64,000 nt of DNA, from positions 806,001-870,000 of the forward strand of contig CANLQE010000001.1 of NCBI GenBank assembly GCA_947493215.1, in the 5' to 3' direction. The position numbers were made by a program, and so were the translations under genes. This DNA is from an uncultured Sphingomonadaceae bacterium. GTDB taxonomy: Bacteria > Pseudomonadota > Alphaproteobacteria > Sphingomonadales > Sphingomonadaceae. The notes below the pieces were generated by a model. It saw nothing but the letters and a program-made list of their open reading frames with translations. It ran no database searches and was not told the DNA's origin. Positions 1-64,000 of the stretch are shown piece by piece; position 1 is the stretch's first letter; each line of letters opens with the position of its first letter.

Positions 1-699
1 TTCAAGCCGGTCGATCGCCGCTGGCTTTTCGATTTTGGAGAGCAAAGCCGCCTTGCCGCCAATCAGTCGCCGGGCTTCGGCAACATCTTCCGGGCGTTGG
101 ACAAAACTCAGCGCAATCCAGTCGACATCCTGTTCCAGCGCGAAGGTCAGGTCCTTGCGATCCTTGTTGGTGAGCGAGCTGACCGGCAGCACCACTTCGG
201 GAACATTCACGCCCTTGCGATCGGATATCGGGCCACCGACAATCACCTTGGTCTCGACACTCTTGCCGTCCGTCTTGGTAACTTCCAGCCGGATTTTTCC
301 GTCATCGAGCAACAGGGTATGCCCGGGTTCCAGCGTTTCGATAATTTCCCGGTGGGGCAGTGTTACCCGCTTGGCGTCACCTTTTTTCTTTTGCAGATCA
401 AGCGAGAATTTTGCGCCGGTTTCCAGCGTGACGGGTGCTTTTGAGAAGGTGCCGATACGCAGCTTTGGTCCCTGCAAATCCGCAAGAATCGTTATCGGGC
501 GCCCAACCTTTTTTTCCAGCGCGCGGATGGATACCACATTTTTTGCATGAGCGGCATGCTCGCCGTGACTCATGTTCATGCGAAAGGCATCGACGCCCGC
601 TTTATACATTTTCTCGATCATCTCGGGACTGCCGCTGGCCGGACCGAGAGTCGCGAGCACCTTTACTTTGCGGTCGCGGGAGAACATATGCGATGCCAT
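1..699 (-). CDS. pyk: Pyruvate kinase, N-terminal part (3' end lies outside the window)
   Basis: Reverse-strand translation from ATG at 699: MASHMFSRDRKVKVLATLGPASGSPEMIEKMYKAGVDAFRMNMSHG... ADLQGPKLRIG; characteristic pyruvate kinase motifs; open to the window edge. Confidence 0.95.
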   Translation of the reverse strand, partial: MASHMFSRDRKVKVLATLGPASGSPEMIEKMYKAGVDAFRMNMSHGEHAAHAKNVVSIRALEKKVGRPITILADLQGPKLRIGTFSKAPVTLETGAKFSLDLQKKKGDAKRVTLPHREIIETLEPGHTLLLDDGKIRLEVTKTDGKSVETKVIVGGPISDRKGVNVPEVVLPVSSLTNKDRKDLTFALEQDVDWIALSFVQRPEDVAEARRLIGGKAALLSKIEKPAAIDRLE

Positions 700-787
700 T
701 GAAGATTCCTGTTTTGGTGCGTTGAATTGACGCCTGTTAGGGCCGAATCATGACAGGAAAAAAACAAAAAGCAACGGAAGCATTTTT

Positions 788-1096
788 ATGAGCGAAGAAA
801 TATCTGACGCAGCAGCAGCAGCGGCTTTTCGCCGTCTTGTCAGTCACCTGCAGCACCGGCACGATGCGGAAAATATCGATCTGATGGGGCTTGCCGGTTT
901 CTGTCGCAATTGTCTGGCCGACTGGGTTCTTGAGGCGACCAATGAGGCGGGCGGCAATATGACGAAAGAGGAAGCGCGCAAGGCGATCCATGGCTTGCCG
1001 TCTTCGGAATGGAAGAAAAAATACCAAACCGAAGCGACGCCAGAAAAGCTGCAAAGGATGAAGGAAAGCGTAGCCAAAAACGCAGTAGCCGATTAA
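788..1096 (+). CDS. DUF1244 family protein
   Basis: 102 aa ORF; HRHDAENIDLMGLAGFCRNCLADWVLEA resembles the DUF1244 family. Confidence 0.8.
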   Translation: MSEEISDAAAAAAFRRLVSHLQHRHDAENIDLMGLAGFCRNCLADWVLEATNEAGGNMTKEEARKAIHGLPSSEWKKKYQTEATPEKLQRMKESVAKNAVAD

Positions 1097-1141
1097 AGAC
1101 AGCATCCGAATCCAAAAATAGTATTTCTAGGGAATTGAAGA

Positions 1142-1384
1142 ATGAGCGAAGGCAATGTTGCCGCAGATCAGCTGCGTCTGTTTATTGAGCGTATTGAACG
1201 GTTGGAAGAAGAGAAAAAAGGCATCGCTGACGATATTCGCGATGTTTATTCCGAAGCCAAGTCAACCGGGTTTGACGCAAAAATCATGCGCCAGATCGTG
1301 CGTCTGCGCAAAATGGAAACCCATGATCGTCAGGAAATGGAAGCAATACTCGACACCTATAAATCTGCCCTTGGTATCGCCTAG
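1142..1384 (+). CDS. gapR: GapR / DUF2312 family DNA-binding protein
   Basis: 80 aa; [48 protein letters not shown] is typical of GapR/DUF2312. Confidence 0.9.
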
Positions 1385-1426
1385 CCATTGGGTTAATATC
1401 CGTCCTTTAACGGCGGGAGAGCAAGC

Positions 1427-1747
1427 ATGATCGTCACCACAACCCCCAGTATCGAAGGCCGCGCGGTCCGCGACTATCGCGGTATCGTTATTGGCGAGGT
1501 GATTGTCGGGGCTAACCTGTTCCGCGATTTGTTCGCCAGCATCACCGATATTGTCGGTGGCCGCTCGGGTAAATATGAGAACGTCCTGAAACGGGCGCGC
1601 GACGAGGCGTTGCTGGAAATGCAGGCCGAAGCGGTCAAGCTGGGTGCCAATGCCGTGGTTGGCGTTGACCTCGACTATGAAGTCGTGGGTGACAAAGGAT
1701 CAATGTTGATGGTATCCGCATCCGGAACCGCGGTCGTGACTGACTAG
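1427..1747 (+). CDS. YbjQ/UPF0145 family (heavy-metal-binding domain) protein
   Basis: 106 aa; [48 protein letters not shown]...[13 protein letters not shown]. Confidence 0.9.
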
Positions 1748-2511
1748 AGAACATCCGGCCGCGTCAGCAGGATGTAAACTAGCCCGCTGGTCGCGATCAG
1801 ATTATAAGCCATGTGCATGGCAATATTAGCCCACCAGCCATAACGGATTCTGGCATAGCCCCAAATCAATCCGCCAACTATTTGTGGCAGCACAAAGGGC
1901 AGCAGCGCGACGGGATTATCACCGGCGTAGTTAAATATATGCACGGAACCAAATAGCAGGGCCTGACTCCAGAATACCAAAGGGAAAATCCGGGCATACC
2001 AGTCCGGTACTGGCCTTTTCCACAATGCAGTCACTCCGATCAGAACGGCACCGGCGATCAGGGCTAACAGAGGCGCGGTACCCATGGAAGCGGGCCCGGG
2101 CCACACCAATTGCTCATAACTATATGTCAACGCCATCCACAGAATGAGGCCGGAAAAGGGGATCAGGAGGCGCGGCGAACCGCTGAGCCACGACCGAAAC
2201 ATTAGCTCTTCAACAATCGGCCCGATGATCACGACGATTAACAAGAGCTGCCAGACCGGGCGCTGGAACAGGTCTGACATGTCGCTCGACATAGAGACGC
2301 CGAAAGCCAGCATGATCGGCACCAGTATTACGGCGATGGTTGCCACGATGATGCAATTAACCGCGAAAAGCCATATTAGATCTGTCGCTTGTCCGGGCAT
2401 TTGCAATCTGCCGACCTGCAGCTTTGGTGCTCGCAGATACATCGATAGATCATATGTTGTCATCTTCAGGCGACTGATTGTCCATCCAATGGTTGAGTTG
2501 GGTTCGAACAT
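1744..2511 (-). CDS. CPBP family intramembrane metalloprotease
   Basis: 255 aa multi-TM protein with EELMFR (EExxxR) and a later SVHIFNY motif. Confidence 0.85.
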
Positions 2512-2558
2512 GCGGCAAAGAGCCTCAACTATAAAATCTTTAGATACGGACGAATCAT

Positions 2559-3308
2559 ATGGCAGGCCATAGTAAATTTAATAACATCAAGCATCGCAAG
2601 GGCGCGCAAGATAAAAAGCGTTCAGCGGCTTTCTCAAAACTCAGCCGCGAGATTACCGTGGCGGCGAAATCGGGCATGCCTGATCCGGACATGAACCCGC
2701 GCCTGCGGCTTGCGGTCAACAATGCCAAAGCGGTGTCCATGCCGAAAGATGGCATCCAGCGGGCGATCGACAAAGCCTCGGCCAATGAAGGCGATGATTA
2801 TAACGAGGTACGCTATGAAGGCTTTGGCCCCGGCGGTGTTTCACTGATTATCGAAACGCTGACCGACAATACCAACCGTACCTATACCAATGTCCGCACG
2901 ATCATGTCGCGCAATGGCGGCAATGTCGGCGAATCCGGTTCGGTGAGCCACGGCTTTGACCGGGTCGGCTATGTCCAATATCCCGCCGAAGCAGGCAGCG
3001 AGGACAAAGTTCTCGAAGCGGCGATGGAAGCTGGCGCAGAAGATATTTCTTCCGATGAAGATGGCCATGAAATCTGGACCGCGATGGAAGATTTGCATGA
3101 AGTTGCCGGCGCATTGGAAAAATCGCTGGGCGAAGCGAAAAGCGTGAAACTCGCATGGCGTCCGTCGGTGCAGGTTGAAGTGAATCTGGAGCAGGCGGAA
3201 ACATTGCTTACGCTCATCGACTTGCTGGAAGATGATGATGACGTCCAGACCATCTGGGGCAATTATGATGTGCCGGACGAGATCATGGAAAAACTGAACG
3301 CCGAGTGA
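2559..3308 (+). CDS. yebC: YebC/PmpR family protein
   Basis: 249 aa; [39 protein letters not shown] signature; upstream of ruvC. Confidence 0.96.
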
Positions 3309-3775
3309 TCATTCTTGGTCTCGATCCCGGCCTTGGCACAACCGGCTGGGGCGTGATCAGCTCTGAGGGCAATCGGCTGTCGCATATCGCTAATGGGCAG
3401 ATAAAGACCGACCCCAAAATGGCTTTGGCGAACCGGCTGTTGAAGCTGGACCTGGAACTGACGGACCTGATGCTGGAATATCGGCCGGACGCGGCGGCGG
3501 TCGAAGAGGTGTTCGTCAACAGCAATCCGCAAAGTACGTTGAAGCTAGGACAGGCGCGCGGTGTCGTTTTGCTCGGCGCGTCGCGTTCCGGTCTGGAAGT
3601 GGGCGAATATGCAGCGCGGGCGGTCAAGAAATCAGTCGTTGGTGTGGGCAAGGCCGACAAGGATCAGGTGCAGGCGATGCTCAAAATCCTGCTGCCCGGC
3701 GTGAAGCTGGCCGGGCATGACGCCGCCGATGCGCTGGCCGTGGCGATCACCCACGCGCATCATCGAAAGCGTTGA
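3305..3775 (+). CDS. ruvC: Crossover junction endodeoxyribonuclease RuvC
   Basis: 156 aa; [17 protein letters not shown]...[31 protein letters not shown] start overlaps the yebC stop. Confidence 0.96.
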
Positions 3776-3833
3776 GAGAAAAAAGAACAAAACAAAAACT
3801 CGACAGATTCGCTCGTCACGCTAAAACACTATC

Positions 3834-4436
3834 ATGATAGCAAAACTCACCGGCATTATCGATGAAATCGGGACGGATAATATCGTGCTGGACGTGCAGG
3901 GCGTCGGCTATCTGGTCTTTGCCTCGTCGCGGACCATCACCGCTGTTGGCGGGGTCGGCGATGGCGCGACTATCTACACCGAAATGCAGGTCAGCGAGAC
4001 CGACATGCGCCTGATGGGCTTTGCCAGCGGATCGGAACGCGATTGGTTCCGTCTGTTGATCTCGGTGCAGGGCGTTGGCGGTAAGGTCGCGCTGGCGATA
4101 TTGTCAGCACTGGAACCGGGAGAAATTTCACTTGCCATTGCCACCGCCGACAAGGCCATGGTTGCGCGGGCCAATGGCGTTGGGCCGAAATTGGCACTGC
4201 GGATTGTCAATGAATTGAAAGACAAGGTCGGCGGCATTGCGACCGACCCGATTGCAGGAGGCGGAGCCATTCACGCGCCTTCTAATAACAGCGCCGATGC
4301 AGTCAGTGCACTCCAGAATCTGGGCTTTAAACCGGCGGAAGCCAGCGCGGCAGTCGCGGCGGCGGACGCTGAGGCGGGCAATGGCGTGACATTGGATACA
4401 CTGGTGCGGTTGGCGTTGAAGAAGGCGGCGCGGTGA
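3834..4436 (+). CDS. ruvA: Holliday junction branch migration protein RuvA
   Basis: 200 aa; [29 protein letters not shown]...[14 protein letters not shown]. Confidence 0.96.
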
Positions 4437-4831
4437 CGATCTTTCGTCGGGCATCTTGTCGATGTGGACAACTCCATGCAACCTGCAGAGGAGAACCTGT
4501 CCGCGTTTCAATCTGTCATTGTTTTGCTTGTCAGCAACGCAGCGGATCACCTTTTGGAGAGCAGGCCCGATGGCCAGAGGATCAGGTGGAGGTTACGGGA
4601 GAGGCAACGAAGTGGGCGCGAACTTCTGACAGGGGTGGGAAGGTCACCTATCATTTCTGCCCGACCTGCGGCACGACGGTATGGTATCAGGGAGGACCGA
4701 TGCCAGAGGCAGTCGCGATTCCTGTTGGATTATTTGCCGATCCCAATTTTCCGCCGCCAAAATTCTCAGTCTGGGAAGCACGCAAACACCCATGGGTGAA
4801 TATTGATATGGATGTGGAACATCATGACTGA
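4433..4831 (+). CDS. GFA family protein (CENP-V/GFA zinc-binding fold)
   Basis: 132 aa; [34 protein letters not shown]...[13 protein letters not shown]. Confidence 0.9.
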
Positions 4832-5849
4832 AGACCGCCTCCAATCTCCTGAACGCAAAGTTGAAGATATCGACGCCGCACTGCGCCCGAAAACGCTCGA
4901 CGAATTTATCGGTCAGGAAGCAGCACGTGGCAATCTTCGCGTGTTTATCGAGGCCGCAAAAAGCCGCAGCGAAGCGCTCGACCATGTGCTGTTCTTTGGC
5001 CCGCCGGGGCTGGGCAAGACGACGCTGGCGCAGATTATTGCCCGCGAACTGGGCGTGGGTTTTCGCGCGACATCCGGTCCGGTCATTGCCAAATCCGGTG
5101 ATCTTGCGGCGCTGCTGACGAACCTTGAGGAAGGCGATGTCCTGTTTATCGACGAGATTCACCGGCTCAATCCGGTGGTCGAGGAAGTGCTCTATCCGGC
5201 GATGGAAGACCGCGCGCTCGACCTGATTATCGGCGAAGGCCCCTCGGCACGCAGCGTGCGAATTGACCTGCCGCAATTCACCCTAATCGGTGCAACCACG
5301 CGGCAGGGCTTGCTGACCACGCCGCTGCGGGATCGCTTCGGCATTCCGGTGCGGCTCAATTTCTACAGCGTCGAAGAACTGGAAAAAGTCGTCCACCGCG
5401 CCGCCAAATTGCTTGATCTGGGCATCGCGCCCGATGGTGCTACCGAAGTCGCTCGCCGCGCCCGCGGAACCCCGCGTATCGCTGGCCGTTTGCTGCGCCG
5501 AGTGCGGGACTTTGCCAATGTCGCTGGCACCGCGATGGTGGACCAGAAAACCGCCGACGCCTCGCTCACCCGGCTAGAGGTGGACAGCATCGGCCTCGAC
5601 GCCATGGATCGCCGCTATCTGCATATGATAGCGGATATTTACAAAGGCGGCCCCGTCGGTGTGGAAACCTTGGCAGCGGGTTTGTCCGAGCCGCGCGATA
5701 CAATCGAGGAAGTGATCGAGCCTTATCTCATTCAACTGGGTCTAGTGGCGCGAACAGCACGCGGCCGCGCGTTAAATGATCGTGGGTGGCAGCATCTTGG
5801 GCTGAAGCCACCGGCTGGCAAAGAAGTTGACGGGGAGTTGTTTGATTGA
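4824..5849 (+). CDS. ruvB: Holliday junction branch migration DNA helicase RuvB
   Basis: [31 protein letters not shown]...[16 protein letters not shown]...[11 protein letters not shown] at 4824 preferred over the ORF-track start 4803. Confidence 0.96.
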
Positions 5850-6013
5850 TCTTCTCCTCTCCCCTTGAGGGAGAGGAAACGGAGACTTGGCAGCTTGTCT
5901 GCCTAGTCGAGTTGGTGAGGGGGTTGGCGAAATGCGGCCTCTCAACCCCTCACCAAGATTTTCTAGCAAACAAGTTTGCAAGCAAATCTGTCTTCTCCCT
6001 CAAGGGGAGAGGA
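5850..6013. repeat. Intergenic imperfect palindrome between convergent ruvB and the carotenoid oxygenase gene
   Basis: Outer arms TCCTCTCCCCTTGAGGGAGAGGA / TCTTCTCCCTCAAGGGGAGAGGA; inner arms TTGGTGAGGGG...CCCCTCACCAA. Confidence 0.75.
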
Positions 6014-6015
6014 TT

Positions 6016-7482
6016 TTAGACCGCTCCGATCTGTTCCGCAGACGCCCAGGTCGCGTGTGTCCCGCTGGAAATGCGATGTGGCAGGATGATTGTACAGACC
6101 GGGCCAGCGGATATATTCTGCGCATCAACAATGATACATTCCGAGCGGTCCTGCTTCATATCGGTGATGAAGCTGATCAAATAGCCGTCGTCTTCGGATT
6201 TCTGGTTCTCACGTGGAATAAAAGGCGCTTCGGATCCAAAACGCTGGTCGCCGAACGCATAATGTTCGGCCGTGCCAGTCTCCAGATCATGTTTGGTCAC
6301 ACCGTTGAACAGGAACCACCCTGGCTCCCCGGTCACGCTGTAAACATGGCGATATTTCTGTCCCGCAATGCGGGGATTGATCATCCCAAATTCAACCGGA
6401 TAATCGTCGAACAATGTCTCTTCGCGGGTCTCACCGGTTTTCAAATTGAAGCGCCAGCGGTGTAGCTCGGGCTGAAAACTGTGGAGGTCGATACTGGCGC
6501 CCATGCTTTCATAGCCGGATGGAAAATCTGTCAGCGGCGGCGGCACCGGCTGGTTCTGGAAATAGCCGTCGAGTAACAGCTCATCACCATCTTCGAACGC
6601 ATTGGCCCAGTGCAGCACATAGGTCGGCTTGGCCTCAAACCATTGAATATCTTCTGGTTGTCCCCGCCGCGGCATCACGCCAAAGCGGGTTGGCATGTCG
6701 GGGTGATAGGATGGGATGTACAAATTCCGTTCGATCAATTCCGGTTTCCAGAAGAGCGGGCAGTCGTTGACGATGACGTAATTTTCGGAAAAAGCCATGT
6801 CATGCGGAAGGCGCGCACCCGGCAGCTCAACGGGGATCATGTGCTGCAGCTGGTTATCCGCATCGACAACGCCATAATGCATATAAGGCGGCTTGGTGGA
6901 ATAGTTGAAGAACAGCAATTCACCGGTCGCTTCATCGACCTTGGTATGGGCCGAGACGCCATCGTCTGGAACCCAGCGTTCTACGCCCAGTGTTTCCAGC
7001 GTTTCCGGGTCGAGCCGATAGCCTTCACCGCATTGGTAAAAGGTGGAGAGTATCTGACCGGCATGGACCACCACATCGGTCGAACTGCTATCCTTCACAC
7101 TGCCATGCGCGCCCCAGCCGGGTCGCTTGGAATCAGATGGCTTCCCCATGATCCCGCTCCACAAGGGCGCGCCCTCTGCCTGTTCCGCCTCAAAAGCTTT
7201 GGTGCGGACAAAGCGGTTGCGATAGCGTGCCTTGCCGCCCGACAGGCGCAGGCTGTGGATCATGCCGTCGCCATCAAAGGGGTGATAACGGCCGATGCTA
7301 TCATGCACTGGATTTTCGGTATTGCGGATGTAGACGCCGTCTATGTCCGCCGGAATTGTTCCAATGACTTCGAGCTCATCCGTATCGAGCTCTTCAAAGA
7401 CCGGTGTCCAGGCGCCATTGCGATAGGGATGGTCATTCGCCCCCAGCGTGGTTTTGATCTGGTTTACCGGTGTCGTCATCAA
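6016..7482 (-). CDS. Carotenoid oxygenase family protein
   Basis: 488 aa; [16 protein letters not shown]...[12 protein letters not shown]...[18 protein letters not shown]...SGTHATWA. Confidence 0.9.
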
Positions 7483-8315
7483 TCTCTCAATAGTTCGTTT
7501 ATGCCGGTTTTCGAGCGAGTCTGTGCATCCACCGTTTTGACGATGACAGCGCAGTAGAGCGATGGCCCGGGTACGCCGTCGATATTGGCCTTTGGTGGGG
7601 TCGCGCCGGGAACAACAACAGCATAGGGCGGCACTTCACCGATATAGACTTTGCCGGTTACGCGGTCGATAATCTTGGTTGAAGCGCCGAGATAGACACC
7701 CATGGAAAGAACCGCGCCTTCGCCGACCCGCACGCCTTCGGCGACTTCACTGCGGGCGCCGATGAAAGCGCCGTCTTCGATAATTACTGGGCCAGCCTGC
7801 AAAGGTTCAAGCACGCCGCCAATGCCAGCGCCGCCGGAAATATGGACATTTTTGCCAATTTGAGCGCAGCTGCCGACGGTGGCCCAAGTATCAATCATCG
7901 CGCCTTCATCGACGAAAGCTCCGATATTTACAAAGCTTGGCATTAAAACGGCGTTGCGGCCGATATGTGAACCATGGCGGACGACCGCGCCCGGGACTGC
8001 CCGGAAACCGGCTTCGCGAAAACGGTTCTCGCCCCAGTCGGCAAATTTGCTGGGGACTTTGTCCCAATAGTTCGCGCCGCCGGGGCCTTCGATGACCTGA
8101 TTGTCGTTAAGCCGGAACGAGAGCAGCACTGCTTTTTTCAGCCACTGGTTGACCACCCATTTATCACCTTGTTTTTCGGCGACACGGGCACTGCCATCAT
8201 CGAGGCTCGCCAGCGCGGCGTTGACAGCATCGCGTTCAGGTCCCTGGCTGGTGATGCTCAGCGATTCCCGTTTTTCCCAGGCGGCTTCGATGGCGTTCAT
8301 CAATTGCTTAGTCAT
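7479..8315 (-). CDS. dapD: 2,3,4,5-tetrahydropyridine-2,6-dicarboxylate N-succinyltransferase
   Basis: 278 aa; left-handed beta-helix hexapeptides, [46 protein letters not shown]. Confidence 0.96.
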
Positions 8316-8349
8316 TGCTGTGCGTGTTCCTTGTCCAAAATAAATCTAA

Positions 8350-9012
8350 TTACAGGCTGGTGACCCAGTTTTCCAGATTGTCAATTTCATGGTCGATATA
8401 GTCCGGTTCATGGTCGCGTGCGCCCCATATCGAACCGGTATTGACCCAGATGGTCGTCATGCCCAAATCTTTCGCAGGACGCAAATTGCGCGCCATATCT
8501 TCGACAAATAAAGAGCGTTTTGGGTCAATTCCGGTGGTGTTGATCAGGCTGTGATAGGCCGCTTTTTCAGGTTTCGGGATTAGGTCAGTGGCGACAACGT
8601 CATGGATCTGATCAAATAAACCGCCAAGGCCGCGCCCTTCCAGCACCCGTTCCGCATAGGGCCGATCGCCATTGGTGAAGACCAATTTTTCACCGGGCAA
8701 GGCGGCAATGGCGCTATGTAAATCCGGGGCATGGGACAGGCGGCTCATGTCGATGTCGTGAACGTAATTTAAAAATTCCTGCGGATCGGTGTCATGATGG
8801 TGCATGAGCCCCGCCAAGGTCGTGCCGTGATCGTGGAAATAATCTTTCTGCACCTTGCGCGCTTCGGCCGGGTCACAGTCCAGCGCGCGCGCAATATATT
8901 CACCCATCTTGACATCGATAAGCGAAAAAAGATCACATTCGGCCGGATAGAGGACGTTATCCAAGTCAAATATCCAGTGATCGATATGGGAAAATTCCGG
9001 TGGCATGGGCAC
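8350..9012 (-). CDS. HAD family hydrolase, pyrimidine 5'-nucleotidase type
   Basis: 220 aa; WIFDLDNVLYPAECDLF...VFTNGDRPYAERVL...FVEDMARNL. Confidence 0.9.
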   Translation of the reverse strand: MPMPPEFSHIDHWIFDLDNVLYPAECDLFSLIDVKMGEYIARALDCDPAEARKVQKDYFHDHGTTLAGLMHHHDTDPQEFLNYVHDIDMSRLSHAPDLHSAIAALPGEKLVFTNGDRPYAERVLEGRGLGGLFDQIHDVVATDLIPKPEKAAYHSLINTTGIDPKRSLFVEDMARNLRPAKDLGMTTIWVNTGSIWGARDHEPDYIDHEIDNLENWVTSL

Positions 9013-9115
9013 AGCGCCTAATCATTCCGCCCCGTTCGGGCAAGCGCTGATCGATGTTAAGCTGTCGGTAACGCTGTTTATATATAGCTTTCGGCAGTGG
9101 GGAAGACAGGGTAAT

Positions 9116-11464
9116 ATGACAAAATATCGCGTAAGCCGGACACAATATTTGGGCGCAGCATTGGCGCCAATGATCCTATTGTCCGCTTGTGGCGGCGGCG
9201 GATCCCGCCCAGCGCCGACCCCAACGCCTCCAGCGACGGCGCCTACGCCGACTCCGACACCCACTCCGTCTCCGACGCCTACTCCCGCACCAACACCCAC
9301 CCCGACCCCGCCGGCGACCAATTTTGACACGGCCGAGTTCCGCGGGTCCGATGGACCTTCACAACATGGCGCCCTGACCGCGTATAATGCCGGTGCGACC
9401 GGCGATGGCGTGATATTGGGTGTGATTGACAGCGGCTTGAACGCGAGCAGTGATGAATTTGTCGGCCGCATCCATCCTGACAGCGCCGATTTTGCAGGTA
9501 CGCGCGGGATTGGCGATGAAGGCGGCCATGGCTCTGCCGTGACATCAGTCGCGGCGGGCAGCAGAAATGGCAACGCAACCCATGGCATGGCGTTCGACAC
9601 CGATATATTGGTCCTGCGCACGGACAGTCCGGGAAGTTGCGCAATGGATGATCCCGATGATCCCGATGATGACGGATGCAGTCATGGCAGCGGCGCGATT
9701 GCCTCGGCCATTAATCAAGCGCGCGTCAGCGGCGCTCGGGTCGTTAATATATCTTTGGGCGGACCGGATATTTCGAACAGTGTCCGCAACGCCGTGGCCG
9801 CTGCTGCTGCTGCTGGCGTGGTGGTCGTCGTTTCAGCTGGTAATGATGGCGCCGCGACGCCCGATGGTTTCGCTGCGGGTATTGCCGACAATGGTAGTGG
9901 CCATGTCATCATTGCAGGATCAGTTGGCGCGAGCGAAAATATCTCATCCTTCAGCAATCGGGCGGGCGGTCAATCGGCTAATTTCTTGACGGCACTGGGT
10001 GAGCGGGTGCGCGCAGACGATAATGATGACACCGCTTTTCTATGGAGCGGGACATCGTTTTCTGCGCCGCAAATTTCCGGAGCCGTGGCTTTGCTGGCAC
10101 AAGCCTTTCCCAATTTAACCGGCGCTCAAATTGTCGATCTGCTCTTCACCAGCGCGCGTGATGTCGGTGACGCTGGAACCGATGCAGTTTACGGCCGAGG
10201 CGTGCTCGACATTGCTGCGGCGTTTCAACCGCAGGGACAAAGCTCTTTGGCGGGTAGCCAAGTGGCGGTTGATCTCACCGCTTCTGGTGGACAGACATCC
10301 GCTGCGATGGGAGATGCTGCCCTGCAGGGACAAAATGTTGGCGCGGTGATATTGGACGGTTTCGACCGCGCCTTTGCGCTGAACCTCGCACATGACCTGC
10401 AGGTCGCTATACCGGAGTATAAATTGACCGGCGCGCTTAGCGGGGATCGCCGCAATATGGTCGCATCGAGCGCAGGCGTTCAAATAGCGGTGAATATCGG
10501 TCGCGATCCCGTCGGTCTGGTCGGTCGCGATAATCTGACGCTCTCGGACAGCAACGCCCGCAAGGCGCGGATGCTGGCGGCTTCGGTGATGACGCATATC
10601 TCGCCTGAGATGAAAGTGGCTTTCGGTTTCCAGAAGAGCGCTAGCGGACTGGTCGCTCAGATGCAGGGTGCAAGCGCGCCCGCCTTTCTGGTCGCGCCAA
10701 CGCCAACAAGCGAGCGCGGTTTTACCGGACAGGTGAAAAGCGCCGTCGCGATGCGCCGCGAAATTGCGGGTTTTGGGATTACAGCAAGCGCGGAAAGCGG
10801 CTCGGCACGCGTCAATTCAGATGATAACGGAATCGATGATTTGGCAGGATTGGATCGGCAACGCTATCGGTTTAGCGGCTTCGGCTTTGCGCTTGATCGC
10901 CGGGTCGGCGGGGCATCGCTTAGCATTGCGGCCAACTGGTTGGGCGAAGGCGACACCATATTGGGTTCGCGCTTCGTCGACACAATTGGGGCGCGTGGGG
11001 CCAAAAGCTGGTTTGTCGATGGCCGTGCTGGCTTTGATATCGGCAGCGGATGGCGCGCCGGGGCAAGTTGGCGTCAGGGTTGGACGCAAGTGGACAGTGC
11101 CAGCCTGGTAACCGGCGGGACGCTAAAAACATCAAGCTTTTCCGCTGATATCAGAAAGGCCGGATTATTCGGTCGGTCCGATCAAATCGCGTTCCGGTTC
11201 GCGCAGCCATTGCGCGTGTCATCGGGCGGACTGAACCTCAATCTGCCGGTCGGTTATAGCTATGAAACCCTGCAAACCGAATTTGGCCGGCGGACGCTGA
11301 ATCTGGCCCCGGAAGGCCGGGAATTGGTGAGCGAACTGGCTTATGCGACGCCGCTTTGGGGCGGGTATCTCAACACCAACCTGTTTTGGCGCCAAGAGCC
11401 CGGGCATTTTGAGGCTTTGAATGATGATTTCGGTGGGGCAGTGCGGTTTCAGCTGAAGTTTTGA
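9116..11464 (+). CDS. S8 (subtilisin-like) serine peptidase, autotransporter/OM-anchored type, lipoprotein signal
   Basis: Lipobox LLSAC, Thr-Pro linker, catalytic motifs VIDSGLN / GHGSAV / GTSFSAPQISGAVALL, C-terminal beta-barrel-like region ending in F. ORF track starts at 9005; ATG 9116 fits the signal peptide. Confidence 0.9.
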   Translation: MTKYRVSRTQYLGAALAPMILLSACGGGGSRPAPTPTPPATAPTPTPTPTPSPTPTPAPTPTPTPPATNFDTAEFRGSDGPSQHGALTAYNAGATGDGVILGVIDSGLNASSDEFVGRIHPDSADFAGTRGIGDEGGHGSAVTSVAAGSRNGNATHGMAFDTDILVLRTDSPGSCAMDDPDDPDDDGCSHGSGAIASAINQARVSGARVVNISLGGPDISNSVRNAVAAAAAAGVVVVVSAGNDGAATPDGFAAGIADNGSGHVIIAGSVGASENISSFSNRAGGQSANFLTALGERVRADDNDDTAFLWSGTSFSAPQISGAVALLAQAFPNLTGAQIVDLLFTSARDVGDAGTDAVYGRGVLDIAAAFQPQGQSSLAGSQVAVDLTASGGQTSAAMGDAALQGQNVGAVILDGFDRAFALNLAHDLQVAIPEYKLTGALSGDRRNMVASSAGVQIAVNIGRDPVGLVGRDNLTLSDSNARKARMLAASVMTHISPEMKVAFGFQKSASGLVAQMQGASAPAFLVAPTPTSERGFTGQVKSAVAMRREIAGFGITASAESGSARVNSDDNGIDDLAGLDRQRYRFSGFGFALDRRVGGASLSIAANWLGEGDTILGSRFVDTIGARGAKSWFVDGRAGFDIGSGWRAGASWRQGWTQVDSASLVTGGTLKTSSFSADIRKAGLFGRSDQIAFRFAQPLRVSSGGLNLNLPVGYSYETLQTEFGRRTLNLAPEGRELVSELAYATPLWGGYLNTNLFWRQEPGHFEALNDDFGGAVRFQLKF

Positions 11465-11471
11465 GAGTGTT

Positions 11472-11701
11472 ATTTATTTGACCTCAAGCGCCGGGCGGGC
11501 ACATCCGTGCCCTTGGCTACGCGCCAATAAGGCGCGGCGGCCGGTCGGCCTTGCCGACGCACTTCGCGTCGGTTTGGTGTAACCTCTCAATGTCGCGCTG
11601 GTCCGACGCGAAGCGTCGGCAAGCGCGACCGCGCGCCCGAGCTTATGCGAGGAAAGCCAAGGCGACGGACGTCGCCGCCCGGCGCTTGAGGTCAAATAAA
11701 T
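11472..11701. repeat. Structured intergenic element, copy 1 (27-bp inverted terminal arms, internal hairpins)
   Basis: Left arm 11472-11498 ATTTATTTGACCTCAAGCGCCGGGCGG is the exact reverse complement of 11675-11701. Internal hairpin GGGCAC-ATCC-GTGCCC (11497-11512) and mirror hairpin GGCGAC-GGAC-GTCGCC (11661-11676). Confidence 0.9.
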
Positions 11702-13629
11702 TAAGCCCGCGCACCCGTTTCCTCTACGCCCGTGCTGTTATGACGCAGCGCTTTGAGCACGGTATCAACAATTCCGTCTGCATCCAGACCCGCTTCGGCA
11801 TATTGCACATCGGGTTTGTTCTGATCTTGAAACACATCGGGCAAGCGCATCGTACGGATTTTCAAGCCCGCATCGGTCAGACCGGTATCGGATGCAAGCG
11901 TCAGGACATGCGCGCCAAGACCGCCGATCGCTGCTTCTTCAACTGTTACGGCGACTTCATGGGTGGTCAGCAGCTTGCGGATCAGCTCTTCGTCCAGCGG
12001 TTTGGCAAAACGCAGATCCGCGACTGTCGTGCTGAGGCCTTTAGCGTCGAGGCGGTCGGCAGCTTTCAACGCTTCGCCCAAGCGCGCGCCGAGCGACAGG
12101 ATCGCTACCTTGCCGCCTTCGCGGACGATGCGGCCTTTGCCGATTTCGAGCTTTTCGAGTGTGTCGGGTATGGCGACGCCGGTGCCATTGCCACGTGGGT
12201 AGCGGAAGGCAATTGGACCATCATCATATTGCGCGGCGGTATAAGTCATATGCGCCAATTCTGCTTCATCGGCAGCGGCCATGACCACCATATTGGGCAG
12301 TGTCGCAAGATAGGTGACATCGAACGATCCGGCATGGGTGCTGCCGTCGGCCCCAACTAGTCCAGCCCGGTCAATCGCAAAGCGCACTGGCAGGTTCTGG
12401 ATCGCGACATCATGGACGACCTGATCATAAGCACGTTGCAGGAAGGTCGAATAGATTGCGGCAAAGGGACGCATACCCTGCGCGGCCAGACCTGCGGCAA
12501 AGGTTACGCCATGCTGTTCGGCAATGCCCACATCAAAGGCGCGATCGGGATGGGCCTTCGCAAATTTGTCGACGCCGGTGCCCGATGGCATTGCGGCAGT
12601 AATAGCGCAAATACGCGGGTCGGTATCAGCGAGCTTGGCGAGTGTTTCGCCAAAGACGTTCTGATAGGCTGGCGGTCCGCCGCCCGGACCCTTGTCCTGC
12701 TTGCCGGAAACGACATCAAATTTGGCCACGCCATGATATTTGTCTGCGGCTTCCTCAGCAAATTTATAGCCTTTACCCTTTTCGGTGACGCAGTGGATCA
12801 GCACCGGTCCTTCGGCATTGTCTCGGACATTTTCCAAAACCGGGATCAGTTGATCCATATTGTGACCATCAATCGGTCCAACATAGTAGAAACCGAGTTC
12901 TTCGAACAGCGTACCGCCCATCGCCATGCCGCGCGCATATTCTTCTGCCTTGGCAGTAGCTTTGTGTACTCGGCGAGAGAGTTTCGCCGTCAGCTTGCTG
13001 GCAAATTTGCGGATGCCGAGATATTCGCTGGAGGAGACAAGTCGCGCCAGATAGGCGGACAGCCCGCCCACAGGCGGTGCGATCGACATATCATTGTCGT
13101 TGAGAATGACGACCAGCCGATTGCCAGCAGCCTGCGCATTGTTCATCGCTTCATAGGCCATGCCAGCGCTCATCGCACCATCGCCGATGACGGCAATCCC
13201 GCGACCGGGTTCACCCTTCATTTTGTTGGCGACGGCAAAGCCGACGGCGGCGCTGATCGAGGTTGAACTATGCGCAGCGCCAAAAGGATCATATTCGCTT
13301 TCGCTGCGCTTGGTGAAACCGGATAGTCCGTCGGCTTGGCGCAACGTACGGATACGGTCGCGGCGGCCGGTGATAATCTTGTGCGGATAGCATTGATGGC
13401 CAACATCCCAGATCAAGCGATCCTGCGGGGTATTGAAAACATAATGGATAGCAGCCGTCAACTCGACCACGCCAAGTCCCGCGCCCAAATGGCCGCCGGT
13501 GACAGAAACAGTATCGATGACTTCGGCGCGCAATTCATCGGCAAATTGCCGCAATTGTTCCGGTTTTAATTTTCTCAGATCCGCTGGAAGCGATACTGTA
13601 TCCAGAAGCGGCGTGTTTGGACCTGGCAT
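11701..13629 (-). CDS. dxs: 1-deoxy-D-xylulose-5-phosphate synthase
   Basis: 642 aa; [29 protein letters not shown]...[13 protein letters not shown]...[17 protein letters not shown]. Confidence 0.97.
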
Positions 13630-13739
13630 ATATACTCCGTGTTTCGTCCCAGCTTTAGCGATACTGGCCGCTAATGTCGAATGTCTATCTTTTGCAAAGA
13701 GCAGGGAAGCTCTGAACAGGGGCTGACGCGAAAGCGCGC

Positions 13740-14198
13740 TTAACTACATTTTTGGCAGACGCCACGGACCTCAATAACAGGCCGGATCGAGCTAAATCCT
13801 TGTTCGTGCGCAACGTCGCGCACTTTGGAGGATAAAGCGTCATCGTCAATATGGGTGGCCTCGCCGCAAGTATCACAGACCAGGAATATGCAATCATGTT
13901 CGCAGCCAGGGTGGCTGTTGGCGAGATAGGCGTTGGCGCTTTCGACCCGCATGGCGAGGTTTTTGGCCACAAACAGGTCAAGAATACGGTAGACGCTATT
14001 CGGCGCGACCCGCTTGCCGCGCGCGGCGGAAACGAGCTCGGCTATGTCATAAGCCGACGCTGGCCGTGAAAAGCCCGACAGCGCTTCAAAAATAGCGGCG
14101 CGCGTATCGGTCCATTTTTCGCCCGCTGCTTCAAGATTATGGCGTGCAGCATCAGCGAGAGACTCGCCGTGATGCTCGTGATGATCATGTTTTCCCAT
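13740..14198 (-). CDS. Fur family transcriptional regulator, Zur-like
   Basis: 152 aa; Fur-type w[33 protein letters not shown], metal/Cys motifs [18 protein letters not shown] and C-terminal CQKC; His-rich N-terminus HDHHEHH. Confidence 0.9.
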
Positions 14199-14265
14199 AA
14201 GGATGATTTAGGGATTTTTGAGTCCGGGGGCAAGGGTCGGGGGGAGGGTGGTGATTTTTTTGTTA

Positions 14266-14283
14266 GACCTCAAGCGCCGGGCG
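14266..14283. repeat. Solo terminal arm of the structured intergenic element
   Basis: GACCTCAAGCGCCGGGCG, 35 bp upstream of the matching arm of copy 2. Confidence 0.75.
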
Positions 14284-14300
14284 CGGGGGAGTTTTTATTG

Positions 14301-14505
14301 AACCTCAAGCGCCGGGCGGCGACATCCGTCGCCTTGGCTACGCGCCATAAGGCGCGGCGGCCGGTCGGCCTTGCCGACGCGATGCGTCGGTTTGGTGGTA
14401 ATCTTTAGGTAATCCTCCGAGCGAAGCGAGGCAAGCGCGACCGCGCGCCCGAGCTTATGCGAGGATAGCCAAGCGGGCGGATGCCCGCGCCCGGCGCTTG
14501 AGGTT
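14301..14505. repeat. Structured intergenic element, copy 2
   Basis: Arms AACCTCAAGCGCCGGGCG (14301-14318) and CGCCCGGCGCTTGAGGTT (14488-14505); hairpins GGCGAC-ATCC-GTCGCC (14318-14333) and GCGGGC-GGAT-GCCCGC (14473-14488); collinear with copy 1. Confidence 0.9.
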
Positions 14506-14512
14506 AAATTAA

Positions 14513-14920
14513 CTAATGCGTTGCGCGGTAATTTAGATCGTGACCCAGCGCGAGTATCCCCACACCAACCATGGTGAACAATATCTCCATGCCGCCATGA
14601 TCGCCCTGATGTCCGATGGTAATCGCGCCAGCCATAATGCCGAGGCCCAGACCGCCAATCGCCGCTGGCATGATATAGCCATGATCCAGCACGCCGCGAC
14701 CCAATGTAAACAGGCCCAGCGCAATCGCTACGCCAATGCCGATTTCATGGACAATCGGGTCCAATAATGCACCCGCCGCCGATGACAAAAGGGCGACAAA
14801 TACCATGGTCGATATGCAATGGACCAGACACAGGCCGGAGATGAGCACCGCAATACGGTCCCACAATCCATCCCTGCCCATAAGGCCGTCTTTGTTCCAA
14901 AGTTTCGATGTCGTAAACAC
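14513..14920 (-). CDS. MerC-domain-like small membrane protein
   Basis: WDRIAVLISGLCLVHCISTMVFVALLSS with CxxxHC-type motif in TM1, four hydrophobic segments; next to the Zur-like gene. Start may be the downstream MGRDGLW. Confidence 0.8.
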   Translation of the reverse strand: MFTTSKLWNKDGLMGRDGLWDRIAVLISGLCLVHCISTMVFVALLSSAAGALLDPIVHEIGIGVAIALGLFTLGRGVLDHGYIMPAAIGGLGLGIMAGAITIGHQGDHGGMEILFTMVGVGILALGHDLNYRATH

Positions 14921-15062
14921 GACTCAGCTATCCATTACGTTTGAGTGTTTCACCAGATATAGGCTGCAGAGTGTTAAGATACAACATATCATTTTGTGAT
15001 TTGAGTCTGTTTTCCGCCGGTACCTCTTGTCAGGCCGTGATTTTGCCATCACATAGCCGGTT

Positions 15063-16133
15063 ATGAGCAGTTTCGCCCAGCCTCTTGCGCCCTTTGATGG
15101 AGCAACGCCGACCCGCCCGGTAGCGATAGCTAACTGGCTGTTATCGGTCGCTTTTCTGGTATTCCTCATGGTCATCGTGGGCGGGATCACCCGTCTTACC
15201 GAATCCGGCCTGTCGATCACCGAGTGGAAACCGATCATGGGTGCGATCCCGCCGCTTAATGACGCGGATTGGTTGTCCGAGTTTGAAAAATACAAACAGA
15301 TCCCGGAATATATCGAGATTACCGGCCCGGCGGGCATGACGCTGGCGGATTTCAAATTCATCTATTTTTGGGAGTGGATTCACCGGCTGTTGGGCCGTGT
15401 GATCGGTTTGGCCTTTGCCTTGCCGTTCTTCTATTTTGCCGTGAGACGCGCCATTCCAAAGGGCTATGGCTTGCGCTTGACCGGCTTGCTGATTCTTGGC
15501 GGCTTGCAAGGCTTTATCGGTTGGTGGATGGTGAGTTCCGGTCTGTCAGATCGCACCGATGTCAGCCATTTCCGGCTCGCGACCCATTTGTTGTTGGCGC
15601 TGTTTATCTTGGCCTGTCTGGTTTGGACTGCGCTGGACCTCAGGCGTCTGGCAGGCGGCCACCCCAAGGCAGCGCAAATGACCGTCTTTGGGCTGGTTGT
15701 TTCGCTGGTTCTGTTCCTCCAGCTCCTGTTTGGTGCCTATGTTGCCGGCCTTAACGCAGGCTATGTCTCCAATACATGGCCGCTGATGAATGACAGTCTG
15801 GTGCCGGATGGCATAGATTTTACCTTTGGTGCATGGGCAGCGATTAATAATGATCCTTATCTCACCCATTTCATCCATCGCTGGTGGGCGTGGGTGACGG
15901 TCGGTGTCTTGATTGTGCTGGCCCGCAAAGTCCGCGGTCAATCGCGCACGGCGTCTATTGCAATCCACTGCGCCTTTGGCGTCCAGATATTGCTCGGTAT
16001 TGCCACCGTGATGACTGGAATGGATATTGTTCTGGCGGTGTTGCATCAGGCTGTCGGCGCGCTGGTTGTTGCCGCAACGGCTTGGGGTATCCATGTTCTA
16101 GGCCGTGAAAACCCTGCTTCTGCGCCCACATGA
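15063..16133 (+). CDS. ctaA: Heme A synthase (COX15/CtaA family)
   Basis: 356 aa; VVGGITRLTESGLSITEWKPIMGAIPPL, WEWIHRLLGRVIG, HRWWAWVT. Confidence 0.95.
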   Translation: MSSFAQPLAPFDGATPTRPVAIANWLLSVAFLVFLMVIVGGITRLTESGLSITEWKPIMGAIPPLNDADWLSEFEKYKQIPEYIEITGPAGMTLADFKFIYFWEWIHRLLGRVIGLAFALPFFYFAVRRAIPKGYGLRLTGLLILGGLQGFIGWWMVSSGLSDRTDVSHFRLATHLLLALFILACLVWTALDLRRLAGGHPKAAQMTVFGLVVSLVLFLQLLFGAYVAGLNAGYVSNTWPLMNDSLVPDGIDFTFGAWAAINNDPYLTHFIHRWWAWVTVGVLIVLARKVRGQSRTASIAIHCAFGVQILLGIATVMTGMDIVLAVLHQAVGALVVAATAWGIHVLGRENPASAPT

Positions 16134-16459
16134 CCGATAAACCTGTCCTTATTTATACCGTGTTCGGGTCAGGCACAGAGGCAAAGCAGGTCGCCAAGAC
16201 ACTCATAGAAGAACGGTTGATCGCTTGCGCCAATCATTTCGCGCCCGCCCTTTCTCAATATGTCTGGGACGGCAAATTTTGCGAGGATCAAGAATATCCG
16301 GTCTTGTTAAAAACCACCGAATCCCAAACTAAACCAGCGATGGCGCGCTTGAAAACACTCCACAGCTATGACACGCCGGCTATCTTATGCTGGACCACAG
16401 ATGATAGTGATCCCGACTATGCAAAATGGCTTTCCGGACAGATCGCAAAGCAGGTTTGA
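16130..16459 (+). CDS. cutA: Divalent cation tolerance protein CutA
   Basis: 109 aa; AKTLIEERLIACANHFAPALSQYVWDGK...EYPVLLKTTE. Confidence 0.93.
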   Translation: MTDKPVLIYTVFGSGTEAKQVAKTLIEERLIACANHFAPALSQYVWDGKFCEDQEYPVLLKTTESQTKPAMARLKTLHSYDTPAILCWTTDDSDPDYAKWLSGQIAKQV

Positions 16460-16583
16460 GAAATCCAAAGGTATCATTATACCCGCTAGCAATACCGCAG
16501 TTTGCTTGACTTAGCGAGAAAACGTCCTCAATAGCACCCCACTCGGCCGGGCATCAGCTCGGCTTTTATCATTTTGATTCGTC

Positions 16584-16603
16584 GCTCTCTTGCAAGGGAG
16601 AGC
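16584..16603 (+). promoter_or_regulatory. Candidate leader hairpin immediately upstream of rplM
   Basis: GCTCTCTTGCAAGGGAGAGC, 6-bp perfect stem just before the Shine-Dalgarno-like AAAGGAG. Confidence 0.35.
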
Positions 16604-16623
16604 TCCCAAAGGAGTTTAGTCCT

Positions 16624-17103
16624 ATGAAGACTATCACCAAACAGACGCAGTCGGTTAAACCCGCAGACGTTGAGAAGAAATGGCATATTATTGATGCCGA
16701 AGATCTGGTTGTTGGCCGCGTTGCGTCCATCATCGCCAACATCCTGCGCGGCAAGCACAAGCCAAGCTATACACCGCATGTTGATTGCGGCGATCATGTC
16801 ATTGTGGTCAATGCTGGCAAGGTGAAGTTCACCGGCAACAAGACCAAGCAGAAAATCTATTACAAGCACACCGGCTATCCCGGCGGCTTGAAAGAGCGCA
16901 CAGCGGAAAAAGTCCTCGAAGGTCAATTTCCTGAGCGTGTTTTGGAAAAAGCGGTTGAACGCATGATTCCAAAAGGCCCGCTCGGCTTTGCGCAGATGCG
17001 TGCTTTGCACCTCTTTAATGGCACCGAGCATCCTTATGCTGGCCAAGACCCACAGCCGCTCGACGTGGCTTCGATGAACCGCAAGAACAAGGTGAGCAAA
17101 TAA
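16624..17103 (+). CDS. rplM: 50S ribosomal protein L13
   Basis: 159 aa; [45 protein letters not shown]. Confidence 0.97.
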
Positions 17104-17663
17104 TGGCGACCGATAACAAAGAAGGCGTAAAAACCGACCTCGCTGATCTTAAAGAAATCGCTGGCGACGCTGTTGTAGCGGCTCCTGCTGCTGATGCCGC
17201 TGCTGAAGAAGGCGCGACTGAAACTGTAGAGCCACCGGTATCGACCATGCCATTGCGCGAACAGATATTGGATAAACAGGGCCGTGCTTATGCAACCGGC
17301 CGCCGTAAAGACGCGGTCGCCCGCGTTTGGCTCAAGCCCGGCAAAGGCAAGATCACGGTCAATGGTCGCGATCAGGAAACCTATTTCGCGCGTCCAACCC
17401 TGCGTCTCGTCCTGAACCAAGTGTTCGCGATCACGGAACGCGAAGGCCAATATGATGTCAACGTAACGGTTAAAGGCGGCGGACTATCTGGTCAGGCTGG
17501 TGCTGTGAAACATGGTATCTCGCAAGCCTTGACCAAATATGAACCTGCGCTGCGCGCCACGGTCAAAGCGGCAGGCTTCCTGACCCGCGATAGCCGTAAG
17601 GTCGAGCGTAAGAAATATGGTAAGGCGAAAGCGCGTAAGAGCTTCCAGTTCTCGAAACGCTAA
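17103..17663 (+). CDS. rpsI: 30S ribosomal protein S9 with N-terminal acidic/Ala-rich extension
   Basis: 186 aa; [28 protein letters not shown]...[17 protein letters not shown]. Confidence 0.96.
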
Positions 17664-17689
17664 ACCAACCATTATACAAGTTACGAAAG

Positions 17690-17715
17690 AGGCGGCCTGC
17701 GGGTCGCCTTTTTTA
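17690..17715 (+). terminator. Rho-independent terminator after rpsI
   Basis: AGGCG-gcctgcgggt-CGCCT followed by a T-run. Confidence 0.8.
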
Positions 17716-18065
17716 TTGGGCGATGGGTCGATCGTCTTTCCCTCGACCCACTGCTGGGGCTCAATTGACGGCATTGCCTTACAAAGGCCGCTATCAATCG
17801 CTATATAGACACTACGTCGTTGCGGTATATCTACTGCAACACTGTCTGACGGTGTCTCTTCTCAATCAAAAATTCCTTTGATTGGCTTTCCTGAGACAGG
17901 ATAAGCATAAGCTGTGCCCGGGTTCTCGACAGACCGCAGCATAAGCGATGCAAAAGACCGGCAACAACGCGCATCTATCCTCGTGCATTTCAATCCCACG
18001 CGGTTCCGGCGACTAATGCCGACCGTCATTTGCCTGTTTCCACCATCAACTGAAGGAACACGATC

Positions 18066-18206
18066 ATGGCTAAATCACAGAGAAAATCAAAGCGCGAAGT
18101 GCGCAAGCCGAAAGCTGAAAAAGTAAAGACCAACGCGTCAAACCCGTCGGCAAAGAGCGGCGTTGTTAAGGGTCTTGAACATATGAAAACCGGTCGCGGA
18201 AAGTAA
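18066..18206 (+). CDS. Small basic protein (46 aa), hypothetical
   Basis: MAKSQRKSKREVRKPKAEKVKTNASNPSAKSGVVKGLEHMKTGRGK; GAAGGAA-type RBS upstream; below the ORF-track length cut-off. Confidence 0.7.
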   Translation: MAKSQRKSKREVRKPKAEKVKTNASNPSAKSGVVKGLEHMKTGRGK

Positions 18207-18212
18207 CAGGCG

Positions 18213-18455
18213 ATGCGCGTAAAAGCCGAAATTTGCCGGGCGCAAGAAGCCCGCCAGCTCGATCTGGCCGCCAATGATCCGTTGGAAAGTCGCCGCAAAA
18301 TTGCGGCGGCAGCGGCCAAGGCATGGGGTTTAGAAGCCATTCAGGCGGAAAAACGTGAGGCCGGCCACGTTGATCCGATTGACAAGCTGGATGCCGAAAT
18401 AACCACGCAATTTGCCGACGAAGCAAATGCTGAAAAGGACCAACATGCCAGTTAG
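18213..18455 (+). CDS. Conserved-looking hypothetical protein (80 aa)
   Basis: MRVKAEICRAQEARQLDLAANDPLESRRKIAAAAAKAWGLEAIQAEKREAG; follows the small basic ORF by 6 nt. Confidence 0.65.
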   Translation: MRVKAEICRAQEARQLDLAANDPLESRRKIAAAAAKAWGLEAIQAEKREAGHVDPIDKLDAEITTQFADEANAEKDQHAS

Positions 18456-18558
18456 ATTACAAATTGCTTATGGGCTGATCGCCTTGATGATCGCTGCCGC
18501 TGGCATCGGCATCTATTATTACCGAAAGCGGCAAAGGGATAAGGGTGGTCGCTGGTAA
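18445..18558 (+). CDS. Small single-TM protein (37 aa), hypothetical
   Basis: MPVRLQIAYGLIALMIAAAGIGIYYYRKRQRDKGGRW; overlaps the preceding ORF by 11 nt; below the ORF-track cut-off. Confidence 0.55.
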   Translation: MPVRLQIAYGLIALMIAAAGIGIYYYRKRQRDKGGRW

Positions 18559-18597
18559 TCCAGATCGCCAAACGGCTACATCCGATTTGAGATAATA

Positions 18598-18789
18598 TTA
18601 ACCGCCTTGAATGGTCTTGGCGGTTTCCTCAATGCTTCCAACAACAAGCAGCGGAGATCCTCCGACCATACCGACATTGGTTTGACCGTTTTCACCGGTC
18701 CTTAGCCATGCGATATTTTCCACAACCACCATATAGTCGCCGCCGCGTGATTTGAGTAAAACGAATTTCATCTTAGTGTCTCCTGACAC
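18598..18789 (-). CDS. Hypothetical protein (63 aa)
   Basis: MSGDTKMKFVLLKSRGGDYMVVVENIAWLRTGENGQTNVGMVGGSPLLVVGSIEETAKTIQGG; protein-like composition; start may be MKFVLL. Confidence 0.65.
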   Translation of the reverse strand: MSGDTKMKFVLLKSRGGDYMVVVENIAWLRTGENGQTNVGMVGGSPLLVVGSIEETAKTIQGG

Positions 18790-18907
18790 CCTTGGCGTTA
18801 CGACCCGAACCTCTTTTTTGCATTAACACCCCGGAGTGTTAATTGCAGGGGGCGGTCCCCGATAGAAATGAAAAGGCAGCTTTGTGGATTGAGCAGCGAT
18901 AACGCTG

Positions 18908-18936
18908 ATGTCCGCTATGGGCGCAAAAGCGGACAT
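18908..18936. repeat. Extragenic hairpin, TGTCCGCT...AGCGGACA family
   Basis: ATGTCCGCT-atgggcgcaaa-AGCGGACAT; second copy at 33920-33948. Confidence 0.8.
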
Positions 18937-19322
18937 TAATTTGCTTGCGCTACGGAAATATCGAAAAGCGCTGTAAGCTCAATCGATAGAGCAATAGTTT
19001 GCAGTCTATCTGGCAATTATTGCACTGAATGCTTGTACTGACTGCTTGTACTGACTGCGCCTGAAATCAATGTTGGTGCGCAGCGGCGGCTCTGGATCCC
19101 CATAATGATTGGAACTGCCAGCCAAATGAAAACCTATTTGTTTGTCCAGTTAAATATCAGTAGGTTAACAATCGCTTCCAAGCTAGCAGCCGCTTCCATC
19201 GATGTGTAACAGACTGTCTTGCCGTCCTATCGCAATAGGGCTAGACTGGTGCCAGCATTGCCTTCCAAGTGAAAGTTTTGGGGTCGCACACTTGGCTTGA
19301 ACAGGAGGGCTGCACGGCGAAG

Positions 19323-21272
19323 ATGGGAAAGTCAGGGGTAGACCAAGACACACCGAATGATTCGGCGAATATTTTCGTGAGCTATTCACGGGATGATCGG
19401 GCTAAAGTCTTGCCTATCATTGAGGCGCTTGAAAAAGCCGGCCTTACCGTGTGGTGGGACGGTTTGTTGGAAGCGGGTACGCTATTCTTACATACAACCG
19501 AACAAGCACTGGAAGAGGCCGATGTTGTACTCGTTGTCTGGACCAGCACTTCTGTCCAGTCCAACTGGGTGCGCGATGAGGCAACAAGCGGAAGGGAAAC
19601 GGGGCGTTTGGTCCCAGTGACAATAGACGGTTCACTTCCACCTCTGGGGTTCAGGCAGTTTCAAGTAGCGGATTTGTCAGCATGGCGCAAAAATCCCGAT
19701 GCTCCGGAAATTCAAAATGTCATCCAGTCGATCCGGTCACTAATGGGCCAGCCATCACAGTCGCTCCCTCTTGTGACGCCGCTGCCTAAAAGACCGATGT
19801 TGACGCGACGTTCCGCATTGGTCGCTGGCGGGGCAACATTGGCAGCAGGGACGGTTGGGGCATGGGCAGCTGGCTGGATAGGAAGCGAAACAGCAGCAGC
19901 AGCCAGCAGCATAGCCGTTCTGCCCTTCAACAATATTAGCGGAGATACTTCCCAAGACTATTTTGCCGCTGGTTTGTCAGAAGAGCTGAGATCTACGTTG
20001 AGTTTGAACCAACAGCTGCAAGTTGCTGCGAAAACCTCTTCAAACAGTTTTCAGGGCAAGCAATTTGATACCAAAGCCATTGCCCAGAAATTGAGCGTAT
20101 CTCATATTCTCGATGGCAGCGTCAGGCGATCGGGAGATGTCATAAGGGTCTCCACCCAGCTTATTGATGGCACTACCGGTTTTGAAATATGGTCCGAAAG
20201 CTTCGATCGCAAGATGATCGATATTTTTGCAATTCAAGATGAAATCGCAACAACGGTCGCCGATGCGCTGGTCGCCACAATATCGTCATCAACTACAATA
20301 TCAGGGCAAAGCATAGGCGGAACGCTAAATTCAAACGCCTATGATAGCTACCTGAAGGGCAAAGCGTTTTACGGCTTGGCAGCAGATGAAAAAACATATC
20401 GCAATGCCTTGGCGCAGTTCAATGAAGCAATCGAATTGGATTCCAATTATGCTGCAGCCTATGCCGCAAAATCCCGGACGCTGACCGTAATTGCAAACAG
20501 ACTGACGACCGGGGACGGACATATGGTGCTCTATGACGCGGCTGTCACGGCAGCGCGCCAGGCGCTTAAAATTGCACCTTCTTTGGCTGACGCACATGCC
20601 GCATTAGGCTTCGTTTTATTGAATGGACGTTTGGACATAAGGGCGGCAGGGTCTCCTTTCAGAAAAAGCTACGAATTGGGCTTTGGCAATGCCGACATAT
20701 TGTCGACCTATGCCGTCTTTGCGGGCCGTACCGGAAAGTTCGAAGAAGCGCGCCGCGCTGCATCCCGCGCTCTAAAACTCGACCCCCTAAACCCGGTAAC
20801 TTTTCGAAATGCCGGAATTGTCGAATTTGCTGCCCGCGATTTTGATGGAGCGGTATCACTGCTAAATCGTGCTCTGTCTATTAATCCAGAGGTAATCGGA
20901 ATAAACTCGATATTGGGTGATATTGCCATCGTTAGCAATCAACTTGAGGAAGCGCGAAGCTTCTTTCGATTGGAACCCAGTCAGCTTCTTCAACAAAGGG
21001 GTTTGGCTATCGTTGAGTGGAAATTGAACAACGTCGAGGAGGCCAAGAACATATTGGATGGGATGATCACATCAATGGGCGATAATTGTTTGTTCCAGCA
21101 AGCAGAAGTTCAAGCACAATGGGGCAATAATGACAAAGCCTTCCAAATATTGTTGCATGCGTATGAGAAAAGAGATTCCGGACTTGTTCTTTTGCGCAAC
21201 AACCCTCTATTTGATCCCCTAAGAAATGACCCGCGTTTCAAAGACTTGCAGTTGAAACTGGGATTTGAGTGA
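19323..21272 (+). CDS. TIR domain - TM - TolB-like domain - TPR protein
   Basis: N-terminal TIR: IFVSYSRDDRAKVLPIIEALEKAGLTVWWDGLLEAG...VVLVVWTSTSVQSNWVRDEATSG. Then a RRSALVAGGATLAAGTVGAWAAGW hydrophobic segment, a TolB-like domain SIAVLPFNNISGDTSQDYFAAGLSEELRSTLS...HILDGSVRRSGDVIRVSTQLID, and C-terminal TPRs. ATG at 19323 preferred to the track start 19269. Confidence 0.88.
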   Translation: MGKSGVDQDTPNDSANIFVSYSRDDRAKVLPIIEALEKAGLTVWWDGLLEAGTLFLHTTEQALEEADVVLVVWTSTSVQSNWVRDEATSGRETGRLVPVTIDGSLPPLGFRQFQVADLSAWRKNPDAPEIQNVIQSIRSLMGQPSQSLPLVTPLPKRPMLTRRSALVAGGATLAAGTVGAWAAGWIGSETAAAASSIAVLPFNNISGDTSQDYFAAGLSEELRSTLSLNQQLQVAAKTSSNSFQGKQFDTKAIAQKLSVSHILDGSVRRSGDVIRVSTQLIDGTTGFEIWSESFDRKMIDIFAIQDEIATTVADALVATISSSTTISGQSIGGTLNSNAYDSYLKGKAFYGLAADEKTYRNALAQFNEAIELDSNYAAAYAAKSRTLTVIANRLTTGDGHMVLYDAAVTAARQALKIAPSLADAHAALGFVLLNGRLDIRAAGSPFRKSYELGFGNADILSTYAVFAGRTGKFEEARRAASRALKLDPLNPVTFRNAGIVEFAARDFDGAVSLLNRALSINPEVIGINSILGDIAIVSNQLEEARSFFRLEPSQLLQQRGLAIVEWKLNNVEEAKNILDGMITSMGDNCLFQQAEVQAQWGNNDKAFQILLHAYEKRDSGLVLLRNNPLFDPLRNDPRFKDLQLKLGFE

Positions 21273-21293
21273 GCAAGAAAACAGGAGAATGAA

Positions 21294-21530
21294 ATGCGTA
21301 AAATACTATTGGCCGCCACAACTGTTCTACTTTCATCGAGTTTGACAGCTTGCGGCGCACCAGAGGAAACTGCAGCCGAAGGCACCGAAGCTGTTGAAGA
21401 AACCGCCCCGGTTGAAGAAGCCATGTCGGCGGAAGAATCCACTGATGAAACCTCTCAGGAAGCAGAAGCCGATGGCACACCAGAAGAAGACGGTGATGAC
21501 GAAGACAGAGGGAATCCCATCGATTCATAG
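21294..21530 (+). CDS. Small acidic lipoprotein, hypothetical
   Basis: 78 aa; lipobox SLTAC then Glu/Asp/Thr-rich tail; 21 bp after the TIR gene stop. Confidence 0.75.
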   Translation: MRKILLAATTVLLSSSLTACGAPEETAAEGTEAVEETAPVEEAMSAEESTDETSQEAEADGTPEEDGDDEDRGNPIDS

Positions 21531-21566
21531 CACCGATTATACCAATTAGCTGCCGCGCCTGGGAAC

Positions 21567-22547
21567 TCACCTTCCTCTGGCGCGGCTTGCCATCGTCGTG
21601 TCAATCCAATTTCGATAGTGGGCCACTTTGGCGTAAACGCCCGGTCTCCCAGGCTGAGCACAACCATCACCCCAGCTGACAACGCCCAATAGCTTGTTGC
21701 GGAAAACCAATGGACCGCCGCTGTCGCCTTGGCATGTGTCGGTTGACGGGCCATTGGCGCAAATGACAGATGAATTTATTCGGCCTGGATAATGGCTATA
21801 GGCCTGCTGACAGGCACCCATATTCCACACATCAACCGATGCCCACAAGAGGATTGCAGAGCTACCGCCATTTCTGGTTTTCCCATAGCCAAAAATATTG
21901 GCGCTACCGTTCGCCCCCGCCTGATTGGAACCAATTAGCGAGATCGGTCTTACACCATTTCGATAAGCAGGTTCGATCTGCAACAATGCGATGTCATTGG
22001 CTTTGGTTCTGCTATCATAATATTTGTGCGGGATTTTTTTTAGCACCCGGTAAAAACGACCCGATCTATCGGACAATTTAGTAGAGCCCAAACGGACCGT
22101 CATCGTATAATTGCGATATTTTCCCGCGATGCAATGGGCTGCCGTCAATATCCATTCACGGGCGATCAGTGTTCCACCGCAGCGATGCCGCTTCGCCCAA
22201 TCCCCCTGCTCAACCGGCAGCTTAGACGTGCGCTGATACTTATACGCCCAGATTGACGCCTGCCACGGGGCCATTTGCTGCGAAGCCGGGGCATTATGAA
22301 CCGAATGAACATATGAGCAGTCATTTTCGTCTCTACATGGGTCCTCAATCCTGCCATCTTCGTCATAAAGGCTGGTCGCGAGGTTGTTAATCGGTTCTTC
22401 GTCCGGTTCGTCGAACTTCGGCCAGCTATAATCCCGGCCCGCCGCGCAGCTGGAAAGCAAGGCAAGGCCCATCAACGATATCCCGGATTTCATGCTGATC
22501 TTGGGAATGGTTGATTTGCTCGCATCTTTTCCAACTTTCATTCCCAA
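21567..22547 (-). CDS. Trypsin-like (S1) serine protease, predicted lipoprotein
   Basis: Lipobox LLSSC; catalytic motifs LTAAHC, NDIALLQI, DTCQGDSGGPLV, VVSWGDGCAQPGRPGVYAKV. Confidence 0.92.
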   Translation of the reverse strand: MGMKVGKDASKSTIPKISMKSGISLMGLALLSSCAAGRDYSWPKFDEPDEEPINNLATSLYDEDGRIEDPCRDENDCSYVHSVHNAPASQQMAPWQASIWAYKYQRTSKLPVEQGDWAKRHRCGGTLIAREWILTAAHCIAGKYRNYTMTVRLGSTKLSDRSGRFYRVLKKIPHKYYDSRTKANDIALLQIEPAYRNGVRPISLIGSNQAGANGSANIFGYGKTRNGGSSAILLWASVDVWNMGACQQAYSHYPGRINSSVICANGPSTDTCQGDSGGPLVFRNKLLGVVSWGDGCAQPGRPGVYAKVAHYRNWIDTTMASRARGR

Positions 22548-22586
22548 GCTTATAATTGACCGCCATATTTGGACAGCGGAAAGCCC

Positions 22587-24110
22587 CTATAGTGTCGGTT
22601 TTCCGTATATCGAAAAGCTCGCCCACATTTTTGGATCGTTCAAATATGGCTGGCGCCCATAATTATTTTTATAATTCATAGTCTCAATTTGAGCCTGCTG
22701 CATAGCAATCTCGGGTGCGAGACCGGTCTTTAGCCCGTTGACAAAGCTGGTCATCAATATCGCCGTCGCATTGTCGCTCACATTCCAAAGGCTGGCCACC
22801 ACTTGACCTGCACCAGCAGACGTCCATGTTCTGGCCACGCCAAAACCGCCACCATCGAGAACTCGCCCCAGTGCAGTCTGACAGGCGCTCATGATCACCA
22901 ATGGATGGTGATTGTCCCAGCCATTGAAACGCTCCTGCCGAACATGGCCTGCATAATAATGTCCGCCGGACATCGCCATAAACCCTTGCGTAAGTGGATT
23001 GTCCGGATCTGCGACAGCATGGGTTGCCATATAGATTATTCCGGCGTCCGGGTTTTTGTTTATGGCCCTAACGAAATTGCGGCGGGTTGCTTCATCGCCC
23101 AGCAACAGGCGCGTTGATCGGTCAGACAATTGTTTCGAAACCGCTATTGCTTCGCGACGTGCACCTGGCAGCGGCGACCAGTCGAATTTGGGATCGCTCG
23201 ATAGATCTGGATCACCAACGATGACCGCTTTATCGATGTTCAATTTAGCAAAATCAAAAAAGCTGTTTTTGTTTGTCAACGTGCCGATATCCGGCAGGAT
23301 GACAAACGACCAGTTTTTTGCTGCGAACCCGTTTTCAAGCGGCAATGCCGCATAGGGTGCGGTGCCGGTATCGCGCGCTGCGATTACCAGCAAACGTCCA
23401 GAACGTGTGCCTAGCGCCTTCCCCACTTCACCCGGCAGCAATGCTTCTGCTGTTTTTGACAGGGTCTGTTTGCGTTCTGCGACAGCGGCAGGCGACCGGT
23501 CTCTTTTCCTTGCCGCCCGCATCGCCTCTTTTGACACAGGTGGCTGACCTTCTGGTCTTGGACCTCGAGATACCGCCAAACGCCGGACCCCAAGGCCTTC
23601 GGCCATGGCGCCCAAGCCTTCATAACTTCTGTTGTAAAACCCCGTGACGATGCCACCATCGGGAGCAATCAGCCAACTCTGCAGAAAGTCATCATTTTTT
23701 ATGCTGTGAATCAAAGCGTAAGTCGGCGTGCCGCCTTTGGACAAGACAGCCAGTTTTTCCTTTATCTCTTGAAGATCGCTTTCGGCCTTAGCCAAATTGC
23801 GCTTCTGACCGGGAGCCACAACTCGGCCTGTTTCCTCCTTGGTTCGCATCACCTCTTTAAAAAGTTCTGCTCCTGCAATGGCACCGAGCAGGTCTTCATA
23901 TTTTTTCCCCCGAAAGTCTTTGGGCATCGGCGTCGGATTGGGTGTGGGCACGTTGGATGCAGCTGACGGCTCGTTGGATGCGACTGATGGTTCTGCATAA
24001 AATCCCTGTTTACCGGCCGCATCAGGGTCTGCTTGTCCGCAGGATGCAAGAAAATATAGGAGGAAGGGAGCAATAAAACCGCCGTTGAAGCTCATTCGAA
24101 AACTGATCAT
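22587..24110 (-). CDS. CHAT domain protein, predicted lipoprotein
   Basis: N-terminal FLASC lipobox; C-terminal CHAT motifs IIYMATHAVADPDNPL (His) and LVIMSACQTALGRVLDGGG (Cys) plus VVASLWNVSDNATAILMTSFV. Confidence 0.9.
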   Translation of the reverse strand: MISFRMSFNGGFIAPFLLYFLASCGQADPDAAGKQGFYAEPSVASNEPSAASNVPTPNPTPMPKDFRGKKYEDLLGAIAGAELFKEVMRTKEETGRVVAPGQKRNLAKAESDLQEIKEKLAVLSKGGTPTYALIHSIKNDDFLQSWLIAPDGGIVTGFYNRSYEGLGAMAEGLGVRRLAVSRGPRPEGQPPVSKEAMRAARKRDRSPAAVAERKQTLSKTAEALLPGEVGKALGTRSGRLLVIAARDTGTAPYAALPLENGFAAKNWSFVILPDIGTLTNKNSFFDFAKLNIDKAVIVGDPDLSSDPKFDWSPLPGARREAIAVSKQLSDRSTRLLLGDEATRRNFVRAINKNPDAGIIYMATHAVADPDNPLTQGFMAMSGGHYYAGHVRQERFNGWDNHHPLVIMSACQTALGRVLDGGGFGVARTWTSAGAGQVVASLWNVSDNATAILMTSFVNGLKTGLAPEIAMQQAQIETMNYKNNYGRQPYLNDPKMWASFSIYGKPTL

Positions 24111-24242
24111 GGCTGATCTCCCCGGACGAGATAGTATAGGCGACCTACAATTTGTAAAGAAATGTCTCAGACTGTTGATCAGCTATTCTTCAACGGTCAG
24201 GGTCTAGTCGCGCTGCCGGTCCAATATAGCCGGTAGTCACGT

Positions 24243-26243
24243 CTATACAGGCACGGTGATTTGCTTGCCGCCAAATACAGCCTGCCAGTTTTCGATTTCG
24301 GAAACCACAACATCATCCGTGGCATGGACCAATGCAGTGACCTTTCCATAGTCGATTGCGGTGTCGGGAGCAGCCAAAAGCAGGTTGATGCGATGGTGGA
24401 TTGCATCAAGCTTTTTCGCGGTCACTTCGGAAATCGCTGCAAATCGTTCAAAATCACCGAAATAGCGGATGCCCGCAATCCCAGCACCGAATGTCGGGAA
24501 CATGACTCCAAGAACAGTGAAGGTCTTGGACAGAGAACCGACTATTGCATAGTCAATAAGATCAAGTTCTGCACATCCTTTTAGCAACAGATAAGACGCG
24601 ACAGACAGCACCGCGAGGCCAAACAAAAGTTCCGAAAATCGGTCCAGATTATGGTGCACGGCCTTTAGCCGTTTTGCTTTGCCAAAATGATAGTCGCGCT
24701 GGGGTGTAACGTGGGAGTTTATCAGCGCGGTCAAGCTCAGCCTCAGATAAGCGGACGTCAATTTTACCTGCGGCAGACCGATGCTGCGCAATGCTTGCCG
24801 AACATACCATTCAGGCCAGGAGGTTTCCGTTCCTTGTGGCCATCTCCCTCGTGCACGGGCCACGCCCAGCATCAAAAGAAGTGGCCCATGCCGGAAATAT
24901 TCGGCGACGCGCCGCGTCTCAAACCAGCGGCCATGCCAGCGATTTTTTTGCCCGCGAATTGTTATGATAACAATGGCCAGGAGCAACAGAAATTCAAATA
25001 GCGCGAATATCCATTTTTGCTCTGGTGACACCAGCGGAAGATATAATATCCCGCCCACAATCGCGAAAGCAGAGAGAATAAAATTGACGATCATGCCGCC
25101 GCGATAATGATCGGACAGCCGTGCTGCGATGCCGTCTGCCCACGCAAAATTCTGCATCGCAACCGCATCAATTTGTTTTGCAAGCTTAAGATCTGCATTG
25201 GGCAGGTTTTGCGCCACTTTCAATAGTGCAGCACCGCTTCCATTAGCAACATCTTCAGGACGCTCATAGGCTTGAATCAGGCTCCGGAAAGGCTTCTTGG
25301 TGTTGCCAAATAAAGCTTCTATCCTGCGATACCCATGTGTTAGTCGTGCGCTGCGATCATGCCATTTTTCATCGATAAATGCTGATATCCCCGGTTGAGT
25401 AGCCGAGGCCTTGGACAGTTTTGCGTGGTCGGGGCAAATAATGTCAGCTATTATTGACGCAATTTCCAGATTACGATCTTCATGCTCGCCACCGACCTTT
25501 GAACCAGCGAGCGATTCCGGCGCATATAGAATGCTCCATTTGTCCGGGCTTGCCGGGTCAATCCAGATGACCGGAGCCCCCATTTCCAATGCACAGGCCA
25601 CGGTATGCCCGGTTCCGCCATTATTGGAGGTGCTTTTGCCATCCCACACCGCGATGATGAGATCGGATTGTTCAATCATGACACGCCCGGCCAGCATTGC
25701 GCGCTGTGCGCTTTCTACAGCAAAGGCCTGCGCTTTGGCGAAGTCATCGGGTGAATCGAGCTTATCAAGATACAGCGCTGTAATATGTTCATCCTGATCA
25801 GCCAGTTCAAACAAAAGCGCACTATCCGCTATTACATTAATGGCGTCTACCCGAGCGCGCGTAGCTTCGTCACTAGCCTTCTTGTTCCCAAGCAATGCTC
25901 TTGCATCCTCGGCATCCAAGGGCAGTGCATTGATCGCCAGATTGAGTTGCCGACCAAATGGTAAGGGGCTGACCAACTCCCATTTGCGAGCCAAGGCCAG
26001 TTCTGCCGCTGCCTGATCCGTACCATCGACCAGCAAAGTATTGAGCCGCATGGATGCTTGTGAGCCATCTTTAAATTCTGATGGGGTATTTTGCGCCGTT
26101 CGATCAATGGTTTCGAAAATGGCATCTATCGCCGCTTTTATAGCGCCAGTGTTCCTCGCATAATCGGCATGGGCAGCACGATGCCCAGTTACCCCAATAC
26201 TGACATGCACCGTTGGCGGCTGGGGTGGTTTGACGATGCTCAC
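24243..26243 (-). CDS. SLOG-like N-terminal domain fused to a four-TM region with SLATT-like C-terminus
   Basis: 666 aa; IGVTGHR, DGTDQAAAELALARKWELVSPLPF, DLIIAVWDGKSTSNNGGTGHTVACALEMGAPVIWIDP (SLOG/Rossmann-like), two TM pairs, C-term GIRYFGDFERFAAISEVTAKKLDAIHHRI...VVVSEIENWQAVF. Confidence 0.75.
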   Translation of the reverse strand: MSIVKPPQPPTVHVSIGVTGHRAAHADYARNTGAIKAAIDAIFETIDRTAQNTPSEFKDGSQASMRLNTLLVDGTDQAAAELALARKWELVSPLPFGRQLNLAINALPLDAEDARALLGNKKASDEATRARVDAINVIADSALLFELADQDEHITALYLDKLDSPDDFAKAQAFAVESAQRAMLAGRVMIEQSDLIIAVWDGKSTSNNGGTGHTVACALEMGAPVIWIDPASPDKWSILYAPESLAGSKVGGEHEDRNLEIASIIADIICPDHAKLSKASATQPGISAFIDEKWHDRSARLTHGYRRIEALFGNTKKPFRSLIQAYERPEDVANGSGAALLKVAQNLPNADLKLAKQIDAVAMQNFAWADGIAARLSDHYRGGMIVNFILSAFAIVGGILYLPLVSPEQKWIFALFEFLLLLAIVIITIRGQKNRWHGRWFETRRVAEYFRHGPLLLMLGVARARGRWPQGTETSWPEWYVRQALRSIGLPQVKLTSAYLRLSLTALINSHVTPQRDYHFGKAKRLKAVHHNLDRFSELLFGLAVLSVASYLLLKGCAELDLIDYAIVGSLSKTFTVLGVMFPTFGAGIAGIRYFGDFERFAAISEVTAKKLDAIHHRINLLLAAPDTAIDYGKVTALVHATDDVVVSEIENWQAVFGGKQITVPV

Positions 26244-26300
26244 AGGAGGCCCTCTTCGCCGGCAATCCCTATTCGAATTGGACGAAAGGCGTCTGCGAAA

Positions 26301-26738
26301 TCAATCACGCCCCGGTGTCCAAATTCTTTCCATTGTGAGATAGGTAAACGAAGCGCTCCAGGCAATCAGCAACAGGCCGGTTAGAGCCTCAATCCCTGCT
26401 ACCACGCGTATCGGCCCTTCAGGCGTAATATCGCCAATACCCAAAGTCGTATAAGAGGCGATAGAGAAATAGAAAAAATCTGCTGCGGTCGAAGTATGCG
26501 CGCCGGACAGGCTTCCGATTCCATTAAATTCCATCGTCCAGAATGCGATTGCGAACAAGATGATTTCGGTGACATGAGTCAGAAAAATTATCGTCATTAC
26601 CAGCAGCATCGGTCTGCGGATTCTATGCTCGAGCTTCGCAATGAGAATAGTGCCGTTTCGTAATACCTGAAAATGGAGATAAAGGCATAGTGCTACCAGC
26701 AAGCAAGATACGACAGCAGCGGCAAGCAATTCGGTCAT
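26301..26738 (-). CDS. Ion-channel (Ion_trans_2/K+ channel-like) small membrane protein
   Basis: 145 aa; hydrophobic helices around pore-like SIASYTTLGIGDITPEGP (TLGIGD vs canonical TVGYGD). Confidence 0.8.
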   Translation of the reverse strand: MTELLAAAVVSCLLVALCLYLHFQVLRNGTILIAKLEHRIRRPMLLVMTIIFLTHVTEIILFAIAFWTMEFNGIGSLSGAHTSTAADFFYFSIASYTTLGIGDITPEGPIRVVAGIEALTGLLLIAWSASFTYLTMERIWTPGRD

Positions 26739-26847
26739 GACATTGCAATGCCTTGCAAAATTTCTTTGTCAAGTTTTCCCGCGAATATGGATTGTGGAAC
26801 AATAACTAACGCGTTCGGCCCATCCAGCAGCGATCAAGATTAGAAAA

Positions 26848-27303
26848 ATGCGGGGTTGGATCCGCTCATTCGATCTATAGCGACGATCAGCAACAAAGCA
26901 CAGGGGCAGCCAAAGACGGAAAAAGCGAAGTATCATAGCAATCTGGATATTCATTCTGTTTACGCTAGCGACATTTGTTTGGAATTTGGTGTCCCTCTTT
27001 ACCGAAACAATGATCAATTTAGATTTGATTTTTCTCCCGCTCGTTGCGTTACTGCATTTAACCTCAATCGTATTGCTAATCTTGCACTCAACACGGCAAT
27101 GTTTGGCAAAAGAGCTATATTGCCCAGGCCCTGACCGACGAGCCAAAGCACCGTTTGATTTGCGAACATCAAAGTGTTACCCGCTCATCGCGATGGCTTA
27201 TGCATGTCAGCATGCGGAGATGCCACCACAGATAAGCCCGCTGGCGAGGACGCGGCGGCGACTGAAGCGGCAGCTACCGAAGAGTGCACACAGGAAGCCA
27301 TGA
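26848..27303 (+). pseudogene. Possible interrupted small membrane protein (in-frame TAG at 26878-26880)
   Basis: Frame from ATG 26848: MRGWIRSFDL*RRSATKHRGSQRRKKRSIIAIWIFILFTLATFVWNLVSLFTETMINLDLIFLPLVALLHLTSIVLLILHS; two TM-like segments but no ATG between the stop and the first TM. Confidence 0.35.
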
Positions 27304-27488
27304 TGGCTAAGGCACAAGAGATTGGCGAGAAAATGCAAGGATTAGCTAGTGATCCAGAAGCAATGCAGGAAATGGCTTCCAAGATGCAAGAGGTTCAAGC
27401 AAAGGTTCAGCAAGGTGCTGCGGATGGGAGTTTCGATATAGCTGAAGCATGTGCCGTCTATGATGACATGCTCGCTGCGGCTGAATAA
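27174..27488 (+). CDS. Small acidic lipoprotein-like protein; signal peptide appears frame-disrupted
   Basis: GTG-start frame MLPAHRDGLCMSACGDATTDKPAGED...ECTQEAMMAKAQEIGEKMQGLASDPEAMQEMASKMQEVQAKVQQGAADGSFDIAEACAVYDDMLAAAE; body protein-like, N-terminus not a normal signal peptide. Confidence 0.6.
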   Translation: MLPAHRDGLCMSACGDATTDKPAGEDAAATEAAATEECTQEAMMAKAQEIGEKMQGLASDPEAMQEMASKMQEVQAKVQQGAADGSFDIAEACAVYDDMLAAAE

Positions 27489-27506
27489 TATAACGGCGAT
27501 CATAAA

Positions 27507-27540
27507 TCAGTGAGGTCGAGGTCATTCTCTACCTCGCTGA
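27507..27540 (+). terminator. Candidate terminator-like hairpin (no clear T-run)
   Basis: TCAGTGAGGT-cgaggtcattctct-ACCTCGCTGA (one G-T pair), 19 bp after the 27488 stop. Confidence 0.35.
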
Positions 27541-27903
27541 AGATGATTGCATCTAACCGGCTACAGAAACGTAAGCACGCGGGTACCACAAAACGAATGA
27601 TCGATTAGCTTCGCAAGCACGTCGAGCGAACTGGAAAAGCCGGGTACATGCATGCATTATCACTCAAAAAGGGAATAAAGCTGGTTCGGCCTGGAATGGT
27701 AAAAGCTGTTATGTGCTCGTTTGCAAAAATGGCGACTGCTGTCAGGAATTGTCGCGGCAAACGGACAGATCCCGTTTAGTTTGGTTGCCGCTGTCCTGTT
27801 TGAATTCATCGTTTTGCTGCGTGGCTTGAACAGAGAAAAACCGGCTGATGCACTGCACCAGCCGGTCCCCCGTTTCTCTCCCGAGAGCACCATATCGCTT
27901 TGA

Positions 27904-30900
27904 TCAGAATTCAAAGCGGACCCGTATGTTACCCGAGTGAGATTGGTAATCAGAGGCGAAACGGCCCTGATATTCAGCTCCGATGCTGAACCCGTCTTTG
28001 TTGACAAGGTTCAGTCCGGCACCAAGATCAAAACGGGATTCAGAAGGTTCTGCTGAAGTTAGACGGAATGTGTCGGCCCCGGAATTGAAGCTTCCGTTTA
28101 CGCCCAGGCCATCACCGATAAAGTCATATACATAAGTCGCGCTAGCATAAGGCACGATGGACAGGTCTTTACTGTCATCTACCTTGCCGGCGAAACGCAG
28201 ACCCAATGTACCTTCGAGGAAGTCTGTACGCTCCGTATCCAGAGTTAAGCCCAAACCACCGGTCTCGGTCAAGGCATCCTGAGACAGGCTGGCATAGCGC
28301 AATCCGGCATGCGGTGTGATCGAGAATGATCCAGTTTCGAGCGTATAGCCACCGTTAACAGCGGCGATAACACCATCCACATCAGTTTCGCCGGAGATCA
28401 GGCCGGTAACACCGTTACGGCGACTATCAACGTCACTGAATGAATATCCCAGTTCGGCATTCACAAAAGCTGCGCCAAGATCCAAACCAGCATAACCAGA
28501 TATCTGATAACTGTTTATGTCGCTTTCTGCGCCAACCGGACCATCTGAATCCACGTCGATATCAGAATAGTTGAGCAACAGACCAACAGTCAGCTTTTCG
28601 TTCAGTTTGGTGTCGAGTCCAAGGGTGAAGCCCAAGGCATCGCCATCATATCCAACAGCAGATTGACTTTGCGCATCCCGGTCAGAAGTCCGGAAAAATG
28701 CCTGGCCCCATAATCCGGTTGCATCACCATCCAATCGGCGGGAGAGCAAGGAACTTGAGAAACGCTGGGTTTCAAAGATTTCCCGAGTCACACCATCGTT
28801 GATAGCGGGCAACAAGCTGAGCGCCGATGCTTCAAATGCGGCGAGATCAGCCGAACTGTTCAGGCTGTTTGCTACGTCGCCAGCCAAACGATTGTTGGAC
28901 AATGCCGATGTCAGTGCGCCACCAAATGAAGAAATATTGGCATCAGCACTCACCGCGGACAGATCAACAGCAGTTGGCGTTACAGTCACCGAACCCAGTT
29001 GCACTGTGTAATCAAGCAGGAAGTCATCATCCGTCACATTCACGGTTAAACCATTATCTGTGAATGTACCTGTTTCCGACACCAAGCTTATCGGCGCACC
29101 AATGGTAAGATTTGCAATGTCCGTTGGTGTTTCAATGTTGATCACGCTGTCCGCACCAAAGCTGCTGTCGCCGGCAATCGCCAAGCTATCATTGCCAAGT
29201 TCAAATGCCAGCGTGCCATTGGAGGTAAAGTCACCATCAACGGCCCGCGCGCCTGATATTGCCAGTTCGGCTCCGGCATCGACAATAACATCGACACCGC
29301 CTTGCACATCACCAGCCAAAGTCGACGAACCGCTGGCAAAAGCCAGACTGTCGGCAAAAGCAGAGCCGATAAAATTGCCATTAAGTGCGCCGCCATTTTG
29401 AACGAATGTCAATCCGCCCAAAGCTGTCGATGCGTCAACCGCGCTTGCGCCAGACAAGGTTCCGCTGTTGGTGAAAGTACCCGTGAAATTGACATTTTCG
29501 ATCAACAGAGCCGGAGCCGTTTCGGAAGTAATGGAACCGCTATTATCAATGTCGCCATTGACCGTAACGCTGGTCCCAGCACCAGCACCATTGAACAAAC
29601 GCAGACCGGCAGTCGCGCCAGATGCCAAGGCATCACCGCGACCGTTAATCGTGCCCGCATTGGTCAACGAAATGTTTCTCACGTCGCCATCAGCGTTGCC
29701 GAGTTGCAGAGATACACCAGACCCCTGATTACCGGTTCCCGCGTCAATGGTGCCGCTGGCAAGGTTGTTCAGGGTGAAGTTATTGGCAGTGCTATCGGCA
29801 TAGACTGTGCCATTACGCTGGTTACCGGTTCCGAGAATGGAGCCAGAGTTGTTCACAACCAGACCCGTGCCATCAATGTTCAGCGCGCGGCTGCCTGATG
29901 AGATGGTGCCTGCGTTGTTCACAACAGCGCCGGTAAAGTCACCACCACCTGCTGGTGTTGCGTTACCGAAGTACAGACCGTTTTGAACACCAGAGATGGT
30001 TCCGCCAGCTTCGTTGGTGATCGTTCCGTTGAAGCTCACACCGTTAACAAAACGGATACCGGCGGTTGTGCCGCTATTGCCTTCGCTGTCGATGGTTCCG
30101 CTGTTGGTAATGTTGCCTGTGAACAGACCAACACTGCTTCCGTCCAAAACCCCGGCATTGCGAGCGCGTTCGAAGCGCACGCCGTCACCAGCAGTGGTCA
30201 GACCAGCACCAGCAGTACCGCGACCTTGAATGGTCCCTGTGTTGTTAATGTCAAAGGCATTACCAGCAGCTGAAAGCTCGGTTGAGAAACCTGCACCTTG
30301 AAGTCCAGCACCAGCATCAATGATGCCATCGTTGTTCAGGACGAAATCCTGCGCAGTGCTATCAGCATAGACCGTACCATTACGCTGGTTGCCGGTTCCG
30401 AGAATAGAACCGGTGTTATTCACAAAAAGGCCTGAACCGTCAATATTCAGCGCCCGGCTGCCTGATGAGATCGTACCAGCATTATTTACAACAGCGCCAG
30501 TGAAATCACCGCCACCGGCTGGGGTTGCGTTACCGAAATACAGGCCATTTTGAACGCCAGAGATAGTTCCATCCGCTTCGTTGGTAATTGTTCCATTGAA
30601 GCTGACACCATTAACGAAACGGATACCAGCAGCGGTACCATTGGCTGCTTCACTGTCGATTGTCCCGCTGTTGGTGATGGTGCCCGTGAACAGACCAGTG
30701 GTGGTTCCATCTAGCGCACCAGCAACACGCTCTCGTTCAAAGCGTACGCCATCACCAGCGGTGGTTAGGCCCGCAGCGGCGTTTCCGCGGCCCTGAATCG
30801 TGCCAGTGTTGTTAATGTCAAAAGTATTGCCCTCCGCTGAAAGCTCGGTTGAGAAACCTGCGCCTTCCAGTCCAGTTCCGGCATCAATGATACCACCATT

Positions 30901-32505
30901 GTTAAGAACAAAGTCTTGAGCAGTGCTGTCGGCATAGACTGTGCCATTACGTTGGTTACCGGTTCCGAGAATAGAACCCGTATTGTTCACAACCAGGCCA
31001 GTGCCATCAATGTTCAGCGCGCGGCTGCCTGATGAGATTGTGCCTGCGTTATTGACGACAGCGCCGGTAAAGTCTCCGCCGCCCGCTGGGGTTGCGTTGC
31101 CGAAATACAGACCGTTTTGAACACCGGAGATCGTGCCACTAGCTTGGTTATCGATGGTGCCAGAGAATGAAACACCGTTTACAAAACGGATGCCAGCGGT
31201 TGTGCCGCTATCCCCTTCACTGTCAATGGTTCCGCTGTTGGTGATGTTACCCGTAAACAAACCAGTGGTCGTGCCATCTAGAGCGCCAGCAACACGTTCA
31301 CGTTCGAACCGTACGCCGTCACCAGCTGTGGTCAGACCGGCACCAGCAGTGCCGCGACCTTGAATAGTTCCGGTGTTGTTGATGTCAAATGCGTTACCCT
31401 CAGCAGCCAGTTCAACAGAGAAGCCAGCGCCTTCATTGCCAGCGCCAGCATCGATGATGCCGGCGTTGTTCAGGGTAAAGTCTTGCGCAGTGCCATCGGC
31501 ATATACCGTCCCATTGCGTTGGTTTGCGGTGCCAATAATTTCACCGTCAGCAAGGTTGTTTACAACCAGGCCACTGCCATCAATGTTCAGCGCGCGACCG
31601 TCCGATGAAATCGTACCCGAGTTGTTGACAATGCCGCCGGTGTGATCGGCATCATTACCAAAATAGAGGCCGTTATTTGCACCAGAAATAGTACCGCTAT
31701 TGTCCAATGTACCTTGGAATCCGATACGGTTGGCAAAGCGGACGCCGGCGACAGGGCCTTGATTCGATTCAGAAGCAATGCTGCCGCTATTTGTGATGTC
31801 GCCGCTATATATATATTCAGGGGCCAATCCTGGACCAAAAAAGCGCAGTCCGTCGCCAGCTGTTCCGCCGGTAGGGGCGGCTTGGCCGCGGCCTTGAACG
31901 GTGCCGTCGTTGACAATCGCACCGCCACGCGGTGCGCCACCGCCGCCGACTTCAATCGCGATACCAGCGCCTTCCACGCCAGCATCGATGAGGCCGGTTG
32001 CACTATTGTTGATATTGATATTGTTCGATGTACGGTTGCCGTATACTGCGCCATTGCGCTGACTGTCGGTGCCGCGAATAATACCGTCATTGTTCAATGT
32101 CGCATCGGTACCATCAAAATTCACGACCCGCGAATCGGCTTCCAAAATGCCGGTGGCGCTGTTGTTGATCGTTGCCCCGGTTGTGCCTTGGTTCACCTGG
32201 ATTGTTTGGGTTACACCAGTGGTGCGTAACGTGCCGTCATTGCTGACGGTCACATCATTATTGCCGACAACAACTACCGGCGCGCCGATGACGGTGCTTG
32301 TAACACCAATGCCGGCGGTAATCGTTTCACCGTCTGCGCCGCTGGTCACGGTCATGTTATCGCCGTCGTTAATGATCTGCTGCGCGTGAGCCGGCACTGC
32401 GGCCATGGCAATAATCAAAGCAGCCGCAGATGCCGAATAGCGCAGGGATATGGATCGGGACGCGGAACGGTTAAATATTCCGGTTTGGTTGGAATCGGGG
32501 GTCAT
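27904..32505 (-). CDS. Autotransporter with repetitive passenger domain and C-terminal beta-barrel
   Basis: 1533 aa; signal peptide SASAAALIIAMAAVPAHAQQ; repeated NNTGTI.../NSGTI beta-helix-like units; C-term autotransporter barrel ...HSGNIRVRFEF. Confidence 0.93.
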   Translation of the reverse strand: MTPDSNQTGIFNRSASRSISLRYSASAAALIIAMAAVPAHAQQIINDGDNMTVTSGADGETITAGIGVTSTVIGAPVVVVGNNDVTVSNDGTLRTTGVTQTIQVNQGTTGATINNSATGILEADSRVVNFDGTDATLNNDGIIRGTDSQRNGAVYGNRTSNNININNSATGLIDAGVEGAGIAIEVGGGGAPRGGAIVNDGTVQGRGQAAPTGGTAGDGLRFFGPGLAPEYIYSGDITNSGSIASESNQGPVAGVRFANRIGFQGTLDNSGTISGANNGLYFGNDADHTGGIVNNSGTISSDGRALNIDGSGLVVNNLADGEIIGTANQRNGTVYADGTAQDFTLNNAGIIDAGAGNEGAGFSVELAAEGNAFDINNTGTIQGRGTAGAGLTTAGDGVRFERERVAGALDGTTTGLFTGNITNSGTIDSEGDSGTTAGIRFVNGVSFSGTIDNQASGTISGVQNGLYFGNATPAGGGDFTGAVVNNAGTISSGSRALNIDGTGLVVNNTGSILGTGNQRNGTVYADSTAQDFVLNNGGIIDAGTGLEGAGFSTELSAEGNTFDINNTGTIQGRGNAAAGLTTAGDGVRFERERVAGALDGTTTGLFTGTITNSGTIDSEAANGTAAGIRFVNGVSFNGTITNEADGTISGVQNGLYFGNATPAGGGDFTGAVVNNAGTISSGSRALNIDGSGLFVNNTGSILGTGNQRNGTVYADSTAQDFVLNNDGIIDAGAGLQGAGFSTELSAAGNAFDINNTGTIQGRGTAGAGLTTAGDGVRFERARNAGVLDGSSVGLFTGNITNSGTIDSEGNSGTTAGIRFVNGVSFNGTITNEAGGTISGVQNGLYFGNATPAGGGDFTGAVVNNAGTISSGSRALNIDGTGLVVNNSGSILGTGNQRNGTVYADSTANNFTLNNLASGTIDAGTGNQGSGVSLQLGNADGDVRNISLTNAGTINGRGDALASGATAGLRLFNGAGAGTSVTVNGDIDNSGSITSETAPALLIENVNFTGTFTNSGTLSGASAVDASTALGGLTFVQNGGALNGNFIGSAFADSLAFASGSSTLAGDVQGGVDVIVDAGAELAISGARAVDGDFTSNGTLAFELGNDSLAIAGDSSFGADSVINIETPTDIANLTIGAPISLVSETGTFTDNGLTVNVTDDDFLLDYTVQLGSVTVTPTAVDLSAVSADANISSFGGALTSALSNNRLAGDVANSLNSSADLAAFEASALSLLPAINDGVTREIFETQRFSSSLLSRRLDGDATGLWGQAFFRTSDRDAQSQSAVGYDGDALGFTLGLDTKLNEKLTVGLLLNYSDIDVDSDGPVGAESDINSYQISGYAGLDLGAAFVNAELGYSFSDVDSRRNGVTGLISGETDVDGVIAAVNGGYTLETGSFSITPHAGLRYASLSQDALTETGGLGLTLDTERTDFLEGTLGLRFAGKVDDSKDLSIVPYASATYVYDFIGDGLGVNGSFNSGADTFRLTSAEPSESRFDLGAGLNLVNKDGFSIGAEYQGRFASDYQSHSGNIRVRFEF
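29888..31594. repeat. Long in-frame tandem repeats in autotransporter (567 bp period)
   Basis: The anchor cggctgcctgatgagat recurs at 29888, 30455 and 31022 (exactly 567 bp = 189 codons each); a diverged anchor lies at 31595 (573 bp). Confidence 0.9.
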
Positions 32506-32596
32506 GAGCTTGTGTCTCCAAAAGTTTGCAAATAAGCTGGTCAGACGGGAATGCCGATCAGGTGAGGCAGCCTTTAAAGAGACAATTTAAAGAGCT

Positions 32597-32616
32597 CCAA
32601 TTCCAATATGAATTGG
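32597..32616. promoter_or_regulatory. Dyad symmetry upstream of the autotransporter gene
   Basis: CCAATTC-caatat-GAATTGG, 92 bp upstream of the annotated start at 32505. Confidence 0.3.
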
Positions 32617-32790
32617 CTGACATTACCAAATGTAATTGCAATAATATAAATATATATCAATGGTTTATGCCATATTCAGGCGCAGCAAAGACGCCCGGTA
32701 AGAGCGCATGATTGGATATAATTTTGTGGTTCAAATGATTATCGAACAGGCCTAAAATAGCCGTCCGCCAATCACCAACCTTTAGATCAT

Positions 32791-33726
32791 TTAGGCGGCG
32801 ATAAACGAGATCACATCTTCGGGAAAAGTCCCTTTAACAGCATCAACAATCGGCGGAATCAAACAAGACCGCGGACAGCCAGTGCGGTGCGCAAAAGCGA
32901 TCGTGCGATTAAATCGGTCGGAGTCGATTTTGATAAAGCGACAATCCGTTTCATGCTTGGCATAGCGTTGCACAGCCAATGCGGGCATCAACGTGCAACC
33001 AAATCCATGCGCAACATATTGAACAACGGTTTCCATGCTGGTTGCGCGCAAATCCGCCGGAATATCTGCTCCCACACTGGAATCGTTGCAGAGATTAAGT
33101 GCCTGATCACGTAGGCAATGCCCCTTGTCCAAAAGGATAAGCTCGCTAAGCGGCAAGTCGCCTTCAGTCACAGATGGCAAATCTGCCAAAGGATGATCTT
33201 TTGGCGTCACCAGATATAAATCTTCGACAAATAGCGGTACGGTATCAATGCCTTCGACATTGACGGGAAGAGCGAGCATCGCCGCGTCGATATCTTTGTT
33301 TAGAATCTGTTCAATCAATTGTTCCGAGAACGCTTCGCTAAATACCATATTGATGCCATCGCAAGATTCGCGCAATGCCGTGCACAACAGCGGTACCGCA
33401 TAAGGTGCCAATGTCGGGAAAAACCCAAGTTTGACGGGAATCGAAAGCGGATCCTGACACGCTCGAACGACGTCGGCCATATCCCGCATTTGACAAAGGA
33501 CATCTCGCGCGGAATCGAGCACCTTTTGACCTGCCTGGGTAATTTTCACGCCATTCTGCAATCGCTCAAACAGAACCAAGCCGAGCCGCTCTTCAATTCT
33601 GCGCACTTGATTGGATAATGCTGGTTGCGTGACGTTACATTGCAGCGCCGCACTCACAAAACTGCCCTGTTCATCAATGGTGGTCAGATATTCAAGATCA
33701 CGCTGGTTAACTAGCATATAAGTCAT
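32791..33726 (-). CDS. oxyR: LysR family regulator, OxyR-like
   Basis: HTH GSFVSAALQCNVTQPALSNQVRRIEERLG; redox motif LLDKGHCLRDQALNLC with Cys spacing as in OxyR C199/C208. Start M at 33726 or 33717. Confidence 0.87.
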   Translation of the reverse strand: MTYMLVNQRDLEYLTTIDEQGSFVSAALQCNVTQPALSNQVRRIEERLGLVLFERLQNGVKITQAGQKVLDSARDVLCQMRDMADVVRACQDPLSIPVKLGFFPTLAPYAVPLLCTALRESCDGINMVFSEAFSEQLIEQILNKDIDAAMLALPVNVEGIDTVPLFVEDLYLVTPKDHPLADLPSVTEGDLPLSELILLDKGHCLRDQALNLCNDSSVGADIPADLRATSMETVVQYVAHGFGCTLMPALAVQRYAKHETDCRFIKIDSDRFNRTIAFAHRTGCPRSCLIPPIVDAVKGTFPEDVISFIAA

Positions 33727-33919
33727 GAAAAGCTCCCTCAATCACAGCCGGACCAATCAAAAACTGGCCTCCTGATGAACAATGTTCGTGCGAGAAGAGC
33801 TTTCGGTTACAGTAGAAACTTTTTAGTGTACGCTTTGGGGACGTTGCGGACATAAACATCTGTAATGGATGTAAGTTGTCGCTGCGTTTGAGATCGGCAT
33901 GAAATGTTGAGTTAGCTTA

Positions 33920-33948
33920 ATGTCCGCTTTAGGCGCAAAAGCGGACAT
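33920..33948. repeat. Extragenic hairpin, TGTCCGCTTT...AAAGCGGACA family
   Basis: ATGTCCGCTTT-aggcgca-AAAGCGGACAT, 11-bp perfect stem. Confidence 0.8.
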
Positions 33949-34086
33949 AATAATAAACTTCCAAAATGAAATTGTTGAAGATTCCAATGCTCGATTGCGA
34001 TGCGCCAAATGAATAAGGAGGAGCGGTCGCCGTTCCTCCTTGTCCTGACCTGTCGAGATCGCGGGTCGCTTCCAATGCCGATCAGG

Positions 34087-35763
34087 TTAGCACTTCTTAT
34101 CGTTTTCTTTCTTGCGGAAAATATTGCCCAGACCACAGCCGACTTTCTTCGTGACCTTGCCGGTATTTTCCAGGTGGTGTTTGGCTCGATCGCCCATGAC
34201 CTTCGCAGTCGCTGCGACAGGCTTGTCACTGGTCAGGGCCGCTCCGTAAGCTGCGCGCCGTTCCCTGCCACTTTGCAGGTCCATGCCGGTGGCATTTTCG
34301 ACTTTCGCACGATTTTTATCGCCATAGGCTTGCAGATTTTCCTGCATCTTTCCTGGTGTGGTGAATGTTTCACCAATCTTGCGGAAATTCTCTCGGTGAT
34401 GCGCTGCACGTGCCTTTGCGACGTCACCTAAGGTTACATTCTTGTCGAAAATCGCGGATCCATATTGGAACGTGGTGGAGACCGGATCCTGAATATCGGC
34501 TCCGGTGACGGCTTCAATGCCTTCGGTCGCGGCGATTTCAGCCACTACTACGGCCGCTCCTACGCCTGTGCCCGCCAGCGCTGCACGACCCGCCTTGCCC
34601 AGTTTTCCGGCGGTCGCGCCGGCTTTGGCCATTTTGGCAAGCTTAGCAGCGTCTGCAGCGGTGGATGCGGCTTTTATTCCGCCCGCACCGCGCGCTACCT
34701 GAGCCGCGCGACCGGCTTTGTTCAGTTTGGAAACATCGCCCGCCTTGTTTATCCGCTGCATCAGCTGGGCTTCGCTGGTGGCTCCGCCGATTCCGCGGGC
34801 TGCCTGCGCGGCTGTGCCTTTCCCGATAAGCAGTCCGGTTCCCTTGGGACCGGCCTTTTGCAAGATGCCTCCTCTCAGGGCGCCTTCTGTCAATTTCGCT
34901 GCGGCTCTGCCGCTGCCAGCGACTTTTCCGGCCGAGCCAACCATTTTTGCCGTTTTGCCGATGGATCCGCTTGCCTTGTAAGCGATACCGCCAACCACGA
35001 CCGTACCAATACCCAGCTTGGCCCCGTCTGAAAGACCGCCTTCATCGGCACTGTCATTGCTGCTGGTAGCCAATTCGGCCTGCGCGGCTACGCCCGAGGG
35101 CAAAAGACCGCAGTTACCACACCTCTCCACAAAAGGCTCTGTGATGCCCGGTTCCAATGCTGGTTGAGCTTCAATTCTGGGATGCCCGATAACGCCGGTT
35201 TGTGGTGGCCCCAGCGCATGTGATGGCGGTCCGAGACGACCACTATATTGGGCAGGCACCTGGCTTTCCTGTATCGCAGCAATGAAATGCTGGGGATAGA
35301 ATAGCTCGACCGGGTCAAGATGGTAGGTGACCGGAACCAGAGATGCGACCGTCGCTGTGATCGAACCGTCTTCCTCAACCACCATATTGGCCTTCGCCAT
35401 CAGGGGGAGGTCGTCCGCCACATAAACATTGGGTGCTTGCTGTTTGAAATTGCGCAGCACAACCATTTCAGGCTGAATTTCAAAGACAAAGGCGTGGATC
35501 CAGCTTTCAAGTGCGTAAGCACGTCCGGCCTCGACTATAATATGTTTGCCCAGTTCGCGAATTTGCCAGACGCCATCAATCGCCATGGGCTCTGTGACCG
35601 CTACCTGTTCTGCCTTTGGCAGCAATCCGGGAATCTGTGCCTGCGCTGTCTGATGTGGCAGCGGTGCGATGACCGCACCGGCTGCGGCCAGCGTCAGTAA
35701 GGCGCCTGAAATTTTCAAACCGATTTTCTTACCCCGAATGGCGTTGTTTCCCTTTTTCATCAT
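34087..35763 (-). CDS. Exported protein with Ala/Gly/Lys-rich hydrophobic midsection, unknown function
   Basis: From M at 35763: MMKKGNNAIRGKKIGLKISGALLTLAAAGAVIAPLPHQTAQAQ signal peptide; repeated GKAGRAA/NKAGRAA; C-term Lys-rich ending DKKC. Confidence 0.75.
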   Translation of the reverse strand: MMKKGNNAIRGKKIGLKISGALLTLAAAGAVIAPLPHQTAQAQIPGLLPKAEQVAVTEPMAIDGVWQIRELGKHIIVEAGRAYALESWIHAFVFEIQPEMVVLRNFKQQAPNVYVADDLPLMAKANMVVEEDGSITATVASLVPVTYHLDPVELFYPQHFIAAIQESQVPAQYSGRLGPPSHALGPPQTGVIGHPRIEAQPALEPGITEPFVERCGNCGLLPSGVAAQAELATSSNDSADEGGLSDGAKLGIGTVVVGGIAYKASGSIGKTAKMVGSAGKVAGSGRAAAKLTEGALRGGILQKAGPKGTGLLIGKGTAAQAARGIGGATSEAQLMQRINKAGDVSKLNKAGRAAQVARGAGGIKAASTAADAAKLAKMAKAGATAGKLGKAGRAALAGTGVGAAVVVAEIAATEGIEAVTGADIQDPVSTTFQYGSAIFDKNVTLGDVAKARAAHHRENFRKIGETFTTPGKMQENLQAYGDKNRAKVENATGMDLQSGRERRAAYGAALTSDKPVAATAKVMGDRAKHHLENTGKVTKKVGCGLGNIFRKKENDKKC

Positions 35764-35930
35764 CTCTTCCTTTTCATCGGAGACCAATATGGTCCCACTC
35801 CCTGTCATCTTGGGTAGCAAGGAAGGATGTGATGCTGAATGAGGTGAATCCCCCATTTCAAAATCGGGGTCCCAGCAGCTATTTGCCGGTCATGGTAACA
35901 ATTTTTTCCGACACTATATCTTTAACGGGA

Positions 35931-36578
35931 TCAGACTTCCGCCGCGGGATCGATCAATCCTTCGCGCAAGGAATAAGCGATAAGCTGGGCGACCGAATGG
36001 ACATCCAGTTTCTGCATGAGATTGGTGCGATGACGATCCACGGTCTTGGCGCTGATACCAAGATGGCCGGAAATTTCCTTGTTGGATTGTCCGGCCACGA
36101 TCAGGTTCAATATTTGTCTTTCCCGGTCGGTCAGGGCGCTCCGCTGGGGTGCATTGTCCATAATACTGGTGAAAAATGGCGAAATATATCGGACGCCCTG
36201 AAGGATCATCGGGACATGCTGGTAAAGACCCTGATTGTCCTCGGCTTTGGAAAACAGGCCATCAACGCCGGCCTCGACAAGTTCGCTGACTTTTCCCATC
36301 GCAGATATGCCGGTGAACACGATGATCCGGGTATCAGGCGACCAGCGCCGCGTTTCGACGAGCACTTCAACACCACCTGCCATTGGCATCGAAACATCAA
36401 GAACAAGCATATCAGGCCTATGTTGTTTGACTGCAGCGATGGCATCCAGACCATTACCGGCTTCTGCAACCACGCCGATAATATGCCCGTCAACAAGCGT
36501 CTCGTTTTCCAGAGCGGCTTTCAATCCCGAACGGACGATCGCATGGTCGTCGGCAATAACGGCGGTAAAGTGGCTCAT
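35931..36578 (-). CDS. LuxR/NarL family response regulator
   Basis: 215 aa; receiver AVIADDHAIVRSGLKAAL...DMLVLDVSMPMAGG and HTH LTDRERQILNLIVAGQSNKEISGHLGISAKTVDRHRTNLMQKL. Confidence 0.93.
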   Translation of the reverse strand: MSHFTAVIADDHAIVRSGLKAALENETLVDGHIIGVVAEAGNGLDAIAAVKQHRPDMLVLDVSMPMAGGVEVLVETRRWSPDTRIIVFTGISAMGKVSELVEAGVDGLFSKAEDNQGLYQHVPMILQGVRYISPFFTSIMDNAPQRSALTDRERQILNLIVAGQSNKEISGHLGISAKTVDRHRTNLMQKLDVHSVAQLIAYSLREGLIDPAAEV

Positions 36579-36648
36579 TTCAAATTTCTACTCTGCTTGC
36601 CTTGGGGCATTTTCCTGTTCTACAACATGGCACAAATGATTGTAACCT

Positions 36649-38658
36649 ATGACATTTCCTAGCTTAAGCAAGAAATCAGTCCAAGCGGCTTTCCGCTTCA
36701 TGGGCTTCATGGTCATTCTCATCATGATAGCGAGTATGAGTCTGAGGCCGGCAACGGCGGCATCCGTTGTCACATTGGCACCCGGTGAAAATCAGACGGG
36801 TTTGGCAGGCCATATGGCTTATGGTCTGGGCGAAAATCGGACGCCCGCGCAAATGGTTTCGGAATATGAAGCGGGCAGATTTGAAGCCCGCGTATCGACA
36901 ACTGAAGAGGAATTCATTGCCTATTCCGATCTTTGGTCAGCTGTCACGTTAAAGAACGGCTCAAAACCCGATGGACGGCTGGCAGACCAGTGGATTGTAA
37001 CTTTCGACGCATTTGCGGTGCGGGATGCCGATATCGTGCTGGTCCGGCAGTCCGGTGATGTTGACAGATTATTGTCTTTCTCTTCGGCCGAACCCTATGA
37101 TCCGACAATATTCAGCGGCACCCAGCTCAAGTCAAAACCGCTGATATTGCGGCCTGGAGAATCGGCCATCCTGATGGTGCGAACGTCCAAACTCATGGCA
37201 GCTTCGCCCAGCCTTGCGATCAGGGACGAAGCTGATCTTGTCGAACATGAGCTGCGCACGGCAGCGCTCAACGCGGCGTTCTACACGCTCGCCATATTCG
37301 GACTGATCGTAATGCTTGGGGTCAATATTTCGCTGAAAAGTTACGTCGGGGTCCGATATGCCTTGCTTTTCTGGTTGTTGCTCGCAGCCCTATCCTTTGA
37401 TGACAATATTCCTCTACGGTTTTTGTATCCGGGTCATCCGGAGTGGAATGCCTATATCGGCTTTCTGATCAGCTATGCGTGCATCATGTTCGGATTTTAT
37501 GTGGCCGGATCCTCGATGGTCACCCGCAAGGGCAGCCACCGCTGGTCCAAACATGTCCAATGGCTGGCTGTGGTCCCTGTCGTGACCTTGGTAATTATTC
37601 CGTTTATTCCTCGCGTTACCAGCTACAAGATCCAGCTCGTCTGGACTGGCATCATGTGCCTTGCGCATTTCCTGCCGCTCTACTGGTGGGAGAAATCGTC
37701 CAATCGCAGATTGTTGGAGATGTGGGCTGGACTGTGCATTATTTTCATCGCGTTTGTAATCTACGCCACGTTAATGTTCAGCGGTTATCTGGAAAACCAG
37801 ATCGTCCTGCGCAATTTTGCCAAAACGACATTCATAGTGATCGGGACATTGGTCATGTTGGGTCTGACCTACGGCATAATCTCGCTAAGAAGAGAACATG
37901 ACCGGGCTCAGGCGGAAAAAATCCGCGTCCTCAAACAGGACGCGCAGACAAGTCAGCGTCTATTGGAGGCCGAGAAAAATTATTCGCGTGCCCGGGATCA
38001 GGCTGCGCTAAGGCAAAGGCAGCTTGCAACCGCCTCTCACGATATAAGGCAGCCAATCAGTGGCCTTCGCATGAGCCTGGATGCCGCTTCGGCCAAATTG
38101 GGAGACGGAGAGAAAGCCAATATTCGCGAAGCATTGGATTATCTCGAAACACTTTCGGGGGATTATCTGGTGGAAAGCCGACCGTCGCCCGCTAAGCCCG
38201 AGACGGCTGATGAGCCTTATTCCCTGTCGATGATTTTCGAGACCGTGGGGCAAATGTTTCGCGAAGAAGCAATTTCGAAAGGGCTTCAGCTTCGTATCGT
38301 TGAGAGCAGCGTAAAATCTACGATTCCGCCCTTAGTGTTGATGCGGATCCTCAGCAACCTTGCCTCCAACGCCATCAAATATACGGAAGAAGGGAAGATT
38401 TTGATCGGTGCCCGACGTCGTTCGAATGGATTCACGATTGTCGTTCTCGATACTGGCCTGGGTATGTCCGATGATGAGATTATCCATTTTCAGACAGCAT
38501 ATGAAAAAAGCGATAAATCAAAAGGAGAAGGGTTGGGGCTCGCAATCTGCCAAGATCTGGCGAAGCAAAATAACCTGCATATGGACGTTAGTTCCAAACC
38601 TGGTAGAGGGACATGCATACGCATTTCCGCCACTACGAACTCGATTGAAACCGATTAG
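36649..38658 (+). CDS. 7TM-DISM-type sensor histidine kinase
   Basis: Signal peptide, extracytoplasmic domain, about 7 TMs, H-box ATASHDIRQPISGLRMSL, HATPase NLASNAIKYTEEG / GEGLGLAICQDLAKQNN. Confidence 0.88.
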   Translation: MTFPSLSKKSVQAAFRFMGFMVILIMIASMSLRPATAASVVTLAPGENQTGLAGHMAYGLGENRTPAQMVSEYEAGRFEARVSTTEEEFIAYSDLWSAVTLKNGSKPDGRLADQWIVTFDAFAVRDADIVLVRQSGDVDRLLSFSSAEPYDPTIFSGTQLKSKPLILRPGESAILMVRTSKLMAASPSLAIRDEADLVEHELRTAALNAAFYTLAIFGLIVMLGVNISLKSYVGVRYALLFWLLLAALSFDDNIPLRFLYPGHPEWNAYIGFLISYACIMFGFYVAGSSMVTRKGSHRWSKHVQWLAVVPVVTLVIIPFIPRVTSYKIQLVWTGIMCLAHFLPLYWWEKSSNRRLLEMWAGLCIIFIAFVIYATLMFSGYLENQIVLRNFAKTTFIVIGTLVMLGLTYGIISLRREHDRAQAEKIRVLKQDAQTSQRLLEAEKNYSRARDQAALRQRQLATASHDIRQPISGLRMSLDAASAKLGDGEKANIREALDYLETLSGDYLVESRPSPAKPETADEPYSLSMIFETVGQMFREEAISKGLQLRIVESSVKSTIPPLVLMRILSNLASNAIKYTEEGKILIGARRRSNGFTIVVLDTGLGMSDDEIIHFQTAYEKSDKSKGEGLGLAICQDLAKQNNLHMDVSSKPGRGTCIRISATTNSIETD

Positions 38659-38966
38659 CTGTAATATTGTATTGAACGGCCGGTCATGGTGCGCCCTAAT
38701 GTCCGCTTTCGGGATGAAGCAGAAATCCGGTGACTGAATATCAGTTGCCGAACCAAAGAGCGACCCAAAGAAGGTTTTCCATTCCTCATTTACAGCTGTT
38801 CACAGCTAATATTCTCCGGCCCGGCCTTACTATAAGCGATGATTGGTCAAGAAAAGCAATCTGTCCCTTAGGCCGTAGTGAATCGAGTCGGAAGGCGGAT
38901 CGCGCTTATCTAGCACTTAGAGTCCTCGCTCTTCCAGCGCCTGAGGTCCAACAAAACACTTCTCAA

Positions 38967-39716
38967 TCACCCCATATACCGCAAAACCGGATTGGCGCCG
39001 TCCTCGAATAAATATGCTGGGTTTCGCGAGAGAAACTCCTCCACCGCTGTTCGGCAACCGCCATAATCGTGGAAATCGTCTATCACAATCACACCGCCGG
39101 GGCTCATTTTGGCCGCGGCACCTTTTAGGCAATAGGCGACAGGGTCATACCAGTCGCAATCCAGATGGACAAAAGCCAAACGGTCGATTTTCACGGCAGG
39201 CCAAGTGTTTTCGAAAAGACCTTTGTAAAGGAAAACGCCATTTTCGCCAACTGTCAGACCATGACGAGAAAAGCTGTTTTTTACATCCGCCAGAAGATCA
39301 TCGCGATACCCGTAATATTGCTCCTTCCCAATTCCGCGAGAGGCACCGGATTTGATTGTTTCGTAGCGGGATTTTGATTTGTGGTCGTCTTTTTCCGAAG
39401 TGGGTTCCGGGATCATGTCAAAAACATCGAGGCCGTGAAATTGCCGGGCTTTGGATTTGCTCGTTTTGACGTGATGGGCAATAAGAATGGAGGAGCCGCC
39501 AAGGGCCACGCCAAATTCGGCAAAATCTCCATCGACATTGCGGACCGATTCCAATGCCTCTTCTATCCTCTGCAGTTTGGCAGGAGAGAGATAAGTCAGA
39601 CCCTCTTTCCGCACTGTACGGGCAAGCTTGGATAGACCGCGATTCGACAGGTGGCTGCGTAGGCGTCGCGCCAACGGACGGATCGGATTGGACAGCAATT
39701 GGTGGGGCTGGACCAT
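38967..39716 (-). CDS. TylF/MycF-like class I SAM-dependent methyltransferase
   Basis: 249 aa; VDGDFAEFGVALGGSSILIAHHV...FHGLDVFDMIPEP...RLAFVHLDCDWYDPVAYCL...GGVIVIDDFHDYGGCRTAVEEF. Confidence 0.82.
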   Translation of the reverse strand: MVQPHQLLSNPIRPLARRLRSHLSNRGLSKLARTVRKEGLTYLSPAKLQRIEEALESVRNVDGDFAEFGVALGGSSILIAHHVKTSKSKARQFHGLDVFDMIPEPTSEKDDHKSKSRYETIKSGASRGIGKEQYYGYRDDLLADVKNSFSRHGLTVGENGVFLYKGLFENTWPAVKIDRLAFVHLDCDWYDPVAYCLKGAAAKMSPGGVIVIDDFHDYGGCRTAVEEFLSRNPAYLFEDGANPVLRYMG

Positions 39717-39934
39717 GCTTTACCAGTAAGCGAAAACCCACGAGAATCCGAGACTCTTTGAGTCTGATAGAAGGTCTCACAGCTGAAAAAATACACGTTT
39801 TTGGGGTGAAACGGTCTGGCGAGGCTGTCATAGGCCGATTATCGGCGCGCCATTGCCAGCGCGGGATCTGCTGGCTAAGGCCGATTAACGCAAAACCCCG
39901 CCGAGAAAAGGTGGCAAATGAAAGAGCTTATGGA

Positions 39935-40819
39935 ATGAAATGGCTTGTGACTCTTGGTATTTTGGCAGTGGCGCTCGCTGGCTTTGCCTATTGGTTCTTC
40001 TCGCAACCTGGTCCGCAACAGCTGGACATGGTCAATAATGTCATACCCGGTGATAGCAATGCCAAGATGTTGGTCAGCGGTCAGGTCTATGATGAAGAGC
40101 TGGGGCTGGGTCTCAATATCTGGACGCCTACCGAAGCATCAGACGAACCTTTGCCAGTCGTTGTGTTCATCTATGGCGGCGGATGGCGCGATGGATCGAA
40201 GGATCAATATGCCTTTGTCGGCCGCGCGCTTGCCAGTCGCGGTTATATGGTGGTGCTGGCGGACTACCGGCTCTATCCCGACGTCAAATTTCCCGGCTTT
40301 CTCGAAGATAGTGCGAAGGCCGTTGCGTGGGTCCATGATAATATCGCGCCTTTGGGCGGAGATCCCGACCGCATATTCCTGTCCGGGCAGTCGGCGGGCG
40401 CATATAATGTCATGATGCTGGCGCTGGATCAGCAATGGCTGGGGCGGCATGGCAAGACCACCGATCTGATCAAAGGGGTTGCGGCGTTGGCCGGACCCTA
40501 TGATTTTTATCCGTTCACGTCTGAAACGACGAAGAACAGCTTTGGTTCTTATGACCAGCCTGAAATGACCCAACCCGTCAACTTTGCACGCGCCGATGCG
40601 CCGCCATTGTGGCTCTCGACCGGTGTGGATGACACGCAGGTGAAGCCGCGTAACAGCCGGACATTGCATGACAAGATTCTCGATCTTGGCGGTGACGCGG
40701 AATATACCGAATATCCTGATATGGATCATATCGAAATCATGATGGCGATCTCCAAGCCCTTTCGGAACAAGGGCCCGGTTCTGGAAGACATGATTGTCTT
40801 TTTCGAAAGCCGTCAATGA
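39935..40819 (+). CDS. Alpha/beta hydrolase (carboxylesterase-like), membrane-anchored N-terminus
   Basis: MKWLVTLGILAVALAGFAYWFF...VVVFIYGGGWRDGSK...DPDRIFLSGQSAGAYNVMMLAL...DHIEIM. ATG 39935 preferred over the track start 39554. Confidence 0.87.
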   Translation: MKWLVTLGILAVALAGFAYWFFSQPGPQQLDMVNNVIPGDSNAKMLVSGQVYDEELGLGLNIWTPTEASDEPLPVVVFIYGGGWRDGSKDQYAFVGRALASRGYMVVLADYRLYPDVKFPGFLEDSAKAVAWVHDNIAPLGGDPDRIFLSGQSAGAYNVMMLALDQQWLGRHGKTTDLIKGVAALAGPYDFYPFTSETTKNSFGSYDQPEMTQPVNFARADAPPLWLSTGVDDTQVKPRNSRTLHDKILDLGGDAEYTEYPDMDHIEIMMAISKPFRNKGPVLEDMIVFFESRQ

Positions 40820-41607
40820 GCGCTGCTAAAACAACGGCAATCGTTTTGGCGGGCAGTCGTCCTGGCGGTGACCCGATGGCGGAGAGCCATGGCATAAAGA
40901 TGAAAGCCCTGATCCCGGTCGCGGGCAAAGCCATGCTGGCCCATGTGGCAGATTCCTTATTGAACCATAAGGCCATCGGCAATGTGCATGTTCTGGCGCA
41001 AGATTTCGCGCCCTTTTGGGAGCATTCGGATACCAGCGCGTTAGAGACTAATGATCGTGTGATCGCGGATGTGAGTGCTGCCACCATTGCGGTGTCTGTG
41101 GATGCCGTTTTGGATCAGGATGATGCGCGCTTTCCGATGCTGATAACCACGGCTGATAATGTCTTGCTCAACGCGCCGATGATCGATGGTTTTCTGGCCG
41201 CAGCCGAATCCTCAGACATTGCCATTGCGGTGGTCGAGAAGGATGTGTTGTTGAACCGCTATCCTGACTCACAGCGGACATGGCTAAAATTGCGCGGCGG
41301 CCACTATAGTGGAGCTAATCTCTTCTATTTCGGTTCCTCACAAGCGCGGCAAATATTGCGCTATTGGGCTGAGGTGGAGCAAGACCGCAAAAAGGGCTGG
41401 AAGATTTTGACGATTTTCGGGCCTTGGCTCTTGTTACTGGCGGTTACCCGATTGCTTACCGTTGATCAGCTGGCCGCGCGGGTGGGCAAAAAGCTGGGCC
41501 TCACTATCAATATTGTCCGCATGGCGCAGGCGGAGGCCTGTATAGATGTCGACAAAGACATCGATTTGATAATGGTCGAACAGATACTCGCCGAACGCGC
41601 CGCCTAG
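40816..41607 (+). CDS. NTP-transferase (nucleotidyltransferase, MobA-like fold) protein
   Basis: 263 aa; TAIVLAGSRPGGDPMAESHGIKMKALIPVAGKAMLAHVADSLL; ATG overlaps the hydrolase stop. Confidence 0.8.
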   Translation: MSAAKTTAIVLAGSRPGGDPMAESHGIKMKALIPVAGKAMLAHVADSLLNHKAIGNVHVLAQDFAPFWEHSDTSALETNDRVIADVSAATIAVSVDAVLDQDDARFPMLITTADNVLLNAPMIDGFLAAAESSDIAIAVVEKDVLLNRYPDSQRTWLKLRGGHYSGANLFYFGSSQARQILRYWAEVEQDRKKGWKILTIFGPWLLLLAVTRLLTVDQLAARVGKKLGLTINIVRMAQAEACIDVDKDIDLIMVEQILAERAA

Positions 41608-41612
41608 CAGCT

Positions 41613-42950
41613 CTACCCTTTGGCTAAGTTACGACGCGCGGCGATGCCAAAGAGGAAGAGACGGACTATCGCAGCGACCACCATCGCCCCTGCCGCACCG
41701 ATAGCGCCATAATAGTGCAGGCCCAATAGCAACATCGCGATGAACAGGGCGGCGATACCCGCTTGCAATATTAGGGCCGTGCGAGCGCCACTGCCTGACA
41801 AGAGCGTGGGTTCATATATCGCCCCGGCAAGATCGATCGACGCTGCTGCGGCCAGCAGGATTAGCAGCGGGTAGGCCGGTAAGAACTCCGGTCCCGACAT
41901 ATAAAACAAAGCGGGTTTACCGATGACGAGCACAATTAATATGACGGTTCCGCCGGTGATGAACAACATGCGGCTGGCTTTGCGGAACAGGGCGTTCATC
42001 GCTTCTGCGCCTTGGTGCGCGCGCACTAGGTTAACCTCGGCAAAGATCGCGCGCGACAGCAGGACCGATATTTTTGTCATCGCAACGCTTAACTGACTGG
42101 CTAGGCGGTAGAGGCCAGCGGCTGTAGGGCCGACGAAATACCCGACGATCAGCAGCCCAATATTCTGGGACAAGCCCGCAAAAGTGGATCCCAGATTGGA
42201 GATCAGCAGAAATTCCCCAATCCCGACATTCTCACGCACCGTCTGTTTCGCGCGGCCCAGATTTCGTGGCCGCATAATGTCGCGGCTTTGCCATGCGGCC
42301 AGCAGCCAGTAACCGACAGCATGGATAACCTCTGAAAGGGCCCAGACGATCAGGAAATTAATCAGCGTGGGATTGGTTAGCCACACGAACAGCGTACCGA
42401 TCAACCGGACGATCGGAATAATCGCCTCGGCATAAGCGGCGAGGTCAAAGCGGTTTTCGACCCGCAATATGCCGGTGGGTGTTGACTTGATCGAGAGCAG
42501 CATGACCAGCGCAAAGGTCAAAGCACTCTGGGCTAAGTCCTGATCCCAGCCGAAAAACGGGGCGAGCCAGCCGACCGCAAAATAGGCAAGAGCGCATCCG
42601 GCCAGCGCGCCAGCAATATCGAGCAAGGTGCACAGACCGACGAGCCGGCCAAAGCGCATCCGGTTTTCCGCCCCCTTAATATGGCGCGCGCCAAAACGGA
42701 TGACGACTTGCCATGTCTGAAAGGTAACGATCAGGGCGATAGCCTGGGCAGTGCCGGTGATGAGGGCAAATTGACCAAAGCCCGCAACGCCGAGCGTTCG
42801 GGTCAGTATCGCGAGATAAAACAGGCTGAGAACGCCGCCAAAACCTTTGCCGCCAAGCAACCATCCGGTATTGGCGATGATCCGGCTGATCCCGCTGTTC
42901 TCGCCGCTCGGCTCTTCCGGTTTAATCACCGCCTCCTTAGCCATGATCAA
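41613..42950 (-). CDS. Oligosaccharide flippase (Wzx/MATE-like) family protein
   Basis: 445 aa polytopic; NTGWLLGGKGFGGVLSLFYLAILTRTLGVAGFGQFALITG... Confidence 0.87.
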   Translation of the reverse strand: MIMAKEAVIKPEEPSGENSGISRIIANTGWLLGGKGFGGVLSLFYLAILTRTLGVAGFGQFALITGTAQAIALIVTFQTWQVVIRFGARHIKGAENRMRFGRLVGLCTLLDIAGALAGCALAYFAVGWLAPFFGWDQDLAQSALTFALVMLLSIKSTPTGILRVENRFDLAAYAEAIIPIVRLIGTLFVWLTNPTLINFLIVWALSEVIHAVGYWLLAAWQSRDIMRPRNLGRAKQTVRENVGIGEFLLISNLGSTFAGLSQNIGLLIVGYFVGPTAAGLYRLASQLSVAMTKISVLLSRAIFAEVNLVRAHQGAEAMNALFRKASRMLFITGGTVILIVLVIGKPALFYMSGPEFLPAYPLLILLAAAASIDLAGAIYEPTLLSGSGARTALILQAGIAALFIAMLLLGLHYYGAIGAAGAMVVAAIVRLFLFGIAARRNLAKG

Positions 42951-43063
42951 CCACGCATCCCAAGACGCATCTGTAACCCGTCGTTACAGGATTGAGCTTT
43001 GATGGCCATCGTTCTAAGTGTCTCCCCATATCATTCCTATCCCGATAAAGGCCCGTTGCCAAC

Positions 43064-43810
43064 ATGATCGATAAAGTAATAATCCTGAGCGCCGGTCAAG
43101 GCTCCCGGCTGTTGCCGTTGACGGCAGAGCGGCCTAAATGTCTGATTGATTTTTCGGGCAAGAGCCTGATTGCCTGGCAAATAGAGATGCTGACGGCTGG
43201 CGGGGTGAGCGAATTTCATGTCGTGACCGGCTTTATGACCGATATGGTTGAAGCTGAACTGGAGCAGCTCAAGCAGGCAGGCACCAACATCACGGTGCAT
43301 TTCAATCCGTTTTTTAAAGTCGCTGACAATCTCGGCAGTTGCTGGATTGTGCGGGATATTATGGACGGTGATTTCATGATTCTCAACGGTGACACTTTGA
43401 TTTCGCCCGAGATCATCGCGACCGCTCAGCAGACAGAGAATTGGCCGATTACCGTCACGGTCGATATCAAGGACCATTATGACAGCGATGATATGAAAGT
43501 GTCGCTCGACGGGGATCGGTTGACGGCCATCGGCAAAACATTGACGGCAGAACAAAGCCATGCGGAATCCATCGGTTTTCTGGCTTTCCGGGGGGAAGGC
43601 GGCGCGCTGTTTCGTGAGAAGGTACGCGAATTCATGCGTACGCCCGCTGGTGTGGAAAACTGGTATCTCAAGATTATCGATGCGCTAGCGCCCAGTGAAC
43701 GGGTCGGCACTGTATCAATCCAGGGCCATGATTGGGCCGAGGTCGATTTTCTCAACGATGTGGAAACGGCGACAGCTCTTACAGATCAGTGGCTGGGAAA
43801 ACCGAATTAA
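43064..43810 (+). CDS. Phosphocholine cytidylyltransferase-like NTP transferase
   Basis: 248 aa; VIILSAGQGSRLLPLTAERPKCLIDFSGKSLIAWQIEMLTAGG...DFMILNGDTLI. Confidence 0.87.
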   Translation: MIDKVIILSAGQGSRLLPLTAERPKCLIDFSGKSLIAWQIEMLTAGGVSEFHVVTGFMTDMVEAELEQLKQAGTNITVHFNPFFKVADNLGSCWIVRDIMDGDFMILNGDTLISPEIIATAQQTENWPITVTVDIKDHYDSDDMKVSLDGDRLTAIGKTLTAEQSHAESIGFLAFRGEGGALFREKVREFMRTPAGVENWYLKIIDALAPSERVGTVSIQGHDWAEVDFLNDVETATALTDQWLGKPN

Positions 43811-44277
43811 TTCGCAAAGCCTGATTTTAGCCAAGCGCTCATGCCAGAAATCTGCTCGTCCGATAGCTTGACGGCCTCACCAAGCGCCGGCGGGCCTGGC
43901 CAGGCTTTGTCATCGAAATCTTGCCCCATCCATTCCCGGGTGCCTTCATAGCGCGGGATGAGGTGGAAATGAACATGTGGATCGACCATCATCAACATCA
44001 ACCAATTGAGCTTCTGATGGGATACCAGACTTCCGAGTGCCGATGATACGTCAGTCGTTACCATTTTCAGTTCAGAAAAATGGTCGGGTGACAGAGCACC
44101 GAAATCTTCGGCATCGGACTTGGCCGCGACCACTAGCGAACCCAATGTTACTTGCGCCGGGCGTAGCAGGACGACCCAATGATCATAGTCCTTCACCAAG
44201 GTAGCCGGATAGCCGAACTTTTTGATGGTATCGTTGATCATCCGCCTATCCTTGCTCTTGTTCCAGCCATGACACAA
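43807..44277 (-). CDS. HIT family protein
   Basis: 156 aa; HIT motif VDPHVHFHLIPRY; start may be the internal MINDTIKKFG. Confidence 0.88.
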   Translation of the reverse strand: MCHGWNKSKDRRMINDTIKKFGYPATLVKDYDHWVVLLRPAQVTLGSLVVAAKSDAEDFGALSPDHFSELKMVTTDVSSALGSLVSHQKLNWLMLMMVDPHVHFHLIPRYEGTREWMGQDFDDKAWPGPPALGEAVKLSDEQISGMSAWLKSGFAN

Positions 44278-45343
44278 TTTGACCGCCGCGCATTTTCACC
44301 AAACCGGCCTGTAATATCTGAACCATATGAACCGCGAGCGATATTAACGTCCACCACGCGACGGCGATTAATCCGATGTCGGGTCGCCCGAAGATCATGG
44401 ACACAAACAGCAAGGCCATATTGGGATTGCGCCGTGCCGTGATCAGGCGGAACCAAGAATCCATTGGTCGCCAGACATGAATATGTTGACCAAAGGCGCG
44501 GATGAAAATGCCTTCAATGATGCGTTGCAGGACATAGCCGCCTATAATGACGATAAGTACCAAGCTGAGCTGACCCTCTGGCAATGCTAATCCGACCGTG
44601 CCAAGGCCTAGTGCCCAAGCCACCCACCAGAAAGGCGGATGGACGAGATCGAGGCCGTGATCGAAAATATTGCCCCAATATGAAGATGTGATGGTGCAAC
44701 GGGCGAGCTTGCCATCGACGGTATCCAGCACCATAAACACAAAACCCGCCGCCATGCCGGACCAGAAATAGCCGTAATAAAATAGGAATGTCGCGGCGAT
44801 ACAACCGATTGCTCCGATGCCGGTGACCATATTGGGCGTCATCCCGATGCGGGCGGCAAAGCGGGTCAGAACCAGTGCCAGTTCCGGCCAGAGATATTTA
44901 GTCAAAACATCAGTGACACCCTTATAAGCCCCAAAATAACTTTGCCGCTCAATATCTTTGACTGTTGCCGCGGTTAGTTTCCGGACAAAGGGTGTTTCCA
45001 GTTTGCGCAGCGCAGGATTGTGGATGCGCGGTCCATCGCGATATTCCATGACCGTCGCGCCGACCGGCACGCGCTTCTCATTGAGTGCCTCAGCATCATC
45101 TTCATCTTGCAGATGTGCAAGTACTGGCACGCCGTCGAAAGTAAGCACCGTTCCCGGGTTCTCATGGACATATCGCATCCATTGCGGGTCAGAAACAAAG
45201 GTCAGATTGGCCCATAGCTGAGCGTTCTTGTCCCCCTGCAATGTTTCAGCAAGGCGGCGATTCCGCTCCGCATTATTCATGCCCCATATCAGCGTGTCAT
45301 TTTCGCCGTGCAGCAAAAGAGTCACGCCGTTTTTGGTTTGCAT
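44246..45343 (-). CDS. CDP-alcohol phosphatidyltransferase family protein with N-terminal extension
   Basis: 365 aa; VLDTVDGKLARCTITSSYWGNIFDHGLD matches the CDP-AP motif DG(x)2AR(x)8G(x)3D(x)3D; about 100 aa N-terminal soluble region. Confidence 0.87.
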   Translation of the reverse strand: MQTKNGVTLLLHGENDTLIWGMNNAERNRRLAETLQGDKNAQLWANLTFVSDPQWMRYVHENPGTVLTFDGVPVLAHLQDEDDAEALNEKRVPVGATVMEYRDGPRIHNPALRKLETPFVRKLTAATVKDIERQSYFGAYKGVTDVLTKYLWPELALVLTRFAARIGMTPNMVTGIGAIGCIAATFLFYYGYFWSGMAAGFVFMVLDTVDGKLARCTITSSYWGNIFDHGLDLVHPPFWWVAWALGLGTVGLALPEGQLSLVLIVIIGGYVLQRIIEGIFIRAFGQHIHVWRPMDSWFRLITARRNPNMALLFVSMIFGRPDIGLIAVAWWTLISLAVHMVQILQAGLVKMRGGQIVSWLEQEQG

Positions 45344-45649
45344 AGATTTTGTCCTGTCGTAATTTCTGATAATGTGGGCAGCAATTTCATAAATACCAGT
45401 GTTACGATGGCGTTAGCAGGAAAATAGGGCATTTTAGAATCGAAAAAGAGGCAAGCTGCCCCAAACAAACGAGCATTGCTGCATTATCAAAACTGTCAGC
45501 GTCTCATCTTTCGTTGGTTTTCCTCGACTTAGATATGGTTTGATCATTGATTTCAGTCATTGAATTTGGCGAGAAACCGGCTATATCCGGTGCCACATAT
45601 AAAAATTTAAACGCGACACCTATTATTTCGCCAAGACAAGAGATTATCG

Positions 45650-46432
45650 ATGGCAACTTTTACGCTTCCGAAAAACAGCAAGATCCGCAAGACAGGCGAA
45701 GTGCATGAAGCGCTGAGCGCTGGTAAGTCGCGTGCCTTTAAAGTTTATCGCTATGATCCGGATAGTGGCGAAAACCCGCGCTATGACACCTTTAAAATCG
45801 ATACCGATGATTGCGGGCCGATGGTCCTTGATGCGCTGATCAAGATGAAAAGCGATCAGGATTCGACTTTGACCTTCCGTCGGTCTTGTCGCGAAGGCAT
45901 TTGTGGGTCTTGCGCAATGAATATCGATGGCAAAAACGGCCTCGCTTGTACCACCGCGATTGAAGATTGCGGCAAGGAAGTAAAAATCACGCCGCTGCCG
46001 CATATGGAAGTGATCAAGGATTTGGTTCCTGATTTCACCCATTTTTATGCGCAATATGCTTCCATCCAACCATGGTTGAAGACGGTCACACCGACGCCAT
46101 CGGGTAAAGAGCGGCTGCAGTCTCCTGAAGATCGCGCCAAACTTGATGGTCTTTATGAGTGTATTTTGTGCGCATGTTGCCAGACCAGTTGTCCGAGCTA
46201 TTGGTGGAATTCCGACAAGTTTCTTGGTCCTGCTATCTTGCTACAAGCCTATCGCTGGCTTGCGGATAGCCGAGATGAAATGACTGGCGAGCGGCTTGAT
46301 GAATTGGAAGATCCATTCCGCCTCTATCGTTGCCACACGATTATGAACTGTGCCAATGCCTGTCCAAAGGGCTTATCGCCAGCCAAGGCGATTGCCGAGA
46401 TCAAGAAGATGACAGCAGCCCGAGAGGTTTGA
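45650..46432 (+). CDS. sdhB: Succinate dehydrogenase iron-sulfur subunit
   Basis: 260 aa; [24 protein letters not shown]...[17 protein letters not shown]...[19 protein letters not shown]. Confidence 0.96.
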
Positions 46433-46467
46433 TATTTGGTCGATGCTAACGGGCTGGCAAAAATTTG

Positions 46468-46959
46468 ATGGCTGACCCTGAACCTGAATTTTTCACAAGC
46501 GAACCAGATTCGGATCATCCCGGCTGGTACCACTGGAAATTGAAAGACCCCGAGTGCTATAATAGTTTTCTGGGCCCAATGATCATGCGGCGCGGCGGTG
46601 ACGGTGTTGCAGATACTATCGCCCGCATTCGTATGTTTCCCGAACGGCAGCACCGCAATCTTGGTAATGTTGTCCATGGCGGAACCATGATGGGTTTTAT
46701 CGATTGTGCCTTATTTGCCGCCATGCGGGTGCTCGATATCGGACCATCCGGCTTTGCGGTTACCTTAGAATTACAGACCCATTTTATTGGGGCGGCTCGA
46801 CTGCATGAACCGCTAGAAGCGCAAGTTGAGATTGCTCGCGAGACAGGACGTTTTCTGTTTCTCCGCGGTCTCGTCGTGCAGGGGGAAGATCAAGAAAATA
46901 TGGCTTCTTATACCGCCATCGTCAAGAAAGCGCCGCCTCAAAAACCGGCGCCTAAATGA
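46468..46959 (+). CDS. PaaI-type hotdog-fold thioesterase family protein
   Basis: NVVHGGTMMGFIDCALFAAMR...FAVTLELQTHFIGAARLHEPLEAQVEI. Confidence 0.87.
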   Translation: MADPEPEFFTSEPDSDHPGWYHWKLKDPECYNSFLGPMIMRRGGDGVADTIARIRMFPERQHRNLGNVVHGGTMMGFIDCALFAAMRVLDIGPSGFAVTLELQTHFIGAARLHEPLEAQVEIARETGRFLFLRGLVVQGEDQENMASYTAIVKKAPPQKPAPK

Positions 46960-46966
46960 CCAACGC

Positions 46967-48088
46967 ATGACCGGATTCTATGCGCGCTATCAAGCGCTCA
47001 TCGCAAATGATGAGTTGAAGCCGGACGCTGATCAGGACGCTTGCGCGCAGCGTCTTGCCCAATTGCAGGATGAGCTTGAAGCGATTCCCCCACGAGGCAG
47101 CGTGCTGTGGCGCATGTTTTCGAAGAAGCCAACGGCGCCGCGCGGTATCTATATGTGGGGCGGCGTGGGCCGCGGTAAGTCTATGTTGATGGATTTATTC
47201 TACGATAATCTTCGGATTAACCGAAAGAAACGCGCGCATTTTCATGAGTTTATGCTCGATGTCCATGCTCGGTTGAATGAGGAGCGCAAGAAGGAGCAGG
47301 GCGATCCGATCCTGCCGGTTGTTGCGTCGCTGGCCAATGAAGCCCGGTTCCTGGCCTTTGATGAAATGGTAGTCAATAACAGCGCCGACGCGATGATCAT
47401 GTCGCGACTGTTTACCGGGCTGGTCGAAGCTGGTGTGACCCTGATCGCGACGTCCAATCGTCCGCCGGTTGATCTGTACAAAGATGGTCTTAATCGCGAG
47501 CATTTCTTGCCTTTCATCGACCTGTTACAGAACCGCCTGGATGTTATCTCACTCAATGGCCCGACCGATTACCGTCGCGAGCGGCTCGGCGGCGTTGATC
47601 TGTGGCATGTGCCCAATGGCGAAGCGGCGACCAAGGCGTTGAGCGAGGCGTTTTTCCGTCTGACTGACTATCCACCGGAAGACCGTGACCATGTTCCATC
47701 TGAAGAACTGGCTGTCCAAGGCGCCCGTTCCATGCATGTGCCCAAGACGCTAAAGGGCGTTGCAGTCTTTTCGTTTAAACGGCTTTGTGCAGAGGCCCGG
47801 GGAGCGCCCGACTATCTGGCGATTGCGCGGCATTATCATAGTGTGATTATTGTCGGTATTCCGGTCCTCTCCAAAGAAAATCGCAACGAGGCAGCGCGCT
47901 TTGTGACACTCATCGACGCGCTGTACGAGTATCGGGTCAAGCTGCTGGCCAGTGCCGATGCTGAACCCGATGCGCTTTATCCTGAAGGCGACGGGTCGTT
48001 TGAATTTGTCCGCACCGCGTCGCGGCTGGTCGAGATGCAATCCGACGACTATCTCGCGCTGGGTCATGGATCGGCCGAAGCTTCTTGA
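46967..48088 (+). CDS. zapE: AFG1/ZapE family ATPase
   Basis: MTGFYARYQALIANDELKPDADQ...GIYMWGGVGRGKSMLMDLFYDNL...FHEFMLDVHARL...LAFDEMVVNNSADAMI. Start 46967 rather than track 46826. Confidence 0.92.
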   Translation: MTGFYARYQALIANDELKPDADQDACAQRLAQLQDELEAIPPRGSVLWRMFSKKPTAPRGIYMWGGVGRGKSMLMDLFYDNLRINRKKRAHFHEFMLDVHARLNEERKKEQGDPILPVVASLANEARFLAFDEMVVNNSADAMIMSRLFTGLVEAGVTLIATSNRPPVDLYKDGLNREHFLPFIDLLQNRLDVISLNGPTDYRRERLGGVDLWHVPNGEAATKALSEAFFRLTDYPPEDRDHVPSEELAVQGARSMHVPKTLKGVAVFSFKRLCAEARGAPDYLAIARHYHSVIIVGIPVLSKENRNEAARFVTLIDALYEYRVKLLASADAEPDALYPEGDGSFEFVRTASRLVEMQSDDYLALGHGSAEAS

Positions 48089-48089
48089 T

Positions 48090-49142
48090 TTAAAGCAAGC
48101 TTAAACTGTCTAGATCCAGCGCCATTTGCGCTGGCCGTTCGGCCATCACCGCAAACATTTCATCGCCCCGTTCGGTTTGCTCCACATGGATGGACGCGTT
48201 GATCGCCATTATGAAGCCTGAAAAGGCGAGGCGGCGATAATCCTTCCAGAACGCATCGTGATCTTGTTCGACACCTCGGGCTGCTAACTGAGAGAGATAG
48301 TCTTTCACCAGCGCCTTTTCCGTCTCTGCCCGTTGTACTGGATCGGCAAAACTGGTCCCGATAAGATAGGCGATATCGCTCGCGCCGTTGCCCAAAGTGG
48401 CGGTCTGCCAGTCCACCAAAATGGCTCGTTTGCCGCCGTCATCAAACAGAATGTTATCTAACCGCATGTCGCTATGGGTGATACAGGGATTGGCTGGTTC
48501 GGCATCAAGATAGGTACCAAATTTTGCGATAAGCTCAGCGCCCATATCCAATATATCAGTGCTTAGCCTGTCGGCGAAACGCTTACAAAATTCCGGGTAA
48601 ATAGCAGGCAGTGATTGCCGCATGTAATCGCCGTTGCCTTGTCCATGCAGCAGCCAGCTATGATCTTCCAACATTCCGGTTTTTGGGCGATAGCTGTGGA
48701 GGACAGCGGCTTCCCGAATCGCCGATTGCACCTGCGTCAGCGTCGCTCCGGCCAGTTGATCACCTTGCTGAGCGGGCGCCATATCTTCGAGCATCAGGAC
48801 AAATTGAGTCTCATCCTCGCCAATGGCGGCATGATAACAACGCGGGCAACCGACGCCAGAATCCCCGGCAACATCGCGATACCAGCCCACCTCCATATCA
48901 TAGAGGTGGAAGATCGCGGCGGCGCCCCGGCTGATCGGATCGGCACTCGGACATTTGGCGACAAAGCTGTCGGGATATCCGGTATCTTGCCAGTCACAGG
49001 TGAAGCGAAAGCTGTCACAAACCTGTCCAGTTCCCACTGGCTTGTGGGTCAGCGACTGGAGCGATCCTGACGGCGCACCAAAAACGCCCTCAACCCAGCG
49101 CGGATCAAATTCTTCCGGGCGAAGCGGGAATGCGGCGCTCAT
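48090..49142 (-). CDS. APH-like phosphotransferase family protein
   Basis: 350 aa; PCITHSDMRLDNILFDDGGKRAILVDWQTATLGNGASDIAYLI. Confidence 0.88.
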   Translation of the reverse strand: MSAAFPLRPEEFDPRWVEGVFGAPSGSLQSLTHKPVGTGQVCDSFRFTCDWQDTGYPDSFVAKCPSADPISRGAAAIFHLYDMEVGWYRDVAGDSGVGCPRCYHAAIGEDETQFVLMLEDMAPAQQGDQLAGATLTQVQSAIREAAVLHSYRPKTGMLEDHSWLLHGQGNGDYMRQSLPAIYPEFCKRFADRLSTDILDMGAELIAKFGTYLDAEPANPCITHSDMRLDNILFDDGGKRAILVDWQTATLGNGASDIAYLIGTSFADPVQRAETEKALVKDYLSQLAARGVEQDHDAFWKDYRRLAFSGFIMAINASIHVEQTERGDEMFAVMAERPAQMALDLDSLSLL

Positions 49143-50239
49143 GCTGCAGGGTGCAGCAGGTCGGTCAACCCGCTGGTCTTGTGGGGTCCGACAAATAGTT
49201 GTTCAACAATTCCAACGCCTTCATGGCTTTCATCGCCGCTGGTTAGCACCGCATCGCTGAGCGCCTGGATATGAATATAGAGCATGTCATGGTCTGGTAT
49301 ATTGCCCAGATCAATCACATCATAAGCGGTTTCCAGCGGGCCGTGATCCATTCCGTGGCCCCAGACCGGATGCATATAGCCGAGGCCCGACATATAGAAG
49401 GTCCGCGTCGCATCGTCGGTGCGCGGTGTGATGGAAAGCGTCCCGTCGGCGGCTGGCAAATCAATCTGCTTCACGCGCCGGGTGCCGGAATGATAGCTGA
49501 GATCAAAGCTGCCCGGTTCAAATTCCTGCCGCTCGCCCTCGATGGCATCAACGACTCCGCGACGATTCCATGGCAGCCCTTCGCCATCATCATTGCTGTG
49601 AAAGAAACAGGCGTGACTGTCGAAATTGAGCGGCGTCCATAACCACCAGAATTGCGGCAAGGCGCCAGCGGGCGGGGGCTGGGATTCGGGTGAACCAACC
49701 GGCCTGATACCCCAGCTGCGGTCGCGGGTGCCGCGATGCAATTCGGGGGATAAGGCGATGTCTTGTCCATCGGCTGTTATCGTCCCGGACCAGCCGCCAT
49801 TTTGGGTCATGCGGGTATAGTCCATCACCATGCGCGGTCCATCGCGGCGAATGAAGCGCGGTTCCTCAATCGGTATGTGGCGCGCGGTGAAGCGGATGTC
49901 TGCGGTGATCAGGCTGTCATTGCCTGTGACAATCAGGCGCAGCTCCTGCAATGGCTGAACTATCTCAACCGTGATCGGCCCGACGCTGAGATCGAGCCGC
50001 TCACTGCCCATGCGTTTGGAAGCGCGCAGATTATGTTGTTTGCCGTCTATCGACACGCAGAAGGCAGCGTCCATGATATCGAGCTGGGGATAGACGCCCA
50101 AGGCCGCGGCGAAGAAAATACTGCCATCCGCGCTATAACCGTTGAAGAAATAGCGGTCGTAGAAATTGCGGTTGTCGCCGGACACGGCCATCGGTTCCGG
50201 CGTCTGGTGCAGCGGATAATCGTCGCCTTTGCTCAGCAT
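49139..50239 (-). CDS. Conserved-looking hypothetical protein (366 aa)
   Basis: Long ORF overlapping the phosphotransferase start by 4 nt; HQTPEPMAVSGDNRNFYDRYFFNGY...RDRSWGIRPVG; function not recognised. Confidence 0.75.
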   Translation of the reverse strand: MLSKGDDYPLHQTPEPMAVSGDNRNFYDRYFFNGYSADGSIFFAAALGVYPQLDIMDAAFCVSIDGKQHNLRASKRMGSERLDLSVGPITVEIVQPLQELRLIVTGNDSLITADIRFTARHIPIEEPRFIRRDGPRMVMDYTRMTQNGGWSGTITADGQDIALSPELHRGTRDRSWGIRPVGSPESQPPPAGALPQFWWLWTPLNFDSHACFFHSNDDGEGLPWNRRGVVDAIEGERQEFEPGSFDLSYHSGTRRVKQIDLPAADGTLSITPRTDDATRTFYMSGLGYMHPVWGHGMDHGPLETAYDVIDLGNIPDHDMLYIHIQALSDAVLTSGDESHEGVGIVEQLFVGPHKTSGLTDLLHPAA

Positions 50240-50509
50240 GGGCCTGTTCTCTCCTGTATTTTCTTTTTATCACATCATGGCGCGGCGTATCGGTCTTGGC
50301 AAAGTAAAATTGGTGGCCCAAAGTTCACACAAGTCACAGCCAATTGCCGCGACGCTTTCGAGTTTTCTGGCAAAGGCAAAAGGGTGCAGGACATAGGCGC
50401 GGTTCCTGTTCACAAAAGTGGCAAAGGGCAGACCGGAATTTATCACAAGCTGGCGGATGTAGGAAAGCGCTTTGGATGAGCGTCGTGCTTGCAGAGCGGC
50501 ATTTTTTAA

Positions 50510-51927
<1,418 letters not shown>

Positions 51928-52818
51928 ATGTCTATCCTAATCGACAAGAATACCAAAGTTATCACCCAAGGCATGACCGGCAATACCGGGACATTCCATA
52001 CCGAACAGGCTTTGGCTTATGGCACGCAAATGGTCGCTGGCGTTACGCCGGGCAAGGGTGGCACGACCCATATCGGCCTGCCCAACTATAACACTGTGGA
52101 AGAAGCCAAGCACGCAACCGGCGCGACCGCTTCGGTCGTTTATGTCCCGCCACCGTTCGCAGCGGACTCGATCCTCGAAGCAATTGACGCTGAGATTGAA
52201 TTGATCGTTGCGATTACCGAAGGTGTTCCGGTACTCGACATGGTTCGTGTGAAGCGCGCGCTGGAAGGCTCCAAGTCGCGCCTTATCGGTCCTAACTGCC
52301 CCGGCGTTTTGACCCCGGACGAATGCAAGATCGGCATCATGCCCGGCAGCATCTTCCAAAAAGGGTCTGTCGGTGTTGTCTCACGTTCCGGTACGCTCAC
52401 CTATGAAGCGGTGCATCAGACCACAGCGGTTGGCCTTGGCCAGACCACGGCGGTTGGCATTGGCGGTGACCCGGTCAATGGCACCAACTTTATCGACGTT
52501 CTCGAACTCTTCCTTGCGGACGATGAAACCAAGTCGATCATCATGATCGGCGAAATCGGCGGCAGCGCAGAAGAAGAAGCGGCGCAATTTATCGCTGACG
52601 AAGCCAAAAAAGGTCGCAGCAAACCGATGGTTGGCTTTATCGCAGGTCTCACGGCACCTCCGGGCCGCCGCATGGGCCACGCGGGCGCGATTGTGTCTGG
52701 CGGTCAAGGCGGCGCGGAAGACAAGATTGCGGCGATGGAAGCGGCGGGCATTCGCGTGTCACCGTCACCAAGCGAACTGGGCACTACGCTCGACGCAATG
52801 CTGAAAGAAACGGTCTAG
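51928..52818 (+). CDS. sucD: Succinate-CoA ligase alpha subunit
   Basis: 296 aa; [45 protein letters not shown]...[18 protein letters not shown]. Confidence 0.97.
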
Positions 52819-52870
52819 AATATTTGGCCCTCTGCGTGCGCAGGGGGCCTCCCTCCCCAAGGAACAGATC

Positions 52871-55660
52871 ATGGGACTAGAAGGTCAGGAATTTGCAGAT
52901 ACTTCCGAAAAGGAAGCAGGCCCGAGCTGGCAAAAGAAACATTGGCCGATTGATGACGCCGATGAACTGAACAGCGCGCTCGACCCCACGCAAATGGGCG
53001 TCGAGATCAAGGCTGCTGCTGCGAAATCCGGCAAGTCCATGTCGGATGCTGAAGTTGGCTTGGCGGCGGAGAAATCGATCCGCGCGATGATGTTGATTCG
53101 TACCTATCGGGTGCGCGGACATCTCGGTGCTAATCTTGATCCTTTGGGATTGTCCAAGCTGGAAGAGCCGGCTGATCTGACTCCTGAATTTCATGGCTTC
53201 AAGGCCGACGAGATGGACAAGCCGGTCTATCTTGGCGGCGTTTTGGGGTTTGAAACTGCATCCATCCGCGAAATTGAGGCCGTGCTCCGTGCCAATTATT
53301 GCGGCTCGGTTGGCCTTGAATATATGCATATCGCCGACACCGTGGAACGGCGTTTCCTGCAAGACCGGATGGAGGGCAAGGACGCCGAAATCCACTTCAC
53401 GCCCGAAGGCAAGAAGGCGATCCTCAACAAGGTGATTGAGGGCGAGGAATATGAGAATTTCCTCGGCAAAAAATATGTCGGGACCAAGCGCTTCGGTCTT
53501 GATGGTGGCGAATCCATGCTGCCAGCGCTGGAAAATATCATCAAAAATGGCGGGGCCGCTGGTGTACGTGATATTGTCTATGGCATGGCCCACCGCGGGC
53601 GTTTGAACATTCTCGCCAATGTGATGGCCAAGCCTTATAAAGTCATCTTCCACGAATTTCATGGTGGCTCTTCCAATCCCGATGATGTCGCGGGTTCGGG
53701 TGATGTTAAATATCATCTGGGTACATCTAGCGACCGCGAATTTGACGGCATTAGCGTGCATATGAGCCTCGTGCCCAATCCTTCGCATTTGGAAGCAGTT
53801 GATCCCGTGGTTCTCGGCAAGGTCCGCGCGCAACAAGTGGCGCGCGATGATCTGGAAAAGCATGATCAGGTGCTGCCTGTGCTGATCCACGGCGATGCCG
53901 CTTTTGCTGGCCAAGGCATTGTCTGGGAGTGCCTCGGCTTCTCTGGCATCCGCGGGTATAATACTGGCGGCTGTATCCATTTCGTGATCAACAACCAGAT
54001 CGGTTTCACAACCAGCCCGCAATTTGCGCGCTCTTCGCCTTATCCATCGGATGTCGCCAAAGGTGTTCAGGCACCGATATTCCATGTGAATGGCGATGAT
54101 CCCGAAGCAGTGACTTTCGCCTGTAAAATCGCGATTGAGTTCCGCCAGCGTTTTGGCCGCGATATTGTGATCGACATGTGGTGCTATCGCCGCTTTGGTC
54201 ACAATGAAGGCGATGAACCGAGCTTCACCCAACCGGTCATGTATGCCGCGATCAAAAAGCATCCCAAGGTCAGCAAGCTTTACGAAGCGCGGCTGATGGA
54301 AGAAGGCGTGATTGATGCTGACTGGGGCGCCAACACGCGTAAGGCATTTGCGGATCATCTGGAGGGCGAGTTTAAGGCCGCCGCTGATTATGAACCGGAC
54401 AAAGCCGACTGGTTTGGCGGCCGCTGGCAAGGGCTGCACGCGCCCGCTGACCCTGAAACCGCGCGGCGCAATGTCGAAACCGCGATTGATAAAAAACTAT
54501 TCGACAGCCTCGGCCGGACGCTGACCACCGTTCCTGAGGGCCACAAGATTCACAAGACCTTGGGCCGCGTTCTCGATGCTAAAGCCAAGATGTTTAAGTC
54601 CGGCGAAAATTTCGACTGGGCAACCGGTGAAGCGCTGGCCTACGGCTCGCTGGTATCCGAAGGCTATAATATTCGCCTGTCCGGTCAGGACAGTGGCCGC
54701 GGCACATTCAGCCAACGCCATGCCGTCTGGGTGGATCAGGAAACGGAAGAAAAATACGTGCCCTTGAGCACCGTGCCGCATGGCCGATTCGAAGTGCTCG
54801 ATAGCCCACTCTCTGAATATGGTGTGCTGGGTTTTGAATATGGTTATGCTGGCGCCGACCCGAAAACATTGGTGCTCTGGGAAGCGCAATTTGGTGATTT
54901 CGCTAATGGCGCGCAGATCATGATTGATCAGTTTATTGCTTCTGGCGAAGCCAAATGGCTGCGCGCCAATGGTCTCGTGATGCTGCTGCCCCATGGTTAT
55001 GAAGGGCAAGGGCCAGAGCATAGCTCAGCGCGGCTTGAACGGTTCCTGCAACTATGCGCGCAGGATAATATTCAGGTTGCCAATATCACGACACCGGCCA
55101 ATTATTTCCATGTCCTGCGTCGCCAAATGCTGCGCAGTTTCCGTAAGCCTTTGGTGATTATGACACCAAAATCATTGCTGCGTCACAAGTCGGCGGTGTC
55201 GAGCGCCGAGGAATTTCAGGGCGAGCATCATTTCATGCGGATCAAGTCGGACACCAATCCGCCCGCTGACAAGGATGTGAAGCGGCTGGTGCTCTGTTCG
55301 GGCAAGGTCGCCTATGATCTGATCGACGCGCGCGATGCGGCTAAGGATAGGAACACGGCAATTGTTCGGATTGAGCAGCTCTATCCGTTCCCGTCTGAAC
55401 CTTTGGTGGTTCGTTTGAAGCGAATGAAAAACCTTGAAACGCTCGTTTGGGCGCAGGAAGAGCCGTGCAACAATGGCAGCTGGCATTTTGTTCGGCCATA
55501 TCTGGAAGAATGTTTGGAGCAGGCCAAAGTCGGCGCGGCTGATCCGGTCTACGCCGGGCGCGTGGCCTCAGCTTCTCCGGCAACGGGGCTGGCGTCGCGG
55601 CATAAGGAGCAGCAGGCGCAACTTGTCGCTGAGGCTTTAGGGCATCCGGTAAAAAAGTGA
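52871..55660 (+). CDS. sucA: 2-oxoglutarate dehydrogenase E1 component
   Basis: 929 aa; RVRGHLGANLDPLGL...MAHRGRLNILANVMAKPYKVIFHEF...RRFGHNEGDEPSFTQP. Confidence 0.97.
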   Translation: MGLEGQEFADTSEKEAGPSWQKKHWPIDDADELNSALDPTQMGVEIKAAAAKSGKSMSDAEVGLAAEKSIRAMMLIRTYRVRGHLGANLDPLGLSKLEEPADLTPEFHGFKADEMDKPVYLGGVLGFETASIREIEAVLRANYCGSVGLEYMHIADTVERRFLQDRMEGKDAEIHFTPEGKKAILNKVIEGEEYENFLGKKYVGTKRFGLDGGESMLPALENIIKNGGAAGVRDIVYGMAHRGRLNILANVMAKPYKVIFHEFHGGSSNPDDVAGSGDVKYHLGTSSDREFDGISVHMSLVPNPSHLEAVDPVVLGKVRAQQVARDDLEKHDQVLPVLIHGDAAFAGQGIVWECLGFSGIRGYNTGGCIHFVINNQIGFTTSPQFARSSPYPSDVAKGVQAPIFHVNGDDPEAVTFACKIAIEFRQRFGRDIVIDMWCYRRFGHNEGDEPSFTQPVMYAAIKKHPKVSKLYEARLMEEGVIDADWGANTRKAFADHLEGEFKAAADYEPDKADWFGGRWQGLHAPADPETARRNVETAIDKKLFDSLGRTLTTVPEGHKIHKTLGRVLDAKAKMFKSGENFDWATGEALAYGSLVSEGYNIRLSGQDSGRGTFSQRHAVWVDQETEEKYVPLSTVPHGRFEVLDSPLSEYGVLGFEYGYAGADPKTLVLWEAQFGDFANGAQIMIDQFIASGEAKWLRANGLVMLLPHGYEGQGPEHSSARLERFLQLCAQDNIQVANITTPANYFHVLRRQMLRSFRKPLVIMTPKSLLRHKSAVSSAEEFQGEHHFMRIKSDTNPPADKDVKRLVLCSGKVAYDLIDARDAAKDRNTAIVRIEQLYPFPSEPLVVRLKRMKNLETLVWAQEEPCNNGSWHFVRPYLEECLEQAKVGAADPVYAGRVASASPATGLASRHKEQQAQLVAEALGHPVKK

Positions 55661-55702
55661 TTATGTGCGGATAGATCCGCTGATGAAAGTGAGCATAAGA
55701 CT

Positions 55703-56929
55703 ATGGCAACAGATGTAAAAGTCCCGGTACTGGGCGAATCGATTACCGAAGCGACCTTAGGCGAATGGCTCAAGCAGCCCGGTGATACGGTTGCGGCGGA
55801 TGAACCCATTGCAAGTCTGGAAACCGACAAAGTGGCGCTGGAAGTACCGGCGCCCGAAGCGGGTACTTTGAGCGAGCATCTCGTCGCGGTGGGCGACACA
55901 GTAGAAGTCGGCGCGATCATCGCAAAGATCGAAGCGGGCAGTGGCGCGGCCGCATCAGCCGCGAAAGCCACCCCGGCTCCGGCAGCCGCTAAAGCAGCGC
56001 CGGTAGCAGATGCATCTTCCGTCACCCTTTCTCCAGCAGTCCGCCGTCTAGTGCTCGAACATGGCGTAGACCCCAGCAAGATTAAAGGTACCGGCAAAGA
56101 TGGCCGCCTGACCAAGGATGATGTCGAGCAATATGTGAAAAACGGCGCTCCGGCGCCACTGGTGGAAAAGGGCACGGCCAAGGGTGCTGAGATACAGGCC
56201 CCTGCCGCTGTTGCTGCAACCGGCGGTCGCAATGAAGAACGTGTGCGGATGACGCGTCTGCGCCAGACGGTCGCCAAACGTCTCAAAGAAGCGCAGGATA
56301 CAGCGGCGCTGCTAACAACCTTTAACGATGTCGACATGACCGCCGTGATGGAAACGCGCAGCAAATATAAAGAGCTGTTTGCGAAGAAACATGGCGTGAA
56401 ACTCGGCTTCATGGGCTTTTTTGCAAAAGCGGCCTGCCTCGCGCTGAAAGACGTTCCGTCGGTCAATGCGCAGATTGATGGCGATGAAATTGTCTATCAC
56501 GATTATGTCGATATCTCGGTTGCGGTGAGCGCGCCCAACGGCCTGGTTGTTCCCGTAATCCGCAATGCTGAAGCGATGAGCTTTGCCGACGTTGAGAACA
56601 CAATCGGCGATTTTGGCAAGCGCGCGAAAGACGGCACGCTGACGATGGCGGATATGAAAGGCGGCACCTTTACGATTTCAAACGGCGGCGTATTCGGTTC
56701 GCTGATGTCGACCCCGATTATCAACCCGCCGCAATCGGCTGTGCTGGGATTGCACCGGATTGAAAAACGACCCGTGGTCATGCCTGACGGATCGATTGCC
56801 GCCCGCCCGATGATGTATCTGGCCCTGAGCTACGATCACCGTTTGATTGATGGCCGTGAAGCGGTGACATTCCTCGTGCGGATCAAGGAAGCGATTGAAG
56901 ATCCGACACGGCTTTTGATTGATTTATAG
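55703..56929 (+). CDS. sucB: 2-oxoglutarate dehydrogenase E2 (dihydrolipoyl succinyltransferase)
   Basis: 408 aa; lipoyl domain [16 protein letters not shown], peripheral-subunit binding domain, C-term [29 protein letters not shown]. Confidence 0.97.
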
Positions 56930-56946
56930 ATTGGTAAACACCCTCC

Positions 56947-57007
56947 GCTCATGCTGAGCTTGTCCAAGCATGGTGGCAGATGATCCTTCGACAGGCTCAG
57001 CATGAGC
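56947..57007. repeat. REP-like inverted repeat between sucB and lpd
   Basis: GCTCATGCTGAGCTTGTC ... GACAGGCTCAGCATGAGC (one mismatch). Confidence 0.85.
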
Positions 57008-57031
57008 CGCGTTGGGAAGATGGAGTAAGAA

Positions 57032-58435
57032 ATGGCTACATTTGACTATGACGTTTTGGTAATCGGTTCCGGCCCTGGCGGTTATGTGGCCGCCATTCGT
57101 GCTGCGCAGCTGGGTTTGAAAACCGCTTGTGTGGAAAGCCGCGAGACATTGGGCGGGACCTGCCTCAATGTCGGTTGCATCCCGTCAAAGGCGATGCTGC
57201 ATGCGTCGGAACTTTATCATGAGGCGCATAGCGGCGCGCTTGAGAAATTCGGCATCAAGCTAACTGGCACGAAGCTCGATCTCAAACAAATGCACGCAGA
57301 AAAATCCAAGGCAGTTGAAGAACTGACCGGCGGAATCGCGTTTCTGTTCAAGAAGAACAAGGTCGAATGGCTCAAAGGGCGCGGCGCGTTTGAAAGCGCG
57401 AATAGCGTCAAAATTGGTGACAAGACCGTCACTGCCAAGAATATCATCATCGCCACCGGTTCGTCGGTCACCCCGCTACCCGGCGTGGACATTGATAACA
57501 GCAAGCATGTCGTCGTCGACAGCACCGGCGCGCTCGAACTGCCAAAAGTACCAAACCATATGGTCGTCATAGGCGGCGGTGTGATCGGGCTCGAACTCGG
57601 CAGCGTATGGTTGCGCCTCGGCGCGAAGGTTACGGTTGTGGAATATCTCGACCAGATCCTGCCCGGCATGGATGGGGATATCCGCAAGGACAGCGCGCGT
57701 ATCTTCAAGAAACAAGGCTTTGATATCAAGACCGGCACCAAGGTAACCGGCGTGACCGTCAAGGGCAAGAAAGCCACTCTGACAGTGGAGCCGGCCAAAG
57801 GCGGCGATGCCGAAACGATTGAGGCAGACGCGGTGCTGGTCGCTATTGGCCGTAGGCCCAATATTGATGGTCTCGCGCTCGACAAAGCGGGCCTTGCCAC
57901 CAATGATCGCGGGCAGATTGAAGTCGGTCATGATTTCCAGACAGCGGTAAAAGGCGTTTACGCGATTGGCGATGTCACCCCCGGCCCGATGCTCGCTCAC
58001 AAAGCCGAAGATGAGGGCATAGCCGCGGCAGAATTTGTTGCCGGTCAGCAAGGCATTGTGAACCACGACCTGATTCCCGGCGTGGTCTATACCTATCCGG
58101 AAATTGCCAGCATTGGTAAGACCGAGGAAGAGGTCAAGGAAAGCGGCGTCGCCTATAAAGTCGGCAAATTCCCGTTTGCGGGTAACAGCCGGGCGAAGAC
58201 CAACCGCGATACCGATGGCTATGTGAAGGTGATTGCGGACGCAGAAACTGACCGCGTGCTCGGCGCGCATATCATTTCATCGCTAGCCGGAACGCTGATC
58301 GCACAAGTCACACAGGCGATGGAATTTGGCACGACCAGCGAAGATATTGCCTATACCTGCCACGCCCATCCCACACACAGTGAAGCGATCAAGGAAGCGG
58401 CGATGGCGGTGCAGGGCAAGCCGATCCATATGTGA
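57032..58435 (+). CDS. lpdA: Dihydrolipoyl dehydrogenase
   Basis: 467 aa; VIGSGPGGYVAAIRAAQLG...GGTCLNVGCIPSKAMLHASE. Confidence 0.97.
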   Translation: MATFDYDVLVIGSGPGGYVAAIRAAQLGLKTACVESRETLGGTCLNVGCIPSKAMLHASELYHEAHSGALEKFGIKLTGTKLDLKQMHAEKSKAVEELTGGIAFLFKKNKVEWLKGRGAFESANSVKIGDKTVTAKNIIIATGSSVTPLPGVDIDNSKHVVVDSTGALELPKVPNHMVVIGGGVIGLELGSVWLRLGAKVTVVEYLDQILPGMDGDIRKDSARIFKKQGFDIKTGTKVTGVTVKGKKATLTVEPAKGGDAETIEADAVLVAIGRRPNIDGLALDKAGLATNDRGQIEVGHDFQTAVKGVYAIGDVTPGPMLAHKAEDEGIAAAEFVAGQQGIVNHDLIPGVVYTYPEIASIGKTEEEVKESGVAYKVGKFPFAGNSRAKTNRDTDGYVKVIADAETDRVLGAHIISSLAGTLIAQVTQAMEFGTTSEDIAYTCHAHPTHSEAIKEAAMAVQGKPIHM

Positions 58436-58519
58436 AGCGTGACCCTCTGAAGAGAGGAACATGACTTTACATGTCACCGGATATAGCCTTTCCCTGATAG
58501 GCACAAAGAGAGATGAACT

Positions 58520-59851
58520 ATGACAGCTGCATCCCTGACTGGAGAATCCACCGCAATTAAATTGGCCGCCGAAATCGCCGCCGGTAAATTGACATCGGTT
58601 GAAGCCACGGAAGCAGCAATCTCGCGCATTGAACAATTAGATGAGGCGATCAACGCTGTGGTAGTGCGCGATTTTGACAGGGCGCGGCAACAGGCGCGGG
58701 ATGCCGATGCGCGGCTGGCAAAGGGTGAAGAAGCGCCATTGTTGGGCGTGCCGATGACGGTGAAGGAAAGCTTCAATATTGCAGGCTTACCCACGACATG
58801 GGGCATTGAAAGCGCGGCGGGTAACATCGTTCACGAAGACGCCGCCTTGGTGAAACGCCTCAAGCAAGCGGGCGCAGTCATCCTTGGCAAGACCAATATT
58901 CCGCCGATGCTTGCTGATACATTTTCCGAAAACCCAATTTATGGCCGGACCAACAACCCGCATGATCATGGACATTCACCCGGGGGCTCCTCTGGCGGGG
59001 CCGCTGCGGCGGTGGCGAGCGGAATGGTGGCGTTGGAATATGGCAGCGACATTGGCGGGTCGATTCGGGTACCGGCACATTATTGCGGTATCTGGGGCCA
59101 TAAGCCGACTTATGGCGTGATCAGCATGGAAGGCCATTTTATGCCGGGACCGGAAGAAGGCGCTTCTCGCCCCCTATCGGTAGTCGGCCCGTTGGCGCGC
59201 TGTGCCGATGATCTTGAGCTTCTGCTGGATATCACGCTGGATCGACCGCTGGCTAAAGATACGATCCTTATCAAGGACGCACATATTTTGCTTTTTACCG
59301 ATCATCCTTCGGCGATGACCGACGACAGTCTGTGCAACCTGATGGAACATACTGGCGCTCTATTGGAGGAGACAGGGGCCCGGGTTTCTCGATCTACTGA
59401 TCTTCTGCCCGATCTGGTGCAGCAGCATCGTGACTATTTGCATATGCTCAACGCAGTCATGAACGCTGGTATGCCTCGTCCTGATGGAACGGAAGTAACA
59501 GCGCAGGACTGGTTCGTGCTGTTGGATGCTCAGGCCCAAAACCAACGGCGCTGGCGTTCGGTTTTTGAAGAATTTGATTTTATTCTGGCACCGCCATCCA
59601 GCACCGCGGCCTTTCCGCATGATACGACACCGATGAAAGACCGCAGAATAATGATCAATGGTGAGGATCATGCCGCTGCCAAGCAGCTTGCTTGGGCCGG
59701 ATTAGTCACGTTTCCGGGTCTTCCTTCAACGGTTCTGCCTATTGGAATGGTGCGCAATCTGCCGGTGGGCATGCAGGTTATCACGGACCGGTATCAAGAC
59801 TATAAAGCGATCGATGGTGCGCGGCAGATCGATGCGTTATTGGGCGTCTGA
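58520..59851 (+). CDS. Amidase signature family protein
   Basis: 443 aa; GVPMTVKESFNIAGLPTTWG...HSPGGSSGGAAAAVASGMVALEYGSDIGGSIRVPAHYCG. Confidence 0.94.
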   Translation: MTAASLTGESTAIKLAAEIAAGKLTSVEATEAAISRIEQLDEAINAVVVRDFDRARQQARDADARLAKGEEAPLLGVPMTVKESFNIAGLPTTWGIESAAGNIVHEDAALVKRLKQAGAVILGKTNIPPMLADTFSENPIYGRTNNPHDHGHSPGGSSGGAAAAVASGMVALEYGSDIGGSIRVPAHYCGIWGHKPTYGVISMEGHFMPGPEEGASRPLSVVGPLARCADDLELLLDITLDRPLAKDTILIKDAHILLFTDHPSAMTDDSLCNLMEHTGALLEETGARVSRSTDLLPDLVQQHRDYLHMLNAVMNAGMPRPDGTEVTAQDWFVLLDAQAQNQRRWRSVFEEFDFILAPPSSTAAFPHDTTPMKDRRIMINGEDHAAAKQLAWAGLVTFPGLPSTVLPIGMVRNLPVGMQVITDRYQDYKAIDGARQIDALLGV

Positions 59852-59867
59852 AACTTTGTGATGGAGG

Positions 59868-60560
59868 TTGGTGATGGCCGTTAATCACAGGAGTTTTCTC
59901 AGATGGCATGTCTGGCTTGGCTGGCTGATCGGGGTACCATTGATAATTTGGACAACCTCTGGTTTGCTCATGGTCGCGCAGCCGATTGAACAGGTGCGCG
60001 GCAATCATTTGCGCAGCGAGCAACCTGCGCTCGATCCCATAATCGTGGTGGCACCGATGTTGGAAGGACGGCAAGCCAAAAGTCTAAGCTTGCAGCAAAA
60101 TACACTGGGGCCGTTCTGGGTTATCACCTATGCTGATGGCGGTAAAAGGCGCGCCGATGCCGCGACGGGTGAGCTGTTGCCATCGATCGCTGCTGCTGAT
60201 GCAAGCGCCATAGCTATAGCCGCGCGTGCTGGTAACGCAGCGATAGAGTCGGTCGAGAAATTCGCCGTCGACAGCGCGCCTTTGGATTTGCGTCGAGATC
60301 GTCCGTCGTGGCGGGTGGCTTTCGAAGATGATGCGCGCTTCTATATTGACGCTGACACCGGGGAGTTGCTTGCGGTCCGGACTAAATTCTGGCGTGTTTT
60401 TGATTTCATGTGGGGCCTGCACATCATGGATTTGCAAACTCGTGAGGATAGCAATCATCCGATCCTGATCGGGTCTGCAGCGCTTGCATTGTTCGGTTCG
60501 ATACTGGGCTTTGTGATGCTATTCACCCGCAGCCGCCGAGATAGCAGGAAAGGCGAATGA
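59868..60560 (+). CDS. PepSY-domain membrane protein
   Basis: 230 aa; RWHVWLGWLIGVPLIIWTTSGLLM...FYIDADTGELLAVRTKFWRVFDFMWGLHIMDL. Confidence 0.83.
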   Translation: MVMAVNHRSFLRWHVWLGWLIGVPLIIWTTSGLLMVAQPIEQVRGNHLRSEQPALDPIIVVAPMLEGRQAKSLSLQQNTLGPFWVITYADGGKRRADAATGELLPSIAAADASAIAIAARAGNAAIESVEKFAVDSAPLDLRRDRPSWRVAFEDDARFYIDADTGELLAVRTKFWRVFDFMWGLHIMDLQTREDSNHPILIGSAALALFGSILGFVMLFTRSRRDSRKGE

Positions 60561-61189
60561 ACAGCGCGATCCTCTATAATGCTTTGGGCTGGCTCGACCT
60601 CTTCGGTATCGCGGTGTTCGCTGTATCGGGAGCGTTAATGGCGGCCCGCAATGGGCAGACCCTCGTAACCTTTGCTTTTTTCGCGCTGGTCACCGGTGTG
60701 GGTGGCGGGACAGTGCGTGATCTACTCATTGGAGCGCCGGTTTTCTGGGTGCAGGATAGCCGCGTGCCTATCCTGTGTCTCGGGATCGCGCTTATCATCT
60801 GGATCACGCCCGTGCGGATTTGGAAAGCCGGTGCGGTGGATTGGTTCGATGCCATTGGGCTCGCGGCCTATTCGGTGTTTGGAGCGGCCAAAGCAATGCA
60901 GCTGGGGATTGACCCTGTACCCGCGGCGATCATGGGCATTATCACGGCCAGCGTCGGCGGTGTGATCCGCGATCTGATTGCCGGTGAACCCTCAATCATC
61001 ATCCGGCCAGAGCTATACGTAACCGCTGGCGCTTTATCCGCCTTTGCCTTTGTCGGACTTGCCCAGACCGGCATGCCCGGCATAGCCGCTGCGCTTATTG
61101 CTTTTGTCGCCGGTTTTGCCTTACGCGCCGTGGCGATTGTAAAAGGGCTTTCGCTGCCTTCCTATCGCGGCGCAGAGGAAAGCGAATAG
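60557..61189 (+). CDS. TRIC/UPF0126 family membrane protein (YadS-like)
   Basis: 210 aa; LFGIAVFAVSGALMAARNGQTLVTFAFFALVTGVGGGTVRDLLIG repeated-fold pattern. Confidence 0.9.
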   Translation: MNSAILYNALGWLDLFGIAVFAVSGALMAARNGQTLVTFAFFALVTGVGGGTVRDLLIGAPVFWVQDSRVPILCLGIALIIWITPVRIWKAGAVDWFDAIGLAAYSVFGAAKAMQLGIDPVPAAIMGIITASVGGVIRDLIAGEPSIIIRPELYVTAGALSAFAFVGLAQTGMPGIAAALIAFVAGFALRAVAIVKGLSLPSYRGAEESE

Positions 61190-63081
61190 CTTCTCAGAAG
61201 ATCGAAAAGATCGGGCGTATTGGCGTTTAATCGTGGACTAGTGCCTCCACATTCCAGACACAAAGCCTGAACATCTTCCCGCGCCATCAGCCCGCGAGCG
61301 GTATGCAGTGCATCGGCAAAGGTCGCTTTTTGCTGACGTGCAACCCAACCGACCATGCCGGTCACTGGCGCTGCTTCGGCTTTTGCGAAAGGCAGTCCTC
61401 CTATAGGCAGCCACTTGAATGTGGGTGTCGCTTCGAGATATTTTGCGTGATAGGACCCTTCTTCCAGACCCGCGCGTTTGGCCGCTTCTGCCAGCGCTTC
61501 TGTCATACCGCCAAAACTATCGACGAGTCCCAGTTGGCGGGCGGTACCGCCGTCCCAGACGCGACCTTGGCCGATAGTATCGACCTCCGCATTGGTTTTG
61601 CCGCGCGCTTTCCCAACCAGACTTAAAAAGTCCTCATAGCTATGCTCGACGCCAGATTGCAGCACGGTGCTTAGGTCTTCGCTGAACCCGCCAACAAAAT
61701 CCGGTTCGCCAGATAAAGGCGTGGTCTGGACGCCATCAGCGGTCACGCCCCATTTGCCCAAGGCTTTTTCAAAACTGGGCAAGACAGCGAACACGCCGAT
61801 AGAGCCGGTAATCGTATCTGGTTCGGCCATAATATGATCACCCGCAGCCGCTATCCAATAGCCGCCGCTGGCTGCTACATCGCCCATGGAAATGACGATC
61901 GGAATGTCGGCTTTTTTAATATCAGCCAGTGCCAACCGGATTTCCTCGCTGGCAAAGGCGGAGCCGCCCGGAGAATCAACCCGGACTACCAGCGCCTTGA
62001 TCTCTTTTTCTTCGAGCGCCTTGTAAATTTGCTCTGCAATCCGGCCGCTCGCAGCAATGCCAGGGCCTGCTTTACCGCTTACGATTTCCCCGGCCACGGT
62101 GATCACACCAATAGCGTCACCGTTCGTACTGGCGGGATTGGCGGCGACGAAATCATCATAACCGATGCTTTTGAAACTGTCCGGTGACGGGGTCGTATCC
62201 TCGCCTACCTTTCTTGCGACAAAGCGGCCAAAGGCAACCCGATCGCCAATTTTATCAACCAGCTTTTGCTCGGTCGCGATCTTGGCATAATCGCCGCCTG
62301 CAGTTTGGATGAAACTAGCCGGATCATCGGCATAAGGTTTAACAATCGCCTGTGGCCGCGCCTTTTTGACTTCGGTCAGCCAGCTGTCCCAGAGCACAGA
62401 ATAGAGCGCTGCTGATGCTTCTTTGGATTCGGGCGATTGATCTGCGCGCATGTAGGGCTCGACGGCGCTTTTGTATGTTCCGACGCGATAAATATGCGCG
62501 GTGATGCCAAGCTCGTCGATCAAGTTCTTGTAGTAAAGTCTGTTACCACCGGGCCCGGCAAAAACGATACCGCCCATCGGGTCCATCCAGATTTCATCGG
62601 CATAGGCGGCCAGTTGATAGCTGTCGTCGCTATAGAAATTGGCAAATGCGTATATTGGCTTGTCGGTCTTTTTTACGCGGTCCAGCGCATCACCGACAGC
62701 ATTGAGGCTGGTTTGACCGCCGCCCAGGAAGGTGCTGAGATCAAGGACGACGGCTTTTACCCGATCATCTTCGGCGGCAGCGTCAATGGCGCGGACCACG
62801 TCGCGCAGCCGATATTCGCGCATGACATCTTCGCTCGCGGTAAAAAACGCGGTGATATCTTGCTGCGCCGGTTCTTCGACAATCGCGCCGTTAAAGTTCA
62901 GAAACAGCGCGCCGTCGCTTATTGCCGCAACATTGGGACGAGCGGATAAAGCGGCATAAAGGGCGGCAAAAAATAGCAACATGGCGATCAGCACAAGGCC
63001 GTCTTTAATCGCTACCAGAAATTTCCAAGCTCCGCGGGCAAATTGCATTGTCGTCATTCTCCAAAAAAGGCGGCGTATCAT
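61162..63081 (-). CDS. sppA: Signal peptide peptidase SppA, 67K type
   Basis: 639 aa; VVRVDSPGGSAFASEEIRLAL...VISMGDVAASGGYWIAAAGDHIMAEPDTITGSIGVF. Confidence 0.95.
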   Translation of the reverse strand: MIRRLFWRMTTMQFARGAWKFLVAIKDGLVLIAMLLFFAALYAALSARPNVAAISDGALFLNFNGAIVEEPAQQDITAFFTASEDVMREYRLRDVVRAIDAAAEDDRVKAVVLDLSTFLGGGQTSLNAVGDALDRVKKTDKPIYAFANFYSDDSYQLAAYADEIWMDPMGGIVFAGPGGNRLYYKNLIDELGITAHIYRVGTYKSAVEPYMRADQSPESKEASAALYSVLWDSWLTEVKKARPQAIVKPYADDPASFIQTAGGDYAKIATEQKLVDKIGDRVAFGRFVARKVGEDTTPSPDSFKSIGYDDFVAANPASTNGDAIGVITVAGEIVSGKAGPGIAASGRIAEQIYKALEEKEIKALVVRVDSPGGSAFASEEIRLALADIKKADIPIVISMGDVAASGGYWIAAAGDHIMAEPDTITGSIGVFAVLPSFEKALGKWGVTADGVQTTPLSGEPDFVGGFSEDLSTVLQSGVEHSYEDFLSLVGKARGKTNAEVDTIGQGRVWDGGTARQLGLVDSFGGMTEALAEAAKRAGLEEGSYHAKYLEATPTFKWLPIGGLPFAKAEAAPVTGMVGWVARQQKATFADALHTARGLMAREDVQALCLECGGTSPRLNANTPDLFDLLRSYSLSSAPR

Positions 63082-63121
63082 CGCTGACCGCCGCCTTTAA
63101 TATGGTTATGATGGCCGGAAA

Positions 63122-63778
63122 TTACCAGCGGATAAGATGTGGTACGACAATCCGGCCGACAACGGCGCTGACCAATACCGGCAGAGTGAACCACAATCCG
63201 ATATAGTAAATGTCGTTAAACGGGCAGAAGATGTTGTAAGCGGCCGCACCCAAAGCACCGGATGCGATGCCGACGAGCCAGCCCGCGCGTTCCGGAGAGG
63301 TCGGCGCGCCTTGCCGCAGCCATGTGGTCAGGCCGCTGCCAATGACGAGCGCTGACATCATGCTAACGGTTAGGCAGCGCAGGCCTTCGGAGGGGCGCAA
63401 AGCTTCTACCGGGGGCATATTGATGGCACTCATGATCGCAGCTGTTAGCGGGAACAGGGATGCTGTGACCAGCGCCCAAATCCATCCGCGGTTGAGATTG
63501 CCAACACCGGGCCGAGCCATATTGGCGGCAGCCAAAGCCGTTGCAACGCCGAGCATCAACAACACGCCGCTGCGCAAAAAGAACATCTGATGTGCCATGC
63601 CCATCGCCAGATCCCCACGCACGCCCAGAAAGAAGGCCACGCTGGAAGAGACGGCGAGCATCAGGATCGCCGTGACCGCCATACCGCCAGAAGGCTTCAG
63701 GGTTTGGACCGGGGCGAGATCTTCGACCAGATCATCAATCAGGCTGTTTGCAACATTACTCATTCTATTCACTCTCAA
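63122..63778 (-). CDS. NrsF/DUF1109 family anti-sigma factor-like membrane protein
   Basis: 218 aa, about six TMs, N-term IDDLVEDLAPVQTLKP; overlaps the sigma factor gene. Confidence 0.8.
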   Translation of the reverse strand: MRVNRMSNVANSLIDDLVEDLAPVQTLKPSGGMAVTAILMLAVSSSVAFFLGVRGDLAMGMAHQMFFLRSGVLLMLGVATALAAANMARPGVGNLNRGWIWALVTASLFPLTAAIMSAINMPPVEALRPSEGLRCLTVSMMSALVIGSGLTTWLRQGAPTSPERAGWLVGIASGALGAAAYNIFCPFNDIYYIGLWFTLPVLVSAVVGRIVVPHLIRW

Positions 63779-64000
63779 TAAGGGCGCTCATTTTTTTGAG
63801 CCCCCGATGGATATTAACTTTCACCAGTGATTCCGACTGGCCGGTTTTTGCCGCGGCTTCGGCAATGCTTAGCCCTTCTATTTTTACCATGGCGATAACA
63901 CCGGCCTGCTTTTCCGGGATCATCCCCAGCAGGCGTTCCAAACTCACCTTGGCGGTCACGTCCTCGTCTTGCGGATCAGCGACTAGTTCTTCGTTCAACT
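63765..64000 (-). CDS. ECF RNA polymerase sigma factor, C-terminal part (5' end outside the window)
   Basis: LERLLGMIPEKQAGVIAMVKIEGLSIAEAAAKTGQSESLVKVNIHRGLKKMSALIESE = sigma-70 region 4; frame open to the window edge. Confidence 0.85.
   Translation of the reverse strand, partial: LNEELVADPQDEDVTAKVSLERLLGMIPEKQAGVIAMVKIEGLSIAEAAAKTGQSESLVKVNIHRGLKKMSALIESE

What the first reader, a model, noticed from the sequence alone, without database searches (positions are those of the whole stretch)
19323..26738. Candidate envelope-spanning conflict/stress system: TIR-TolB-TPR + lipoprotein + trypsin + CHAT + SLOG/SLATT-like + K+-channel-like
Seen: four minus-strand genes lie in order channel -> SLOG/4TM -> CHAT -> trypsin with short gaps (57, 132 and 39 bp). 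A convergent plus-strand TIR-TM-TolB-like-TPR gene and an acidic lipoprotein gene sit 36 bp beyond. Known: TIR, SLOG, SLATT-type 2TM modules, CHAT proteases and trypsin-like peptidases recur together in nucleotide-centred bacterial conflict systems. Inference: a signal through the SLOG or TIR module is relayed to pore or protease effectors. I do not recognise this exact combination as a named defence system.
Basis: partly seen in the sequence, partly recalled or inferred. Interest (0 to 1): 0.85.

Follow-up and report, generated by a model that had tools for sequence, protein, structure and literature searches.

The report
Protease-matched lipoprotein beside a TIR receptor
A patchily inherited gene cluster of sphingomonad bacteria pairs a predicted membrane-spanning TIR immune-type receptor with a tiny lipoprotein whose tail has evolved in step with the cutting preference of a neighbouring trypsin, which suggests a bacterial pathway of protease, small ligand and TIR receptor that resembles insect Toll signalling.

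Summary
The six genes are real at the stated places. TIR, trypsin, CHAT and channel pass profile searches; the SLOG/SLATT protein passes only by structure (B. subtilis YpsA) and weak SLATT/DUF4231 hits. Co-occurrence is conserved: of 120 TIR loci, 107 have a small protein directly downstream, 84 a trypsin and 69 the SLOG protein within 9 kb; the channel (16) and CHAT (6) are optional. The stretch is absent from a same-genus genome. It matches no named defence system tested here.

New observation: the small lipoprotein's tail motif tracks specificity residue 189 of the neighbouring trypsin: Asp189 with Arg/Lys (window DDEDR|GNPIDS, the only basic residue of the mature protein), Phe189 with TDQG repeats, Gln/Thr189 with T/S/N-GNPI. 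The association survives phylogenetic simulation (p 0.0001-0.0009 for Arg, two trees). So the lipoprotein is most likely the protease's cognate substrate (or inhibitor). The TIR protein has a CadC-like, probably periplasmic sensor half and an invariant catalytic Glu; SLOG is the probable nucleotide receiver. I propose protease -> lipoprotein -> TIR receptor -> NAD-derived signal -> SLOG/SLATT membrane effector. The pairing is well supported; direction, signal and trigger are inferred.

The parts
19323..21272 (+). TIR receptor gene: N-terminal TIR (catalytic Glu codon 19578-19580), SRRxxL twin-arginine + weak TM segment, CadC/TolB-like domain, TPR superhelix (longer ORF from GTG 19269)
   Evidence: TIR_2 6.6e-21 and TPRs; E104 and R180/R181 of the 667-aa frame invariant in 47 homologues; model m845ccb0c7546 pLDDT 86, fold matches TPR superhelices and CadC periplasmic domain 3ly9
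21294..21530 (+). small acidic lipoprotein (78 aa, lipobox LTAC-G); proposed protease substrate/ligand
   Evidence: small gene directly downstream of TIR in 107 of 120 loci, median gap 33 bp; 79 of 95 distinct ones have a lipobox, none with Asp at +2; no Pfam or NCBIfam family above cut-off
21495..21527 (+). predicted cleavage motif DDEDR|GNPIDS; Arg codon 21507-21509 is the only Arg/Lys of the mature protein
   Evidence: sequence; residue before the GN core co-varies with trypsin residue 189
21567..22547 (-). trypsin-like lipoprotein peptidase (triad intact, Asp189 = Arg/Lys specificity); true start may be the ATG near 22493
   Evidence: Trypsin 3.2e-53; H57/D102/S195 and D189 by alignment
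22587..24110 (-). CHAT peptidase with lipoprotein signal (His in MATHA, Cys in SACQTA); optional second protease
   Evidence: CHAT 3.8e-42; same subfamily beside TIR/SLOG in L134, L135, L142, L151, L162 and on a Novosphingobium megaplasmid at 65% identity
24243..26243 (-). SLOG domain (about residues 13-240) fused to a SLATT-like all-helical membrane part (long helices 352-434 and 497-624)
   Evidence: model pLDDT 90, pTM 0.88; YpsA fold match prob 1.00; weak DUF4231/SLATT profiles; full-length orthologues at 44-55% in 26 other genomes of 301
26301..26738 (-). small K+-channel-like pore protein, filter TTLGIGD
   Evidence: Ion_trans_2 1e-10; KirBac3.1 8.8e-8; beside SLOG also in divergent loci L062, L063, L065, L067

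Best explanation
A transmembrane TIR signalling system with a proteolytic input. A lipoprotein facing the periplasm carries one or several copies of a motif [D/E]-X-G/T/S; X fits the S1 pocket of the partner trypsin, which cuts there (in the window DDEDR|GNPIDS). Cutting, or failure to cut, changes what the CadC-like/TPR sensor half of the TIR protein binds. The cytoplasmic TIR domain then turns NAD+ into a nucleotide signal, which the SLOG domain of the SLATT-type membrane protein receives; that protein, with the small K+ channel where present, alters membrane permeability. CHAT (here) or caspases (elsewhere) act as additional or alternative proteases. Shown here: gene set, recurrent linkage, intact catalytic residues, fold assignments, covariation of trypsin residue 189 with the lipoprotein tail. 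Inferred: cleavage itself, periplasmic topology, TIR as receiver, TIR-to-SLOG nucleotide, membrane outcome, biological trigger.
For: Covariation: Asp189 with a cleavable Arg/Lys in the last 30 residues in 33 of 36 loci versus 11 of 43 for other residues (Fisher 1.4e-9; 1.2e-6 after 85% and 3.9e-4 after 60% dereplication). Phylogenetic simulation p 0.0004-0.0006; Arg alone over the whole mature protein p 0.0003/0.0009 on TIR and trypsin trees; Arg is the residue most correlated with Asp189 (0.74, next Asp 0.47), Gln with Phe189 (0.77); Arg content of TIR segments, of the trypsin and of the lipoprotein's own first 25 residues does not track it (-0.10 to 0.25). The same GNPI/V core is preceded by R (window, L151: D189), H (L038: G189) or T/S/N (Q189, T189). 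Small gene adjacent to TIR in 107/120. Some TIR loci without a nearby trypsin have caspase and CHAT genes (L117, L174) or CHAT (L116, L134, L135), and the small proteins of L117, L174, L134 and L135 have Arg motifs. TIR-SLOG co-occurrence 34/36 genomes. Invariant TIR Glu. SLOG fold. Precedents: Thoeris TIR-to-SLOG and TIR-SLATT pairs (PMC11204291, PMC9503650).
Against: The Q189, T189 and F189 classes are each about one clade, so independent shifts are few. Exceptions: D189 in L049 and L205 without a cleavable basic residue; G/A/S189 in L057, L131, L143 keep Arg. 16 of 95 distinct small proteins have no lipobox; for L119, L175, L182, L195 the neighbouring trypsin looks secreted, so locations would not match. 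SLOG is not within 9 kb in 51 of 120 loci (some contigs are short). No experiment; trigger unknown. The window trypsin lacks a canonical IVGG activation end.
Confidence: 0.5

Rival explanations
1. The lipoprotein is an inhibitor or pseudo-substrate that keeps the protease off (antidote to its own protease), and the protease is the effector unleashed by TIR/SLOG signalling.
For: The same covariation would arise for an inhibitor; protease and lipoprotein genes are usually convergent neighbours (55 of 71 immediate neighbours), as separately regulated pairs can be.
Against: Short, acidic repeat tails with up to nine tandem motifs look like substrates rather than rigid canonical inhibitor loops (inference); the lipoprotein gene follows the TIR gene, not the protease.
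Confidence: 0.2
2. Envelope-integrity sensor: an outer-membrane lipoprotein tethers to the CadC-like TIR receptor and signals when the envelope is breached or a foreign protease arrives (stress or predator response rather than phage defence).
For: Lipobox +2 residues are never Asp (0 of 79), which predicts outer-membrane sorting by the E. coli rule; the CadC periplasmic fold is a stress sensor; no SLOG match in 50,697 phage records.
Against: Patchy, island-like distribution, presence on a megaplasmid and caspase/CHAT/nSTAND1 partners are typical of conflict systems; the two readings differ in trigger, not in parts.
Confidence: 0.25
3. Lineage co-inheritance only: a loose island of conflict genes; lipoprotein motif and trypsin pocket change independently and match because of shared ancestry.
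For: Three of the residue-189 classes are single clades; island absent in a same-genus genome.
Against: Simulations on two trees reject independence (p 0.0001-0.0009 for Arg); the effect is strongest for Arg with Asp189, as the pocket predicts; other protein segments show none.
Confidence: 0.1
4. The small proteins are precursors of modified peptides (RiPP-like) that the protease matures, and the TIR/SLOG genes respond to the product.
For: Repeat cores; the TIR sensor half resembles the cyclase of a putative peptide-modification system (TIGR04510, 4.8e-7, far below cut-off); L049 has a radical-SAM-like CNLNCSYC gene near the TIR gene.
Against: Such a gene was noticed in only one lineage (L049/L160); loci were not searched systematically for maturation enzymes.
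Confidence: 0.06

Closest known systems
Thoeris (ThsB TIR -> cADPR isomer -> ThsA SLOG or TM effector)
   Same: TIR with catalytic Glu beside a SLOG protein with membrane helices; probable nucleotide relay (PMC11204291)
   Different: TIR here is fused to a CadC-like/TPR sensor half behind a twin-arginine/TM segment; SLOG fused to SLATT-like helices, no SIR2 or macro; adds lipoprotein and protease; PADLOC ThsB models only 9e-4 or worse
TIR-SLATT pairs of phages and NTP-dependent conflict systems (Aravind group)
   Same: TIR next to a 2TM SLATT protein predicted to be an ADPr-regulated permeability effector (PMC9503650, PMC7159879)
   Different: no lipoprotein matched to a trypsin is described in the passages read
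Trypsin/caspase-activated nucleases of Hachiman, AVAST, canu (Tuck et al. 2025, PMC12799240)
   Same: dedicated trypsin-like protease coevolving with one partner that it cuts at defined residues
   Different: partner there is an MBL-fold nuclease and the protease is fused to a defence enzyme; here the partner is a small lipoprotein and the protease is secreted
CadC-type one-component receptors
   Same: alpha/beta plus TPR-like sensor domain (3ly9 fold match) after a membrane segment
   Different: TIR replaces the DNA-binding output domain
Insect Toll pathway (serine protease -> Spaetzle -> TIR receptor)
   Same: works-like analogy only: protease, small ligand, TIR receptor across a membrane (own knowledge)
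   Different: no homology of ligand or sensor domain claimed
TRPM channels (SLOG-type module + ion channel, ADP-ribose gated)
   Same: SLOG-like module plus membrane part in one protein; weak fold matches
   Different: low TM-scores; different membrane domain

Membership tests
Thoeris | TIR protein with catalytic Glu | tested here: met
   E104 invariant in 47 homologues; activity itself untested
Thoeris | ThsA effector of SIR2-SLOG or TM-macro type | tested here: not met
   no SIR2 or macro match; SLOG + SLATT-like
Thoeris | ThsB family model match | tested here: not met
   ThsB models only 9e-4 to 0.02 over the TIR domain
SLOG superfamily | YpsA/DprA/LOG Rossmann-like fold | tested here: met
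   2nx2 prob 1.00, TM 0.62 on target; ShosA prob 1.00
SLATT | SLATT/DUF4231 profile above curated cut-off | tested here: inconclusive
   DUF4231 20.9 bits vs 24.7; SLATT_1 24.1 vs 41
Trypsin (S1) peptidase with Arg/Lys specificity | His57, Asp102, Ser195, Asp189 | tested here: met
CHAT peptidase | CHAT profile and His-Cys dyad | tested here: met
   3.8e-42; MATHA and SACQTA motifs in the sequence
K+ channel pore | Ion_trans_2 profile and TxGxGD-type filter | tested here: met
   1e-10; TTLG[IV]GD in the close channel homologues; selectivity untested
Nuclease-protease pairs (Hachiman/AVAST/canu) | gated MBL-fold nuclease next to the protease | tested here: not met
   no such gene among the six of the window cluster; related loci were checked with home-made profiles and a Pfam scan of selected proteins, not exhaustively
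Anti-phage defence system | reduces phage infection | not testable with these tools
   needs plaque assays

The most novel reading that the evidence does not exclude
Bacteria have a Toll-like pathway: a secreted serine protease (or CHAT/caspase) cuts a dedicated outer-membrane lipoprotein ligand, whose state is read by the periplasmic sensor of a transmembrane TIR receptor that makes a nucleotide to open a SLOG-gated membrane effector; protease and ligand diversify together as specificity-matched pairs.
Probability: 0.3. Interest if true: 0.95.

Novelty: new variant of a known kind. Interest (0 to 1): 0.78.

Why it matters
The best-studied bacterial TIR defence proteins act as cytoplasmic sensors (own knowledge). 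A transmembrane TIR receptor with a proteolytically tuned ligand would extend TIR signalling to the cell envelope, and the natural set of matched protease-lipoprotein pairs with different specificities (Arg/Lys, Gln, Thr/Ser/Asn) makes the idea directly testable by partner swaps. It also gives a function hypothesis for a class of small lipoproteins that no family library names.

Tried and rejected
tblastn with the window lipoprotein was useless (wrong start, and too divergent); small genes were found by position instead. CHAT as a fixed core member: rejected; its closest relative in G249 (54%) lies about 880 kb from that genome's TIR-SLOG locus, though the subfamily recurs in 6 of 120 loci and on a plasmid. 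A 1243-aa 'SLOG fusion' in L189 is a gene-calling artefact. The TIR-SLATT 304-aa fusion in L115 is in frame but may be the scar of a deletion, so it was not used as evidence. Profile search of the SLOG protein against PDB sequences found nothing. SLOG search in phages: none. Literature searches for the exact combination gave no description; only open-licence PMC papers are held. Reading the covariation as cleavage only in the last 30 residues could be cherry-picked, so other tail lengths, the whole protein, all 20 residues and control segments were tested.

Full report
Observation. The window (G000:C1:806001-870000, a 3.69 Mb genome) holds six genes at 19323-26738 as described: TIR and lipoprotein on plus; trypsin, CHAT, SLOG/SLATT and a K+-channel-like gene on minus. 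Profiles confirm TIR_2, TPR, Trypsin, CHAT and Ion_trans_2. The SLOG claim fails by sequence profile but holds by structure: model pLDDT 90, pTM 0.88, fold match to YpsA with probability 1.00, then ShosA and DprA; the C-terminal part is long membrane-type helices with sub-threshold SLATT/DUF4231 scores. The TIR protein model shows TIR 34-158, a low-confidence linker with an invariant twin arginine (SRRxxL) and a weakly hydrophobic stretch, an alpha/beta domain 214-335 and a TPR superhelix 355-664; the last two match the CadC periplasmic domain 3ly9. Periplasmic placement is inferred from this, from the lipoprotein signals of the neighbours and from the arginines before the segment (positive-inside or Tat-like); a simple hydropathy scan did not call the segment.

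Conservation. In 301 genomes of the order, full-length SLOG orthologues (44-55%) occur in 26 other genomes plus a truncated one, TIR orthologues over 400 bits in 36 genomes, G000 included. In 19.5 kb neighbourhoods most SLOG orthologues lie within a few kb of the TIR gene in several different orders and orientations, which argues for selection rather than frozen synteny. A named collection gave 80 further TIR loci, mostly Sphingomonadales but also Pseudoxanthomonas gei and a few MAGs labelled Phenylobacterium or Gammaproteobacteria. In the pooled 120 loci: small downstream gene 107, trypsin 84, SLOG 69, channel 16, CHAT 6 within 9 kb (the two collections overlap, so some genomes are counted twice; the covariation statistics were also run on dereplicated sets). 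In a same-genus genome (G259) the rplM-rpsI pair is followed directly by the counterpart of the window's 40-43 kb region, so the 17.7-39.9 kb stretch with this cluster is lineage-specific. A Novosphingobium megaplasmid carries lipoprotein-TIR-SLOG-CHAT contiguously, and Caballeronia plasmids have a distant DUF4231 gene; in pSBC2-4 a TIR gene follows it.

The lipoprotein and the trypsin. Listing the small genes beside the trypsin sequences showed a pattern that I then tested. Alignment of 97 trypsin domains: triad residues intact in 95; residue 189 is D 42, F 17, Q 12, K 8, T 8, G 3, S 2, E 2, A 1, R 1, gap 1. D189 goes with Arg/Lys near the lipoprotein's C-terminus (DERTGP, GDDRGSG, GDETRT, GGDDKT...), F189 with STDQG/SNDQG repeats or STDH, Q189 and T189 with T/S/N-(G)NPI. 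Test numbers: 33/36 versus 11/43, Fisher 1.4e-9; dereplicated at 85% TIR identity 1.2e-6, at 60% 3.9e-4, at 55% 0.08 with 18 loci left. Two-state simulations on a TIR tree and on a trypsin tree without the S1 loop give p 0.0004-0.0006 for the 30-residue tail and 0.005-0.007 for any basic residue in the whole mature protein; for Arg alone in the whole protein 0.0003/0.0009. The result does not hinge on tail length (8-30 residues alike, weaker beyond 40). Arg (0.74) is the residue most correlated with D189, Gln (0.77) with F189. Control segments show little. Caveat: the pattern was noticed on the first neighbourhoods and tested on a set that includes them; the 80 later loci were added without change of hypothesis but were not analysed alone.

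Modular proteases. Loci without a trypsin nearby can have CHAT (L134/L217, L135; L116 has a CHAT-OmpA protein), or, with a small protein that lacks a signal peptide, caspase-alpha/beta-hydrolase + CHAT + nSTAND1 (L117) or caspase + CHAT (L174). Others combine trypsin with secreted-type caspases (L122, L155, with a WD40-caspase in L155). The small proteins of L117, L174, L122, L155, L134 and L135 all have Arg motifs. This swap of proteases around a constant TIR + small protein pair supports a substrate role for the small protein. L116 has no small gene called directly downstream of TIR.

Mechanism. See best explanation. Shown: the gene set, its recurrence, intact catalytic residues, folds and covariation. 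Inferred: cleavage, topology, direction (protease acting on the TIR ligand rather than being the final effector), the TIR-SLOG nucleotide and the membrane outcome. TIR-SLOG coupling rests on Thoeris precedent (PMC11204291) and on genome co-occurrence 34/36 vs 31/265 (Fisher on counts made by hand).

Comparison and novelty. Not Thoeris (effector type not met), not a nuclease-protease pair (no MBL nuclease in the cluster), nothing named in PADLOC. The closest concept for the pairing is the HamA-fused protease, specific for certain isoleucines of its partner HamM (PMC12799240). I file it as a new variant of a known kind: TIR-SLOG signalling with a protease-matched lipoprotein.

Noticed in passing
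L119:10500-10661, and the small genes of L182, L195, L175: Small proteins begin M[VI][IVT]GG[KR]PV, like the activation N-terminus of trypsin, while the trypsins beside them lack that segment and read ...SALxxGAPWQ after a signal-like stretch. Could hint at activation in trans, or be coincidence.
   Followed up: partly
L115:5174-6088: One 304-aa ORF fuses the TIR + TM part to the C-terminal SLATT-like part of the SLOG protein in frame; either a minimal fused version or a deletion scar.
   Followed up: partly
L214:8992-18707 and L215:1-12089 (own genome): The genome's two other CHAT proteins (about 1020 aa) lie next to or near very large secreted-looking proteins (1370-2217 aa).
   Followed up: no
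L049:8261-10667: Cupin-like and radical-SAM-like (CNLNCSYC) genes close to the TIR gene in one Erythrobacter-type genome, recalling peptide modification clusters.
   Followed up: no
window 27204-27488 and 27904-32505: A second small acidic lipoprotein-like gene and a 1533-aa repeat autotransporter-like gene lie in the same lineage-specific stretch.
   Followed up: no
L117:8911-18258: Apparently cytosolic variant: TIR + GDRGNG-repeat small protein + nSTAND1 + CHAT + caspase-alpha/beta-hydrolase (DUF7379), worth its own study.
   Followed up: partly
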